DNA of 64,000 bases from Cinnamomum chago. Taxonomy: Eukaryota; Streptophyta; Magnoliopsida; Laurales; Lauraceae. The DNA is taken from assembly GCA_038049695.1 (NCBI GenBank), contig CP142456.1, forward strand, positions 76,407,422-76,471,421, in the 5' to 3' direction. Position numbers and translations under genes: made by a program. This document shows, in pieces, positions 1-64,000 of the stretch. A model generated the notes under the pieces. It was not told the DNA's origin. It did not search any database and saw nothing but the letters and a program-made list of their open reading frames with translations. Positions within the stretch are counted from its first letter, which is position 1. Each line of letters starts with the position of its first letter.

Positions 1-146
1 CTCTCAGTTATATCACATATACATCACATATAGTGAAAGCAGGAAATACAAATCCATAGCTGGATTGGTCAAAACATCACACTCCTCACTTCGTTCCTAG
101 TCTTGTGAAGTCTTTTAAAGTTTGCTTAACTTAGTCTTTTAACTAG

Positions 147-158
147 GCTCTGATACCA
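147..158 (-). other. Primer-binding site (tRNA-iMet type)
   Basis: The minus strand reads TGGTATCAGAGC, the usual plant retrotransposon site complementary to the 3' end of initiator tRNA-Met. It lies just inside the LTR at 830-3091 once the hAT insertion is discounted. Confidence 0.8.
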
Positions 159-164
159 TACAAT

Positions 165-816
165 TAGGGATGGCAGTGGACCGGGGAAAAACGGGTATTC
201 GTCCAAACCCGCCCCGTTTGGATCGGGGATGGACTATACGTATTGGACGATGGACGTATACGGGGATACCCGTATAAACCCGTGCGGGGATGGAGGTGGG
301 GATGGACTTACCCTTACCCCCGCCCCGTACCCGCCCCGCCCCGCCCCGTCCCCGTTACCCGTTAAATAAATAAATAAATATATATGTAGTGTACCTATGG
401 GTTATGACATTTAGTGATTTAGGTGCTGTTGTTTTTCATAGGAATGTATGTATCAGGTGTTCGTGGCAGCAGTGATTGGTTTGATTTCGCTGTTATATAT
501 ATGATTTTTTAGGAGTAGTTCTCTATTGATGTTCGTGTACTGAAAGCGTCATAATATTTCGCATACCCTTGATTCAGGTGTGATCTCCTGTTGCAAGGAA
601 GCTAGGGGAAGGCTAGAAAAAAAAAGGCTTAGGCTTAGGCGGGTACGGGGGAAGCGGGGACGGGGACGGGGATTATAAATTTACCCGCGGACGGGGATGG
701 GGATGAAAATTATACCCGTTAGCGGGGGTGGACCGGGGATGGACGAAGATTTTTTAAACGGGTACGGGGATGGAGACCATGCCCCCCGCCCCCGCCCCGG
801 TCCATTGACATCCCTA
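165..816. mobile_element. Non-autonomous hAT-type element, 652 bp
   Basis: The two ends are inverted repeats beginning TAGGGATG and running into CAxTGGACCGGGG. The element is flanked by a perfect 8-bp target duplication, CATACAAT, at 157-164 and 817-824; an 8-bp duplication is typical of the hAT superfamily. Both subterminal regions are packed with CGGGGATGG / CCCGCCCC motifs, while the middle is AT-rich. There is no transposase reading frame; short frames through the GC-rich ends are not genes. It inserted between the primer site and LTR of the surrounding retroelement, so it is younger than that element. Confidence 0.9.
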
Positions 817-829
817 CATACAATAAGTA

Positions 830-3091
830 TGTCACGACCTGGACCCAAGATCAGAGTCATTAAGGTTAACCCCCGGGTCGCGATGCTCATACTTACTCCC
901 GTAAACCCCGAATTAACCGAAGTTAAAACGGAGTCCACAAGGGATCTTGCATGTACCTGTCAATGTACAGTTGTGCGGAATATACCAGAATATACATTGA
1001 CAACCATTAAACAAACTTAATCACATTCTTTGCTTTGCAATGTAAAAGTCACTTTACATCGTTTCAGTTCTCCTACTGTCAACCACTGCATATTCAAAAT
1101 ACAATGCAGGGGACACTACTTACAATACTTAGAATACCAAAATGAATGTATAAAACACTTTCTAAAATGTTTCCAAAATATTTCCATGTATACGCTCTCG
1201 GATCACGTCCATTCGACTAAACCTCCTGGAGGTAGCGAATGGACCTCCTCCGCTGGCGGGACAGTCTAGGAGGGACCGGCACGGGCAACTGAGCTTGTAA
1301 TACCATCAGTAATACCATGAACACGACGGTTCAACAAGATATACATACATTTATAGCATGTTTGACAATTCCTAACAATTCACGGATTTAATAGTTCTAA
1401 ACAATTCCAATATACAATCCTTGTGCAATTGTAAACACAAGTAATAATGACAATAACATTGGAAACTATACTAGTATTGGTTCCAACTCCATTCAGTTCT
1501 TCCAAAAGGAAGCATTTCATATTCATTCATTCATTCATTATGTTCAATATTTATTAATGGCTTATCAATATATGACTTTTCAGTCAATGACCTTTCGGTC
1601 CAATAAGGTGGGATCTTCCCAGTGTCTTGATTAGAGATCACTTGTGTCACCACGGAGCTCCAGAACACTCCCAATTCCATCTACTGCAGTAGGATTATTC
1701 AATGCATTGTTACTTTTCGTAACTGTTCATTTATTCAATTTATTCAATTCAATTCCATAATGAGTTGAAGAAACCACTATGTAGTGCCAGACTCGTTAAC
1801 AATTCATTTTAATCTCATTCTAATTCTCAAGTAATCTTCTAACCAACCCTTAAGTGAAACGATAGTTATCGATGCACGTATTACTATAGATGATATTACT
1901 TAGGTATTGGTGCATTAGGATAACCCTCGTTAATACTTAGGATGGTCTAAACACAATTAACATTAGTCTATATGCTTAGACTTTTAACTAAGGGAAATCG
2001 GACATCAACCTGCACTGTCCAACATTTTTCAGTGGGCCAGGTCGACCTGGCTCAGGCCCGGTCGACCTGCAGTTGTAAGCAAAAATGCCATGAACAGTAA
2101 ATTGGTCAGGTTCGCAAGTACCCGGTCGACCGGGCCCATGTGGCCGGTTAACCGGTCACACTGCAGAAACAGAACTTCTGTTCTGTTACTGCACTGAATG
2201 GATTTCAATCCATTCCGTTCTTCTTTGAACCTGATATGCATTAATCCATTATAAACACAATAAGAGTATATGAATCTTAACAACTCATCAAATCTAACTT
2301 CATTAACATAATCTAATTCATGATTAAGTGTACAAGCTAATTAGGGTTTCAAACCCCTAAACTAGTTTAACATCTAATTCATCATTTCTTTCCATCAAAA
2401 TCACTGAAGATATATTAACAAACATCAACCTATGTATACACTTGCCTTTGCTGCTTGAAGATTAAAACACAAAACCACTTGTTTAGCTTGGCTTTGAGGT
2501 GAAATCCTTCACTTGAAGCTTGATTTCCAAGAAGAACTCCAAGAAGATGATCAAGAAGATGAAGAAGATGAACTCTTCTTCCCTTAACTCAATTCAAACT
2601 CTCACTCAATGAAGAAGAAACGGAAGAAAGAAGAGAAAATGAAGAAGAAAAGAGTTGCCTAGGGTTTGCTGGAGATGAATGAAGTCATTTGGGTTATATA
2701 AGTTGTATTTTTGCATTTCACCCCCCTTTCATTCTTTCATTTACATTTTGAGTCAATTGAAGGTCCACTTCGTTAATCTCTCGTCGAACAACGTCGACTT
2801 CTTTATACAATTTACCGTACTCGTCGAGATACACATGCCAGTATCAAGAGTTTCCGTATTCGACAAAATACGTAAAGATTCGTATTTCCGAATAAGTCCT
2901 CAGTTTGCTTATTTGAGCTCAATTTCTATTCAATTCCTTTCCTAATCGTCGTTACTATTTCATTAAGCCTAAGTTATTCATTTAGGCTAATTTCAATTTC
3001 ATTTAGTCATTAGTTCAATTAAACATGCTTAGTTAGGCTTAATTGAGATTAATTAGAGTTAATCGTGATTAACTCGGGACAGAGCCTAACA
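830..3091 (-). repeat. 5' LTR of the left-edge retroelement, about 2.26 kb
   Basis: The LTR is bounded by TG and CA and is unusually long. It contains a cluster of short perfect palindromes at 2037-2155 (centres GTCGAC and GTTAAC) and a purine-rich GAAGAAGATG tract at about 2520-2655. No long open frame is present. Confidence 0.7.
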
Positions 3092-5731
3092 CACAGTTTC
3101 CAAAAAAAAAGGAGAAATAGAAGAAGGTGGGGCATGCCCAATGAGGATCACCAACAAGGAAGAAGAACAGTTGGAGTAAGAAAGAAAAAAGGAAAATGGT
3201 GTTTGGGCGTAAATATGTAATTCCATAGCACCGTAGACTACCTTTTTTTTTTTCCCTTGGTAGAAGAGAAATTCCATTAATGCAACAACCAATTTCCATG
3301 GAAAGATCAAATTGCTATATCAGCAAAGTCTATAGTTTTTAAACTCCTTGGAAAAGGTTTTTCGTGGAAGTTAGAAATTTATGTTTGATGTAGATTTTTT
3401 TTTCCTTGATGAATTGATGCTAACGTTGTTTCGTGTGGATGCGGATTCCTTATTAAAAATTAGAATTAAAGAGGGAAGTGAGGAAATGAAATAATAAAGA
3501 GGGGAGAAGTTTTCCGCAAAAATTGACTTCCCATGCGCCCCCCCCCCCGGTAACCATATTTCCAGACTATTAAAGGTAAATATTGACATAGCGAAAAAGT
3601 ATTTCTGCATAAAATTATCGCACCAAACGTATGAAAAATAAATTTTCGTAGAAAACAAAAATATCTTTTCTAAGGAAATGGGTTACGCACAAATGTGCCC
3701 CAACATTCTGTTTGTGGAGAGCTGCAGAGGAGGAAATACAATTAATTTCTTGCAAGGGAGGTGGGGAATTCAAATGGTGCCTCGAGAACGTGCCAAAAAA
3801 TTCAGAAGAGGGGAATCATCGCTGCATCCAACGCAATGGGGAACATGCCGGAAAATCCGGTGCCTTGTCCCGCCTGTTTCCGCTGAAATCTCTCCGGCAC
3901 AAATCCACTGAGAAAAGGCAAAACCCAAACCAAGAACTTTTATTATTAATTATGAGCCCTAACACTTCCCACCTCGGAACACTGAGAAAAATAACTTTCA
4001 CTGTATTTTAGGTTTGGGAAACACGTAGGAGGAGTTACTCTTATAGTGCTTCTTTGCCTTTGTGGATTTTCATAATTTAATTGGGGCGATCAATAGAATA
4101 AAGAGTTTTTGATGGGTTTGGAGGATTTGAAAAGTCCTCTTACTTTTTCTCTCTTCATCCAAACCTGAGTTTTCCTGTAAAGAGGTATGAGGCCATTACC
4201 CAAATATGACCTTATGAAGATTATGAGCACTTTGACTATTGAAAATTGGAATCATTCTCTAGTCATTTTGAAATCTTTTATTATGAATTCATTAATTGCA
4301 TAATCAACTCAAGACACAGTTACTTGAATAATTGGCAAATATTAATTGAGATATGAACGGATTTACATCATCTTGAGTGAAGGATTGCATACTCATTTCT
4401 TATAAGTGCATCATAACAAACAAATGTTGTTCTTTAAAAATCTCTTCTTTGGAAAATATTGGGCCATTTATAAATTTGGGTTTTTCTCAAGATAATATCA
4501 AAAATTGTCATAAACATAAATTAATTTTTAAAATAACTGATAAGTTCAAAATAAAAAAGTTGTTAAAATCTCTTTTTATTGATTGTCCCAACCTTTTCCT
4601 TTTTCTTTTTTCATTTTCTGACATTATTTTAATATTTCTTACTTTTTAAACTCTGACATATTTTTCAAAATGCTTTCATGATCCCAAGTATCTTTCACAT
4701 GCTTTCCATGAGTGGGATGGTGTGGAACTCCACTGTTGAGGAGCACACTTGCTTATAATCCCTATTGTAAAATGAATATCATCTCCTACAATGATTTATC
4801 CTCAAGTTTTTCTTCAATAGTTGGTCCCACGATAAGAATTAATCTAATAACTGATAATATAATTAGCATAATTTCATGCATTATGATTTATATGATTAAT
4901 CACACCATCAATGATATGCTCAGTCTTACGATATTCATTAGAGTAAAAGTAGACCACATTTATATTCAACTGGTTGAATTATTAATAGAAAGGCCCCACA
5001 GTGAATTTCCACACATCCGATTTACGTGTTGGATACGCTCAGGAGTCAGGGGATCTAGACTTGCGACTTGCGACTTGCGACTTGTGAGATAGTGAAACAT
5101 GACGGATTGATGCGGTTGAAGATGATGAGAATGCGCGTGATAAATTCAACACGATTAGAATTTAGAAGGATAACTTGATAAAAAATTCAGGCATTTGAAG
5201 ACTTTTAGAAGTTCATCCCTCATGACGTGGCTTTTTTTACCCAAAAAAAGAAAAACCTGAATTTCAGCTTTCATAATATTTAGAGATACTGAATATATTT
5301 TTTCCAAATCGAGCCATTGATCTGAGAGTGATATTTTAACTTGAGGGCCTAGGGATCGATATTAGGGTATAGGGGAATGCCTACATACATGGTTATGGCC
5401 GGGGGTAGTCATCTCGTTAAACCTAGATCTGCCTCTAGAATTTACATGAATCCTCTGAGACCTAGATGAAAATCTCCGCAGAGATCTTGGTCCTCGGTCT
5501 GTCACTTCCTATGCGTGCGATACTAAAGGCGCCAACGTTACAACCATAATGAAGTGTGTTGGCAGAGTCCTTGAACATTTGTAAATCTAATTAAAGAAAA
5601 TTTTCAAGAGATAAATTCTCAAACATTCTCTAGCCAAACAGCCTAATTAAAAAAGAAATGCCTCATGGGCCATCTGGCTAGAGTACTCCCTGATCTAGGC
5701 CCTTAGACTCCTACCTTTCAATTTGAAAAAT
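3092..5731. other. AT-rich spacer of unit A
   Basis: No gene is recognised. Short frames here are not conserved in the matching unit B spacer (39586-42446) once indels are considered. A small 7-bp GACTTGC repeat lies near 5052-5085 and differs between the copies. A poly-C run of about 12 lies near 3538. Confidence 0.6.
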
Positions 5732-6110
5732 CTTAGAGCGTCTCTAATAGAGATGCCAAAATGGAGATATCGAATTTGTTTTGCTAGCTGATGTGGCAAA
5801 TTGACCATTTGAGATTTGACATCTTTATTAGAAGCATCTCAACCACATATGTCAAATATAATATTTTACTATTTTTTTTATTTTACCTCTTTTAATGTAT
5901 TAAATACATTGAACCAAATCCATTTTCAATAAAGAATTTTGGAATAAAATAAGTATAAATATTATTTTGCATCTCACTTTTTCACATGACAAATCTGGCA
6001 ATTCACTCTCATATGCTAAATACCATGTCATTTTTGGCATGACTATTGGAGTGAAAATTCATGCTAAAAATTTCATGTGGCACGTCCACCTTGGAAGAGA
6101 CGCTTAGAGT
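5732..6110. mobile_element. MITE-like element shared by both units (A copy)
   Basis: The ends are imperfect inverted repeats, TTAGAGCGTCTCTAATAG on the left and the complement of a similar GCGTCTCT sequence on the right. The inside is AT-rich and non-coding. The same element is at 42447-42730 in unit B with about 100 bp fewer internal bases, so insertion predates the unit duplication. The superfamily is not certain. Confidence 0.6.
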
Positions 6111-6533
6111 GGAAAATTGAAGAGATAATTATAGAAGAGTTAGTGATAACCGGCCTTGATGATTTTTCTACATATATCTTTCAATGGATTTTTTTTATAT
6201 CTTGGGTCTTTTAAACCAAGATGTATAATTTTGCTATACATGCACAAGATTAAGGGAATAAGGTTTAATCTAATCTCTAAACAACCCATTGAGGCCTATG
6301 GGCAACCTGTGGGGTCTTTTGGACCTCACATTCCAACACAATTGCCATCAACCCAAAATTTGACATTTATTTAGATTTTATATTTGAATTTGTTCCTTGT
6401 CTGCGCGATACCTGTCTAAATAATTCTTTATTACTAAAGCTTATGGGTCAAGACAAGACAAGTACCTATTAAACTCATATTGACCATAAACTGAACTTTC
6501 CACCTGAGCAAGGAAACAAAGACTTTAACAAAT

Positions 6534-7183
6534 CTTAAATGCACAAATAAGAGAAAATGATATTTAACTAATTTCTTCATAAATAAATGAGGAAACTAGG
6601 GGGAAAAATCACACAGGACCCGTAGTCTTAAATGCACAATTAAGAGAAAATGATGTTTAACTAATTTTTTCATAAATAAATGAGGAAACTACGGGGAAAA
6701 ACCCATAGGACCCGTAGTCTTAAATGCACAAATAAGAGAAAATGATGTTAAACTAATTTCTTCATAAATAAATGAGGAAACTATAGGGAAAAACTACATA
6801 TATAGGACCGTAGTCTTAAATGCACAAATAAGAGAAAATGATGTTTAACTAATTTCTTCATAAATAAAAGAGGAAACTACGGGGAAAAACTACATATGAC
6901 CCGTAGTCTTAAATGCACAAATAAGAGAAAATGATGTTTAACTAATTTCTTCATAAAAAAATGAGGAAACTACGAGGAAAAACCACATAGGACCCGTAGT
7001 CTTAAATGCACAAATAAAAGAAAATGATATTTAACTATTTTCTTCATAAATAAATGAGAAAACTGCAGGAAAAAATCACATAAGATCCGTAGTCTTAAAT
7101 GCACAAATAAGAGAAAATGATATTTAACTAATTTCTTCATAAATAAATGAGGAAACTAGGGGGGAAACCCTATAGGACCCGTA
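6534..7183. repeat. 93-bp tandem repeat, 7 copies
   Basis: Repeat units start with CTTAAATGCACAAATAAG at about 6534, 6627, 6719, 6815, 6908, 7001 and 7093 (spacing 92-96 bp). Each unit contains AACTAATTTCTTCATAAATAAATG (given in part) and ends near GGACCCGTAG. Unit B has only three copies at 43197-43475. It is a non-coding minisatellite. Confidence 0.95.
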
Positions 7184-7905
7184 GCATTTATGAGGTCCTG
7201 TATAGAAAGAAGGGGTCCACTGGGTGCATTTTTTTTCTTCTTTTTGTAGTTTAGCGATATGGTTGATATCGACCATTCTGTAGTAGTTGCTCTCGGCTTG
7301 CAGAACTCAAATAGAAAGTGGATTTTTCTCTTTTGGTTCTATGAATGCAGAGGGACTCGTTGTTGCAGGGTGGCAGTGAGGGCAAGGGAGAACACTACTA
7401 CTGGTGCTGCTCTAGGAGCGATGTACGGTGTCAGGGGAGGCGGGGAGAGGGAGGATACGAATGAATGGAGGGCGGCAAACATGAGGTTGTTTCGTCGGAG
7501 GAGAAGGGAGGATTGCCATGAAGGGAGAGGAGGAGGGAGAAGATGGGAGGGGAGATGAAGGTGAGGTTGTAGGCGGAGACGAGGAAGAGGGTCTGTCCCT
7601 CGGAGAGAGAGGGGATGAGGGTCAGGGACCTGTAGAGCCAAGGAGAGTGAGAGGAGGTGAGGGCGGATGATCGACAAGTGGACCTACAAATTCAACGTTA
7701 TTTTCTTTTTTTATTTGTCATTTACCTATATTATTGATATCGACATTCCTGTCATTTTCAACAAATAAGACAGTTACATGTTGGTTGAAATCAGACTGAC
7801 ATAATGGTCGATATCGACCATTAGGGATGATCGATATCGACTAATCTGTCAGTCAGATTTTCTTTATCTTGCGACTGTCTTATTTGCTGAACACAACATA
7901 ATATA
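7184..7905. other. GC-rich island and hairpin between GATATC palindromes
   Basis: A purine-rich GC island at about 7380-7680 gives open frames on both strands (minus-strand 112-residue frame rich in Leu, Pro and Ser at 7339-7677). A related frame persists in unit B at 43627-43926. This may be captured or ancient coding sequence, but no family is recognised. It is followed by a foldback at about 7757-7905 whose arms contain AATAAGACAG and CTGACTGACA, with a perfect 22-bp palindrome centred on GATATC at 7802-7823. TCGATATCGA-type motifs recur at 7258-7275, 7735 and 7830. Confidence 0.45.
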
Positions 7906-8928
7906 TTTGTTGTACTAAAATAAGTAGATTCGAGATATGCATGCTGATTGCTGATCCTTGTATTAACATGTTGAGATTTAGCCTCTTAGACTATCAGTGT
8001 GGATCCTCTTCTTGTTTGATTTGCCCTTCTTTCGCAGACGTTAGCTTAATTTGTCTAATTCTTTTACCTTTTTTTTTTTTTTTTGGGACCGAAGCTATTT
8101 ATAAGCGCTTTTTTTTTTAATGAAATTCTCATTCTCCCTAAAAAAAAAAACAACTCATACCCCTCCTTAGAAGCACTCTGCTTAATGATAACCAAATCAC
8201 CAATACAATAATCTTTCCATTTACCAACCCAATAGAGAATAACACATTTGATGTACAGAAATTTATAGTGTATACTTCTTAATAATAACAAATGCACCCC
8301 TCTATAATGATCAACATTATTAAAGTCTTGTCCCAACTATGCTGGGATTGGATACATGAATTCTAAGTACGCCTCTTATAATATAATAGGTATTTATAGA
8401 CACTTGACTGTTTCTATAACACCCACACAAAAATTATGAAAATTCAAATCCGCCAATTTTTTTAAAAGAAAAATAACAAAATTATGTTCTCTCCTTCAAA
8501 AAATTCGATTCGATAATGTAACTAGAGTGGTCCACCTAAATGATGGAATTCGGGTTGGCCCATTTGTGCAATATAATCACGGTGCGGCTGCGAGTGCGAC
8601 CACGTAAGTAATATGACGATAATAAAGCCAATCTACCTATCTATGTAGGACAAGTTAGGAACAAGAGGAGACAAATTATATCCAACTAATTGATTCAGCT
8701 ACAATGAACTCACCAGATAAAATATCTGACCATCTATTGAAAAAATCTTGTAGATCCATTGATCAGCTCCACCTCATTATGTTACCACATTTTGACATTA
8801 TATATTAAGAGTCACTAATTAGAGAACATATACAGTTAGGTTATTTGCCCAATACGTACCATTTTATAATGACATCAACTGTTGATAGTTATGCTTATGT
8901 GCTATTTGAGGACGCTGTATTAATTATG
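7906..8928. other. 3'-flank spacer of the minus-strand kinase pseudogene
   Basis: No gene is seen. The stretch contains the empty site (TAATAACAA at 8283-8291) for the MULE in unit B. The part at about 8620-8928 resembles the region just downstream of the intact minus-strand kinase (31165-31397). Confidence 0.7.
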
Positions 8929-9208
8929 TCCAAAATGAGAGAAAATCGACTGAGATGGTTCGGCTATGTTAGAAGGCGCCCAACGGAGGCACCTGTTAAA
9001 AGGTGTGAATGCATGGAGATTGCCTGGAGTAGGAGAGGGAGAGGGAGAGGGAGACCTAAGAGAAGTTGGAAAGAAACTATTAAGCATGACCTTGCCTACA
9101 TGGATCTAACGAAGGACATGGCCTTAAACAGATTTGATTGGCGTCGTCAAATCCATATAGCCGACCCCACCTAGTGGGGAAATGCTTGGTTTGGTTTGGT
9201 TCAGTCAC
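8929..9208 (+). mobile_element. 3' tail of an RTE-type LINE
   Basis: The plus strand encodes the last part of a LINE reverse-transcriptase protein. It has the ENRLRWFGYVRRRP motif, the RGRGRGRPKRSWKE motif and the ending RRQIHIADPT followed by a stop at 9172-9174, which is characteristic of plant RTE-clade elements. The end is a short (TTGGT)n tail at about 9188-9207, as in RTE elements. It is severely 5' truncated. The intact paralogue (31398 region) lacks it. The insertion lies just before the stop codon of the minus-strand kinase pseudogene and replaces its last codons with read-through sequence. No clear target duplication is visible. Confidence 0.85.
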
Positions 9209-10923
9209 CTGCTGTGGAGATAAAAAAGGCTTAGGTGGCATCTGCAGAAGCTCCACCCGTCCTTCTAACATCTCTAAGACTTTGCTCATTGAAGGACGAT
9301 CAATGAGTCTCATTTGGATGCACCACAGTGCAATTATAATCAACTTCTTTGCTGTTTCTTGTTCATCTGGCGTGGCATTTTGAATTCCAACGTCCTTTCC
9401 TTGATTAAGTTGGCTGTATACCCATGAATGAAAGTAAATTTGGCTCAACTTCTCAGCATTCGCATTTATGTTTTTCCTTCTCCCAGCTATTTCCAACAAC
9501 ATCATTCCGAAACTATAAACATCAGACTTATATGACACCCTACCAATATTTCTATAGAACAGTTCGCTAGCCATATATCCAAATGTTCCTCTTGTAGCTG
9601 TCATAGGCTGCGTTTGGTCACAGCAACTACTGATAGCGATTGAGGTTATGTAGAAGCTGATGCTCAAAAGCTCTTGCTGATGCTGAACCTGGAGGGACTA
9701 AGATTATGGAAAATCAGCGATTTGAGGCTCTAGACGCTGTCTCTGTTGCTGTAGCTTATTGCTGTCTTGTATTTGCTTTTGGCCAATCGCTGTACCAATC
9801 GTTAATCGCTGTATCAATCGCTACGAAGTTGCTGTGACCAAACGCAGCTATAGATACAATGCTCTCTTCCATAGGGTAGAATTTCGCCAACCCGAAATTT
9901 GAAACTTTTGGAGTGAAGTTTTCATCTAGAAGAATGTTGTGAGGCTTGATGTCAAAGTGAAGAATCTGCATGTCACATTCCCGATGCAAATATCCGATCC
10001 CTCGTGCAACTCCTAATGCAATGTCATACAGCTTCTCCCAACTGAAGGGGCTCTCACCTTCTTGTGAGAATATATACTTCTCCAATGATCCATTAGGCAT
10101 GAAGTCGTATATGAGAGCCCTTTTTGACCCTTTTGAGCAGAATCCAATGAGTTGCACTATGTTAACACGATGAATCTGTCCGATGGTGTGGCAACTTCAT
10201 TGATGAATTCTTGGCCATTGCCCTTTGATTTGTTCAACATCTTTACAGCAACAAGATGACCATTTGGGAGCTCTTCTTTGTATACAGAACCATAGCCTCC
10301 TTGCCCCAATTTCTCCTTGAAGCCGTGAGTCATTTTCTTAACACTAGAATAGGAGTAATGCATTGGAACATGGTTCTTGCATCTATTTAGGAAGTCTTGG
10401 ATGTTCTCATCCTTGGATTGATGCTCAGTTAAGTACTCTCCCACGGAATGTTCTAATTTTTCTTTGAAATGGACGGCAGTTTTCTTAACGTCCGAGAAGT
10501 AGCGCAAAGGAATTTGACTTTAATTTGTATTTACCAATGAACTTTCGAACGTTCTCGTCTTTGGACAGATGTTCCTTCCATAGCTTATTGATCAATAAGA
10601 CAACTAGGCGGAACATCCCTATTGATGTTCTTACTATCATAATACGTCCTTCACACAAGAAATAAATGAAAATCATATTTTAGGTAATTAGATCCCTAGC
10701 AAAAGAATATTTGGTGCTGTAGCCTGTAGGTAGTATTACTTACAATCTTACCTATGAAAGGTAGGGATGCCATAAGTAAGCCCGTGAAAAAAATAAAAGA
10801 ACATGCAGAAAATGAAGAAATAATTAAATCATAAAATCTTTTAAAATAGAGAAATACATTAAGAGAAATAGCTTTAAAAGGTACTTTACCATGTAAGTGT
10901 TGTAGTATTGTTTTGACAATGCC
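9209..10923 (-). pseudogene. LRK10L-type receptor kinase pseudogene, unit A minus strand
   Basis: This is a broken paralogue of the intact gene at 31398-35399. It keeps the transmembrane and kinase exon (about 10647 down to 9209) and remnants of the two microexons near 10751-10781 and 10890-10923. Both microexons have lost the AG of their splice acceptor (CG instead). Recognisable pieces are the glycine loop [25 protein letters not shown] and GTFGYMA. The DFG aspartate is replaced by Asn (VSNFGLAK). A 2-bp insertion near 10186, a shift near 10520 and a MITE at 9606-9849 break the frame, and the C-terminus is replaced by an RTE tail. The ectodomain exon is absent. Like the intact gene, it has the duplicated juxtamembrane/N-lobe segment, so that duplication is older than the units. 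Confidence 0.93.
9606..9849. mobile_element. Small MITE inside a kinase exon
   Basis: The 244-bp insertion has terminal inverted repeats GCTGCGTTTGGTCACAGCAA, with subterminal ATCGCT/AGCGAT repeats. It is absent at the same point in the intact gene (about 31810) and in unit B (about 48928). The flanks share a short direct repeat, ATA(G). The superfamily is uncertain: the GTTTGG end suggests PIF/Harbinger or hAT kin. It has no coding capacity. Confidence 0.8.
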
Positions 10924-11249
10924 GACATTGTATGACAGTCATATCAGAATCTAACAGATGAAAATATTATGGTATTAAACGAAAGCAGTTTATACATATC
11001 AATGATTGAATTGTGTAAAACACATACCTGGAATAGTTTTGCATGCTCAGTTTCTTAATGTTAGATAAGAGTTATTGTATCGATTTTCATGGTAACAATT
11101 TCAACTCCAAAATCCCTTTTTTTTATCAACTTGGTATATATATCATATACTAAGGTTTTTACTATTAACTATTTTTTATAATCAAATACTTAGATGTAAT
11201 CCTCGTGTAAAATGCCCTACTATATATGTACTATAAAGAACAAAGGTTA
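10924..11249. other. Remnant of kinase intron 1, unit A
   Basis: This non-coding stretch is alignable with the 3' part of intron 1 of the intact minus-strand gene (about 32890-33240). Homology stops near 11250, where the degenerate repeat array begins. Confidence 0.65.
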
Positions 11250-11995
11250 ATGTGAAATAGAACCGCAGGTTATTGCATGCTGCAACAGTAGCCCCAGCGA
11301 GATGTTTTGGCAATCCCTTTTTTTTTTTTTTTTTTTTTTTTTCATCTTTTAGATTTTTGTGGGCCCCAAAATATGATCTAAACCATTGGATTTCATTAAA
11401 GGCCAAAAACGGCTATGAGGCTAAAATTCAATCGTCTATTCAACACAGATTTTGAGATGTTTACAAAAAAAATAAAAAATCCAATCTATTAGATATACCA
11501 TTTGGGACTTTTGTGGGACCCATTTTCATGATCCAAAAAGTGCATCCTATTTAGAAGATCCTAAACAACCATGGGGCAAAATTCGGGGCTTTGATTCTTC
11601 ATGGATCTCAAGAAATTTATGAAAAAATCTTGGACAGTTGGATGTATCTACTGATTTTACACATGGTTTCCACATCCGTTGAACCTAGTGTCTTTCAATT
11701 TTCCCTTCATGCAGGCCACAAAATCATGATCTGAACTGCTGATTCCCTTATAATGTCCAAAAAGACCAAGGGGCCAAATTTCAAGTTTAAATCCATCATG
11801 AATTTCTAAATATTTTCAAAAATTCTAAATCCTAAAATCTGTAATTCGGGACTTATGTGGACTCCATTTTTTCACGATCTAAATTGCTCAATCTCTTTAG
11901 AAGGTGAAAAAGAACTATGAGTCCAAATCTCTTATCTTTATTCATCATGTATTTTAACTAGAAGTCCAAATCCCAAATCTCATTGGATTCTTGGA
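11250..11995. repeat. Degenerate tandem array between the two pseudogenes (A)
   Basis: About four diverged repeats of roughly 170 bp share the motif order TGTGG(G)NCCCA, TCATGATCTAAA, ATTAAAGG/CCAAAAA, a CCATGGGGC-like box, and ATTTTCAAAAA. A T-run of 21 lies at about 11319-11340. The array occupies the place where the intact locus has both ectodomain exons and the shared promoter. The same array is in unit B (54290-55010). I see no reading frame worth calling. Confidence 0.6.
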
Positions 11996-12976
11996 GTGTT
12001 ACAAGTCTCTTAAACCCATACACTATTCTTATCTCGATATTAAAAGAATGACAGATCTTTTTAGACATAAATTGGGACAAGGAGGGTATGGCACTGTGTT
12101 CAAAGGGAAGCTTCCTAATGGAACATTAGTTGCAGTAAAGACCCAAAAAAGTCTAGCGGGAGCAATGGATAAGAGTTCATCAATGAAGTGGGGACCATTG
12201 GAAGAATTCATCATGTTAATGTGGTTCGACTTTTGGGCTTTTTTGCAGATAGATATGAAAGAGCTCTCATCTATGAATTCATGCCCAATGAATCACTTGA
12301 GAAGTTCATTTCCTCATTAGATGAAAAGAATTCTATTTTAGGATGGGAGAAGCTTCGAGGCATTGCCATTGGTATTGCTAAAGGGATAGAATATCTCCAC
12401 CAGGGTTGCGACCAATGGATTCTTCATTTTGATATCAAGCCCCATAATATCTTGCTAGACCACAACTTCAATCCCAAAATCTCAGACTTTGGGCTTGCCA
12501 GGTTATGCTCGAAGGAAGAGATCATCGTATCAATGACCGCTACCAAAGGGACCATGAGCTACATTGCACCTGAAGTCTTTTCTAAGAACTTTGGAAACGT
12601 TTCCCACAAATAAGATGTTTATAGCTTTGGAATGCAGTTGTGAGAAATGGTAGGAGGAAGGAAGAACATCAGTACTACTGTGGAAAATACTAGCCAAGTG
12701 TACTTTCCAGAATGGATCTATAATCGTTTGCAACAGGGAGAAGAGTTAGGACTTCGGATTGTTCAAGAAGAAGATGCTACGATATCAAAGAAGCTAACTA
12801 TTGTGGCAATTTGGTGCATACAATGGTACCCAATAGATCGCCCTTCCATGAAAAGTGTGGTCCAAATGTTGGAAGGAAGCCTAGAAAATTTGATGATTCC
12901 CCCAAACCCATTCGGTTCAATTTCCCAATCAACTACAAATGAAACAATGCCTGAAATCTTGAGAGCACAGACTTAA
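11996..12976 (+). pseudogene. LRK10L-type kinase pseudogene, unit A plus strand
   Basis: This is homologous to the kinase part of the intact plus-strand gene (from about 38065). It starts abruptly at YKSLKP with no transmembrane or ectodomain exon upstream. Kinase pieces are [33 protein letters not shown] and YIAPE. A 1-bp deletion near 12145 shifts the frame. There is an in-frame stop just before DVYSF (about 12611) and another at about 12642. The C-terminal lobe is readable to the stop at 12976. It is clearly non-functional as a receptor. Confidence 0.95.
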
Positions 12977-14001
12977 CAGTCATCTCCGAATAGGAGAGAC
13001 ACAAGAAGTCAGTTTTCAATATAGCAATCCTGAACTCATTTGCTGATTAGAAACTCAGTTTTCAATTAGAATGATTCTTCTAATGTGGTTGCTTGGGTGT
13101 CTAATTGGAAGACTAATCCTTAGAAGCATCATTTCCTTTTTAATAAAATATGGGTTTTATCTACCAACATTGATGTAGTATTTCGTCATAAACTTAGATC
13201 GGCCAACTATACGGCAGGGTGGGTACAACTCACTTGCACCTTTCTCTTTTAGACTTTCTTTTTGTATTTTTATTTTATCTTGTTTTTCATCTTTGTATTA
13301 TCTTCTTTTCTTAATGAAAGTTTTTGTTACCGATCAGAACAAACGAACAAACAAAAAAAAAGTCAGGGAACATTGTACTAGCATAATTGCACAGACATTT
13401 CTTCAAACAGTTGGTGTGCGTCCTAGGAATGAAGGGTCTTTTTTTTTTTTTCCATTGTAGAGTTTGTTGCCAGGTAAAATGCATAACAATTGGTCAATTG
13501 GAAACATGGAAAAAAAGGTAAAATATCTGCCAATCATCATTGCATAGATGAGATTAGATCAAACCTTTTTGCAAGTATCTTTACATTTCATTTTTCCTAC
13601 TCTGTAGTGTGTATGCAAGCATAGTTCTTCAGGAAATACCAATCAATGTAATATTCGACTACTAGAATCGGATAATGGAAAACATGAGTATAATCATGAC
13701 CAAGAGGAGAAAGAGAGCGCTCTTACATGATATTTGAGCTTTTGGGAAAATATATTTCTACTTGATGTCTTGATCCTCCTCCACTCCAAATGAGTGAGGG
13801 ATATAACTCATAATCAGCTTGACCCAGTTGGTAAGATCACCTTCCCTTCAGTAGGACAGTGAGCATACAATCCATCCTGACCATATATCATTCATCTGGT
13901 ACTTGATCAGAGAGATTGCAGGAGAATATATTACAAGAAATGGTGGAAGTAAATAGAAAATGGAATGAAGAAGTGTGGAGGAAAATGGAATGACCATATA
14001 T
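12977..14001. other. 3' flank of the plus-strand pseudogene, unit A
   Basis: No gene is seen. The stretch is collinear with 56038-57018 in unit B. It ends at the insertion point of the Copia element (ATATA repeat at 13996-14000). Confidence 0.7.
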
Positions 14002-14437
14002 TGTTGGAAAAATTCCATCATGTGGGGCCACACGTGTAATTATTAAATGTGTTATGCTATCTTTGGTTAAGTATATATTAAAGTGATCTAATTAAGACTT
14101 AAAGTTGTAAGGCTTAAAGGTATAATTGTCATGAGATTAATGTGTAGATACCAGTATGTTATTTCTAATTTGATGAGGGGCCAAATTAGAAATAGCAAAC
14201 CTATGATATTTTATATATTAGGGTTATGGTCCCCAATTCATATGGTGAATTCTATTCTAAGAATAAAGAGGGTTTCTCTGGGTAGTCATATTGGATTGGA
14301 AGATCAACAACCTGTGAACAACTTCATTCAATGGATCCTGGTATGTTTCCGCTTTACTTCTCTCAATGATTTGACATGGAGGATCTTGGTTTATTAGGGT
14401 TTCCTAGGTCAAAGATCTTGGTGTATTGTTTCTAATA
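14002..14437 (+). repeat. 5' LTR of the Copia element
   Basis: The LTR begins TGTTGGAAAAATTCC and ends just before the primer site TGGTATCAGAGC. Its 3' part matches 24251-24627. Confidence 0.88.
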
Positions 14438-14439
14438 AT

Positions 14440-14451
14440 TGGTATCAGAGC
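14440..14451 (+). other. Primer-binding site (tRNA-iMet type)
   Basis: TGGTATCAGAGC lies two bases after the 5' LTR, as is standard for plant Copia elements. Confidence 0.88.
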
Positions 14452-16481
14452 ATCTCCATGTTAAGCCATTGGGAATCCAGATATAAATCAATCTGTTGAT
14501 ATTCTGTTCTTTGGTTGCAATTTGCCTTCCTTTCTTCCTGGGACAACGAAGCCCTAGATGGGAAAAAGGGTTTAGGGTTATCTCTCCCTCCCTTTCTCTT
14601 GGTTAGGGTTAGGGGTTTCTGCAATCTTCCTTCGTTACAGCAACAATACCCTCCAAAACTGCACCTAATCCTGTTCTGTATGTTTATGGTGGGTTTGGCC
14701 GGTGAGATCTATCTATTGAGTTTTTATTTTGCCTGGTTCTCTGGGATGCATTATCTTTTGGGGCTGGGCACTTAATGAATGGCAGATTCACTGGGTGAAA
14801 AGTAAACCTATGGGAAATTTATGATTAGCGTTGTTGCTGATTTAATCGGCCAAAAGATGTGGCTTTATTTTTTTTTTCTTCTTCTGGGTCTTGACTAATG
14901 AGTGATATGTTATTTGATTTTCAAGTGATGGTTTGAGAGTTGAGACTCGGTGGTAGTGTTATCACATGCTCTGGTCAGGCTGTTGTTAGTGCTAAACTTG
15001 TAACATGTTACATAACTTTTTTTTTGTGAGAGAAGATGTTGGGTCGTATGGTGGTCCGCGGGAGCTCACTTTATGGTGGTCCAAGGGTTTTTTTTAATAA
15101 AAAATAAAAAAAAAACTTTTTCCTTTCGTTTGTGGTGACATGTGAAGACAACTAATTGTTTTTCTTCAAACAACAATTCAAATATTTTATGGTATCTCTT
15201 TTATGGTTAAATAAAATAGTCCATTATTCTAAAAGGGCTAATTGAAACAAGATGTCACCAAAGTGACCTCTCTTGTGTAGATTGTTCATGAGGAATATTG
15301 GATGTTTGTGTGTGTGTAACTTTATGCGGGTCTTAGTCGGCCCAAAGGAAGGTTACTACTTGGCCGAATTACATACACACCTGTGGTGGTAAACATGTGA
15401 CGATTATAAGGTTTTACATGTGAATAATAAGTCAATCCAAAGATAGATTTATTATTTGACATGAATTATTGTCAATGTTTGATCACTACAAGAAGATGAC
15501 CATTTACAATTAATATTACTGTCCAAAGACTTGATATTAATGTTGTGCTAAGTACCTTGACATAAGACTTACCATTATTTGAATTTGTTGCTTCTGTATT
15601 TGGTTAATAATATGAGTATGTTTATCTGTTTGTTTTTATTTGTTCTCTTTACAGCTAGTGTTTCTACTATATCTGCTAATATCAACTCTATAACTGTACT
15701 TAATGGGACCAACTTTAAGGATTGGAAAGAGAACATAGAAATTGTTCTTGGCCGCATGGATCTAGACCTTGCACTACGGATTGAGCAACCCGCTTCTCTT
15801 ACGGATGCAAGTTCTCCTGATGACAAGAAGAACTTTGAGAAATGGGATCGCTCAAATCGCATGAGTCTTATAATCATCAAGCGCGGCATTCCAGAGGCAT
15901 TTAAGGGTGCGGTATTTGAAAAGCTAACCACAACCAAAGAATTCCTAGTCGAAATTGAAAAGCGTTTTCTGAAAAACGATAAGGCATAAACAAGCACGCT
16001 TTTGCAAAGCTTGATTTCTATGAAGTACAATGGCAAGGGGAACATACGGGAGTACATTATGGGAATGTCTCATATTGCTTGTAAACTTTAGGCACTGAAG
16101 CTTGAGCTGTCGGACGACTTGCTCGTGTATTTGGTATTAATATCACTTCCTGTACTATACAGTTAATTTAAGGTCAGTTACAACTATCAAAAGGAAAAAT
16201 GGACTCTTAATGAGGTCATTTCTGACTGTGTGCAAGAGGAAGAGAGATTGAAGCAAGACAGAACCGAAAGTGCTCATTTGGCTAGCACCTCTAAGGATAA
16301 GGGCAAAGATAAGGGCAAAAAGAGAAAGAAAAATGAAGCGCTAAGAGAAAAAAAAGCTGCTAAGGGTCCAACAGAAAAGAAACAACAGCCAGTAACTGAG
16401 GGTTGTTTCTTTTGCAACAAGCTTGGACATGTAAAGAAGGACTGTACCAAATATCACGCTTAACGTGTAAAGAAAGGTACA

Positions 16482-17399
16482 TGTAAGTGCAAAAAATATC
16501 ACTCACAGGAATAGGGGGTGCCTTTGAGGACTTATCCAAACAGTTGAAGAGAGTTATCCGCTTCAGGGAGGGTCTCAGATGATATGGAGCTGCTGGAAGC
16601 TTTAGGGAGAAGGATCAGACGCCTGCTGGACCTGAAGGGAGAGGAGAAGCATGGTCAGGGACCCTGGCTGGTGGCAGCGCAAGGCCCTCCGACGTCTAAG
16701 TTAGTGCTGGCACTGAACAAAGGGTGAAGTGAGGTGGAGAAGAAGAGAGAGCTCAGAGCAAGGGAGGTTCCTGCACTGTGTGTGAGCCTCCATGACATAC
16801 CTCGTTGAGTTTACCTCTTGCCTCTATATGTAGGGAGAGAAGTCCAATCGGAAGCTGCTTCTTTAGTGGAGGTAGGTGAAAAGTAGATGTCCCATCTGCC
16901 CATACCTCGATCTCTGGTGGATGTGACCGTTCGGCGCCCATCCTGTCTGTCAGTTCGTACTGCAGCGTGGCTGTCTTGTCATCTGGCACTGCTGCCTAGA
17001 TGGAGAACTTGGCCGAGGTGAAGTACTGGGCCGAGATGAGCTGTCTGGCCGAAGTGGAAGAGTCTGGCCGAGGTGGACTATCTGGCCGAGATGGGCCGAA
17101 GTGGAAGAGTCTGGCCGAGGTGGACTATCTGGCCGAGATGGAGCTGTCTGGCCGAGGTGGAAGAGTCAATCTGGCCGAGATGGAGCTGTCTGGCCGAAGT
17201 GGACTACTGGGCCGAGATGAGCTGCCTGGCCGAGGTGCCTGTCTGGCCGAAATGCCTTTTTCGAGGCCTAAACGATGGAATTAGGCCTAAAAACCAAAAG
17301 TCCATTACATAGTAATGGATCTTGAAGATCTCGCCGTTTCCTTTCCAGAATGGGGTTCTGTTCGCGATTCTGACTCCGGAACCCTAATTAGGGCGAGAT
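16482..17399 (-). repeat. Inverted LTR copy (L1) of the Gypsy element
   Basis: This is the reverse complement of the LTR 3' part. It begins TGTAAGTGC at the outer edge and is shortened at its U3 side. It meets L2 at a shared GGCGAGAT microhomology near 17392-17399. Mirror-image 78-94-residue frames here are LTR sequence, not genes. Confidence 0.88.
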
Positions 17400-18245
17400 C
17401 TTCAAGATCCATTACTATGCAATGGACTTTTGGTTTTTAGGCCTAATTCCATCGTTTAGGCCTCGAAAAAGGTACTTCGGCCAGACAGGCACCTCGGCCA
17501 GACAGTTCATCTCGGCCCAGTAGTCCACTTCGGCCAGACAGCTCCATCTCGGCCAGATTGACTCTTCCACCTCGGCCAGACAGCTCCATCTCGGCCAGAT
17601 AGTCCACCTCGGCCAGACTCTTCCACTTCGGCCCATCTCGGCCAGATAGTCCACCTCGGCCAGACTCTTCCACTTCGGCCAGACAGCTCATCTCGGCCCA
17701 GTACTTCACCTCGGCCAAGTTCTCCATCTAGGCAGCAGTGCCAGATGACAAGACAGCCACGCTGCAGTACGAACTGACAGACAGGATGGGCGCCGAACGG
17801 TCACATCCACCAGAGATCGAGGTATGGGCAGATGGGACATCTACTTTTCACCTACCTCCACTAAAGAAGCAGCTTCCGATTGGACTTCTCTCCCTACATA
17901 TAGAGGCAAGAGGTAAACTCAACGAGGTATGTCATGGAGGCTCACACACAGTGCAGGAACCTCCCTTGCTCTGAGCTCTCTCTTCTTCTCCACCTCACTT
18001 CACCCTTTGTTCAGTGCCAGCACTAACTTAGGCGTCGGAGGGCCTTGCGCTGCCACCAGCCAGGGTCCCTGACCATGGTTCTCCTCTCCCTTCAGGTCCA
18101 GCAGGCGTCTGATCCTTCTCCCTAAAGCTTCCAGCAGCTCCATATCATCTGAGACCCTCCCTGAAGCGGATAGCTCTCTCCAACTGTTTGGATAAGTCCT
18201 CAAAGGCACCCCTTATTCCTGTGAGTGATATTTTTTGCACTTACA
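17392..18245 (+). repeat. Direct LTR copy (L2), shortened at its 5' side
   Basis: It begins at GGCGAGATCTTC instead of the LTR start and ends in TTACA just before the primer site. It contains a GGCCGAGATGG/GGCCGAAGTGG minisatellite, as do L1 and L3. Confidence 0.88.
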
Positions 18246-18247
18246 AT

Positions 18248-18265
18248 TGGCGCCGTCTGTGGGAA
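18248..18265 (+). other. Primer-binding site of the Gypsy element
   Basis: TGGCGCCGTCTGTGGGAA follows the L2 end after two bases. This sequence is commonly found as the primer site in plant Gypsy elements of the Tat group. Confidence 0.8.
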
Positions 18266-18785
18266 ACGATACAAAAACGCCATGCTTCCGAGAGTTAAGA
18301 AGAAGGGCGGAGAATCATCAAAGGCCTTACCACCGCCTACACTTATGTTGCCAGAGAAGCCGTCAGTCCCTCGCCAGAGGCGGTCCCGAGCAAGATCTGG
18401 TCCAGCTCAACTGAAGCAGCCCCGGCCAGACGATCTTCAACTGGAGCCTCCCAGGCAAAATGAAACTCCAGTGCTATCCGGATCTCGTCAGTCCTATCAC
18501 CAGACTGACAGCGAAGATGACGATGCCGACTCTCTCCTCACGGCCATCAGGGCCCGAAACCGAGTTATCCGAGAGCAAGACGACTTGATTCGCCACCTCC
18601 AGCAGCAGCTACGAGAAAGGGCGACGACTCCAGTTTCGCCCCCTAGGCGCAACCGAACTGCGAGGCAGGAGATAAAGATGAAGTCACCAAGACAGAAGCA
18701 AGCGCAGAGACAATACCTTCTCCTTCAAAATTCAGGATTTTGGTTGCCTCCGGAAGGCACAGATGAAACACCAAGTTAGAGCAAT

Positions 18786-19129
18786 TCGGACAGCTCCAGC
18801 TCGGTCAGCACGAGTTCGGATAGCTCCAGTTCGGTTCCAACACCAACTCGGACAGCTCCAGCTCGGTCAGCACGAGTTCGGATAGCTCCAGTTCGGTTCC
18901 AACACCAACTCGGACAACTCCAGCTCAGTCAGCACGAGTTCGGATAGCTCCAATTCGGTTCCAACACCAACTCGGACAGCTCTAGCTCGGACAGCTCCAG
19001 CTCGGTCAGCACGAGTTCGGATAGCTCCAGTTCGGTTCCAACACCAACTCGGACAGCTCCAGCTCGGTCAGCACGAGTTCGGATAGCTCCAGTTCGGTTT
19101 CAACACCAGCTCGGACAGCTCCAGCTCGG
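18786..19129 (+). repeat. Minisatellite 1 of the Gypsy element
   Basis: Roughly 69-bp repeats alternate GCTCGGTCAGCACGAG and TCCAGTTCGGTTCCAACACC blocks, about five copies with a partial extra block. Confidence 0.85.
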
Positions 19130-19255
19130 TCAACACGATGAGATCGCCTTCGGGTCGGTTTTTACACCACCCAGGCGTGAAGCCTTCGGGCCACTGATGA
19201 GATCGCCTTCGGGTCGGTTTTTACACCACCCAGGCGTGAAGCCTTCGGGCCACTG
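19130..19255 (+). repeat. Minisatellite 2 of the Gypsy element
   Basis: Two copies of a roughly 62-bp unit contain GCCTTCGGGTCGGTTTTTAC and CACCCAGGCGTGAAGCC. Confidence 0.8.
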
Positions 19256-19830
19256 ATGAAATCGTCTAAGGCTGGCACCCAGCCACCTAGACGTGAAGCC
19301 GAAACGACCAATGATGAAATCGTTTAAGGCTGGCACCCAGCCACCTAGACGTGAAGCCGAAACGGCCAATGATGAAATCGTCTAAGGCTGGCACCCAGCC
19401 ACCTAGACGTGAAGCCGAAACGGCCAATGATGAAATCGTCTAGGGTTGGCACCCAGCCACCTAGACGTGAAGCCGAAACGGCCAATGATGAAATCGTCTA
19501 GGGTTGGCACCCAGCCACCTAGACGTGAAGCCGAAACGGCCAATGATGAAATCGTCTAAGGCTGGCACCCAGCCACCTAGACGTGAAGCCGAAACGGCCA
19601 ATGATGAAATCGTCTAAGGCTGGCACCCAGCCACCTAGACGTGAAGCCGAAACGGCCAATGATGAAATCGTCTAAGGTTGGCACCCAGCCACCTAGACGT
19701 GAAGCCGAAACAGTCAATGATGAAATCGTCTAGGGTTGGCACCCAGCCACCTAGACGTGAAGCCGAAACGGTCAATGATGAAATTGTCTAGGGTTGGCAC
19801 CCAGCCACCTAGACGTGAAACCGAAATGGC
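19256..19830 (+). repeat. Minisatellite 3 of the Gypsy element
   Basis: About ten copies of a 58-60-bp unit contain GGCACCCAGCCACCTAGACG and TGAAGCCGAAACGG. Its unit is related to that of minisatellite 2, suggesting a common origin. Confidence 0.9.
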
Positions 19831-20093
19831 ATAATTCCCGGTTGGGCATTACGGCTTTGCTGCCGAGATGAGTGAGCTCAGCAAGGAATTAGTGCCAGTG
19901 GCATGCCCAAATCTAGTCGGTCTACCTCTACCGAACTCGCACACTCGGAGCAAAAAGTACAGAAAGATAGCATTGAATCACAGGCATACAGGTTCGAAAA
20001 AGAAGCTGATACGAAACAAATTCAGAAACCCCTCTCATCTTAGCTTCCGACTTCAAAGAGTTAGGACTCAAGAAGTCAGAAGCTGGGGGGCTT

Positions 20094-21089
20094 TGTGTGG
20101 GGATAATTTCACAATACCAAAACCGTACTCAGCTCCGGTAAGAGTACCAGTTCGGCACCTCGGCTCAACCCATCTCGCCCTAATTAGGGTTCCGGAGTCA
20201 GAATCGCGAACAGAACCCCATTCTGGAAAGGAAACGGCGAGATCTTCAAGATCCATTACTATGTAATGGACTTTTGGTTTTTAGGCCTAATTCCATCGTT
20301 TAGGCCTCGAAAAAGGCATTTCGGCCAGACAGGCACCTCAGCCAGGCAGCTCATCTCGGCCCAGTAGTCCACTTCGGCCAGACAGCTCCATCTCGGCCAG
20401 ATTGACTCTTCCACCTCGGCCAGACAGCTCCATCTCGGCCAGATAGTCCACCTCGGCCAGACTCTTCCACTTCGGCCCATCTCGGCCAGATAGTCCACCT
20501 CGGCCAGACTCTTCCACTTCGGCCAGACAGCTCATCTCGGCCCAGTACTTCACCTCGGCCAAGTTCTCCATCTAGGCAGCAGTGCCAGATGACAAGACAG
20601 CCACGCTGCAGTACGAACTGACAGACAGGATGGGCGCCGAACGGTCACATCCACCAGAGATCGAGGTATGGGCAGATGGGACATCTACTTTTCACCTACC
20701 TCCACTAAAGAAGCAGCTTCCGATTGGACTTCTCTCCCTACATATAGAGGCAAGAGGTAAACTCAACGAGGTATGTCATGGAGGCTCACACACAGTGCAG
20801 GAACCTCCCTTGCTCTGAGCTCTCTCTTCTTCTCCACCTCACTTCACCCTTTGTTCAGTGCCAGCACTAACTTAGACGTCGGAGGGCCTTGCGCTGCCAC
20901 CAGCCAGGGTCCCTGACCATGCTTCTCCTCTCCCTTCAGGTCCAGCAGGCGTCTGATCCTTCTCCCTAAAGCTTCCAGCAGCTCCATATCATCTGAGACC
21001 CTCCCTGAAGCGGATAACTCTCTCCAACTGTTTGGATAAGTCCTCAAAGGCACCCCCTATTCCTGTGAGTGATATTTTTTTCACTTACA
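20094..21089 (+). repeat. 3' LTR (L3) of the Gypsy element, full length
   Basis: It starts TGTGTGGGGATAATTTC after the polypurine run and ends CACTTACA. At about 996 bp it is the only complete LTR copy. Confidence 0.85.
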
Positions 21090-24000
21090 GTACATTTCTT
21101 GCTTTGGTCTGTTCTGGGGTAAATTTAGCTTCAGGACCTAGAAACACGTGGTGGTTAGATTCTTGTGCTACTACTCACATTAGTGTTTCTATGTAGGGTT
21201 GCCTGAGCTACCAAAAGTCAAGTGATGCTGAAAGACACATCTTTGTGGGTGATGGAAAGTCGGTAGAAGTAGGGAAAGTCGGTAGAAGTAGAGGCAATAG
21301 GGCATTTTAGGTTGTTATTAAAAACTGGTTATTATTTGAAATTATTAGATACTTTTATTGTACCGTCTTTTCGACGGAATTTGGTTTCAGTTTCTTTATT
21401 GGACAAGTTTGGTTAGTTTTGTTCATTTGGAAACAATCAATTTAGTTTATCCATAAATTTAAATGTTGTTGTAACTGGTTCTCTTGTGTATGTGACAACT
21501 TATATTTACTTGATACAATTGTTTCTTATAATGAATCCTTGCATGTGGAATCACGAGGTATTAAACACAAACTGAATAAAGAAAACTCGGCTAAATTATG
21601 GCACAAACGCTTAGGTCACATCTCTATGTCTAGAGTTGAGCGACTTGTGTCTGATGGCATTTTAGATTCCCTTGACTTTACAGACTTTGATGTTTGTATT
21701 GCTCGCATCAAGGGAAAACAGACTAAAATGAAGAAATTAGGTGCAAATAGAACTACTGACGTCTTAGAATTGATACACACAAATATCTGTGGACCATTCC
21801 TTATGGCTTCCTGGAATGACCAACAGTATTTCATATCATTCATAGACAATCGCTATGGATACCTATTTCTCATTCATGAGTAATCACAGTCTTTGGACGT
21901 GTTCAAAACATTTAAAGCTGAAGTTGAGAACCAACTCAACAAAAGAATAAAGAGTGTCAGGTCTGACCGTGGTGGTGAATACTACGGTAGATATGACGGT
22001 TCCGGTGAATAACGTCCAGGACCGTTTGCTAAATTCATAGAGGAATGTGGAATTGTCCCACAGTACACCATGCCAGGGTCACCTAGCATGAATGATGTAG
22101 CTGAAAGACGAAACTGGACTCTTAAGGATATGGTAAGGAGTATGATTAGTCATTCCACTTTACCAAAGTCACTCTGGGGAGAAGCACTCAAAACAGCAGC
22201 TTATATTCTGAATAGAGTGCCAACTAAAGCAGCTGCAAAAACACCTTATGAGCTTTGGACAGGCAGAAAACTTAGTCTAAAACATATTCACATTTGGGGA
22301 TATCCTGCTGAGGCAAGGCTTTACAGGCCACATGAAAAGAAATTGGACTCCAAAACTGTGAGCAGCTACTTCATTGGCTACTCTGAACGATCTATAAGTT
22401 TTATGATCCCACACTTAGGTCAATTTTTGAGACCGGAACTGCAACATTTTTTTAGGATGTTGAGTTTGGGGGGAGAAATAAGGTTAGAGACAATGTCTTT
22501 TAGGAAGAATCGGTTACGATTCCCACTATTGCTTTTGACAATGTGCAGGTTTCTATACCTGTCATTAATCAAGAAGCGAATCCGGATCCTCAACAAGACA
22601 ATGTTGATCAACCCCCCATTCAAGATGAGGAACAAACTCAACAACCTCAAGAACCAGTGCCATTAAGGCGATCCACTAGAGAGAGGAGACATGTTATTCC
22701 GGACGATTTTTTCGTATTTCTCCAAGAACATGAGGAAGAAATTGGAATGGTGGAAAATGGTCCAATCAACTTCCATCAAGCCATGCAAGGTTCTAACTCT
22801 CAAAAGTGGATTGATGCCATGAATGAGGAGTATAAGTCTATGCAAGACAATAAGGTTTGAGAACTTGTCCCATTACCAGAAGGTGTGAAGCCCATTGGTT
22901 ACAAATGGATTTTTAAAACCAAAAGGGATTCAAATGGTAATGTGGAGAGGTATAAGGCTTGTCTTGTAGTTAAAGGTTTTACCCAAAAGGAAGGGATTGA
23001 CGTTAAAGAAACTTTCTCTCCGGTTTCATCGAAAGACTCTTTTAGGACAATCATGACACTAGTTGCACATTTTGATCTTGAGCTTCGTCAAATGGATGTC
23101 AAAACAACATTTCTCAATGGTGACATTGACGAAACAATTTATATGGTGCAGCCAGAAAACTTTGAGTCGGGAGACCCAAAGAATATGATCTGTAAATTGA
23201 CAAAGTCCATCTATGGACTCAAGCAAGCTTCTCGTCAGTGGTATCACAAGTTTTATCAAGTGATTATATCGTTTGGTTTTGAGACAAACGCTGTTGATAA
23301 TTGTGTGTATCACAAATTCAGTGGGAGTAAGCACATATTCCTAGTTTTGTATGTCGATGACATATTGCTTGCCACAAATGATATAGGCATGTTGCATGAA
23401 ACCAAGAAATTTCTGTTAAAGAATTTTGAGATGAAAGATCTTGGTGACGCCTCTTTTGTATTAGGGATCCTGATACAACGAGATCGCTCTCGGGGAATCT
23501 TTGGATTATCACAAAGAAGCTATATTGATAAAGTGCTCAAAAGGTTTGGCATCAGCACAGTAAACTAGGTGACACCCCTGTCTTTAAGGGAGACAAGTTC
23601 AGTCTCAATCAATGCCCTAAAACTAACCTTGAAGTTAAGGAAATGCAGAAGATTCCTTATGCATCAGCTGTAGGGAGTCTAATGTATGCTATGGTGTGTA
23701 CGCGTTCGGATATTGCGTACATTGTTGGTATGTTAGGTAGATATTTAAGTAATCCAGGGATGGATCATTGGAAAGCAGCCAAGCGGGTTATGAGGTATTT
23801 ACAGAAAACAAAAGATCACATGCTCACATATTACCACCCAAGGTCTTTCATGAGCACACTGCTCATATGGGTGTTATTTTGTGTGAGGATATCACATTAG
23901 AGTGGGAGTTTGTATCATTTTATGTTTTATTGCTTTGTATTTGATTTTGAACACATTTATGCATTTATGTATTTGAATATTATTCTAATAAGAAATACAG

Positions 24001-24250
24001 TATTCGGTTCATTTCACTCTGTTACATTGTGTTAAATATTGATCTCCCTAAGGAATACAGTAGGACTAGTTGGAAACAGACATGCATAGATCACATTGCA
24101 TGTACTTTCCATGCTACGCATCCATGATTGATCTATGTCATTTGGTTATGTTGGTGTATGTGACCATTGATGGGTTTAGTCATGTTGAAAGAGATGAAGA
24201 CCGCTTTGATCCTATACCGGCATAATCAATGGACGAGATTGTTTGGATAC

Positions 24251-24627
24251 AGTGATCTAATTAAGACTTAAAGTTGTAAGGCTTAAGGGTATAATTGTCA
24301 TGGGATTAATGTGTAGATACCAGTATGTTATTTCTAACTTGATGAGGGGCCAAATTAGAAATAGCAAACCTATGATATCTTATATATTAGGGTTATGGTC
24401 CCAAATTCATATGGTGAATTCCTATTCTCTCTGATATCCAATCATTAGAAGAATCAAGAGGGTTTCTCTGGGTAGCCATATTGGATTGGAAGATCAACAA
24501 CCTGTGAGCAACTTCATTCAATGAATCCAGGTATGTTTCCGCTTTACTTTTCTCAATGATTTGACATGGAGGATCTTGGTTTATTAGGGTTTCCTAGATC
24601 AAAGATCTTAGTGTATTGTTTCTAACA
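24251..24627 (+). repeat. 3' LTR remnant of the Copia element
   Basis: Homologous to 14077-14437, ending TTTCTAACA. Upstream sequence (about 23900-24250) has no match to the LTR start. Confidence 0.8.
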
Positions 24628-26127
24628 ATATATCACTCATGATCTGGTACTTGATGAGGGAAATTATTCATATTTTTCATATAGCTCTTTTTTTTTCAAT
24701 TGTTTGGTGTGACACATTTTTGTCATAAAAAAGAAAAAAAGGAAGAAAATGAACTATTTTCCCGCGACGCGGCACAGAGGACTCGGAGTTCCTGGGTAGG
24801 CATATATGATTCCTTTCTCTTTGCTAAAATTAAAATATATGGAGAGCATGACCATCTCGTTGAACTACTGCATAGGTTTGATAACAGGTAAGGAATCCAT
24901 GAGGAATTTATAGATTTGAGGATACCTCACTCCCTTGAAATAAATACTTCTCACCAAGAATTTGTAGAATGGGGGGTTTTACATATATATCGGTTTGTAA
25001 ATATAATTGATAAAAGATGGTATGGGTGCGTAAATACGCCAGATTGAGGATTCCAAATCTCATTGGAGGAGATTGAACCTAAGAATTATAAAAAAAATGA
25101 AGATTTTCATTGGCCAAAATTCTTAAGGATTTACAATTGCCAAACATGATCAGTTTTTTGCTATTTTAAAAAAAAAATTAGTGAAAATTTTCTGAGGATT
25201 TGTTTGCCAAACATTACCTTTGGCTTGGAATCCAACTTCATTTTTGTCACTCAGGCTGCACAGACAACCCATTAATTCTCTTCAGCTATACTATGCTTCG
25301 GTGGGGTTGCAACCCAATGACAGTGATGCTCACCACTAATTATATATGAATTTTTAAGTTATATTTTGTACGGTCACCAAAGCAATTGTCCACTCACTTT
25401 TTTTTTTGGTAACCCAACTAAGTGGGCTGGGACCTAAAAGAGAGCCCAGAGAGAGAGCACGCATAAGCGGGAAGAAAGTCCACATAAGTAAGAAGACGTA
25501 GTGTACCCACAGTTCGAACCCTCTGCAGTCAGGTGAAAACCGCATGTCATTCTCATCCACCTCACTCTTATTGAAATAAAATTTTGCCAAACCAGAAAAA
25601 GTAAAAATAGTGGTTTTTGATATTATCAGGTCAGAACAGAAAGGCTAACCGTTACATAAGTTAATAAATCAAATTGCACCAAAATAGCGGGAGCATACAA
25701 TCATTTTATAATTAGATAATGGAAGATTGGAGTGACACATATATTTCACTCGTGGAAAGATAGGTTCCTACCAACACCTTGTTACAGCTAATAATGGAAT
25801 GACCTGTTGTGATTATATCTTAAATCAGTTACATATGATGAGACTGGTTTATCAAATATTCTTGTTGATGCATATTGTTGTGTCGTTCATTATAAATTCA
25901 AATTTTTGGTGTTTCTGGTTATTAACAATGCTTATCAGTCGTGCTGTTGTGACTGGCTGCTTTCTCGCCCATTCTGTATTTGTGTAAGGTAACTTTCCTT
26001 TTGGTAGGAGACCATGGGCAAGATTCCATCCCTGCCATATATCAAACAACCCTAAGGAAGAAGCATGAACAATAAATGCATAAGAGACCTCAAAGAAATG
26101 AAATGCAAAGTTAAAGGAGTTGAAGAA
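24628..26127. other. Unit A tail, first part
   Basis: No gene is recognised. The stretch is collinear with about 57019-58274 and 61866-62400 in unit B. It holds the empty sites for the unit B hAT element (about 25856-25870) and Tourist-like MITE (about 26049-26056). Confidence 0.7.
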
Positions 26128-29100
26128 ATCCTTAGAGCCTCCAATGCTTTCTTCCTCTCCCTCATCCCCAAATCCAACTCCCCTACATCCTTTACAGACT
26201 TTAGGCCGATTAGTCTGCTGAATTTTTCCTACAAAATCATATCCAAAATTCTTGCCTCCAGGCTCACTACTCTTCTTCCCAAGTTAATCTCCTCCTACCA
26301 AGCAGCCTTCATCCATGGCAGATCTATCCATCACCACTCAGCCCTTACCTTTGAGTTATTTCAAAGGCTTAAATCCAAGCTCAGTAAAGGATCCCTTTGC
26401 CTTAAATTAGATATATCAAAAGCCTTTGATAAGCTCAACTGGTCTTTCCTCTTCTCAGCCCTTCGTTTTTTTCAATTTCTCTAAAGATTGGATCTCTCTT
26501 TTGAAGGAATGCGTGTGCAGATCTAAGTGCTCCGTCTTGATCAATCGAGTCCCCCATGGCTTCTTTAGCTCCTCCTGCGGCTTGAGATAAGGTGATCCCC
26601 TATCCCCATATCTGTTCATCTTAGCCGAAGAAATCCTCAGCCTTCACCTCCATAACCTCCACTCCCAAGGCTTTCTCCTTCCCCTCTCCCCAATCCCCCA
26701 CACCCCCTGTCACCTCCTATATGCAGATGACATCATCATCCTCATGAAGGGAATTACTTCTGGAGTCCTAGCTCTCCAAGACCTTCTTGATATCTATCAA
26801 TCTTCATCAGGCCAGCACATTAACCTCCTCAAGAGCCAGCTTTTCCTTGGTAACAGCAGCATAAAAAAGAGAGCCAGAATTTGCTCTATTCTGGGTCTGC
26901 CAGAGTGCCAAGTTCAGCTCAAGTATTTGGGTTTTCCTATTGTATTCGGCACCCCTAAACGTCTCCACTTTCTTCCCTTGCTGGATTCTATTAATTCAAG
27001 GCTCTCAGCCTGGAAAGCCAAAACCCTCTTTTTCGCTGGTAGGCTTATCCTTATAAAGCATGTTATTTCCAGTATTCCCTTACACTGTGCTTCCATTCTT
27101 CCCCAGCCTACTTCCATTTGTAAAGACATAGAGTGTATCCTGCGGCATTTTCTATGGTCTGGTTCTGCTTCCTCCTCCAAAATCAACTATGTCAACTGGT
27201 CTCAAGTCACTCTCCCTAAGCTGGAAGGCGGTCTTGGCATCAGACGCATCTCAGAAGTTAACAATGCTTCCCTCATCAAGTTGGGTTGGCAAGCCTCCAC
27301 AACGAATTCCCTGTGGTCTTCCTGGTTCAAGCTTCGCTACTTCAAGGACCAGAACATCTGGAATGCTGCAAATACCCCCTATGGCTCCTACATTTGGAAA
27401 AGAATTTGCCGTCTTGCTCATTTCATTCATCAAGGCAGTGCCTGGATCTTCGCTAATGGTAAGGACATTAATATTTGGCATGACACATGGTCAGGGGACA
27501 AACCTCTATCTACTGTCTTCCCAAATCAGTAATTCCCTCAGGATCAGCATCTTGGCTCCTTCTTCCATCCCCTCTCAGGCTCGTGGCACTTCCCCCTGAA
27601 CTTACCTCCTGGCGTCCAAGACTGGCTATCCTCTGCTACTTCTCTTCTCTCCCCCAGCTCCTCTACTAGAGACCTTCTCACCTGGAAGGACTCCACCAAT
27701 GGCCAGCTCACCCAAAGCAGCGCTTGGAATGCAATCAGATCCAGAGGTATCACTCTCCAATGGCCTCCCCTGATTTGGAATGGAATTTCCCTTCCCAGAA
27801 TCAGTTGCTTTGGCTGGCGTTTGATGCTCAACCGCACCCCAACTGAAATGTATCTCCAACACCTTGGGTATTCCCTTGCCTCTAGGTGCAGTCTCTGCTT
27901 CAATGGATCAGACTCAGTTAGCCACATTTTCTTCTCTTGCACTATAGCCCAGTCCCTTTGGAGATGGATCATCCACTCAGCAATAGCCCAGCAGCCTTCT
28001 CTTTACTCTGCTCCTTCAATCTAGATCTCTCTCTTTAGGGGAAATGACTCATTTGGCAAATCCTTCATGGCATCTACATTTCTGTCTGTTATCTACACTC
28101 TTTGGAAGGCTAGGAATGCAGCCATCTTCAACAACCGCCATCCTCCTCTGTCTCAGATCTTAGACACTCTTCATGAAGACCTCAGCAACTCTCTAAGGAA
28201 GATCTCCAAGCCTTTTGTCAGCCAGCAACTATGCTCCCTCCTAAGTTCAATGAAAATTCCAGACTGTCGAGGTCCCTAATCATCCTTGATAGGATCATCA
28301 GCTCCTTGTGCAGGTATCCAAATCCTGACCCCAGTGCATCATCTCTAATAGGGACCGGCCATAGGGTCTTCATGAATAGAGTATCTGTATCCCTGGCGAT
28401 CAATCTAGTCTTGGTCAGGAAGGCTCTGCTCCCTGCAAGGTGATCTCTGCTTCTCTCTCAAGAAGCCTTTTCTGGCAGACTGCATCTCAGCTCCCTTCTC
28501 AGTCCTCTGTTCCTCTCTGACATTGCAACAGTTTGTAATTTCGAGCCATGGCGGAAGCGTTGGATAACGGTGTTCTTTGTGCTAATATCAATTCCATGCC
28601 ATGTGTATTCAGAAGGCTTAATAGGATTCCAATGATCTCTTCTCTGAACCCAACTTTGGAGGGTGTAGGACGGCTGGGAATTTGCTTTCCTATTTCTGGG
28701 CAAATGCTGTTAATGTATGAAAAGCTATTGGTATCCTCAAGGGGTCAATTTATCAATGGCGATGATCATGATGTTTCTGATGTTTGGCATTCATGGTCTG
28801 TTGATGGCCAGATTGGAGGGTGCTCATGAACATTTGCCAACCTCATCTCTTTGCATCTTTATTGGGAGTAGGTCACACTGCTCCAGATTTCAAGCCCAAG
28901 GATGGTTTTGCTTTGTTCCAATGGTTGCCAATTCTAGTATCCAGTGCATCATCTCCGGTCCTAAGATCTTTTTGTATAGAGGATCAGTATCCCTGCTGAT
29001 TTAGTTTGCCTCGGTCTTTATGGTTCTGCACCCTGCATGGCGATCTCTGCCTCTCTCTCTAGAAGCCTTCTTTTTGGTAGCCTGCATTGTAGCTCCCTTC

Positions 29101-29303
29101 TCAGTCCTTCGATCATCTCAGGTCACTGATCTCAGGTTCTCTCTAGGTAGATGTTTTGGCTCTTTCCAGCTTTGTATTTTGTTTTGGTAATGCTGTTTCA
29201 GTTTTTTCCTTTTCTTTTTGGTTCACCTCCACTGCTGGAGGTCTATTCTTTATATTCTTTTTCTCCTCTTCAATACAATTACCCTTATATATTAAAAAAA
29301 ATA
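26128..29303 (+). mobile_element. 5'-truncated L1-type LINE
   Basis: ORF2 begins within the reverse transcriptase (FRPISLLNFSYKIISK at about 26203; DISKAFDKLNW at about 26410). The YADD catalytic box is at 26720-26731. The C-terminal extension continues to 27532, and a zinc-knuckle (zf-RVT) region with CSLC and SHIFFSC is at 27821-28024. The endonuclease domain and ORF1 are missing. Frameshifts near 26480, a stop at about 26588 and a stop at 27530 break the frame. The 3' end is a T-rich region ending near TATATTAAAAAAAA (about 29278-29303). A roughly 200-bp stretch at about 28310-28520 is repeated at about 28925-29130. Unit B lacks the element. It is a dead copy. Confidence 0.9.
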
Positions 29304-30320
29304 AAGATTAGGAATGATTAATGTACGGCTGATACTCTCTTATGCTTATTTAAATGCCCATAATGTTGGCATCGCTACTTTATTTGACCAGTCGACAACA
29401 AGACAGCATCAGAAACTAGTAAAGATGCATGCTTTAAGTTAGTTAAAGGAACGCATTATTAACATATTAGCCATGCGCTCGTGTGGTAACTTTAAGAGTG
29501 GGTGAAAAGCTAATTCGGCTACCATTCATTCAAAGCTCTTGTAGCCGCCACCTTTTTAATACCGGACCCCACTATAGCACAAGGTAATGATAAGCCAAAG
29601 AAACACACTCTCTCCCCTAAATTTTTATTCACCCGAATTTGACACTATCCAAATTGTGCAGGCAATCTAATTGACCGTGCAGATTTAGACACGCATTGCA
29701 CTTTATCTAATGACTAGGATATATGCACGGCATTAATAAAAGTACCTCTTCCGATTAAATCGATCCAATCTTTTGTTAGGTAGGTTGAATGTCGATGTGT
29801 CCAACCCCTATACCCAGTGATTTTCAATCTTTCAGTTAAGCTAGGAACTGCATTATCTTTCTTGAAAATGAAAAGATGGAGCAATATCATGGTTAAACTT
29901 GTGCTCGAACAAATTATTAATTGGTCAGGCTACGGGCTTGAAAACGTTTGTTTTGGGCTCAGGCCAACATTTTTCTTCGGCCAGTTACACATCTAGAGAA
30001 GATTGTCATCTACTGTCCGCAATAAACACTAACATAACATTTAAATGTAAATTTAGTTGGGGTTTAGTTAAAAGATGCATATATGCAAGAGTTGCTAATT
30101 GGTGTCTCAAACATCTACAAAACACTACATCATTGGAAGTCTAATTGGAGTCCAAACGTAAAAGAAAGTTGTTTTTCTTCTCCTCAGTGTCCGAATAGAA
30201 AAGAAAGTTGCTTTTTTTCTCCCAGGTCCAAACTTATGTAACCGGTTGAGTGTCTAACAAATGCAAACCAATTTCTCATAACAGCAATTCTGATTCTCAT
30301 TAGAAAGGAAGAAAAACCCA
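29304..30320. other. Unit A tail, second part
   Basis: No gene is recognised. It is collinear with about 62430-63477 in unit B. Short frames, including one of 81 residues at 29899-30144, are not well conserved as protein. Confidence 0.7.
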
Positions 30321-31397
30321 AACCTAGGCTGAACTCAGGGCGGTAAGCTCTAACCTTGCCTACCAAAATCTCAGTGCATACTTTTTTCGTGCTGAGTAAT
30401 TTGGATTCAAACTCGCGGCAGGTTGGTTCTAATGTCATCTTAAATTTCTTTAGCTAGCCATTCATATAAAAATATCAAGGTGCTAGTAGATCAAGCATAA
30501 ATAATTTTCGATACTTCCCCTCGAGTGGAGCCCACTCCATGCTTTGGGGAACTTACATCTTTTCTATATTGAAGAGTGGGCTCTATGCGAGGAGGAATAT
30601 TGAAAAGTATTTCTGCTGTCTCTACTAACGCCTTAAGGTTTTGGTAGAAATGGTTAGCTAAAGAAATTTAACACTCTACAGTAACCCTCTGCTTAACGAA
30701 GTCACCAAAACAAATGAGCAAAATAATGTTTGCATATAGATTAACCCAAAAGAGGACAACTCATTTGAGTAGCAGAAAATTTACAAATACAAATATACTT
30801 ATATATCTACAATACAACAGGATTTTGATTACACCAAATCCACTTAATGTTTCAAAACACTAGACAAAACTGCATTATATGAGTCCTGATCCTCAGAGGC
30901 CTTGAGCAGAGCAATCCCCAGTTGGAGTAGAACTCCATAGTGGGGCCTAACTATTAAAAATCGGTCTCAAAATATGTGTCCTCTCATGTATGGGATATCC
31001 CAAGACTGATTGTTTGAAAAAAAAAAAAAAAAAAAAGTGTGAAAATGAAAAATGCATCAGGTTGTGTTAATCGCATTTTTAATTAAAAGGTCAATTTTAT
31101 GGTAAGACAAATGTTATTGGAGTAAAATTTAGGGATCCCCTTTATATGGCCAATATGATGATGTGCCCTTTTAAATGAAGCCAATCTACCTATCAATGTA
31201 GGAACATATCCGACTAATCCACTCATCTACATGGGAACTCACCTGATAAAATATCTTACCATGTATTAAAACATTAGCAGATAATCATTTAAGAGGTCAC
31301 TAACTAATGATGAAACACATTAAGGATATTTGCCCAATGCCATTTAATAATAATAGCACTCATTATTGATAATTATGTACCACTTGAGGTGGCTATA
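30321..31397. other. 3' flank of the intact minus-strand kinase, with a small inverted-repeat element
   Basis: At 30441-30670 a roughly 230-bp segment has inverted ends TAAATTTCTTTAGCTA. Its right part (TATTTCTGCTGTCTCTACTA) resembles the short LTR-like remnant in intron 1 at 33640-33725. An A-run of about 20 lies at 31017-31037. I see nothing else in the stretch. Confidence 0.5.
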
Positions 31398-34300
31398 TTA
31401 ATTATCTTCTTCAGTCACCTGATTTGGAGATAAAAAAGGCTTAGGTGGCATCTGCAGGAGCTCCAGCCGTCCTTCTAACATCTCCACGACCTTGCTCATT
31501 GAAGGACGATCAATTGGTTTCATTTGGATGCACCACAGTGCAATAATAATCAACTTCTTCGCTGTTTCTTCTTCATCTAGAGTGGCATTTTGAATTCCAA
31601 TGTCCTTTCCTTGGTTAAGTTGGCTGTATACCCACAAAGGGAAGTAAATTTGGCTCAAATTCTCAACATTCGCATTTATGTTTTTCCTTCTCCCAGCTAT
31701 TTCCAGCAACATCATTCCAAAACTATAAACGTCAGACTTATATGACACCCTACCAACATTTCTATAGAACAGTTCGGGAGCCATATATCCTAATGTTCCT
31801 CTTGCGCCGGCTGTAATAGATACAATGCTCTCTTCTGTAGGGTAGAATTTCGCCAACCCAAAATCTGAAACTTTTGGAGTGAAGTTTTCATCTAGAAGAA
31901 TGTTGTGAGGCTTGATGTCAAAGTGAAGAATCTGCACGTCGCATCCTCGATGCAAATATCCGATCCCTCGTGCAACTCCTAATGCAATGTCATACAGCTT
32001 CTCCCAAGTCAAGGGGCTCTCACCTTGTGGTGAAAATATATACTTCTCCAAAGATCCATTAGGCATGAAGTCATATATGAGAGCCCTTTTTGACCCTTTT
32101 GAGCAGAATCCAATGAGTTGCACTATGTTAACATGATGAATCCGTCCGATTGTGGCAACTTCATTGATGAATTCTTGGCCATTGCCCTTTGATTTGTTCA
32201 ACATCTTTACAGCAACAAGATGACCATTTGGGAGCTCTCCTTTGTATACAGAACCATAGCCTCCTTGCCCCAATTTCTCCTTGAAGCCGTGAGTCATTTT
32301 CTTGACATTAGAATAGGAGTAACGCATCGGAACATGGTTCTTGTATCTATTTAGGAAGTCTTCGATGTTCTCATCCTTGGATTGATGCTCAGTTAAGTAC
32401 TCTCTCACAGAATATTCTAATTTTTCTCTGAAATGGATGGCCGTTTTCTTAACGTCATGGTAAGAGTAGTTCATAGGAATGTGACTCTTGTATTTACTTA
32501 CAAACTTTTTGACATTTTCATCTTTGGACAGACGCTCCCTCCATAGCTTATAGATCAACAAGACAGCAAGGCAGAACATCCCTATTGATGTTCTTGCTAT
32601 CATAATACGTTCTTCACACAAAAAACAAATAAAAACTATCATTTAGAATCCTTTGTATAAGAATGCTATTGGTGTAGATAATATTAGTTGTATTCTTACC
32701 CAAGACAGGTAGGCAACTCATAAGCAGGCCTGTAGAAAAGGGGGGAAGAAGAAGAAGATGAACAAAAAACCATGCGAAAATCGAAGAAAGAATTAGAACC
32801 TAAAGGCTTTTAACCGAGAAATGCATTGGAGAAATGGCTGTAAGAGGAACTTTACCATATATGCCTTGCAGTATTGTTTTGATGATGCCTACATTGTGTA
32901 ACAAACAATCATATTAGAATGAGACACAGGAAAATATCATGCTCATTACATGGAAGTATTTAAGATCTTTTTCACTAATTGAATTGTATAAAACAGAGCA
33001 TTTGTGAGTTACTGGTTTTGCCTGTTCAATTACTTATTTTCAGAAAACAAAGTGGTTGTTACTGATATTTCATGGTAACTATTGAAATTCCCAAACCCTT
33101 TTTTCCTCTCTCCTCCATCAGTATATCATTTCCTAAGGTTATCAGTGCTATTATTTTTTAATCATATAGTTAGATGTTATCTTACTGCAAAATACCCTAC
33201 TACTTACTGTGAAGAACAGATATTAAATAAAACCTATTTTGAGTGTTTTTTGGCAATAAGAAGGGATTGTAAAGCATACTTATAATAAAAAAATTAGTAC
33301 TGTCATCACGGATTAGACAATTGTGTCAACTTTTTTTTGTTTCTCAGCAGTTACACTCATCTAAGAAAGGGGATATGTTCTCCTACGAGCAGATTGGATG
33401 CAGATCTTATGCGTTCCAGCTCATGGGGCCCACTCTGAGGCCTCCTTATCACTTGTATCCAACAATGTATATAATCCTACTGGAATGAAGTTTGTGATGG
33501 TTCCTGTATACAGAAGTCTAGTGGTTCAATCAAATAAAGGTCGACCTTACATAGCTTAAGCTTGATGATCACTGGCATCAGTATGATGATGGTGCCAAAA
33601 ATTGACAGTTTCTTAGATTTGGAGGATTCCTTAAAAAAATGGATGTTAAGAATACTATTGAAAATAATTTCTGCTGCCTCTACTATGGCTTCAAGGCATT
33701 GGTAGGCATCGTTAACTAAAGAAATTTAATATGGTATCAGAGTCAACCAGTAACAAATTTGAATAGTAGGAAGAACAACTCGACGTTTAAAAAAATATGC
33801 ATGTCGCTGTGCCAACTGGCTCCACCGAAAGAGAGTATTGAATAGTATTTCTGCTATTTCTACTAATAGACTACCTGCTATTTCTGCTACTTCTACTAAT
33901 ATACTACTTCTACTAATAGTATTTCTACTACTTCTACTAACAGATCGCCTAAAAAGTATGATATCTTTTTTTTTTTTTTCCTACAATGGGATTTGAACTC
34001 GCACACTCTACTTATACCATGGTTGGAAAACTCTCTGAGTCGACTCTTGACTCTCCCAAATCATCTCTTTTTGACAAAGAACCGAGTAAAAAATCGGGAA
34101 GACTCGACTGAGACATCTCATTTTAATAAGTTGTTTGCATTCCGAACATTTAATAGGGAAGTCTAATTTTAAACAATGAAAGTTTATTTTTAAATAATTA
34201 TGCATGAAGTTTGGAGTTAGTAATTTAAAATGATGATTGACATGTATTTGAAACTTATATTTAATATTTTAGATTCGATATTTGAACTAACAAATTATGT

Positions 34301-35399
34301 AATATGTAATATTTTTTCTTCTCTTTTTCCTTATTGTAGTACTTTTCTTGCATATATAAACTTGTTAAATTTAATTGATTATTATGAATGCATGTAAATA
34401 AATGTATTTTTATATTTTATAAGTAATGGATTTATTTTTAAATATTTTAAAATTATATTTAAAAAAAATATGACTCTCTTGAGTGTTGCCCGTATCCGAG
34501 AATCATTTTTTCCCCCGCATTGTACAAGTTTAGTCCGAGTCGCAAGCTTAATTGACTCACACGCCTTTGTCGTTATAACCAGCTGAGGATAACTATTTGC
34601 TATCTAGAATTCTAGCTATCACAAATTATTTGGGGAATGGGAAAGGGTCCCACCATTTACACGCAGAGAGGGGATACTTACAGAGAGCTGAATCGAAAGG
34701 CCTTTCACATGAAGGAGTTGATCCGAGAGGCGATTCGAGAGGCCTTTCAAGTGAAGGAGTTGGGGGTGGTAGAAACCAGTAGATATCAAGACCCAAGAGC
34801 AAGGCCTTGTGAATATCTGTGTAGTTGTTAAGATTTTGAGTTTTCTCTGCTGCTAGAGTAGCCGATGATATGATGGTACAGTTTTCATTCCTAAACATCG
34901 TCAAATCCTTATAATCGATGATCGCATAGAAATATGGGAGAGAGGAGCTGTTGAAGCATGGAGCAGTAGCTATATAGGAAGGACTTTCCATAGGAGCTGA
35001 ACAGTTGACGTATGTGATCTGCTCAATCTCTGACGACGGTAAGTAGAACGGGTCAAACCAATCTTCCGGATCCAAAAAGGAGCGAGGTAGAGATGAGCAA
35101 TTGTCTCTCTCAAGGCCGGAATCAACGATCCGGATTTTTCTGTGGTCGTATGAGATTGTATCTACATAGAATTTCTTTGAATCCTGCAAAGATAAAATGG
35201 TCCGATTATTGCTTTCACAAGAGAGCTCGAACGATTGGAGGCCGCAGTTTATGGGATCAGTTTTCAGTCGAAAAGGGTAGCTGACGTTCTTGACACTCCC
35301 ACAGGAAGAAGGGCTGCAGATTTCTCCCATCTCAGCGTTGCATTGTAGAAAGACCATCACTACAGAAAGTGAAGCCAGACAAAAGAAAATGGTTCCCAT
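31398..35399 (-). CDS. LRK10L-type receptor-like kinase, intact, 4 exons, 664 aa
   Basis: A plasma-membrane receptor Ser/Thr kinase. Exons: 35399-34682, 32888-32856, 32729-32700, 32611-31398; all introns are phase 1 with GT-AG ends and together keep one frame. The start is the ATG at 35399; the frame extends upstream only from a TTG. Residues 1-22 form a signal peptide. The GUB_WAK cysteine-rich ectodomain ([16 protein letters not shown]) runs to about 239. The microexons encode [11 protein letters not shown] and [10 protein letters not shown], then a transmembrane helix (about 264-284). Kinase: [11 protein letters not shown], Lys396, HFD Asp492 (non-RD, usual for this clade), DFG Asp510, APE Glu540. 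Two oddities: residues about 289-336 and 338-384 are tandem copies of the juxtamembrane/N-lobe start, and exon 1 ends in a 42-bp duplication. The family is linked to rust resistance (Lr10) and pathogen or ABA signalling; the ligand is unknown. Confidence 0.93.
33640..33745 (+). mobile_element. Short LTR/TRIM-like remnant in intron 1
   Basis: A roughly 85-bp LTR-like end (TGTTAAGAATAC to AAAGAAATTTAATA) is followed by TGGTATCAGAGTC, one base off the usual tRNA-iMet primer site. A related, decayed stretch of TTTCTGCTACTTCTACTA repeats lies at 33835-33950. It is a fossil fragment; the family is uncertain. Confidence 0.45.
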
Positions 35400-35978
35400 C
35401 TTCACCCAGAGAGAGAGAGAGAGAGATGAGATGAGCAATATAAAAAGATCAACCGAGGGGAAAGGGAATTCTCAAGGATAAACACCACCCTCACCTTACC
35501 CATTCTCCACAACCAAACAGTCAACAATACTTAGCTTCCTAGAAAGTACTCCTAGCTTTCTCTGCAGTTTCTTTGCCCGGATTTTATTTATTTATTTTTT
35601 TATATGTGACTCGAACTTTCGATATAAGAGTAGGAAAGAATACAAGATGACAAACAACAATCACGCAAGAACAAGGGCAATTTATTAAATGGTCAAAGAA
35701 AGCCGGCGTGTCATGTCATACAACAGTTTGGTATGGTCGAACAACCGACAGTTCGGTCTCAGGAAGGAAATTAGAAGGAAATTATTATCTTTGAAAAATG
35801 TTCTTTTTTATTTTTATTTTTTTAAAGGTTTCTACACCGGAAGTTTCTCAAAAAATCTGTACATTCATTGTCCCCAACTTTAATAAAAGAAAATGCAAGG
35901 AAGAAGGTTTCACTCAGATCCAATATCTAATTGCCAGCATCCTTCTCTTTTTCTTCTTATTCTAATCTTTCAATCACA
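35400..35978. promoter_or_regulatory. Shared intergenic region of the divergent kinase pair
   Basis: The two ATG codons (35399 minus, 35979 plus) are 579 bp apart, so the genes probably share a bidirectional promoter. A (GA)n tract at 35408-35426 lies in the minus-strand 5' leader. The minus strand has a TTTTTATATTG box about 40-50 bp before its ATG. The plus side has TTTAATAAAAG at about 35879. W-box cores (TTGAC on the minus strand) occur at 35520-35524 and 35691-35696, the second as canonical TTGACC, which would fit WRKY control. All of these are sequence matches only. Confidence 0.5.
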
Positions 35979-38900
35979 ATGAGAAGCTCTGGCTTAGATT
36001 CTGCCCTCTTCTTTTTCTTCTTGTTCGTGGTCATCTTCCACTCTTTCCATCTGATGAGCAGGTGTCATGCACTCAACTGCACGCTTTCAAAATGCAGTGA
36101 TGGAGGCCCAGATATCCAATTTCCATTCCGATTGACAGGGCAGCCTGAGCGCTGCGGCTATCCGGGCTTCGAGCTCATCTGCAACGGCACCAACACCATC
36201 CTCCAGCTCCCATCTGGGCAAAACCTCTCCATAACTTATATAAGTTACGATCAAAGTAGCATAGAGATTGTCAACCCCTACGGCTGCTTCGAGGAGCTCC
36301 TGTTGCGTATCGACCTCACAGCATCTTCCTTTGGTCCTTTCGACAATCTCTACGGTGATTACAATGAAGGATATCATTATTACTATAACTACACATTTGT
36401 GGCTTGTTCCAAGGATTTCGCAATAAATGGGTATACTGAGATTCCTTGCTTGAGCGACAACACAAGTAAAAACGTATTCCTTGTGCAATCCAATTTGAAC
36501 CCGGCTGCTTTGGGAGGAGGATCCTGCCATCAAAACAAGACCGTTTCGGTTTCGGCGCTATATAGTCACTATTACAGTAGAGAACCAATTTACTTGCACT
36601 GGCAAATTGATGGATGCGAGGGATGCGGAGGGACGTGCAGATACAAGGACGATACCACTAATCAAACGGAATGTTTCTATCCTTATCCTGATGATTATAA
36701 TCCTTTTCATCAAGGTAAACGCAATCCTTATCCTGATTATTATAATCCTTTTCATAGGTAAGCGCCCCGCCCCCCACCCACCCACACACACACACACACC
36801 CCTGAAGATCACACTTAAATAAATATCAAATAAAAATGTAATTAACAGTTTAAGTATATTGTTCAGAACAGAAATTTACATCATTTAATATTGAAATATA
36901 TCTAAGCTATTCTATACGTATATCTTAAAATTAATTTAGTTATTTTCCCTTGATATTCTAATAACTAGTCCATGAGTCTAATTAGATTGAATACATGGTT
37001 TCAAGTTTTCAATATTATGTTGACATGGTAAATTTTAAAATTAAGATAAAATCCTACCTCCTCCATTGGGAGGGGAATGGATTCCCCAGAGCCCAATAGA
37101 CCAAATCTGAACAAAAAATGGATATCCTTCTCCATGATTTGGACTTGCTTTAAGTTCAGGATAGGGTCCACAACGTTAGCCCAAATAAAATGGTGGCAAG
37201 TCTAGATCAAGCAGGGGTGCGAGTTCGGGGATGAGGATTTGAGCCTTTGTCACCATACACAATTAATTAGGTGGGTGGGGGGAACTCTTTCAATCCCCTC
37301 TCTGCACTTGTGCTCAGGTGAGGTGAGATCCTTATTGATGGCTGGGGCTAATCTTTTGCACATACCAGTTCCCATCATGATCTTTCAATCCCTCTTCCTC
37401 TTCATGGTTGGTAGGTGAGCGCACATCTACCATCTCAATAGACAGTTTCTTCTCTCTCTATCTCTCTCTATCTCTCTTTATATACATATTGAGAGGAACT
37501 TTTTTATATAAAAAAAATCATTTTTGTTTAGATCCCAAGTTCCCAACTACTTTTTCCACAACTCATTTTGAAGAGAAATTGACTAAAAGAAGGACCACTT
37601 ACTATCCAAAGTTACTCCATGAGCCGAACATGCCCAAATTGGTAAAATTTAAATCCTTAGCAGAGGCCATTTTATGTATTAGAAAGAAAAAAGGACAGTT
37701 CGTTCAAAAGTGTTGATTTACTTGAAAAACAACTGCGACAATATATTATTTTTCTTTATTGAATCTCATATGTGGATGGTACTAATCTACCTTTTTTTTT
37801 TTTTTTTTTTTCTAGGCACACATATTGTTAAGCATGCAATTATAGGTGAGGTTCAATCCCTTTATAAAAATAAGAGCCTAGATTTTTTCTTATGTTACTA
37901 GAAGTGATTTTTTTTTTTTTTTTTTTTTGTATATGTGCAGGTGTTAGTGTCACCATCTTCTTTCTTATAGTAGTATCAGTCATTGCCATCAAGGTCTACA
38001 AGTCTAAAAGATCAGATAGGAAGAAGGAAAGAGAGAATCAACTCAAAGTTGAGAAGTTCTTAGAAGATTACAAGTCTCTTAAACCCATACGCTACTCTTA
38101 TCTCGATATTAAAAGAATGACTGATCATTTTAAACATAAATTGGGACAAGGAGGGTATGGTACTGTGTTCAAAGGGAAGCTTCCTAATGGAACATTCGTT
38201 GCTGTAAAGATCCTTAAAAAGTCCAGCGTAAGCGATGGAGAAGAGTTCATCAATGAAGTGGGTACCATTGGAAGAATCCATCATGTTAATGTGGTTCGAC
38301 TTTTGGGCTTTTGTGCAGAAAGATATGAAAGAGCTCTCATCTATGAATTCATGTCCAATGGATCGCTTGAGAAGTTCATTTTCTCATTAGACGATAAGAA
38401 TCCTTTATTAGGATGGGAGAAGCTTCGAGACATTGCCATTGGCATTGCTAAAGGGATAGAATATCTTCACCAAGGTTGTGACCAACGCATTCTTCATTTC
38501 GATATCAAGCCCCATAATATCTTGCTAGATCACCACTTTAATCCCAAGATTTCAGACTTTGGGCATGCCAAGTTATACTCGAAGGAGCAGAGCATTGTAT
38601 CAATGACAGCTGCTAAAGGGACCATGGGCTACATTGCACCCGAAGTCTTCTCTAGGAATTTTGGAAATGTTTCCCACAAATCAGATGTTTACAGCTTTGG
38701 AATGATGTTGCTAGAAATTGTAGGAGGAAGGAAGAACAACAGTACTTCTGTTGAAAATACCAGCCAAATGTACTTTCCAGAATGGATCTATAATCGTTTG
38801 GAGCAAGGGGAAGAGTTAGGACTTCGGATTATTGAAGAACAAGACGCTGCTATATCAAAGATGCTAACTATTGTGGGACTTTGGTGCATACAGTGGTACC

Positions 38901-39064
38901 CAATGGACCGCCCTTCTATGAAGAGTGTCGTTCAAATGTTGGAAGGAAGCATAGAAAATTTGACGATTCCACCAAACCCTTTCGGTTCTACCTCTCAACC
39001 CACTCCTGATGAAAAGATAGATGAAGATCTTGATAGCACAAAATTAACTATCATCTCCGAATAG
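35979..39064 (+). CDS. LRK10L-type receptor-like kinase, intact, 3 exons, 629 aa
   Basis: The divergent partner of the gene at 31398. Exons: 35979-36714, 37816-37845, 37941-39064; phase-1 introns with GT-AG ends keep one frame. The frame also opens upstream from a TTG at 35931, but the ATG at 35979 gives the signal peptide (FFFFLFVVIFHSF). The ectodomain has the GUB_WAK pattern (IQFPFR, RCGYPGFELIC) and a WAK-associated cysteine cluster (CEGCGGTCRY). The microexon encodes GTHIVKHAII, then a transmembrane helix (about 256-274). Kinase: [11 protein letters not shown], Lys345, HFD Asp443 (non-RD), DFG Asp461 with GHAK instead of GLAK, APE Glu490. Exon 1 ends in a 45-bp duplication that gives a second GT donor at 36758; its use would shift the frame and stop early in the microexon. 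Role inferred: receptor signalling at the cell surface. Confidence 0.93.
36769..36801. repeat. CA-rich microsatellite in intron 1
   Basis: A CCCACC and (CA)n tract lies just after the second splice donor of the plus-strand kinase gene. Confidence 0.85.
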
Positions 39065-39585
39065 GGTAGAGGCAAGAAACTCATTTGCTGATTAAATCTA
39101 AAGCATGTAATAGTTTTATTTGTTCCAATAGATTTGATTGTTGTTGTTATTATGAATAAGATGAAGACCTTGTCAGAAATTTCAGTCAGCGATCAATGTA
39201 CTAACTCAGTTTCAATATATATAGATCATGAGTAATGAACTGGATCTCTCTTTCACAATGAGTAGGTCTGTTGCTTGCAAGAGCATTTCTTCAGACATTT
39301 GGTGTCCAACTAAGGTCAAACCTTGAATATATTATTAATCGCAGAAACGAATAAATTAAAACTTCTGCATGTTTTTAATTAGCCATCCTATGTAGTCTAC
39401 CATGTATCATTCATAGCCTACACTAACATAAAGCCATTGCACACTCATTCATTCCATTTCCTCAAAACCTGAAGACAGAACTCCTCAACATTTCTCTTCC
39501 ATTACATTTATCTCCACTAATTTATTCATGCCATTCCATTTCCTTAATCTCATTCATTCATTCCAAATCACCTACTAATTAGCAT
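39065..39585. other. 3' flank of the intact plus-strand kinase
   Basis: It begins like the 3' flank of the plus-strand pseudogenes (ACTCATTTGCTGATTA). No gene is seen. Confidence 0.65.
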
Positions 39586-42446
39586 CACAGTTTCCCAAAA
39601 AGAAAAGAGAAATAGAAGAAGGTGGGGGCATGCCCAATGAGGATCACCAGCAAGGAAGAAGAACAGTTGGAGTAAGTGAAAGAAAGAAAGAAAGAAAGAA
39701 AAGAGAAAAATGGTGTTTTGGCGTAAATATGTAATTCCACAGCACCTTAGACTACCTTTTTTTTTTCCTTGGTAGAAGAGAAATTCCATTAATGCAACAG
39801 CCAATTTCCATGGAAAGATGAAATTGCTATATTAGCAAAGTCTATAGTTTTTAAATTCCTTGAAAAAGGTTTTCCGTGGAAGTTAGAAATTCATGTTTGA
39901 TGTAAATTTTTATTTCTTGATGAATTGGTGCTAATGTTGTTTGGTGTGGATGCGGATTCTTTATTGAAAATTAGAATTAAAGAGGGGAGTGAGGAAATGA
40001 AGTAATAAAGAGTGGAGAAGTTTTATGTGGAAATTGACTTTCCATACCCCGCCTCCATAATTATACTTCCAGACTATTCAAGGTAAATATTGACATAGCG
40101 AAAAAGTATTTCCGCATAAAATTACTGCACCAAACGCATGAAAAAATAAATTTTCGTAGAAAACAAAAACATCTTTTCTAAGGAAATGGGTTACGCACAA
40201 ATGTGCCCCAACGTTCTGTTTGTGTAGAGTTGCAGAGGAGGAAACACAATTAATTTCTTACAAGGGAGGTGGGGAAATCAAATTGTTTCTCATGTGGAAA
40301 ATGGTGCCCCGAGAACGTGCCAAAAAACTCAGAAGAGGGGGAATCATTGCTGCATCCAATGCAATGGAGAACATGCTGGAAAATCTGGCGCCTTGTCCTG
40401 CGCGTTTGAGTTTGGGTCAGGTTAGTGGACAAGCTCTAACAAATTAATCAAAGGAAAAAGCAAAGTGGTCCACGTCATGAAAACGTTGTTACAAAACTTG
40501 ACATAAAAGTCTAGAACTACTGCACAAATCCACCAGGAAATGGCAAAACCCAAACCAAGAACTTTTATTATTAATTATGAGCCCTAACACTTCCCACCCC
40601 GGAACACTGAGAAAAATAACTTTTGGACACGTTTGATAAACAAAGAGTAATCCTCTATCTAAATGATTCCTTCATTCTCACCTAGAACAATGCTATCCTC
40701 TTTGAGGAATTTTTAGAAGAGGAATGGTTTGGGAAACACGGAGGAGGAGTTACTCTTGTAGTGCTTCTTTGCCTCTGTGGATATTCATAATTTTTTTTTT
40801 TTTGTGGGGGGGTGGGATTTGTTTTGGAGGATTTGAAAAGTCCTTTTACATTTTCTCTCTTCATCTAAACCTGAGTTTTGCTGCAGAGAGGTATGAGGAA
40901 TCCTCAAATTTGACCTTTGGAAGATTATGAACACTTTGACTACTGGAAATTGGAATCATTCTCTAGTCATTTTGAAATCTTTTATTATGAATTCATTAAT
41001 TGCGTAGTCAACTCAAGACACAGTTACTTGAATAATTGGAAAATATTAATTGAGATATGAACGGATTTACATCATCATGAGTGAAGGATTGCATACTCAT
41101 TTATTATAAGTGCATCATAACAAACAAATGTTGTTCTTTAAAATTCTCCCCTTTTGGAAAATATTGGGCCATTTATAAATTTGTGTTTTTCTCAAGATAA
41201 TATAAAAAATTGTCAGAAGCACAAATTAGTTTTTATAATAACTGATAAGTTCAAAATAAAAAAAAAGTTGTCAAAATCTCTTTTTATTGATTGTTCCAAC
41301 CTTTTCCTTTTTCTTTTTTCATTTTCTAACATTATTTTAATATTTCTTGATATTTTAAACTCCGATAGATTTTTCAAAATGCTTTCAAGATCCCGAGTAT
41401 CTTTCACATGCTTTCCATGAGTGGGATGGTGTGGAACTCCACTCTTGAGGAGCCCACTTGCTTATAATCCCTATTGTTAAAATATCATCTCCTACAATGA
41501 TTTATCCTCAAGTTTTTCTTCGGTAGTTGGTCCCACGATAAGAATTAATCTAATAACTGATAACATAATTAGCATAATTTCATGTATTATTATTTATATA
41601 ATTAATCACACCATCAATGATATGCTCAGTCTTACGATATTCAATAGAGTAAAAGGAGACCACATTTATATTCAACTGTTTGAATTATTAATAGAAAGGC
41701 CCCACAGTGAATTCCCACACATCCGACTTACGTGTTGGATACGCTCAGGGGATCTAGACTTGCGACTACCGACTAGCGACTTGACTTGTGGCTTGTGACT
41801 TGTGAGACAGTCAAACATGCCGGATTGACGCGATTGAAGATGATGAGAATGCGCGTGATATATTCAACAGGATTAGAATTTAGAAGGATAACTTGATAAA
41901 AAATTCAGGCATTTGAAGACTTTTAGAAGTTCATCCCTCATGACGTGGCTTTTTTTACTCAAAAAAAAAATCTGAATTTCAGCTTTCATAATATTTAGAG
42001 ATATTGAATATATTTTTTCCAAAACGAGCCATTGATCTAAGAGTGATATTTTAACTTGAGGGCCTAGAGATCGAAATTAGGTTATAGGGGCATGCCTACA
42101 TACATGGTTATGGCCGGGGACAGTCATCTCGTTAAACCTAGATCCGCCTTCAGAATTTACATGAATCCTTTAATACCCAAATGAAAATTTTCGTAGAAAT
42201 CTTGGTCCTTGATCTGTCACTTCCTATGCGGGTGATATTAAAGGCGTCAACGTTACAACCATAATGAAGTGTGTTGGCAGAGTCTTTGAACATTTGTAAA
42301 TCTAATTAAAGAAAATTTTCAAGAGATAAACTCTCAAACATTCTCTGGCCAAACAACCTAATTAAAAAAGAAATGGCTCATGGGCCATCTGGCTAGAGTA
42401 CTCCCCGATCTAGGCCCTTAGACTCCTACCTTTTGATATTAAAAAT
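39586..42446. other. AT-rich spacer of unit B
   Basis: Matches 3092-5731 with indels, including extra sequence near 40400-40500 and 40620-40730 relative to unit A. No gene is seen. Confidence 0.6.
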
Positions 42447-42730
42447 CTTAGAGCGTCTCTAATAGAAATGCCAAAATGGAGATACCAAATTTGTTTTGCT
42501 AGCTGAAGTGGCAAATTGACCATTTGAAATTTGACATCTCTATCAGAGGTATCTCAACCCCATATGCCAAATGTAATATTTTACTTTTTTTTTTATTTTA
42601 CCTCTTTTAATGTATTAAATAGATCGAACCAAATCCATTTCCAATAAAGAATTTTGAAATAAAATAAGCATAAAAATTCATGCCAAAAATTTCATGTGGC
42701 ACGTCCACCTTAGAAGAGACACTTTAGAGT
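42447..42730. mobile_element. MITE-like element shared by both units (B copy)
   Basis: Same ends as 5732-6110 (TTAGAGCGTCTCTAATAG on the left), about 100 bp shorter inside. Confidence 0.6.
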
Positions 42731-43196
42731 GAAAAATTGAAGAGAGAATTATAGAAGAGTTAGAGATAACCGGCCTTGATGATTTTTCTACATATTTCTT
42801 TCAATGGATTTTTTTTTTATTTTTTATATCCTGAGTCTTTTAAACCAAGATGGATAATTTTGATATACATGCACAAGATTAAGGGGATAAGGTTTAATCT
42901 TATCTCTAAACAACCCATTGAGGCCTATGGGCAACCGTGTGGGGTCTTTTGGACCTCACATTCCGACACAATTGCCATCAACCCAAAATTTGACATTTAT
43001 TTAGATTTTATATTTGAATTTGTTCCTTGTCTTCGCGATACCTATCTAACTGTCTAAATAATTCTTTATTACTAAAGCTTATGGGTCTTTCCACCCGTCA
43101 AGCAAGCAAGTCAAGACGAGACAAGTGCCAATTAAACTCATATAGACCATAAACTGAACTTTCCACCTGAACGAGGAAACAAAGACTTTAACAAAT

Positions 43197-43475
43197 CTTA
43201 AATGCACAAATAAGAGAAAATGATATTTAACTAATTTCTTCATAAATAAATGAGGAAACTAGGGGGAAAAACCACATAGGACCGTAGTCTTAAATGCACA
43301 AATAAGAGAAAATGATGTTTAACTAATTTCTTCATAAATAAATGAGGAAATTAGAGGGAAAAACCACATAAGACCTGTAGTCTTAAATGCACAAATAAGA
43401 GAAAATGATATTTAACTAATTTCTTCATAAATAAATGAGGAACTAGGGGGAAAAACCCTATAGGACCCTTAGCAT
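43197..43475. repeat. 93-bp tandem repeat, 3 copies
   Basis: Units start at about 43197, 43289 and 43382 and match the seven-copy array at 6534-7183. Confidence 0.93.
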
Positions 43476-44572
43476 TTATGAGGTCCTGTATAGACAGAAG
43501 GGGTCCTCTGGGTGCATTTTTGTTCTCCTTTTTGTAGTTTAGCGATATGGTCGATATTGACCATTTTGTGATGATTGCTTTCGGCTTGTAGAACTCAATT
43601 AGAAAGTGGATTTTTCTCTCTTGGTTCTATGAATGCAGAGGGACTCGTTGTTGCAGGGTGGCAGTGAGGGCAGGGGAGAACACTGCTACTGGTGCTGCTC
43701 CATGAGTGATGGATGGGGTCAGGGGAGGTGGGGAGAGGGAGGATACGAATGAATTGAGGGCGGCGAGGAGGTTGTTTCGTCGGAGGAGAAGGGAGGATAG
43801 CCATGGAGGGAGAGGAGGAGGGAGAAGATGGGAGGGGAGATGAAGGTGAGGTTGTAGGCGGAGATGAAGAAGAGGGCCTGTCCCTCGGGGAGGGAGGGGA
43901 TGAGGGCTAGGGACCTGTAGAGCCAAGGAAAGTGAGAGGAGGCGAGGGCGGAGGATCGATAAATGGATCTACAAATTCAACGTTATTGTCTTTTTTTTAT
44001 TTTTGTCATTTACCTATATTGTTGATATCGACCTTCTCGTCATTTTCAACAAATAAGACAATTATATGTTGGTTGAAATCTGACTGACATAATAGTCGAT
44101 TATGGATTATCAATATCAACTAATCTGTCAGTCAGATTTTCTTCATCTTGCAACTGTCTTATTTGCTGAACACAACATAATATATTTGTTGTACTAAAAT
44201 AAGTAGATTCGAGATATGCATGCTGATTGTTGATCCTTGTATTAAAATGTTGAAATTTAGCCTCTCAGACTATCAGTGTGGATCCTCTTCTTGTTTGATT
44301 TGCCCTTCTTTCGCAGACGCTAGCTTAATTTGTCTAATTCTTTTACCTTTTTTTCTTTTTGGACCGAAGCTATTTATAAGCGCATGTTTTTTTTTTTAAT
44401 GAAATTCTCATTCTCCCTAAAAAAAAACAACTCATACCTCTCCTTATAAGCACTCTGCTTAATGATAACCAAATCACCAATACAATAATCTTTCCATGTA
44501 CCAACCCAATAGAGAATAACACATTTGATGTACAGAAATTTATTAGTGTACTCTACTTCTTAATAATAACAA
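43476..44572. other. GC-rich island and decayed hairpin, unit B copy
   Basis: Matches 7184-8282. The GC island at about 43640-43950 keeps a minus-strand frame of 99 residues. The GATATC-centred palindrome of unit A has decayed here (near 44095-44120), while the outer arms of the foldback persist. Confidence 0.5.
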
Positions 44573-44814
44573 GGGACATTTTCTGTACGGTCACCTACAG
44601 TAGCACATATCCCTCTCTTGTTACCAAAGTTCAACATATTACCAAGACGTTCTCCGTACAGCCCGTACCGCTAGAAAGAGCACAAGCTGAGTCTTTTTTG
44701 CGATATCGCAAGTTTTTAATTTGCGATATCGCAAATTATTTTGTGATATCGTACTTTTTTAAGTTGCGATATCGCAAATTATGTTGCGATATCACAACAC
44801 AAAAAAGCCCCTTT

Positions 44815-45043
44815 TCATCTTTTTATCCCTCCCTGTTTCGACTTTCCCTAATTTCACCGACGGTAACTCTCTCCCCAGCCGAATTTCACCATCCTCCTCC
44901 CTCGCCAACCTATTTGCAAATACGCAAGGTCCCAACGTCCATTCGACGGCGACGAAGCTTCATCATCTCCATCGTCTCCATCCTCATCTCCCCAGCGGTA
45001 CGGGTCCATCGTCTCCATCGTCTGCATACTCATCCATGTAAGT
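44815..45043 (+). other. Possible captured 5' gene fragment in the MULE
   Basis: A C/T-rich, relatively GC-rich stretch carries two overlapping open plus-strand frames (44698-45045 and 44781-45041) rich in Ser, Pro and His. It ends at CATCCATGTAAGTAA, a good splice donor, and is followed by AT-rich intron-like sequence. The protein family is not recognised. It fits the 5'-exon bias of Pack-MULE captures, but the parent gene is not identifiable here. Confidence 0.4.
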
Positions 45044-46118
45044 AATAATGTATGGATCAATGGAACGAGCCTGTTTTACTATTATTTGCTTGTCCAAGCC
45101 AGATCAATGCAGATCCATTTTTTACCTTATAAGTTTGAACTCTTTATCTTCCTCATCTTCATAACCATCATCTTCACCTCTTAGTTGAAGGTCGATAGGT
45201 TTTGCTGGTTTTTGAAGGCTTTGGGGCCATTGATCAGGACCTCATTCTAGTCTATGGTGTTCTTGTCGTCTCGAATGCATTGAGTTGTTAGGATTTTCCT
45301 TTTTCAGTGTCACCCATTTGATGGGTGGGCTGGGAGGTGAGAATTTTCTTTCTTCTCATAGGCATGCCTCTGTTTTCCTAGTTTTAGTGCTGTTAATCAG
45401 AATACTAGATAATTTAGCTGCTTGAGGCTATGCTTCCCTTCAACGGTATGTTGGGTTATGGTCCTTTATGATGTATGCAGTTTCTTTCACTTGGAGTGCA
45501 TCTAGAACTCTGTGGCTTATTGAATGAATGAGATGTTATTGAAATTTTGTAGAATCTGGGTGCGTGGAGCACCAGAGCAGAAATGGTTGTGGGGTGAACA
45601 AAGGTCAAAACTTTAGTAAGTGTGAATGCCTGAAGTAGGACTGCATTGATCGGTTTGGGTTAGGGGAGGGGGTTGATGCGTCATGGAAAAGGGAGATCCA
45701 CATTAGTAGACTGGATGTCAAGGCAAGGACTTAGATCATCTTGGCTTCACTACCAAGACAAGAGGTTCACCAAGGAAAACAAAGGAGAAAAAATTGAGAA
45801 AAAAACTACTCTTCAGCTACGATCTTGTCCTGTTGTACAAGAGGGTTTGCCCTATTTATAAAGGCCTTTGTGCATTTACAATGTTTATCCCCATGTTCCC
45901 AAACTTTGAGGAAAAGCGCTTCTTTTCAGTTCCAATCTAGTCTAGTTGTACAGTAGGGTTCATCTTATTTAGCGAGGCCTTTACAATGCTTATCCCCTAG
46001 TCCCCAAATTTTTGGGAGAAAAACTTCTCTTCAGTATCAATCTAGTTTACTTTTACAAGAGGGCTCATTCTATATAGAGAGGCCGTTAGGCCTTTACAAT
46101 GTTTATTACCAAATCCCC

Positions 46119-46119
46119 T

Positions 46120-46182
<63 letters not shown>
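46119..46182. repeat. (TC)n(TA)n microsatellite in the MULE
   Basis: A run of TC dinucleotides is followed directly by TA dinucleotides. Confidence 0.95.
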
Positions 46183-48147
46183 CCTGTCATAAGATCCTCC
46201 AAATACAATGCATTTCGTTCTAATTACAGAATCCTTAGGCCCTAATCTTTATCCAACGAGTGAAATAAGTTAACCAATACTAATTCTAATCATATCTTAG
46301 CATGGCCTAACTCACAGGACCTGGGTCCAAGGGCCTTTCGGTGTAAGCTGGTAGCCTACGCCTAGTCCATGGGCCTTGGGTTCAAGAAGTAGTCTTGCAT
46401 CATTTCAACAGGTGAGTGAGTCGAAGATTTTTGCGTAAGGGTTGAAGTCAGTCATATTATGGTTGGTAAATGTGGAAAGCTCGAACAAATTTCAGGGATA
46501 GTGAGGCTACCAAAGAAAAAATTGGAGGGCCAACATATATGAAAACTAGGCTGTCAAAGGGTGGTTTGTAGAAGGATGGTCCGTTGCTTGCAGGTCTTGA
46601 AAGTTATATTGACATCAACCCATATTACCTTCTGCTCACCGCCAATGTAGACTGACAGTGGATTGCTTACGTCTAATATACCATTATAATGGCATATTAT
46701 ACATATCTCAGTATTATCCATCCTACGAAGTAGAACACAAATTTCGAATAATAAGATTTACTTTTGAATATTTTTGAAGTTACCTACAAACATCCATATA
46801 ATCCATGAAGATTAAACGTCTGAAAATAAATATCGAAATAAGTATTTTTTTAGTAAATAAGATGAATGTTTGGAATTACTAAAATTTGAAGGTTGTTATA
46901 TGTAAAATAAAAAAACTACTATATGCATACATGGAAAATTAAAAGAGTTAAAATCTAAGCATTGACATTTAGGATATCATGAAGCTACATATTTCTATAA
47001 CATTAACAAACAAATAACAATGCATTGTCCGTTAAAAAAAAATGCATTATCTTAATCAATTCTACACTAGATATTTTAGCAAATTTATTTTGCATCTCAT
47101 TGGTACTAATTCTCTACATTTAGCAAAAGTATATATATACACACCATAAAACACCCATTTAAATAAAATAATTGTGAAATCAATCAAGACCGTTCATCTA
47201 ATGAATATCACCATTTGTTGATAACTACTAAAGAATCTAAACCATTTGCTTATATATAGCATTAAAAAAAACATTAGCAGTTTAAGATAATGATCAAAAT
47301 GATGTCTATAATGCCACAATAACAGGCAAATGCTAAAAGAATATGTAGACATTTATACAGAATTTGTGCTGGGTACCACCGTAGGACGGGATGAAGAAGA
47401 CATGCCTCATTGTTTTTTGCAACTAGACGTCCAGGCCAAATCCAGTTGTTGGTAATTCATGATGAGAACAAGGGGATTTTTTAATATATTTAGCAACAGG
47501 ATGTTCATAAAAAAATGAGGCACCACAAGTCCAACCTAAGGTCACTATTAATATTTACACAAAATATTCCAAATGTTTCTACAAGTGGGATTCCTTGTAT
47601 TCTAACTTTTTTTTTCAAAAGACACAAAAGAAGAAAAAAATAATACAATAAATAAGAGGGAGATACATACAAGGTGGGAAACATGGAATAAATACCTAAG
47701 ACAAAGATGTGGCAGGAGATTTAATTGCTATTTATGATAATGACCTAAGGTTGACATGCAAAAGAAATCACTTAATATGTGGCAGAAGCAACGCTTACAA
47801 AGAGCAGAGGAGTAGATAACCTAAGCCAGAGATCGACGAAAGCAACGGAACGGAAAGCAATTATAAACAGGAATGCATTCGTTGACTTTTAGCCTGTATT
47901 TTTTGCGATATCGCAAACATATTTGCGATATCACAACTAAAAAAATTGTGACATCGCATGTTAATTTGTGGTATCGCAAATTAAAAACTTGCGGTATCGC
48001 AATATATGTTGTGATATCGCAAAAAAGACTCAGCTTGTGGTCTGCCCAGCGGTACGGGCTGTACGGAGAACGTCTTGGTAATATGTTGAACTTTGGTAAC
48101 AGGGGCGGGATTTGTGCTACTGTAGGTGACCGTACGGAAAATGTCCC

Positions 48148-48559
48148 TAATAACAAATGCACCCCTCTATAATGATCAACATTATTAAAGCCTTGTCCCA
48201 ACTATATATGTTGGGATTGGGTAATTGGCATTCTAAGTAGGCCTCTCAAAATATAACAGGTATTTATAGACACTTGACTGTTTCTATAAAACCCACAAAA
48301 AAATTATGAAAATTCAAATCCGCCAATTTTTATAAAAGAAAAACAACAAAATTATGTTCTCTTTACTTGGTCTCTCCTTTAAAAAAATTCGATTCGATAA
48401 TGTAACTACAGTGGTCCACCAAAATGATGGAATTCAGGTTGGCCCATTTTGTGCAATATAATCACGGTGCGGCTGCGAGTGCGACCACGTAAGTAATATG
48501 ACGATAATAAAGCCAATCTACCTTTCTATGTAGGACAAGTTAGGAACAAGAGTAGGACA
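48148..48559. other. Spacer between the MULE and the kinase pseudogene, unit B
   Basis: Matches 8283-8660 of unit A. The following roughly 550 bp of unit A, including the RTE tail, has no counterpart: sequence jumps to the kinase at about 48565 after AACAAGAGTAGGAC. Confidence 0.7.
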
Positions 48560-48564
48560 AGAAT

Positions 48565-49235
48565 AGGTGGCATCTGCAGAAGCTCCACCCGTCCTTCTAA
48601 CATCTCTTAGACTCTGCTCATTGAAGGACGATCAATGGGTCTCATTTGGATGCACCACAGTGCAATTATAATCAACTTCTTTGTTGTTTCTTGTTCATCT
48701 GGCGTGGTATTTTGAATTCCAACGTCCTTTCCTCGATTAAGTTGGCTGTATACCCATGAATGAAAGTAAATTTGGCTCAAATTCTCAGCATTCGCATTTA
48801 TGTTTTTCCTTCTTCCAGCTATTGCCAACAACATCATTCTGAAACTATAAACATCAGACTTATATGACACCCTACCAATATTTCTATAGAACAATTCGGG
48901 AGCCATATATCTAAATGTTCCTCTTGCAGATAGATACAATGCTCTCTTCTGTAGGGTAGAATTTTGCCAACCCGAAATCTGAAACTTTTGGGGTGAAGTT
49001 TTCATCTAGAAGAATGTTGTGAGGCTAGATGTCAAAGTGAAGAATCTGCATGTCGCATCCCCGATGCAAATATCCAATCCCTCGTGCAACTCCTAATGCA
49101 ATGTCATACAGCTTCTCCCAACTCAAGGGGCTCTCACCTTCTAGTGAAAATATATACTTCTCCAATGATCCATTAGGCATGATGTCGTATATGAGAGCCC
49201 TTTTTTACCCTTTTGAGCAGAATCCAATGAGTTGT
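48565..49235 (-). pseudogene. LRK10L-type kinase pseudogene, unit B minus strand, 3' part
   Basis: Kinase C-lobe of the paralogue of 31398-35399, readable as [16 protein letters not shown] and [14 protein letters not shown]. It is disrupted by a frameshift near 48600 and a short deletion with a shift near 48930 where the activation segment should be. It is cut at 49235 by the gag-only Copia element and resumes at 53175. Together the two parts correspond to the pseudogene at 9209-10923. Confidence 0.92.
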
Positions 49236-50119
49236 TGTTAGTATTTTTATTGGTTAATTCATGGGTTGGACAAAACTCTGGGTCCATTGAGTTGTATTTT
49301 CTAATTTATTTTAGAATGGATTGTGGTTGTGTCACCAGAAGAGCTGAAGTGAAGAATAGAAGAAAAAAGAAGACCGGGCGAAATCCCTCAGGCCCGATCG
49401 ATCGGAGCCTCAGACCGATCGATCGGTCAGAAAAGGCATCCAGTTATTTTGTCAGTCCGATCGATCGGATGCACAGTCCGATCGATCGGACAGGTGCGCA
49501 GAGTTCGGGAAACTCCTCTATTCTGATCCAAATTAGTTTCCTTTTGAGATACTGTTTCCCAGTTTGAGTCCTACTTGTGCACTAAGTCTAAGGCACTAAT
49601 TTGGGGCTATATATAGGGTGTTTCTCTCAACCCTAGATCATTCATACACAACTCTCATTGATTTGAGTCAGAGATATTTTAGAGAGAGTTAATCTCTAGA
49701 GCCATTGAGAGATTATTCTGAAGGGCTGCTCTAAAAAGTTGTTGCTGCTTCTACTTTTCTTGTAGAAGATTGATCATCTTGGTTGACAAGGTGCAAGGAG
49801 ATTAAGTAAGGAGAACGGGGCGCGGTGGATGTCGTGTCAGTGGATTCTTTACAAAAATAACTACAGTCCTTAGGTCGAGGTACAGACTGAGGTAAAAGAG
49901 CTTATGAGTATATCTTGTAACTGTTCGTGAACTCTTGATTTCTGGGTCGTGGTTTTTCTCCCTAGATAGGGTTTCCACGTTAAAAATTACGTCTGCCTTC
50001 TTGTGGTGTGTGATCGGTAGATAGCTAGTTCTATATTGTCTGATTGGTTTATTTCCGCTGCATTGGTTGGTTAAATTAGAACTAGTAATCCATTCTAGTA
50101 GCCCTTAGGGGATTTTTCA
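49236..50119 (+). repeat. 5' LTR of the gag-only Copia element
   Basis: 884 bp, TGTTAGTATT to TTTTTCA. It contains four CCGATCGATCGG palindromes at 49394-49490. Confidence 0.93.
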
Positions 50120-52311
50120 ATTGGTATCAGAGCAGGGTTGCACTATTTTATTGTGTTGATCCAAATATTGCTAGAATGGATGTCTACCGAGAAGGCACTT
50201 CAACCAATAAGCCTCCTCTGTTGGATGTATCTAATTATGCTGATTCGAAAGCCAGAATGGTTGCCTTTGTAAAAGTCATAGATCTAAAAGTATGGAAATC
50301 TATTGAAAAAGGTTATTCCTTGCCCACTGTCACTGCTGATGGGATAACCAGTTTTAAATCTGAAGAACAGTGGACAAAGGATGAAGAATTGGCAGCCACT
50401 TGCAACTCTAGGGCTTTGAATGCTATTTATAATGGAGTTAGCATATCTGAGTTTCGTAGAATTTCTACATGCACTACTGCAAAAAAAGCTTGGGATATTC
50501 TGCAGACTGTGCATGAAGGGACTGACACTGTCAAACAGTCGAAACTTTAGAAATTGTATACAGCCTTTGAAACCATAAAGATGGAAGATGATGAAACTTT
50601 TGATGAGTTTAATTCAAAGCTGAATACAATTGTGAATGATACATTTACTTTGGGAGAGCCAATTCCTGAAAATAGAATTGTGAAAAAGATTCTGCGGTCT
50701 CTTCCAAAAAGGTTTGATGCAAAGGTTGTGGCCATAGAAGATAATAAAAATCTGAATATTCTCAAAGTTGAGGAATTAGTTGGCAACCTTCAGACTTTTG
50801 AAGCAAACTTAAGGACCAATGGAAAATCAAAATCCAAAGGTATTGCTTTGAGAGCCTCCAAATAATCATACAAGAAAATTGCTAGTGATTCTGATTCTGA
50901 TTCTGAGGAGATTGATCCCCAAGTTGTTGTTGAGTTTATGAAACAATTTCAAGCTTTTATGAAGGGGAAGAAAAGTGATATGAAAGTCCCTAAAAATTTT
51001 GTAAAGAAGAAAACTCCTAAAGGGATTAAATGTTTTGAGTGTCATGGTTATGGACACATTGCTAGTGACTGTGCTAACAAGAAGCCAAAGAAGAAGGCTT
51101 TCAATCTGACTTGGGATGATGATACTTCTGAGGAAGATGATAAAAAATTTGAATCTGAGAAGCCTGATGCTAGCAAAGAAAATTTTATAGCATTCATGGC
51201 AACTTCTGTTTCTGCTACTCCATTAGTTTCTGATGAAGGGACTGATCAAGATGTTAGTGAGTCAGAGACAGAACATTATTGGCAAGCTGAATATCATATT
51301 TTATTTGCAAAGACTATGAAGATGCTCAAGATGAATGAAAAAGTGGCTACAAGCTGGAAAGAATCTGAAGAGCAGAATACTTCTTTAAAAGTTGAATTGT
51401 CTGAAGCTCTTACAAAAGTGAGTCACTTAGAGGCTGAAAATAACAAATTGGCAGATATGTTGACTGCTGAAGCACAGAAGTGTGTTTTGATTAATCATGA
51501 TATGGAGACCTTGAAAGCTGAAAATACCGACTTGCAAGAAAGACTCAAGATTGTTCTTTCTGAGTTGGATATAAGCAAGGCTTCACTAAACAGGATAAAT
51601 GTTGGGTCTAAATAACTTGATGACATCCTAAGCAGTCAAAAGGCAAAGAATAACATGCATGACATTGGCTACACTGACGGGGCATCTACATCAAAAGCCA
51701 AAGATATTAACTGTGTTGTTCAAAATTCAGTTGTTACTAATCATGTTGTTCATGTTACAGCTGCCAAGAAGAAGAATGTGCCACGTCCTGAACGTATACC
51801 TACTTGTCATCACTGTGGAATTAAAGGACACATTCGACCACCTTGCAATAAGCTGCGAAAGTCTCCAAACCAAAAGCAATGGAAAAAGCAGAAGGAAGAG
51901 TCACCTATGAAAACCAAAGCTGTCTGGATCAAGAAAGAAGACCTTCCATCTGTCTTGGTACACACTATGCTGAACTATCTGAAAATGCAAGTGTGTGTGC
52001 CAAAAATTCATCACCCCTGATCTACAAGATCAAGCCCCCTCCCCAGTGCTGATACGAAGCTCATCTTGAGGGGAAGTCTATTTATGGGGAGCTGCAGAAT
52101 CCAGATTCACAGAAGCTGCTTGAAGAAAATTGTTTGTCAATTGTGGACAAAAAGGGGGGAGAATACTAAAGCCAGGGGGAGAAACAAGCAAAGATCTACA
52201 GTTGCTGATTTTTGTTTTGGTTGAAAATTCAATGTATTTTGGTTTTTCTTTTGGGTAGATCATTTATATTGTTCTAGGGAGTTTTGTCCATGAATTGCCA
52301 AAGGGGGAGAT

Positions 52312-53174
52312 TGTTAGTATTTTTATTGGCTAATTCATGGGTTGGACAAAACTCTGGGTCCATTGAATTGTATTTTCTAATTTATTTTAGAATGGATTGT
52401 GGTTGTGTCACCGGAAGAGCTGAAGTGAAGAATAGAAGAAAAAAGAAGACCGGGCGAAATCCCTCAGGCCCGATCGATCGGAGCCTCAGACCGATCGATC
52501 GGTAAGAAAAGGCATCCAGTTATTTTGTCAGTCCGATCGATCGGACAGGTGCGCAGAGTTCGGGAAACTCCTCTATTCTGATCCGAATTAGTTTCCTTTT
52601 GAGATACTGTTTCCCATTTTGAGTCCTACTTGTGCACTAAGTCTAAGGCACGAATTTGGGGCTATATATAGGGTGTTTCTCTCAACCCTAGATCATTCAT
52701 ACACAACTCTCATTGATCTGAGTCAGAGATATTTTAGAGAGAGTTAATCTCTAGAACCATTGAGAGATTATTCTGAAGGGCTGCTCTAGAAAGTTGTTGC
52801 TGCTTCTACTTTTCTTGTAGAAGATTGATCATCTTGGTTGACAAGGTGCAAGGAGATTAAGTAGGGAGAACGGGGCGCTGTGGATGTCGTGTCAGTGGAT
52901 TCTTTACAAAAATAACTACAGTCCTTAGGTCGAGGTACAGACTGAGGTAAAGGAGCTTATGAGTATATCTTGTAACTGTTCGTGAACTCCTGATTTCTGG
53001 TTCGTGGTTTTTCTCCCTGGATAGGGTTTCCACGTTAAAAATTGTGTCTGCCTTCTTGTGGTGTGTGATCGGTAGATAGCTAGTTCTATATTGTCTGATT
53101 GGTTTATTTCCACTGCATTGGTTGGTTAAATTAGAACTAGTAATCCATTCTAGTAGCCCTTAGGGGATTTTTCA
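52312..53174 (+). repeat. 3' LTR of the gag-only Copia element
   Basis: 863 bp. It has three CCGATCGATCGG palindromes (about 52469-52545), one 21-bp palindrome unit fewer than the 5' LTR, which accounts for the full length difference. Confidence 0.93.
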
Positions 53175-53965
53175 GTTGCACTATGTTAACATGATGAATC
53201 TGTCCGATGGTGGCAACTTCATTGATGAATTCTTGGCCATTGCCCTTTGATTTGTTCAACATCTTTACAGCAACAAGATGACCATTTGGGAGCTCTCCCT
53301 TTGTATATATAACCATAGCCTCCTTGCCCCAATTTCTCCTTGAAGCCGTGAGTCATTTTCTTAACACTAGAATAGGAGTAACGCATCGGAACATGGTTCT
53401 TGCATGCATCTATTTAGGAAGTCTTCGATGTTCTCATCCTTGGATTGATGCTCAGTTAAGTACTCTCTCACGGAATGTTCTAATTTTTCTTTGAAATGGA
53501 TGGCAGTTTTCTTAACGTCCGAGAAGTAGCGCAAAGGAATTTGACTTTTGTATTTACTAATGAACTTTCGAACGTTCTCGTCTTTGGACAGATGCTCCCT
53601 CCATAGCTTACTGATCAATAAGACAACTAGGCAGAACATCCCTATTGATGTTCTTACTATCATAATACGTCCTTCACACAAGAAATAAATGAAAATCATA
53701 TTTTAGATCCCTAGCAAAAGAATATTTGGTGCTGTAGCCTGTAGGTAGTATTACTTACAATCTTACCTATGAAAGGTAGGGATGCCATAAGTAAGCCCGT
53801 GAAAAAAATAAAAGAGAAGAGGCAAGAACATGCAGAAAATGAAGAAATAATTAAATCATAAACTCTTTTAAAATAGAGAAATACATTAAGAGAAATAGCT
53901 TTAAAAGGTACTTTGCCATGTAAGTGTTGTAGTATTGTTTTGACGATGCCGACATTGTATGACGG
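53175..53965 (-). pseudogene. LRK10L-type kinase pseudogene, unit B minus strand, 5' part
   Basis: Continuation of 48565-49235 beyond the Copia insertion. It holds the N-lobe, the duplicated juxtamembrane segment, the transmembrane part (about 53175-53690) and microexon remnants near 53765-53795 and 53915-53950, whose acceptor AG is lost as in unit A. Small indels break the frame near 53300 and 53400. The ectodomain exon is absent. Confidence 0.92.
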
Positions 53966-54162
53966 TCATATCAGAATCTAACAGATGAAAATATTATGGT
54001 ATTAAACGAAAGCAGTTTGTACATATCAATGATTGAATTGTGTAAAAACGCATACTGGAATAGTTTTGCATGCTCAGTTTCTTAATGTTAGAAAAGAGTT
54101 ATTGTATCGATTTTCATGGTAACAATTTCAACTCCAAAATCCCTTCTTTTACCAACTTCGTA

Positions 54163-54183
54163 TATATATATATATATATATAT
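54163..54183. repeat. (TA)n microsatellite
   Basis: About ten TA dinucleotides, longer than in the unit A counterpart near 11139. Confidence 0.9.
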
Positions 54184-54289
54184 CATATACTAAGGTTATT
54201 ACTATTAACTATTTTTTATAATCAAATACTTAGATGTAATCTTCGTGTAAAATGCCCTACTATGTACTATAAAGAACAAAGGTTAATGT

Positions 54290-55010
54290 GAAATAGAACC
54301 GCAGGTTACTGCATGTTGCAACAGTAGCCCCAGCGAGATGTTTTGGCAATCCCTTTTTTTTTTTTTCTTCATCTTTTAGAATTTTGTGGGCCCCAAAATA
54401 TGATCTAAACCATTGGATTTCATTAAAGGCCAAAAACGGCTATGAGACTAAAATTCAGTCGTTTATTCACCACAGATTTTGAGATATTTACAAAAAAAAA
54501 ATCCAATCTATTAGATATACCATTTGGGACTTTTGTGGGACCCATTTTCATGATCCAAAACGTGCATCCTATTTAGAAGATCCTAAACAACCATGGGGCA
54601 AAATTTGGTGCTTTGATTCTTCATGGATCTCAAGAAATTTATAAAAAAATCTTGGACAGTTGGATGTATCTACAGATTTTACACATAGTGTCCACATCCC
54701 TTGAACCTAGTCTCTTTCAATTTTCCATTCATGCAGGCCACAAAATCATGATCTGAACTGCTGATTCCCTTATAATGTCCAAAAAGACCAAGGGGCCAAA
54801 TTTCAAGTCTAAATCCATCATGAATTTCTAAATATTTTCAAAAATTCTAAATCCTAAAATCTGTAATTCAAGACTTATGTGGACTCCATTTTCACGACAT
54901 AAATTGCTCAATCTCTTTAGAAGGAGAAAAAGAACTATGAGTCCAAATCTCATATCTTTATTCATCATGTATTTTAACTAGAAGTCCAAATCCCAAATCT
55001 CATTGGATTC
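54290..55010. repeat. Degenerate tandem array between the two pseudogenes (B)
   Basis: Collinear with 11250-11995. It replaces the ectodomain exons and shared promoter that the intact locus has between its kinase exons. Confidence 0.6.
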
Positions 55011-55013
55011 TTG

Positions 55014-56037
55014 GAGGGTTACAAGTCTCTTAAACCTATACGTTATTCTTATCTCGATATTAAAAGAATGACTGATCTTTTTAGACATAAATTGGGACAA
55101 GGAGGGTATGGCACTGTGTTCAAAGGGAAGCTTCCTAATGGAACATTTGTTGCAGTAAAGACCCTAAAAAAGTCTAGCGGGAGCAATGGAGAAGAGTTCT
55201 TCAATGAAGTGGGGACCATTGGAAGAATTCATCATGTTAATGTGGTTCGACTTTTGGGCTTTTTTGCAGATAGATATGAAAGAGCTCTCATCTATGAATT
55301 CATGCCCAATGAATCACTTGAGAAGTTCATCCTCATTAGATGAAAAGAAATCTTTTAAGGATGGGAGAAGCTTCGAGGCATTGCCATTGGTATCGCTAAA
55401 GGGCTAGAATATCTCCACCAGGGTTGCGACCAACGGATTCTTCACTTTGATATCAAGCCCCATAATATCTTGCTAGACCACAACTTCAATCCCAAAATCT
55501 CTTGGGCTTGCCAGGTTATGCTCGAACGAAGAGATCATCGTATCAATGACCGCTGCAAAAGGGACCATGGGCTACATTGCACCTTAAGTCTTTTCTAGGA
55601 ACTTTGGAAACGTTTCCCACAAATCAGATGTTTATAGCTTTGGAATGCTGTTGCGAGAAATGGTAGGAGGAAGGAAGAACATCAGTACTACTGTGGAAAA
55701 TACTAGCCAAGTGTACTTTCCATCATGGATCTATAATCGTTTGCAACAGGGAGAGGAGTTAGGAATTCGGATTGTTGAAGAAGAAGGTGCTACGATATCA
55801 AAGAAGCTAACTATTGTGGCAATTTGGTGCATACAATGGTACCCAGTAGATCGCCCTTCCATGAAAAGTGTGGTCCAAATGTTGGAAGGAAGCCTAGAAA
55901 ATTTGATGATTCCCCCAAACCCATTCGGTTCAATTTCTCAATCAACTACAAATGAAACAATGCCTGAAATCTTGAGAGCACAGACTTACCAGTCATCTCC
56001 GAATAGGAGAGACACAAGAAGTCAGTTTTCAATATAG
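55014..56037 (+). pseudogene. LRK10L-type kinase pseudogene, unit B plus strand
   Basis: The kinase part only, starting at YKSLKP as in unit A. It keeps [16 protein letters not shown] and EEFFNEVG, then shifts frame near 55330. There is a small deletion where SDFG should be (near 55500) and a stop in place of the APE glutamate (near 55585). From 55645 the C-lobe is readable to a stop at 56037, 20 codons beyond that of unit A. The unit A lesions at about 12145 and 12611 are absent here, so the copies decayed independently after losing their heads. Confidence 0.95.
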
Positions 56038-58274
56038 CAATCCTGAACTCATTTGCTGATTAGAAACTCAGTTTTCAATTAGAATGATTCTTCTAATGTG
56101 GTTGCTTGGGCATGTGATTGGAAGACTAATCCTTAGAAGCACCATTTCCTTTTTAATAAAATATGGGTTTTATATACCAACATTGATGTAGTATTTCGTC
56201 ATAAACTTAGATCGGCCAACTATACGGCTGAGTGGGTACAGCTCACTTGCACCTCTCTCTTTTAGACTTTCTTTTTGTATTTTTATTTTATCTTGTTTTT
56301 CGTCTTTGTATTATCTTCTTCTCTTAATGAAAGTTTTTGTTACCGATCAAAACAAACGAACAAACAAAAAAAAAGTCAGGGAACAATGTACTAGCATAAT
56401 TGCACAGACATTTCTTCAAACAGTTGGTGTGCATCTTAGGAATGAAGGGTCTTTTTTTTTTTTTTTTTTGTTTTTCCATTGTAGAGTTTGTTGCCAGGTA
56501 AAATGCATAACAATTGATGAATTGGAAACATGGAAAAAAAGGTAAAAAATTTGCCAAGTATCATTGCATAGATGAGATTAGATCAAACCTTTTTGCAAGT
56601 ATCTTCCAATCCATACATTTCATCTTTCCTACTCTGTAGTGTGTATGCAAGCATAGTTCTTCAGGAAATACCAATCAATGTAATATTCGACTACTAGAAT
56701 CGGATAATGGAAAGCATGAGTATAATCACGACCAAGATGAGAAAGAGAAAGCTCTTACATGATATTTGAGCTTTTGGGAAAATATATTTCTACTTGATGT
56801 CTTGATCCTCCTTCACTCCAAATGAGTGATGGATATAACTCATAATCAGCTTGACCCAGTTGGTAAGATCACCTTCCCTTCAGTAGGACAGTAAGCATAC
56901 AATCCATCCTGACCATATATGATTGATCTGGTACTTGATCAGAGAGATTGCAGGAGAATATATTACAGGAAATGGTGGAAGTAAATAGAAAATGGAATGA
57001 AAAAGTGTGGAGGAAAATGGAATGACCATATATCACTCATGATCTGGTCCTTGATGAGGGAAATTATTCATAGTTTTTATATAGCTCCTTTTGTTTTAAT
57101 TGTTTGGTGTGATACATTTTTGTCATAAAAAGAAAAAAAAAAGAGAAGAAAATGAACTACTTCCCCGCTGAGGCGGCATAGAGGACTCGGAGTTCCTCGG
57201 TAGGAATATAGGATTCCTTTCTCTTTGCTAAAATATATGGAGAGCATGACCATCTCGTTGAACTAACACATAGGTTTGATAATAGGCAAGGAATCCATGA
57301 GGAATTTATAGATTATTTGAGGATACCTCACTCCCTGGAAATAAATACTTTTCTCCAAGAATTTGTAGAATGGGGGGTTTTACATAGATATCGGTTTGTA
57401 AATATAATTGATAAAAGATGGTGTGGGTGCGTAAATACTCCAGATTGAGGATTCCAAATCTTATTGGAGGAGATTGGACCTAAAAGTTATAAAAAATGAA
57501 GATTTTCATTGGCCAAAATTCTTAAGGACTTACAATTGCCTAACATGATCAGTTTTTCGCTATTTAAAAAAAAAATAGTGAAATTGTTTTGAGGATTTGT
57601 TTGCCAAACATTACCTTTGGCTTGGAATCCAACTTCATTTTTGTCACTCAGGCTGCACGGACAACCCGTTAATTCTCTTCAGCTAGACTATGCTTCGGTG
57701 GGGTTGCAATCCAATGACAATTATGCTCACCACTGATTATATATGAATTATAAAGTAATATTTCATACGGTAACCAAAGCAGTTGTCCACCTCACTCTCT
57801 TGTATTTTTTTGGTAACCCAGCTAAGGGGGATGAGACCCAAGAGAAAGTCTACACAAGTGAGCATACATAGTGTACCCATGGTTCAAATCCTAGACAGTC
57901 ATGTGAGAACTTCATGTGATTCTCGTCCACCTAACTCATCTTGAAACGAAATTTGGTCATACCAAAGAGAGACAAAATAGTGGTTTTTTATATGATCAGG
58001 TTGGAACAGAAAGTCTAATCGTAACACAAGTTAATAAATCAAATTGCACCAAAATAGCGGGAGCATACAATCATTTTCTGATTAGGTAATGGAAAATTGG
58101 AGTCACACATATATTTCACTCGTGGAAAGATAGGCTCCAACCAACACCTTGTTACAGCTAATAATGGAATGACCTGTTGTGATTATATCTTAAATCAGTT
58201 ACATATGATGAGACTGGACTATTGTGATTAAATAAGGATGTGACGCTGTTGATCAGATGTTCTTGTTGATAAAT
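56038..58274. other. 3' flank of the plus-strand pseudogene, unit B
   Basis: Collinear with 12977-14001 plus 24628-25870 of unit A. It holds the empty site of the unit A Copia element near 57018. Short frames are not genes. Confidence 0.7.
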
Positions 58275-58372
58275 CAGGGGCAGAACCAGGAATTTTGTTT
58301 AGGGGGGGCCAAAAAAAAAAAAAACTTGAAACAAAATTGTAAAATTTAGTAAAAAACTATGCAATAATCAAG

Positions 58373-60821
58373 TTATTGAAGTTGTGCTCGACGTTCTTTC
58401 ATTGAGTTGAAATCATCAATTATTGTTTCAATACTGAATCTCTCTGCAATCTCTTTTTCAATATATACAATTAAATAATCCGTAAGAAATTCATCTTCCA
58501 TTTTGTTGCGAAGTGCAGTTTTAACAATCTTCATGGCTGAGAATGCTCGTTCTGTTGTTGCTGTTGAAACTGGAAGAGTTAATATAAGACATATCAATCG
58601 ATATATGAGATGATAGATGTCTGACTTTCCCGTTTCTACTAATCCATTGCAAAGTTCGGATGTGGTCTTTATTTCCTTCAAATATGGATGTTGAGGTACA
58701 TCACGCTCATAATGTTGTAGCTGGAACTTCAAATGGATTTTTTCTTGATCATTAAAATCTTGAGGATAAAATTGATTCACAAGATTACAAATATCATCAA
58801 TCTTGAATGACATGTGACCTTTCCTGGGATCCAAGGCAGAACTAAGAATGAGAAGTTGCATAGTACGATCATTAAACTTTCTATTTAACTCTTGTAATTG
58901 AGAGTCCACTACAGCAGTAAAGACATCCACTCGATAATGATGCTCCATTGTAATTGGATATGGTTGATGGCGAACTCGACCTCTACCTGCAGTATATCGA
59001 GCATCCATATCAGGAATATGTATGTCATGTTCTTTGCAGAACAACAATACTTTATCAAGTAATTTATTCCAGCCACTTTCCCTCAACTCTTGAATGATCG
59101 CTTTTGTAGTAGAGACTAAGTGCATAGCATTTAAAATATCTTGAGATTTGAGTTGTAAAGCTTGGCACAAATCATTAGTAACTCCTAATATTTCTTTCAT
59201 AAGATGCAAATTAAAGACGAACTCAAAAGATGTTATCGTATCATAAGCTGAGTCTGCATCCCCACGTTGAGTATATGTAGATCCATCATCAATAATATTC
59301 TTAAGAACCGAACATGGTGCATTATACACATTTAATAAGCTGCATAAAGACTTATAATGAGAACTCCAACGAGTATCGCATGCCCGTTGCAAAGTGCCAA
59401 TTTGATTAAGCCCTTTACCAGTTTCAACTTTATCAATGGCAATCAAACGTTCAAGTTCAGCAGCTTGAGCAGCTTGTAATTCATCATGACGCTTGCAAGA
59501 TGCACCAACAATATTGATGATAAAATTTAGTTTCGAGAAAAACTGGTGGATAGGAATAACTTCGCTGGAAGCCGCAACCAAAGTCAACTGGAGACGATGA
59601 GCTAAACAATGACCATAGTATGCATATGGGCAATCATTCAGAAATAAAGCCTGCAACCCATTCCATTCACCACGCATGTTACTTGCACCATCATATCCTT
59701 GCCCCCGAACATTTTGAATGCTTAGATTATAATGAGAAAGCACCGCTGTAATCTCTTTTTTGAGAGTTTGTGATGCTGTATTTTTAACATGAACAAGACC
59801 AAAAAATCTCTCACGTATAAACCCTTTTTTGTCAACAAATCTTAAAACAAGAGCCATTTGCTCTCTCTTAGATTGATCTCGAGCTTCATCCACAATAATA
59901 CAGAATTTTGCATCATTAATTTCCTCTCGAATTGCATTTCGAACTTTCTCTGAAAAAATATGTAAGATTTCTTTTTGGATTTTAGGTGAAGTATATGTAG
60001 CATTTCCAGGGGCTTTATCTAGTACAACATCTGCAACCTTTTCATTATATGATGCTAGAATTTTAATCATTTCAATGAAATTACCGCGGTTCTTAGAGTC
60101 TGAATGTTCATTGTGACCTCTAAAAGCACACGCTTGAAAAGTAAGCCAACGGACAACATCTATAGAGGTCTTCAGTCGCAATCTGTTGTTTGCAATTTGG
60201 ATAGAAGACTGTGTATGGAGTGCCTTCTCGATATGTTGCAATTGATTCATCAAATCTTTACAAGATTGTTCAGATGCATTATGTGGTGAGTTTGGATCTT
60301 TTCCTATATGATTTAAGAAAGCACACTTCTTTCCATCATTGACTTTCTTCCAGTTACAAAATCCTTCAACAATAAATGCACTTGCTCCAAAACGCCCAGT
60401 TGTCTGTTTATTAAAAAGAAAGCATGGGAGACAAAATGCTGCATCTTTCACAGGAGAATACTCTAACCAAGAAGGAAACATTCTAAACCAAGAAGACTGA
60501 AATCGCCGTGGATGTTTTTCCGATCCAGAAAGCGGATAAACAGAAAGCATATGTTGATAAGGCCCAGCTTTGATGTAAGCACGTCTAATTTCATCTTGTT
60601 GATCAACATGATATTCCCAAATTTGATGGCGCAATCCTGGATCACGCTCTAAAGAAGCAATATCAATTTCTCTAAATTCAACTCTTGGAGATTTTGATGG
60701 GCGTGAACTTTGTGGTTCTTGAGATAAATCATTGGTTTATAGAGGGCGATATTGTACTATCCTCTAAATTTTGAGCATTTTTCCTCTTAAAAAATGAATC
60801 AATAGTTGATGATTTAACCAT
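58373..60821 (-). CDS. hAT transposase, ZMYM1/TTF-zinc-finger type, one frameshift near the N-terminus
   Basis: DNA transposase of the hAT superfamily. The main frame (60634 down to 58373, 753 residues with no stop) begins at a TTG, but open protein continues upstream as SPRVEFREIDIASLERDPGL. A likely ATG at 60821 starts MVKSSTIDSFFKRK, the usual head of this family, in another frame. A one-base shift near 60738 seems to separate them, so the copy may be just inactivated. Domains in the main frame: TTF-type zinc finger (about 43-75, WFRMFPSW, CLPCF), a DUF4371-like catalytic core (DEARDQSKREQMALV, GQGYDGASNMRGEWNG, CDTRWSSHY) and the C-terminal hAT dimerisation region (STATTERAFSAMKIVKT). No intron is needed. 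Apart from the shift it looks complete. Confidence 0.88.
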
Positions 60822-61053
60822 GGTCAGGACTCTTATAAAAAAAATCAGAAATTAAAATCATATAAAATTTTTATAAAATTATTATTAACTGCAGTAATTA
60901 AAAAAAACAAATAGAATTCAATTCATTACTAAAAAATAAAGAAAACACAAATCACAAATATCTTATTAGGAGATTTATATTACACATCAAAAAGTACAAT
61001 ATAACAATTAGCAAATCAAAAAAATAAAATGTCACACTCAGTCACTCACATAT

Positions 61054-61215
61054 AAGTGAAATAAAATAATACAAAAGTTGAAAGTTGAAACACATGAGTA
61101 GATGACAGGCATAAGTGAAATAAAATAATACAAAAGTTGAAAGTTGAAACACATGAGTAGATGACAGGCATTAGTGAAATAAAATAATACAAAAGTTGAA
61201 AGTTGAAACACATCA
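61054..61215. repeat. 59-bp tandem repeat in the hAT element
   Basis: About 2.7 copies of a unit containing AAATAAAATAATACAAAAGT and GTTGAAACACATGAG lie upstream of the transposase gene. Confidence 0.93.
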
Positions 61216-61761
61216 CACAGCCACACAGGAGTAGTTGACAGGTTCAAGATGGGGTATTGCCGTATTGGTACCTGCTAGTAGTTTGGTACCGGTGGTGAAA
61301 CTGAATGGTGATGAGATGCAGGTGGGGGAGGAGAGGAAGAAGAGTCTCACGGTCCCGGTGGTGATTGCCGTTGAGAGCGTGAATCGCGGTGCGGCCGTGC
61401 AGATGGGTTGAGATTGAGAAAGTGAAATGGGGTTTTCTAATGGCTGGCTTCTTGAATCAGATGAGTTTTCTAGAATCAGATGGGTTTTTTTTTTTTAATT
61501 GCAGAGATTTCTTGAATAAAATGGGGTTTTCTAATGGCTGGCTTCAACAGAAACAGAGGTGCTGCTGCCTGCCAGGGGAGGGAGGGGGTTGTGCAGGAGC
61601 CTGGAAGATCTCTGGGTTTGATTTGATCGCAGGGCATGGAAGAATCAAGAATGGAAGAAATCCTAATCTTAATGCAGGCTGCCCTTTCTTGATTTATTTC
61701 CTTCCATTGCCACCGAAAATTATGGGAATCACAAAGATTGTGTAAATTATAAATCTTAAAA

Positions 61762-61787
61762 AGATTTTTGGGGGGGGGGGGGGGGGC
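61762..61787. repeat. Poly-G run near the hAT 5' end
   Basis: About 18-20 consecutive G, followed by shorter G and C runs up to the terminal repeat. The exact length is prone to sequencing error. Confidence 0.8.
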
Positions 61788-62050
61788 AGAAGATTTCTGC
61801 ACCAGGAAAGTCTTAGATCTTTGGGGGGGCCATGGCCCCTGCCCGCCCCCCCCGTTCCGCCCCTATGATAAATATTGTTGTGTCGTTCACTACAAATTCG
61901 AGCTTTTGGTGTTTCCGGTTATTAAGGGTGCTTATCTTTTATGCTGTGACTGGCTGCTTCCTCGCCCATTCTGTATTTGTGTTAGGTAACTTTCCCTTTG
62001 GTAGGAGACCATGGCAAGATTCCATCCCGCCATATATCAAACAACCCTTA

Positions 62051-62340
62051 GGGCCTGTTTGGGGGCTTTACTTGTAGAGTTGAGTGGAATAAAGATTATT
62101 TTGAATAAATAATAAAATATAAGTGGATAATGATGATATTTTGTTTTTAGTTGTTTTTAGTTGATTTTTTTATTGAAAAGTGGAGATTTTTTGTCTTTTA
62201 GTGAGTAAATGAGGTTACATTTTTTTTTTTGGAAAAAGTATGGTGGGAAATTTAATGTAAATGACTTTTGGTGGAATTATTTTCCTGAGAATGTGACTAC
62301 ACCTTACTTGACTATACAAGTAAAGTGTCCAAATAGGCCC
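62051..62340. mobile_element. Tourist-like MITE, 290 bp
   Basis: Ends GGGCCTGTTTGGGGGCTTTA and, inverted, GGGCCTATTTGGACACTTTA, flanked by TTA (62048-62050 and 62341-62343). This is the pattern of PIF/Harbinger Tourist MITEs. Unit A has the empty site (CAACCCTAAGG near 26049). Non-coding. Confidence 0.93.
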
Positions 62341-62343
62341 TTA

Positions 62344-63477
62344 AGGAGGTAGCATGAGCAATAAATGCATAAGAGACCTCAAGAAAATGAAATGCAAAGT
62401 TAAAGGGGTTGAAGATTAGTTCGTTGATTTGTCTAAAGGAATGATTAATGTACGACTGATACTCTCTTATGCTTATATAAATGACCATAATGTTGGCATT
62501 GCTACTTTATTTGACCAGTCATCAACAAGACAGCATCAGAAAGTAGTAAAGATGCATGCTTTAAGTTAGTGAAAGAAAGGCATTAACATATTAGCCACGA
62601 GCTCGTGTGGTAGCTTTAAGAGTGGGTGAAAAGCTAATTCGGCTACCATTCATTCAAAGCTCTTGTAGCCGCCACTCACTTTTTAATACTAGACTCCACT
62701 GTAGCACAAGGTAATAATCAGCCAAAGAAACACACTCTCCCCCCTAAATTAGCACCGATTTAAATTTGACACTCATTCAAATTGTCCAGGCCATTTAATT
62801 GATCAAGCAAATTTAGGCACACATTGCACTTTATCTAATGATTAGGATATGAATAGCATTAATAAAAGTACCTCTTCCAATCAAATCGTTCCGATCTTTT
62901 GTTAGGTAGGTTGAATGTCGATGTGTCTAACCCCTATACCCCGTGATTTTCATTCTTTCAGTTGGGCCCCACAGGCTGAACTGCCGGTAATTAAGCTAGG
63001 AACTACATAATCTTTCTTGAAAATGAAAAGATGGATCAATATCATGGTTAAACTTGTGGCCGAACAAATTATTAATTGGTCTGGCTATGGGCTTGAAAAG
63101 CTTTGTTTGGGCCGCAGGCCCACATTTTTCTTCGGCCAGTTACACAGCTAGAGAAGATTGTCATCTACCCTGTCCGCAATAAACACTACATAACATTTAA
63201 ATGTAAATTTAGTTGGTGTCTAGTTAAAAGAAGCATATATGCAAGAGTTGTTAATTGGTGTCTCAAACATCTACAACACACTCCAGCCATTGGAAGTTTA
63301 ATTGGTGTCCAAACATAAAAGAAAGTTGTTTTTCTTCTCCTCAGTGTCCAAACAGAAAAGAAAGTTGCTTTTCTTCTCCCAAGTCCTAACTTATGAAACC
63401 GGTTGAAAGTCTAACAAATGCAAACCAATTTCCCATAATAGCAATTCTGATTCTCATTAGAAAGGAAGAAAAACCCA
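62344..63477. other. Unit B tail
   Basis: Collinear with 29304-30320 of unit A. No gene is seen. Confidence 0.7.
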
Positions 63478-63651
63478 GATCTGGGATCTACAAAAATAAA
63501 TCACTCCCTTCCTTCAAACCATATATACCTGAACATAAGATCAACAAAAAGAGAGAAAAAAAAGACCCATGACTGGAACTACTTCCCTACTATGTTCTAC
63601 TTAAAACTGAGCTAAAGATGCCATGAAAGTGATTCAGTGAAACAAGATCTC

Positions 63652-64000
63652 TTACATTACTGAGCATCCAACAGTGTTATCATCATCGAAATAGTCTGTG
63701 AGCCTCGGTGCTGTCAACTGCACTGGTGGTTGAGACACTGGCAATTCATAGTAGTAAACTGGCGGAGGGGCCAAATACGCACCTACCGGATAATACATTG
63801 GGTGGTTCGTAGATGGGTCGATTGCGTAACAATACGGTGTAAATGACCCAACACTACCTGCCTCATGTACAATGCCAGGCTGGGGAACTGGAAATACATT
63901 CTTCGGAACTTCTGGAGTTGATCCACTATTGTTTTTGCCAATTTCAGCTCCTTGGGCATCCTTTTTCTCTTCTCTGTTGTTGCCTCCAGTGTTGCAAATA
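63652..64000 (-). CDS. Probable HIPP (heavy-metal-associated isoprenylated plant protein), C-terminal part
   Basis: The minus strand is open from the window edge to a TAA at 63652-63654, giving 115 residues. The visible part is a charged Asn/Gly/Lys linker, a Pro/Tyr-rich stretch (YYPVGAYLAPPPVYYYELP), and the ending DYFDDDNTVGCSVM. CSVM is a CaaX box for farnesylation or geranylgeranylation. A YF-DDDN-xxx-CSVM ending is typical of plant HIPPs, which bind metals through an N-terminal HMA domain and attach to membranes or other proteins through the prenyl group. The HMA domain would lie beyond 64000 and is not seen, so the call rests on the C-terminus. The gene lies just outside unit B; codon choice and frame look intact. 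Confidence 0.72.
   Translation of the reverse strand, partial: ICNTGGNNREEKKDAQGAEIGKNNSGSTPEVPKNVFPVPQPGIVHEAGSVGSFTPYCYAIDPSTNHPMYYPVGAYLAPPPVYYYELPVSQPPVQLTAPRLTDYFDDDNTVGCSVM

Follow-up and report, generated by a model that had tools for sequence, protein, structure and literature searches.

An LTR retrotransposon copy with two U5 ends in Cinnamomum chago as a possible product of aberrant reverse transcription

Complex insertions of LTR retrotransposons have been attributed to abnormal template switching between co-packaged RNAs (Sabot & Schulman 2007, PMC1950507). A passage of PMC4668388, which refers to Guo et al. 1997 and other work, traces aberrant HIV-1 cDNA to self-priming of minus-strand strong-stop DNA, and passages of a review on LTR-mediated retroposition of host mRNA (PMC5408686, citing Bs1 and Tan et al. 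2016) ascribe mRNA capture to template switching in retrotransposon cDNA. Here, an insertion that carries the same LTR end on both sides is described from Cinnamomum chago and compared with these systems.

The DNA analysed, called the window, is a stretch of 64,000 nt on CP142456.1 (assembly GCA_038049695.1) and contains a 4.6-kb non-autonomous LTR element at 16482-21089 (Table 1). From the letters of the window, the first-pass annotation had read an inverted LTR (L1) followed by a direct LTR (L2), the primer site, the internal region and another direct LTR (L3); this order was confirmed, as was the perfect GTACA target duplication. An element with two direct LTRs ends in U3 on one side and in U5 on the other, whereas this element has U5 on both sides, enclosed by the duplication. 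The claim that the same U5 end faces outward on both sides therefore stands, but the letters proposed for the right end do not, since this end reads TCACTTACA instead of GCACTTACA owing to one L3 substitution at 21081. The full LTR is 996 nt, and the nucleotides missing from L1 and L2 were counted from its start. L1 differs from L3 at 3 of 918 paired nt and from L2 at 10 of 854.

The L1/L2 join falls at the 8-bp microhomology that had been placed there in the first-pass annotation; the unpaired stretch reported between the arms also exists, although its length was given as about 70 bp and is 56 nt, or 72 nt counting both 8-bp hairpin arms. With random break points in the window LTR, a microhomology of at least 8 bp has P = 8.5e-5. 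The 26-base string across the join occurs once in the genome.

Table 1. Coordinates of the features of the window element.
Feature	Position	Strand	Remark
Left target-site duplication GTACA	16477..16481	.	One GTACA in 3 inspected empty sites
L1, extra LTR, inverted; U5 outermost; without first 78 nt of U3	16482..17399	-	
Left 8-bp hairpin arm ATCTCGCC; stem = junction microhomology	17328..17335	.	
56-nt loop between L1/L2 arms, single copy, part of L1	17336..17391	.	
8-bp microhomology GGCGAGAT, L1/L2 join	17392..17399	.	
L2, inner direct LTR, without first 142 nt of U3	17392..18245	+	
Primer binding site (PBS) TGGCGCCGTCTGTGGGAA, 2 bases past LTR	18248..18265	+	Sequence; motif also follows LTR in sister copies
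Short open frame of 165 aa within internal region; Pfam match none	18282..18779	+	
62-nt tandem repeats, internal region	18782..19138	+	
58/59-nt tandem repeats, internal region	19137..19830	+	
Polypurine tract (PPT) AGCTGGGGGGCTT, precedes L3	20081..20093	+	Identical in sister copies
L3, complete 996-nt 3' LTR; U5 outermost	20094..21089	+	
Right target-site duplication GTACA	21090..21094	.	

The element has the short target duplication of fixed length (5 bp) expected of an integrase-type LTR retrotransposon, as well as the usual layout, with a PBS after the LTR and a PPT before the 3' LTR. Like LARD/TRIM-like non-autonomous elements, it combines LTRs, PBS and PPT without gag-pol coding capacity. 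The first-pass annotation had called the insertion Gypsy-type, and the Ty3/gypsy superfamily is marked by a pol in which integrase follows RNase H. Five frames (62-184 aa) overlap 18200-20100, none of them pol-sized, and a Pfam search, made with the longest only, gave no match. No autonomous partner of the window element was found, a tRNA scan of the window gave no tRNA, and a search of a plasmid collection with L2 gave no match.

The joined host flanks were compared with the genome, and 38 of the 40 scored matches (152 candidates) cross the joint, the other two being the window's own halves. In three flank alignments that were inspected, there is no break at the joint and GTACA occurs once in each. 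A 5-bp duplication is expected by chance in about 1 in 1000 cases. The duplication is perfect, host DNA flanks the element on either side and empty sites exist, which shows that the window copy is one clean integration event with two U5 ends. These same observations support the earlier proposal that the integrated molecule was a cDNA already rearranged and partly palindromic.

A genome search for further copies with two U5 ends and 5-bp duplications, as the first-pass annotation had proposed, recovered C5:82118066-82122398 (perfect GTACG duplication) and C8:7035054-7037779 (perfect ATAAT duplication). Outward-facing U5 pairs were present at at least four loci, and at three of them, the window, C5 and C8, the 5-bp duplication is perfect. 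The U5-end screen rests on 100 of 332 places and on exact ends only; the pairing left out the listed members, running into a PBS, of arrays on C5 (61.99-62.04 Mb) and C8 (24.64-24.70 Mb), which cannot pair with each other because those of each array lie on a single strand. A place on C7 (L040 with L060) was considered as a fourth U5/U5 case and dropped: its right LTR A piece continues into a PBS, and the sequences at its outermost ends do not match as a duplication would (GGAAT versus ATGTG). LTR B of C7 did not yield a second, control family, its pattern matching that single place only. Screening with two U5 variants from related LTRs added 23 ends but no pair. A copy on C2 has two U3 ends and a duplication matching at 4 of 5 bases. 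A screen with a U3-end pattern covered 52 places and found no outward pair; this screen misses cases because the left flank of the C2 copy ends in T and escapes the pattern. Among 11 ordinary loci checked for duplications, seven were perfect (L045, L049, L050, L052, L053, L055 and L057) and L046 matched at 4 of 5 bases. L056, where another LTR start is found 28 bases upstream, gave no match, and L048 and L058 were cut from LTR chains with no outer boundary visible.

The centre of the C5 copy is 503 nt of spliced host PLATZ-type mRNA. Since its three introns are absent, the centre was made through RNA, and its position places the C5 rearrangement in reverse transcription. The mRNA has antisense orientation on the strand leading on from the minus strand of the extra LTR, as expected if a minus strand ran onto the mRNA and then turned back; only 3 bases are in common at the turn-round. 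The captured mRNA differs from the gene at five sites in exon 1, or at six sites when the exon 2/3 border base is included (Fisher p = 0.001 with the sixth site, 0.0003 without). The inner LTR of C5 differs from the extra LTR at 3 of 816 sites and from the 3' LTR at 36 of 816, as expected if the inner LTR was copied from the extra one. In C8, the inner and extra LTRs differ at 4 of 93 sites, at none of which either shares its base with the 3' LTR against the other, and this comparison neither supports nor excludes copying.

With moderate confidence, we favour an origin in which an aberrant U5/U5 cDNA forms by snap-back or by priming on a sister minus strand, with the PPT bypassed, and is inserted normally by integrase. 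The order of strand events that we infer is as follows. A tRNA-primed minus strand would copy U5-R and then U3, stopping short of passing the start of U3. Its 3' end, located at an 8-nt inverted repeat, would pair with the complementary 8 nt on its own strand (snap-back) or on a co-packaged sister, and extension from the paired 3' end would produce a plus-sense copy of the LTR and PBS without the normal polypurine primer. The PBS copy would then transfer onto a full minus strand and be extended across the internal region and the 3' LTR, the opposite strand would be filled in to give a linear molecule with U5 at each end, and integrase would insert this molecule with the usual 5-bp duplication. 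The L1/L2 join of the window copy would have preceded integration.

In the window and in C8, where the join is also an 8-bp microhomology (random probability 1.1e-4), the 8 bp close a hairpin predicted in the minus-strand cDNA, with loops of 56 nt and 81 nt, respectively; for both hairpins, folding predicts about -12 kcal/mol and a fully paired 8-bp stem. The extra LTR extends further towards U3 than the inner LTR in all three U5/U5 copies, which snap-back requires and end-joining does not predict. For the window copy, pure snap-back on the minus strand's own sequence is weakened, because it predicts L1 = L2 and L1 groups with L3: in an LTR alignment built without row C10e, 9 of the 12 variable sites separate L2, and 5 of those 9 look like derived states common to L1 and L3. 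Snap-back in this copy would therefore need either priming on a sister strand or a gene conversion that involved L1 and L3 at a later time. Such conversion after insertion may have occurred: if the three LTRs were identical at birth, the derived changes number 6 in L1, 4 in L2 and 7 in L3, which is clock-like.

The 8-bp microhomologies of the window and C8 are also compatible with microhomology-mediated end-joining. Integrase might have paired the U5 ends of two co-packaged cDNAs, one near full length and one partial, and inserted both in one site, with their free, incomplete U3 sides joined in this way before or after integration. L2 does differ from L1 and L3 as if it came from another template. 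In the C2 copy, what appears to be an unprocessed U5 end (ACA plus ATT) is attached to a polypurine-tract end, and this junction looks like DNA end-joining, unlike snap-back. Similarly, the place on C7 consists of two head-to-head chimeric elements with exchanged LTRs that retain at most 3 PPT-side bases at the U3 junction. Against this, the breaks in C8 fall some 730 and 820 nt into a 913-nt LTR, so deep that finished cDNA ends would have had to be trimmed by those lengths, and a short nascent strand accounts for them more easily. The spliced mRNA of C5 shows that the extra arm was extended by template switching, and the longer extra LTR in all three copies is left unpredicted. Joining of two cDNAs is considered the main rival origin of the U5/U5 copies, although a less likely one.

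Far less probable is a rearrangement after integration, in which recombination would have inverted or replaced the 5' LTR of a provirus that was normal when inserted. Recombination of inverted LTR copies does take place in plant genomes generally, but a normal provirus has U3 at the left duplication, whereas here an intact U5 adjoins GTACA exactly, as U5 adjoins the duplications of C5 and C8. Because the U5 end at the left duplication is complete and the host sequence at the site is uninterrupted in other copies of the host element, a post-integration inversion was rejected. An assembly or library artefact is slightly less credible again. Artefacts in the form of long, near-perfect palindromes are known, but a false palindrome should run outward into internal sequence, while this one stops at the U5 end, the duplication and host DNA, and the same form is found at three loci that differ in their duplications and in where they break. 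That the ends are naturally inverted repeats of a DIRS-like element has a negligible probability despite the inverted LTR-like ends, as DIRS elements use a tyrosine recombinase and integrate without a target-site duplication, whereas this element has the GTACA duplication, a PBS and a PPT, its longest internal frame is 184 aa, and its sister copies L052, L053 and L055 are ordinary elements with direct LTRs inside perfect duplications.

On the favoured origin by snap-back or sister-strand priming, the U5/U5 copies would be genomic records of minus-strand self-priming. They would be evidence that plant-cell integrase uses a pair of identical LTR ends and that the products of failed strand transfer can still be rescued by insertion into the genome. 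They would also link aberrant reverse transcription with the capture of host mRNA and with the way long palindromes arise. More tentatively, and with less than even confidence, the family may have a recurrent second cDNA route, in which snap-back at LTR hairpins lets the minus strand prime its own plus strand without the PPT, and integrase accepts two U5 ends. U5/U5 palindromes, some with a central host mRNA, would then make up in the order of 1/20 insertions, and the resulting long hairpin-forming loci could seed silencing. Long palindromes can give double-stranded RNA; by analogy with Mu killer in maize, such loci could naturally silence the family to which they belong.

The separate steps of the mechanism are already known. 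Among titles and abstract openings of open-licence literature, partly on neighbouring topics, no U5/U5 or U3/U3 LTR insertion was found, and the same searches turned up no description of integrated end products of minus-strand self-priming. DIRS-1 type elements, as treated in part of PMC5633606, share inverted LTRs with the window element but are tyrosine recombinase elements, while the window element has a 5-bp duplication and a PBS/PPT layout. The C5 copy resembles the cases in PMC5408686 in having captured a host mRNA; the passages on these cases mention no inverted LTRs, whereas the C5 mRNA sits centrally in an inverted U5/U5 element. In the HIV-1 passage of PMC4668388, minus-strand DNA folds on a hairpin and primes a plus-sense copy, as proposed here, but that passage describes no integrated provirus, and the window, C5 and C8 copies are integrated. 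The complex insertions of Sabot & Schulman 2007 (PMC1950507) likewise involve a single integration, 5-bp duplications and an extra LTR. In their four cases, a third, internal LTR is common to two cores, and the text mentions neither an inverted LTR nor ends of the U5/U5 or U3/U3 kind, whereas the window element has one core and its third LTR is inverted and terminal. Common to that class and the window element are the flanking duplication and the outermost LTRs being the most alike (3/918).

The LTR element at window positions 16482-21089 (4,608 bp) lies on contig 6 of a 14-contig, 1.06-Gb genome, which the PLATZ-type host gene described below suggests is that of a plant, and the whole unit is bordered by GTACA duplications at 16477-16481 and 21090-21094. 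For the empty-site search, both 300-base flanks were fused with one GTACA and 40 matches were scored among 152 candidates; 38 crossed the joint, and the remaining two were the window's own halves. In the three alignments inspected the joint was unbroken with one GTACA, and two gaps of 18-19 bases were both away from it. The duplication and the uninterrupted matches at the joint therefore indicate that one event inserted the unit with U5 at both outer ends, which bears out the first-pass annotation of two U5 ends inside a perfect duplication. The left host flank codes for a CCHC zinc knuckle and the right one resembles a copia protease start; a 22-aa piece of the right flank had no match in Pfam.

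Feature coordinates are listed in the table. Many other genome copies align to L3, the direct 3' LTR, from 1 to 996, giving a complete LTR of 996 nt that starts with TGTGTGGGGA and ends with ACTTACA. U3 is truncated in the inverted extra LTR (L1), which lacks the first 78 nt, and in the inner direct LTR (L2), which lacks the first 142 nt. The longest internal frame is 184 aa, a Pfam search with 165 aa from its ATG gave no match, and the element is non-autonomous; the label 'gypsy' comes from the first-pass annotation. Elsewhere in the window, two arrays of a near-identical 92-93-nt tandem unit lie about 36 kb apart (6533-7184 and 43196-43467).

Features of the window element and of related copies (C, contig; L040 to L060, loci)
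Feature	Position	Description
L1	16482-17399	inverted
L2	17392-18245	direct
Primer binding site (PBS)	starts 18248	
Internal region	between PBS and polypurine tract	holds 62- and 58-nt tandem repeats
Polypurine tract	20081-20093	
L3	20094-21089	direct
Captured mRNA fragment	L041:3728-4230 = C5:82121027-82121529	spliced, PLATZ-type transcription factor
C2 copy	L043:757-4058 = C2:27588256-27591557	U3 at both outer ends
C7 pair	L040 with L060 = C7:52999726-53005588	two head-to-head elements, LTR types exchanged

Pairs of opposite, outward-facing U5 ends no more than 12 kb apart were screened among 52 exact U5 ends (36 + 10 + 6) not followed by ATT, with which the PBS region begins, plus the exact ends among the 100 places listed out of 332, leaving out array members. 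Such pairs occurred at at least four loci among the matches listed (C5, C6 [the window], C7, and C8), and the genome search proposed earlier for other two-U5 copies with 5-bp duplications yielded C5 (GTACG) and C8 (ATAAT), perfect like the GTACA of C6. C7 was not counted as a U5/U5 insertion, as it had no perfect duplication. Among the matches listed (100 of 332 places), at least three insertions are U5/U5, out of a maximum of 51 that bear such ends; the ratio is rough, the screen being one for exact ends and the total being inflated by clusters. Of 11 ordinary loci tried as a control, seven carried a U3 end on one side, a U5 end on the other, and a perfect 5-bp duplication. The duplication matched at 4/5 bases at L046; L056 gave no match, and a second LTR start lay 28 bases upstream there; L048 and L058, as parts of LTR chains, have no outer boundary. 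The same LTR also forms long, satellite-like head-to-tail arrays at C5:61993017-62040173 (regular spacing of about 3.0-3.9 kb) and, among the matches listed, C8:24640701-24700154 (about 1.9-2.6 kb); C3 (at 71.02 Mb) and C12 (at 64.55 Mb, L047/L048) carry shorter chains.

L1 and L2 meet at GGCGAGAT, the 8-bp microhomology previously annotated; random break points in the window LTR give 8 bp or more with a probability of 8.5e-5. In a search allowing up to two mismatches, the 26-base junction string matched the genome only at the window. The eight bases belong to an inverted repeat whose arms occupy LTR positions 79-86 and 143-150 and, in minus-strand DNA, form the stem of a hairpin around a loop of 56 nt. 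The C8 copy has a complete 3' LTR but retains just the last 95 nt of the inner LTR and the last 184 nt of the extra LTR; these join at AGGGTCCC, also 8 bp (probability 1.1e-4 for random break points), which likewise closes a hairpin in the minus strand, here with a loop of 81 nt.

In the C5 copy, the inner LTR is cut at LTR position 54, the extra LTR is complete, and 503 nt separate the two. Each exon in this centre matches the gene at C6:5543805-5544597, three introns with GT-AG borders are missing, and the peptide matches PLATZ and B-box in Pfam; the centre must have passed through an RNA intermediate. At one end, 11 nt from the start of exon 4 directly adjoin the exact U3 start; at the other end, three bases (TGG) are common to gene and LTR. 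The gene's sense strand points to the extra LTR, so the minus strand of that LTR runs on as an antisense mRNA copy, the product expected of a minus strand that switched from U3 to a host mRNA.

In the mechanism proposed, snap-back, the 3' end of the minus-strand cDNA would turn round at the hairpin stem, on itself in C5 and on a sister strand in the window. The turned-round strand would yield a plus-sense copy of the LTR and PBS, bypassing the polypurine tract, and PBS transfer would then complete a molecule with U5 at both ends. The extra LTR extends further towards U3 than the inner LTR in all three U5/U5 copies, which fits the requirement of snap-back and, with three cases, is suggestive only. 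The rival route is the joining of two cDNAs through microhomology, and two other copies favour end-joining for themselves. In C2 (duplication GTGAT/CTGAT, 4/5 match; LTRs differing at 19/943 sites), the 3' LTR is inverted and an unprocessed-looking U5 end, U5 plus ATT, is fused to the polypurine-tract end. In C7, which lacks a matching duplication, the order LTR B-internal A-LTR A faces LTR A piece-another internal-LTR B, which looks like a reciprocal exchange at the PBS. Snap-back and end-joining may both operate.

The C5 inner and extra LTRs differ at 3/816 sites and the 3' and inner LTRs at 36/816; no other aligned copy has any of the eleven alleles that the inner and extra LTRs have in common or of the nine that only the 3' LTR carries. 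Because just 5 or 6 of the 503 sites of the captured mRNA differ from the parent gene, an LTR divergence of 4.4% exceeds what the age of the insertion would allow (Fisher p 0.0003 or 0.001), with the caveat that the mRNA is mostly coding and its clock may be slow. The 3' LTR probably differed from the outset, and the extra LTR is a plausible template for the inner one. In C8, inner and extra LTRs differ at 4/93 sites, three private to the inner, which do not discriminate the template. Among 12 variable sites in the window LTRs, L1 groups with L3 at nine, L1 with L2 at two, and L2 with L3 at one (star-tree p about 0.012), so that either L2 derives from a different template or homogenisation later made L1 and L3 alike. 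Polarised by the majority state of 35 other LTRs, several with gaps at the positions concerned, L1/L3 carry the derived state at five of the nine sites and L2 at four. The two LTRs of ordinary copies differ at 1/927, 8/932, and 11/846 sites. Assuming that L1 and L3 started out identical, their 3/918 differences and a substitution rate of 1.3e-8 per site per year would give the window insertion an age of about 0.13 million years; it would be older if they were homogenised later.

No report of a U5/U5 insertion was found in searches of an open-licence literature library. In HIV-1, minus-strand strong-stop DNA has been described as self-priming (PMC4668388), and mRNA capture by LTR elements has also been described (PMC5408686). 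Template-switching complexes carry a third LTR between two cores, with no inverted LTR described (PMC1950507), unlike the window copy, in which L1 is inverted.
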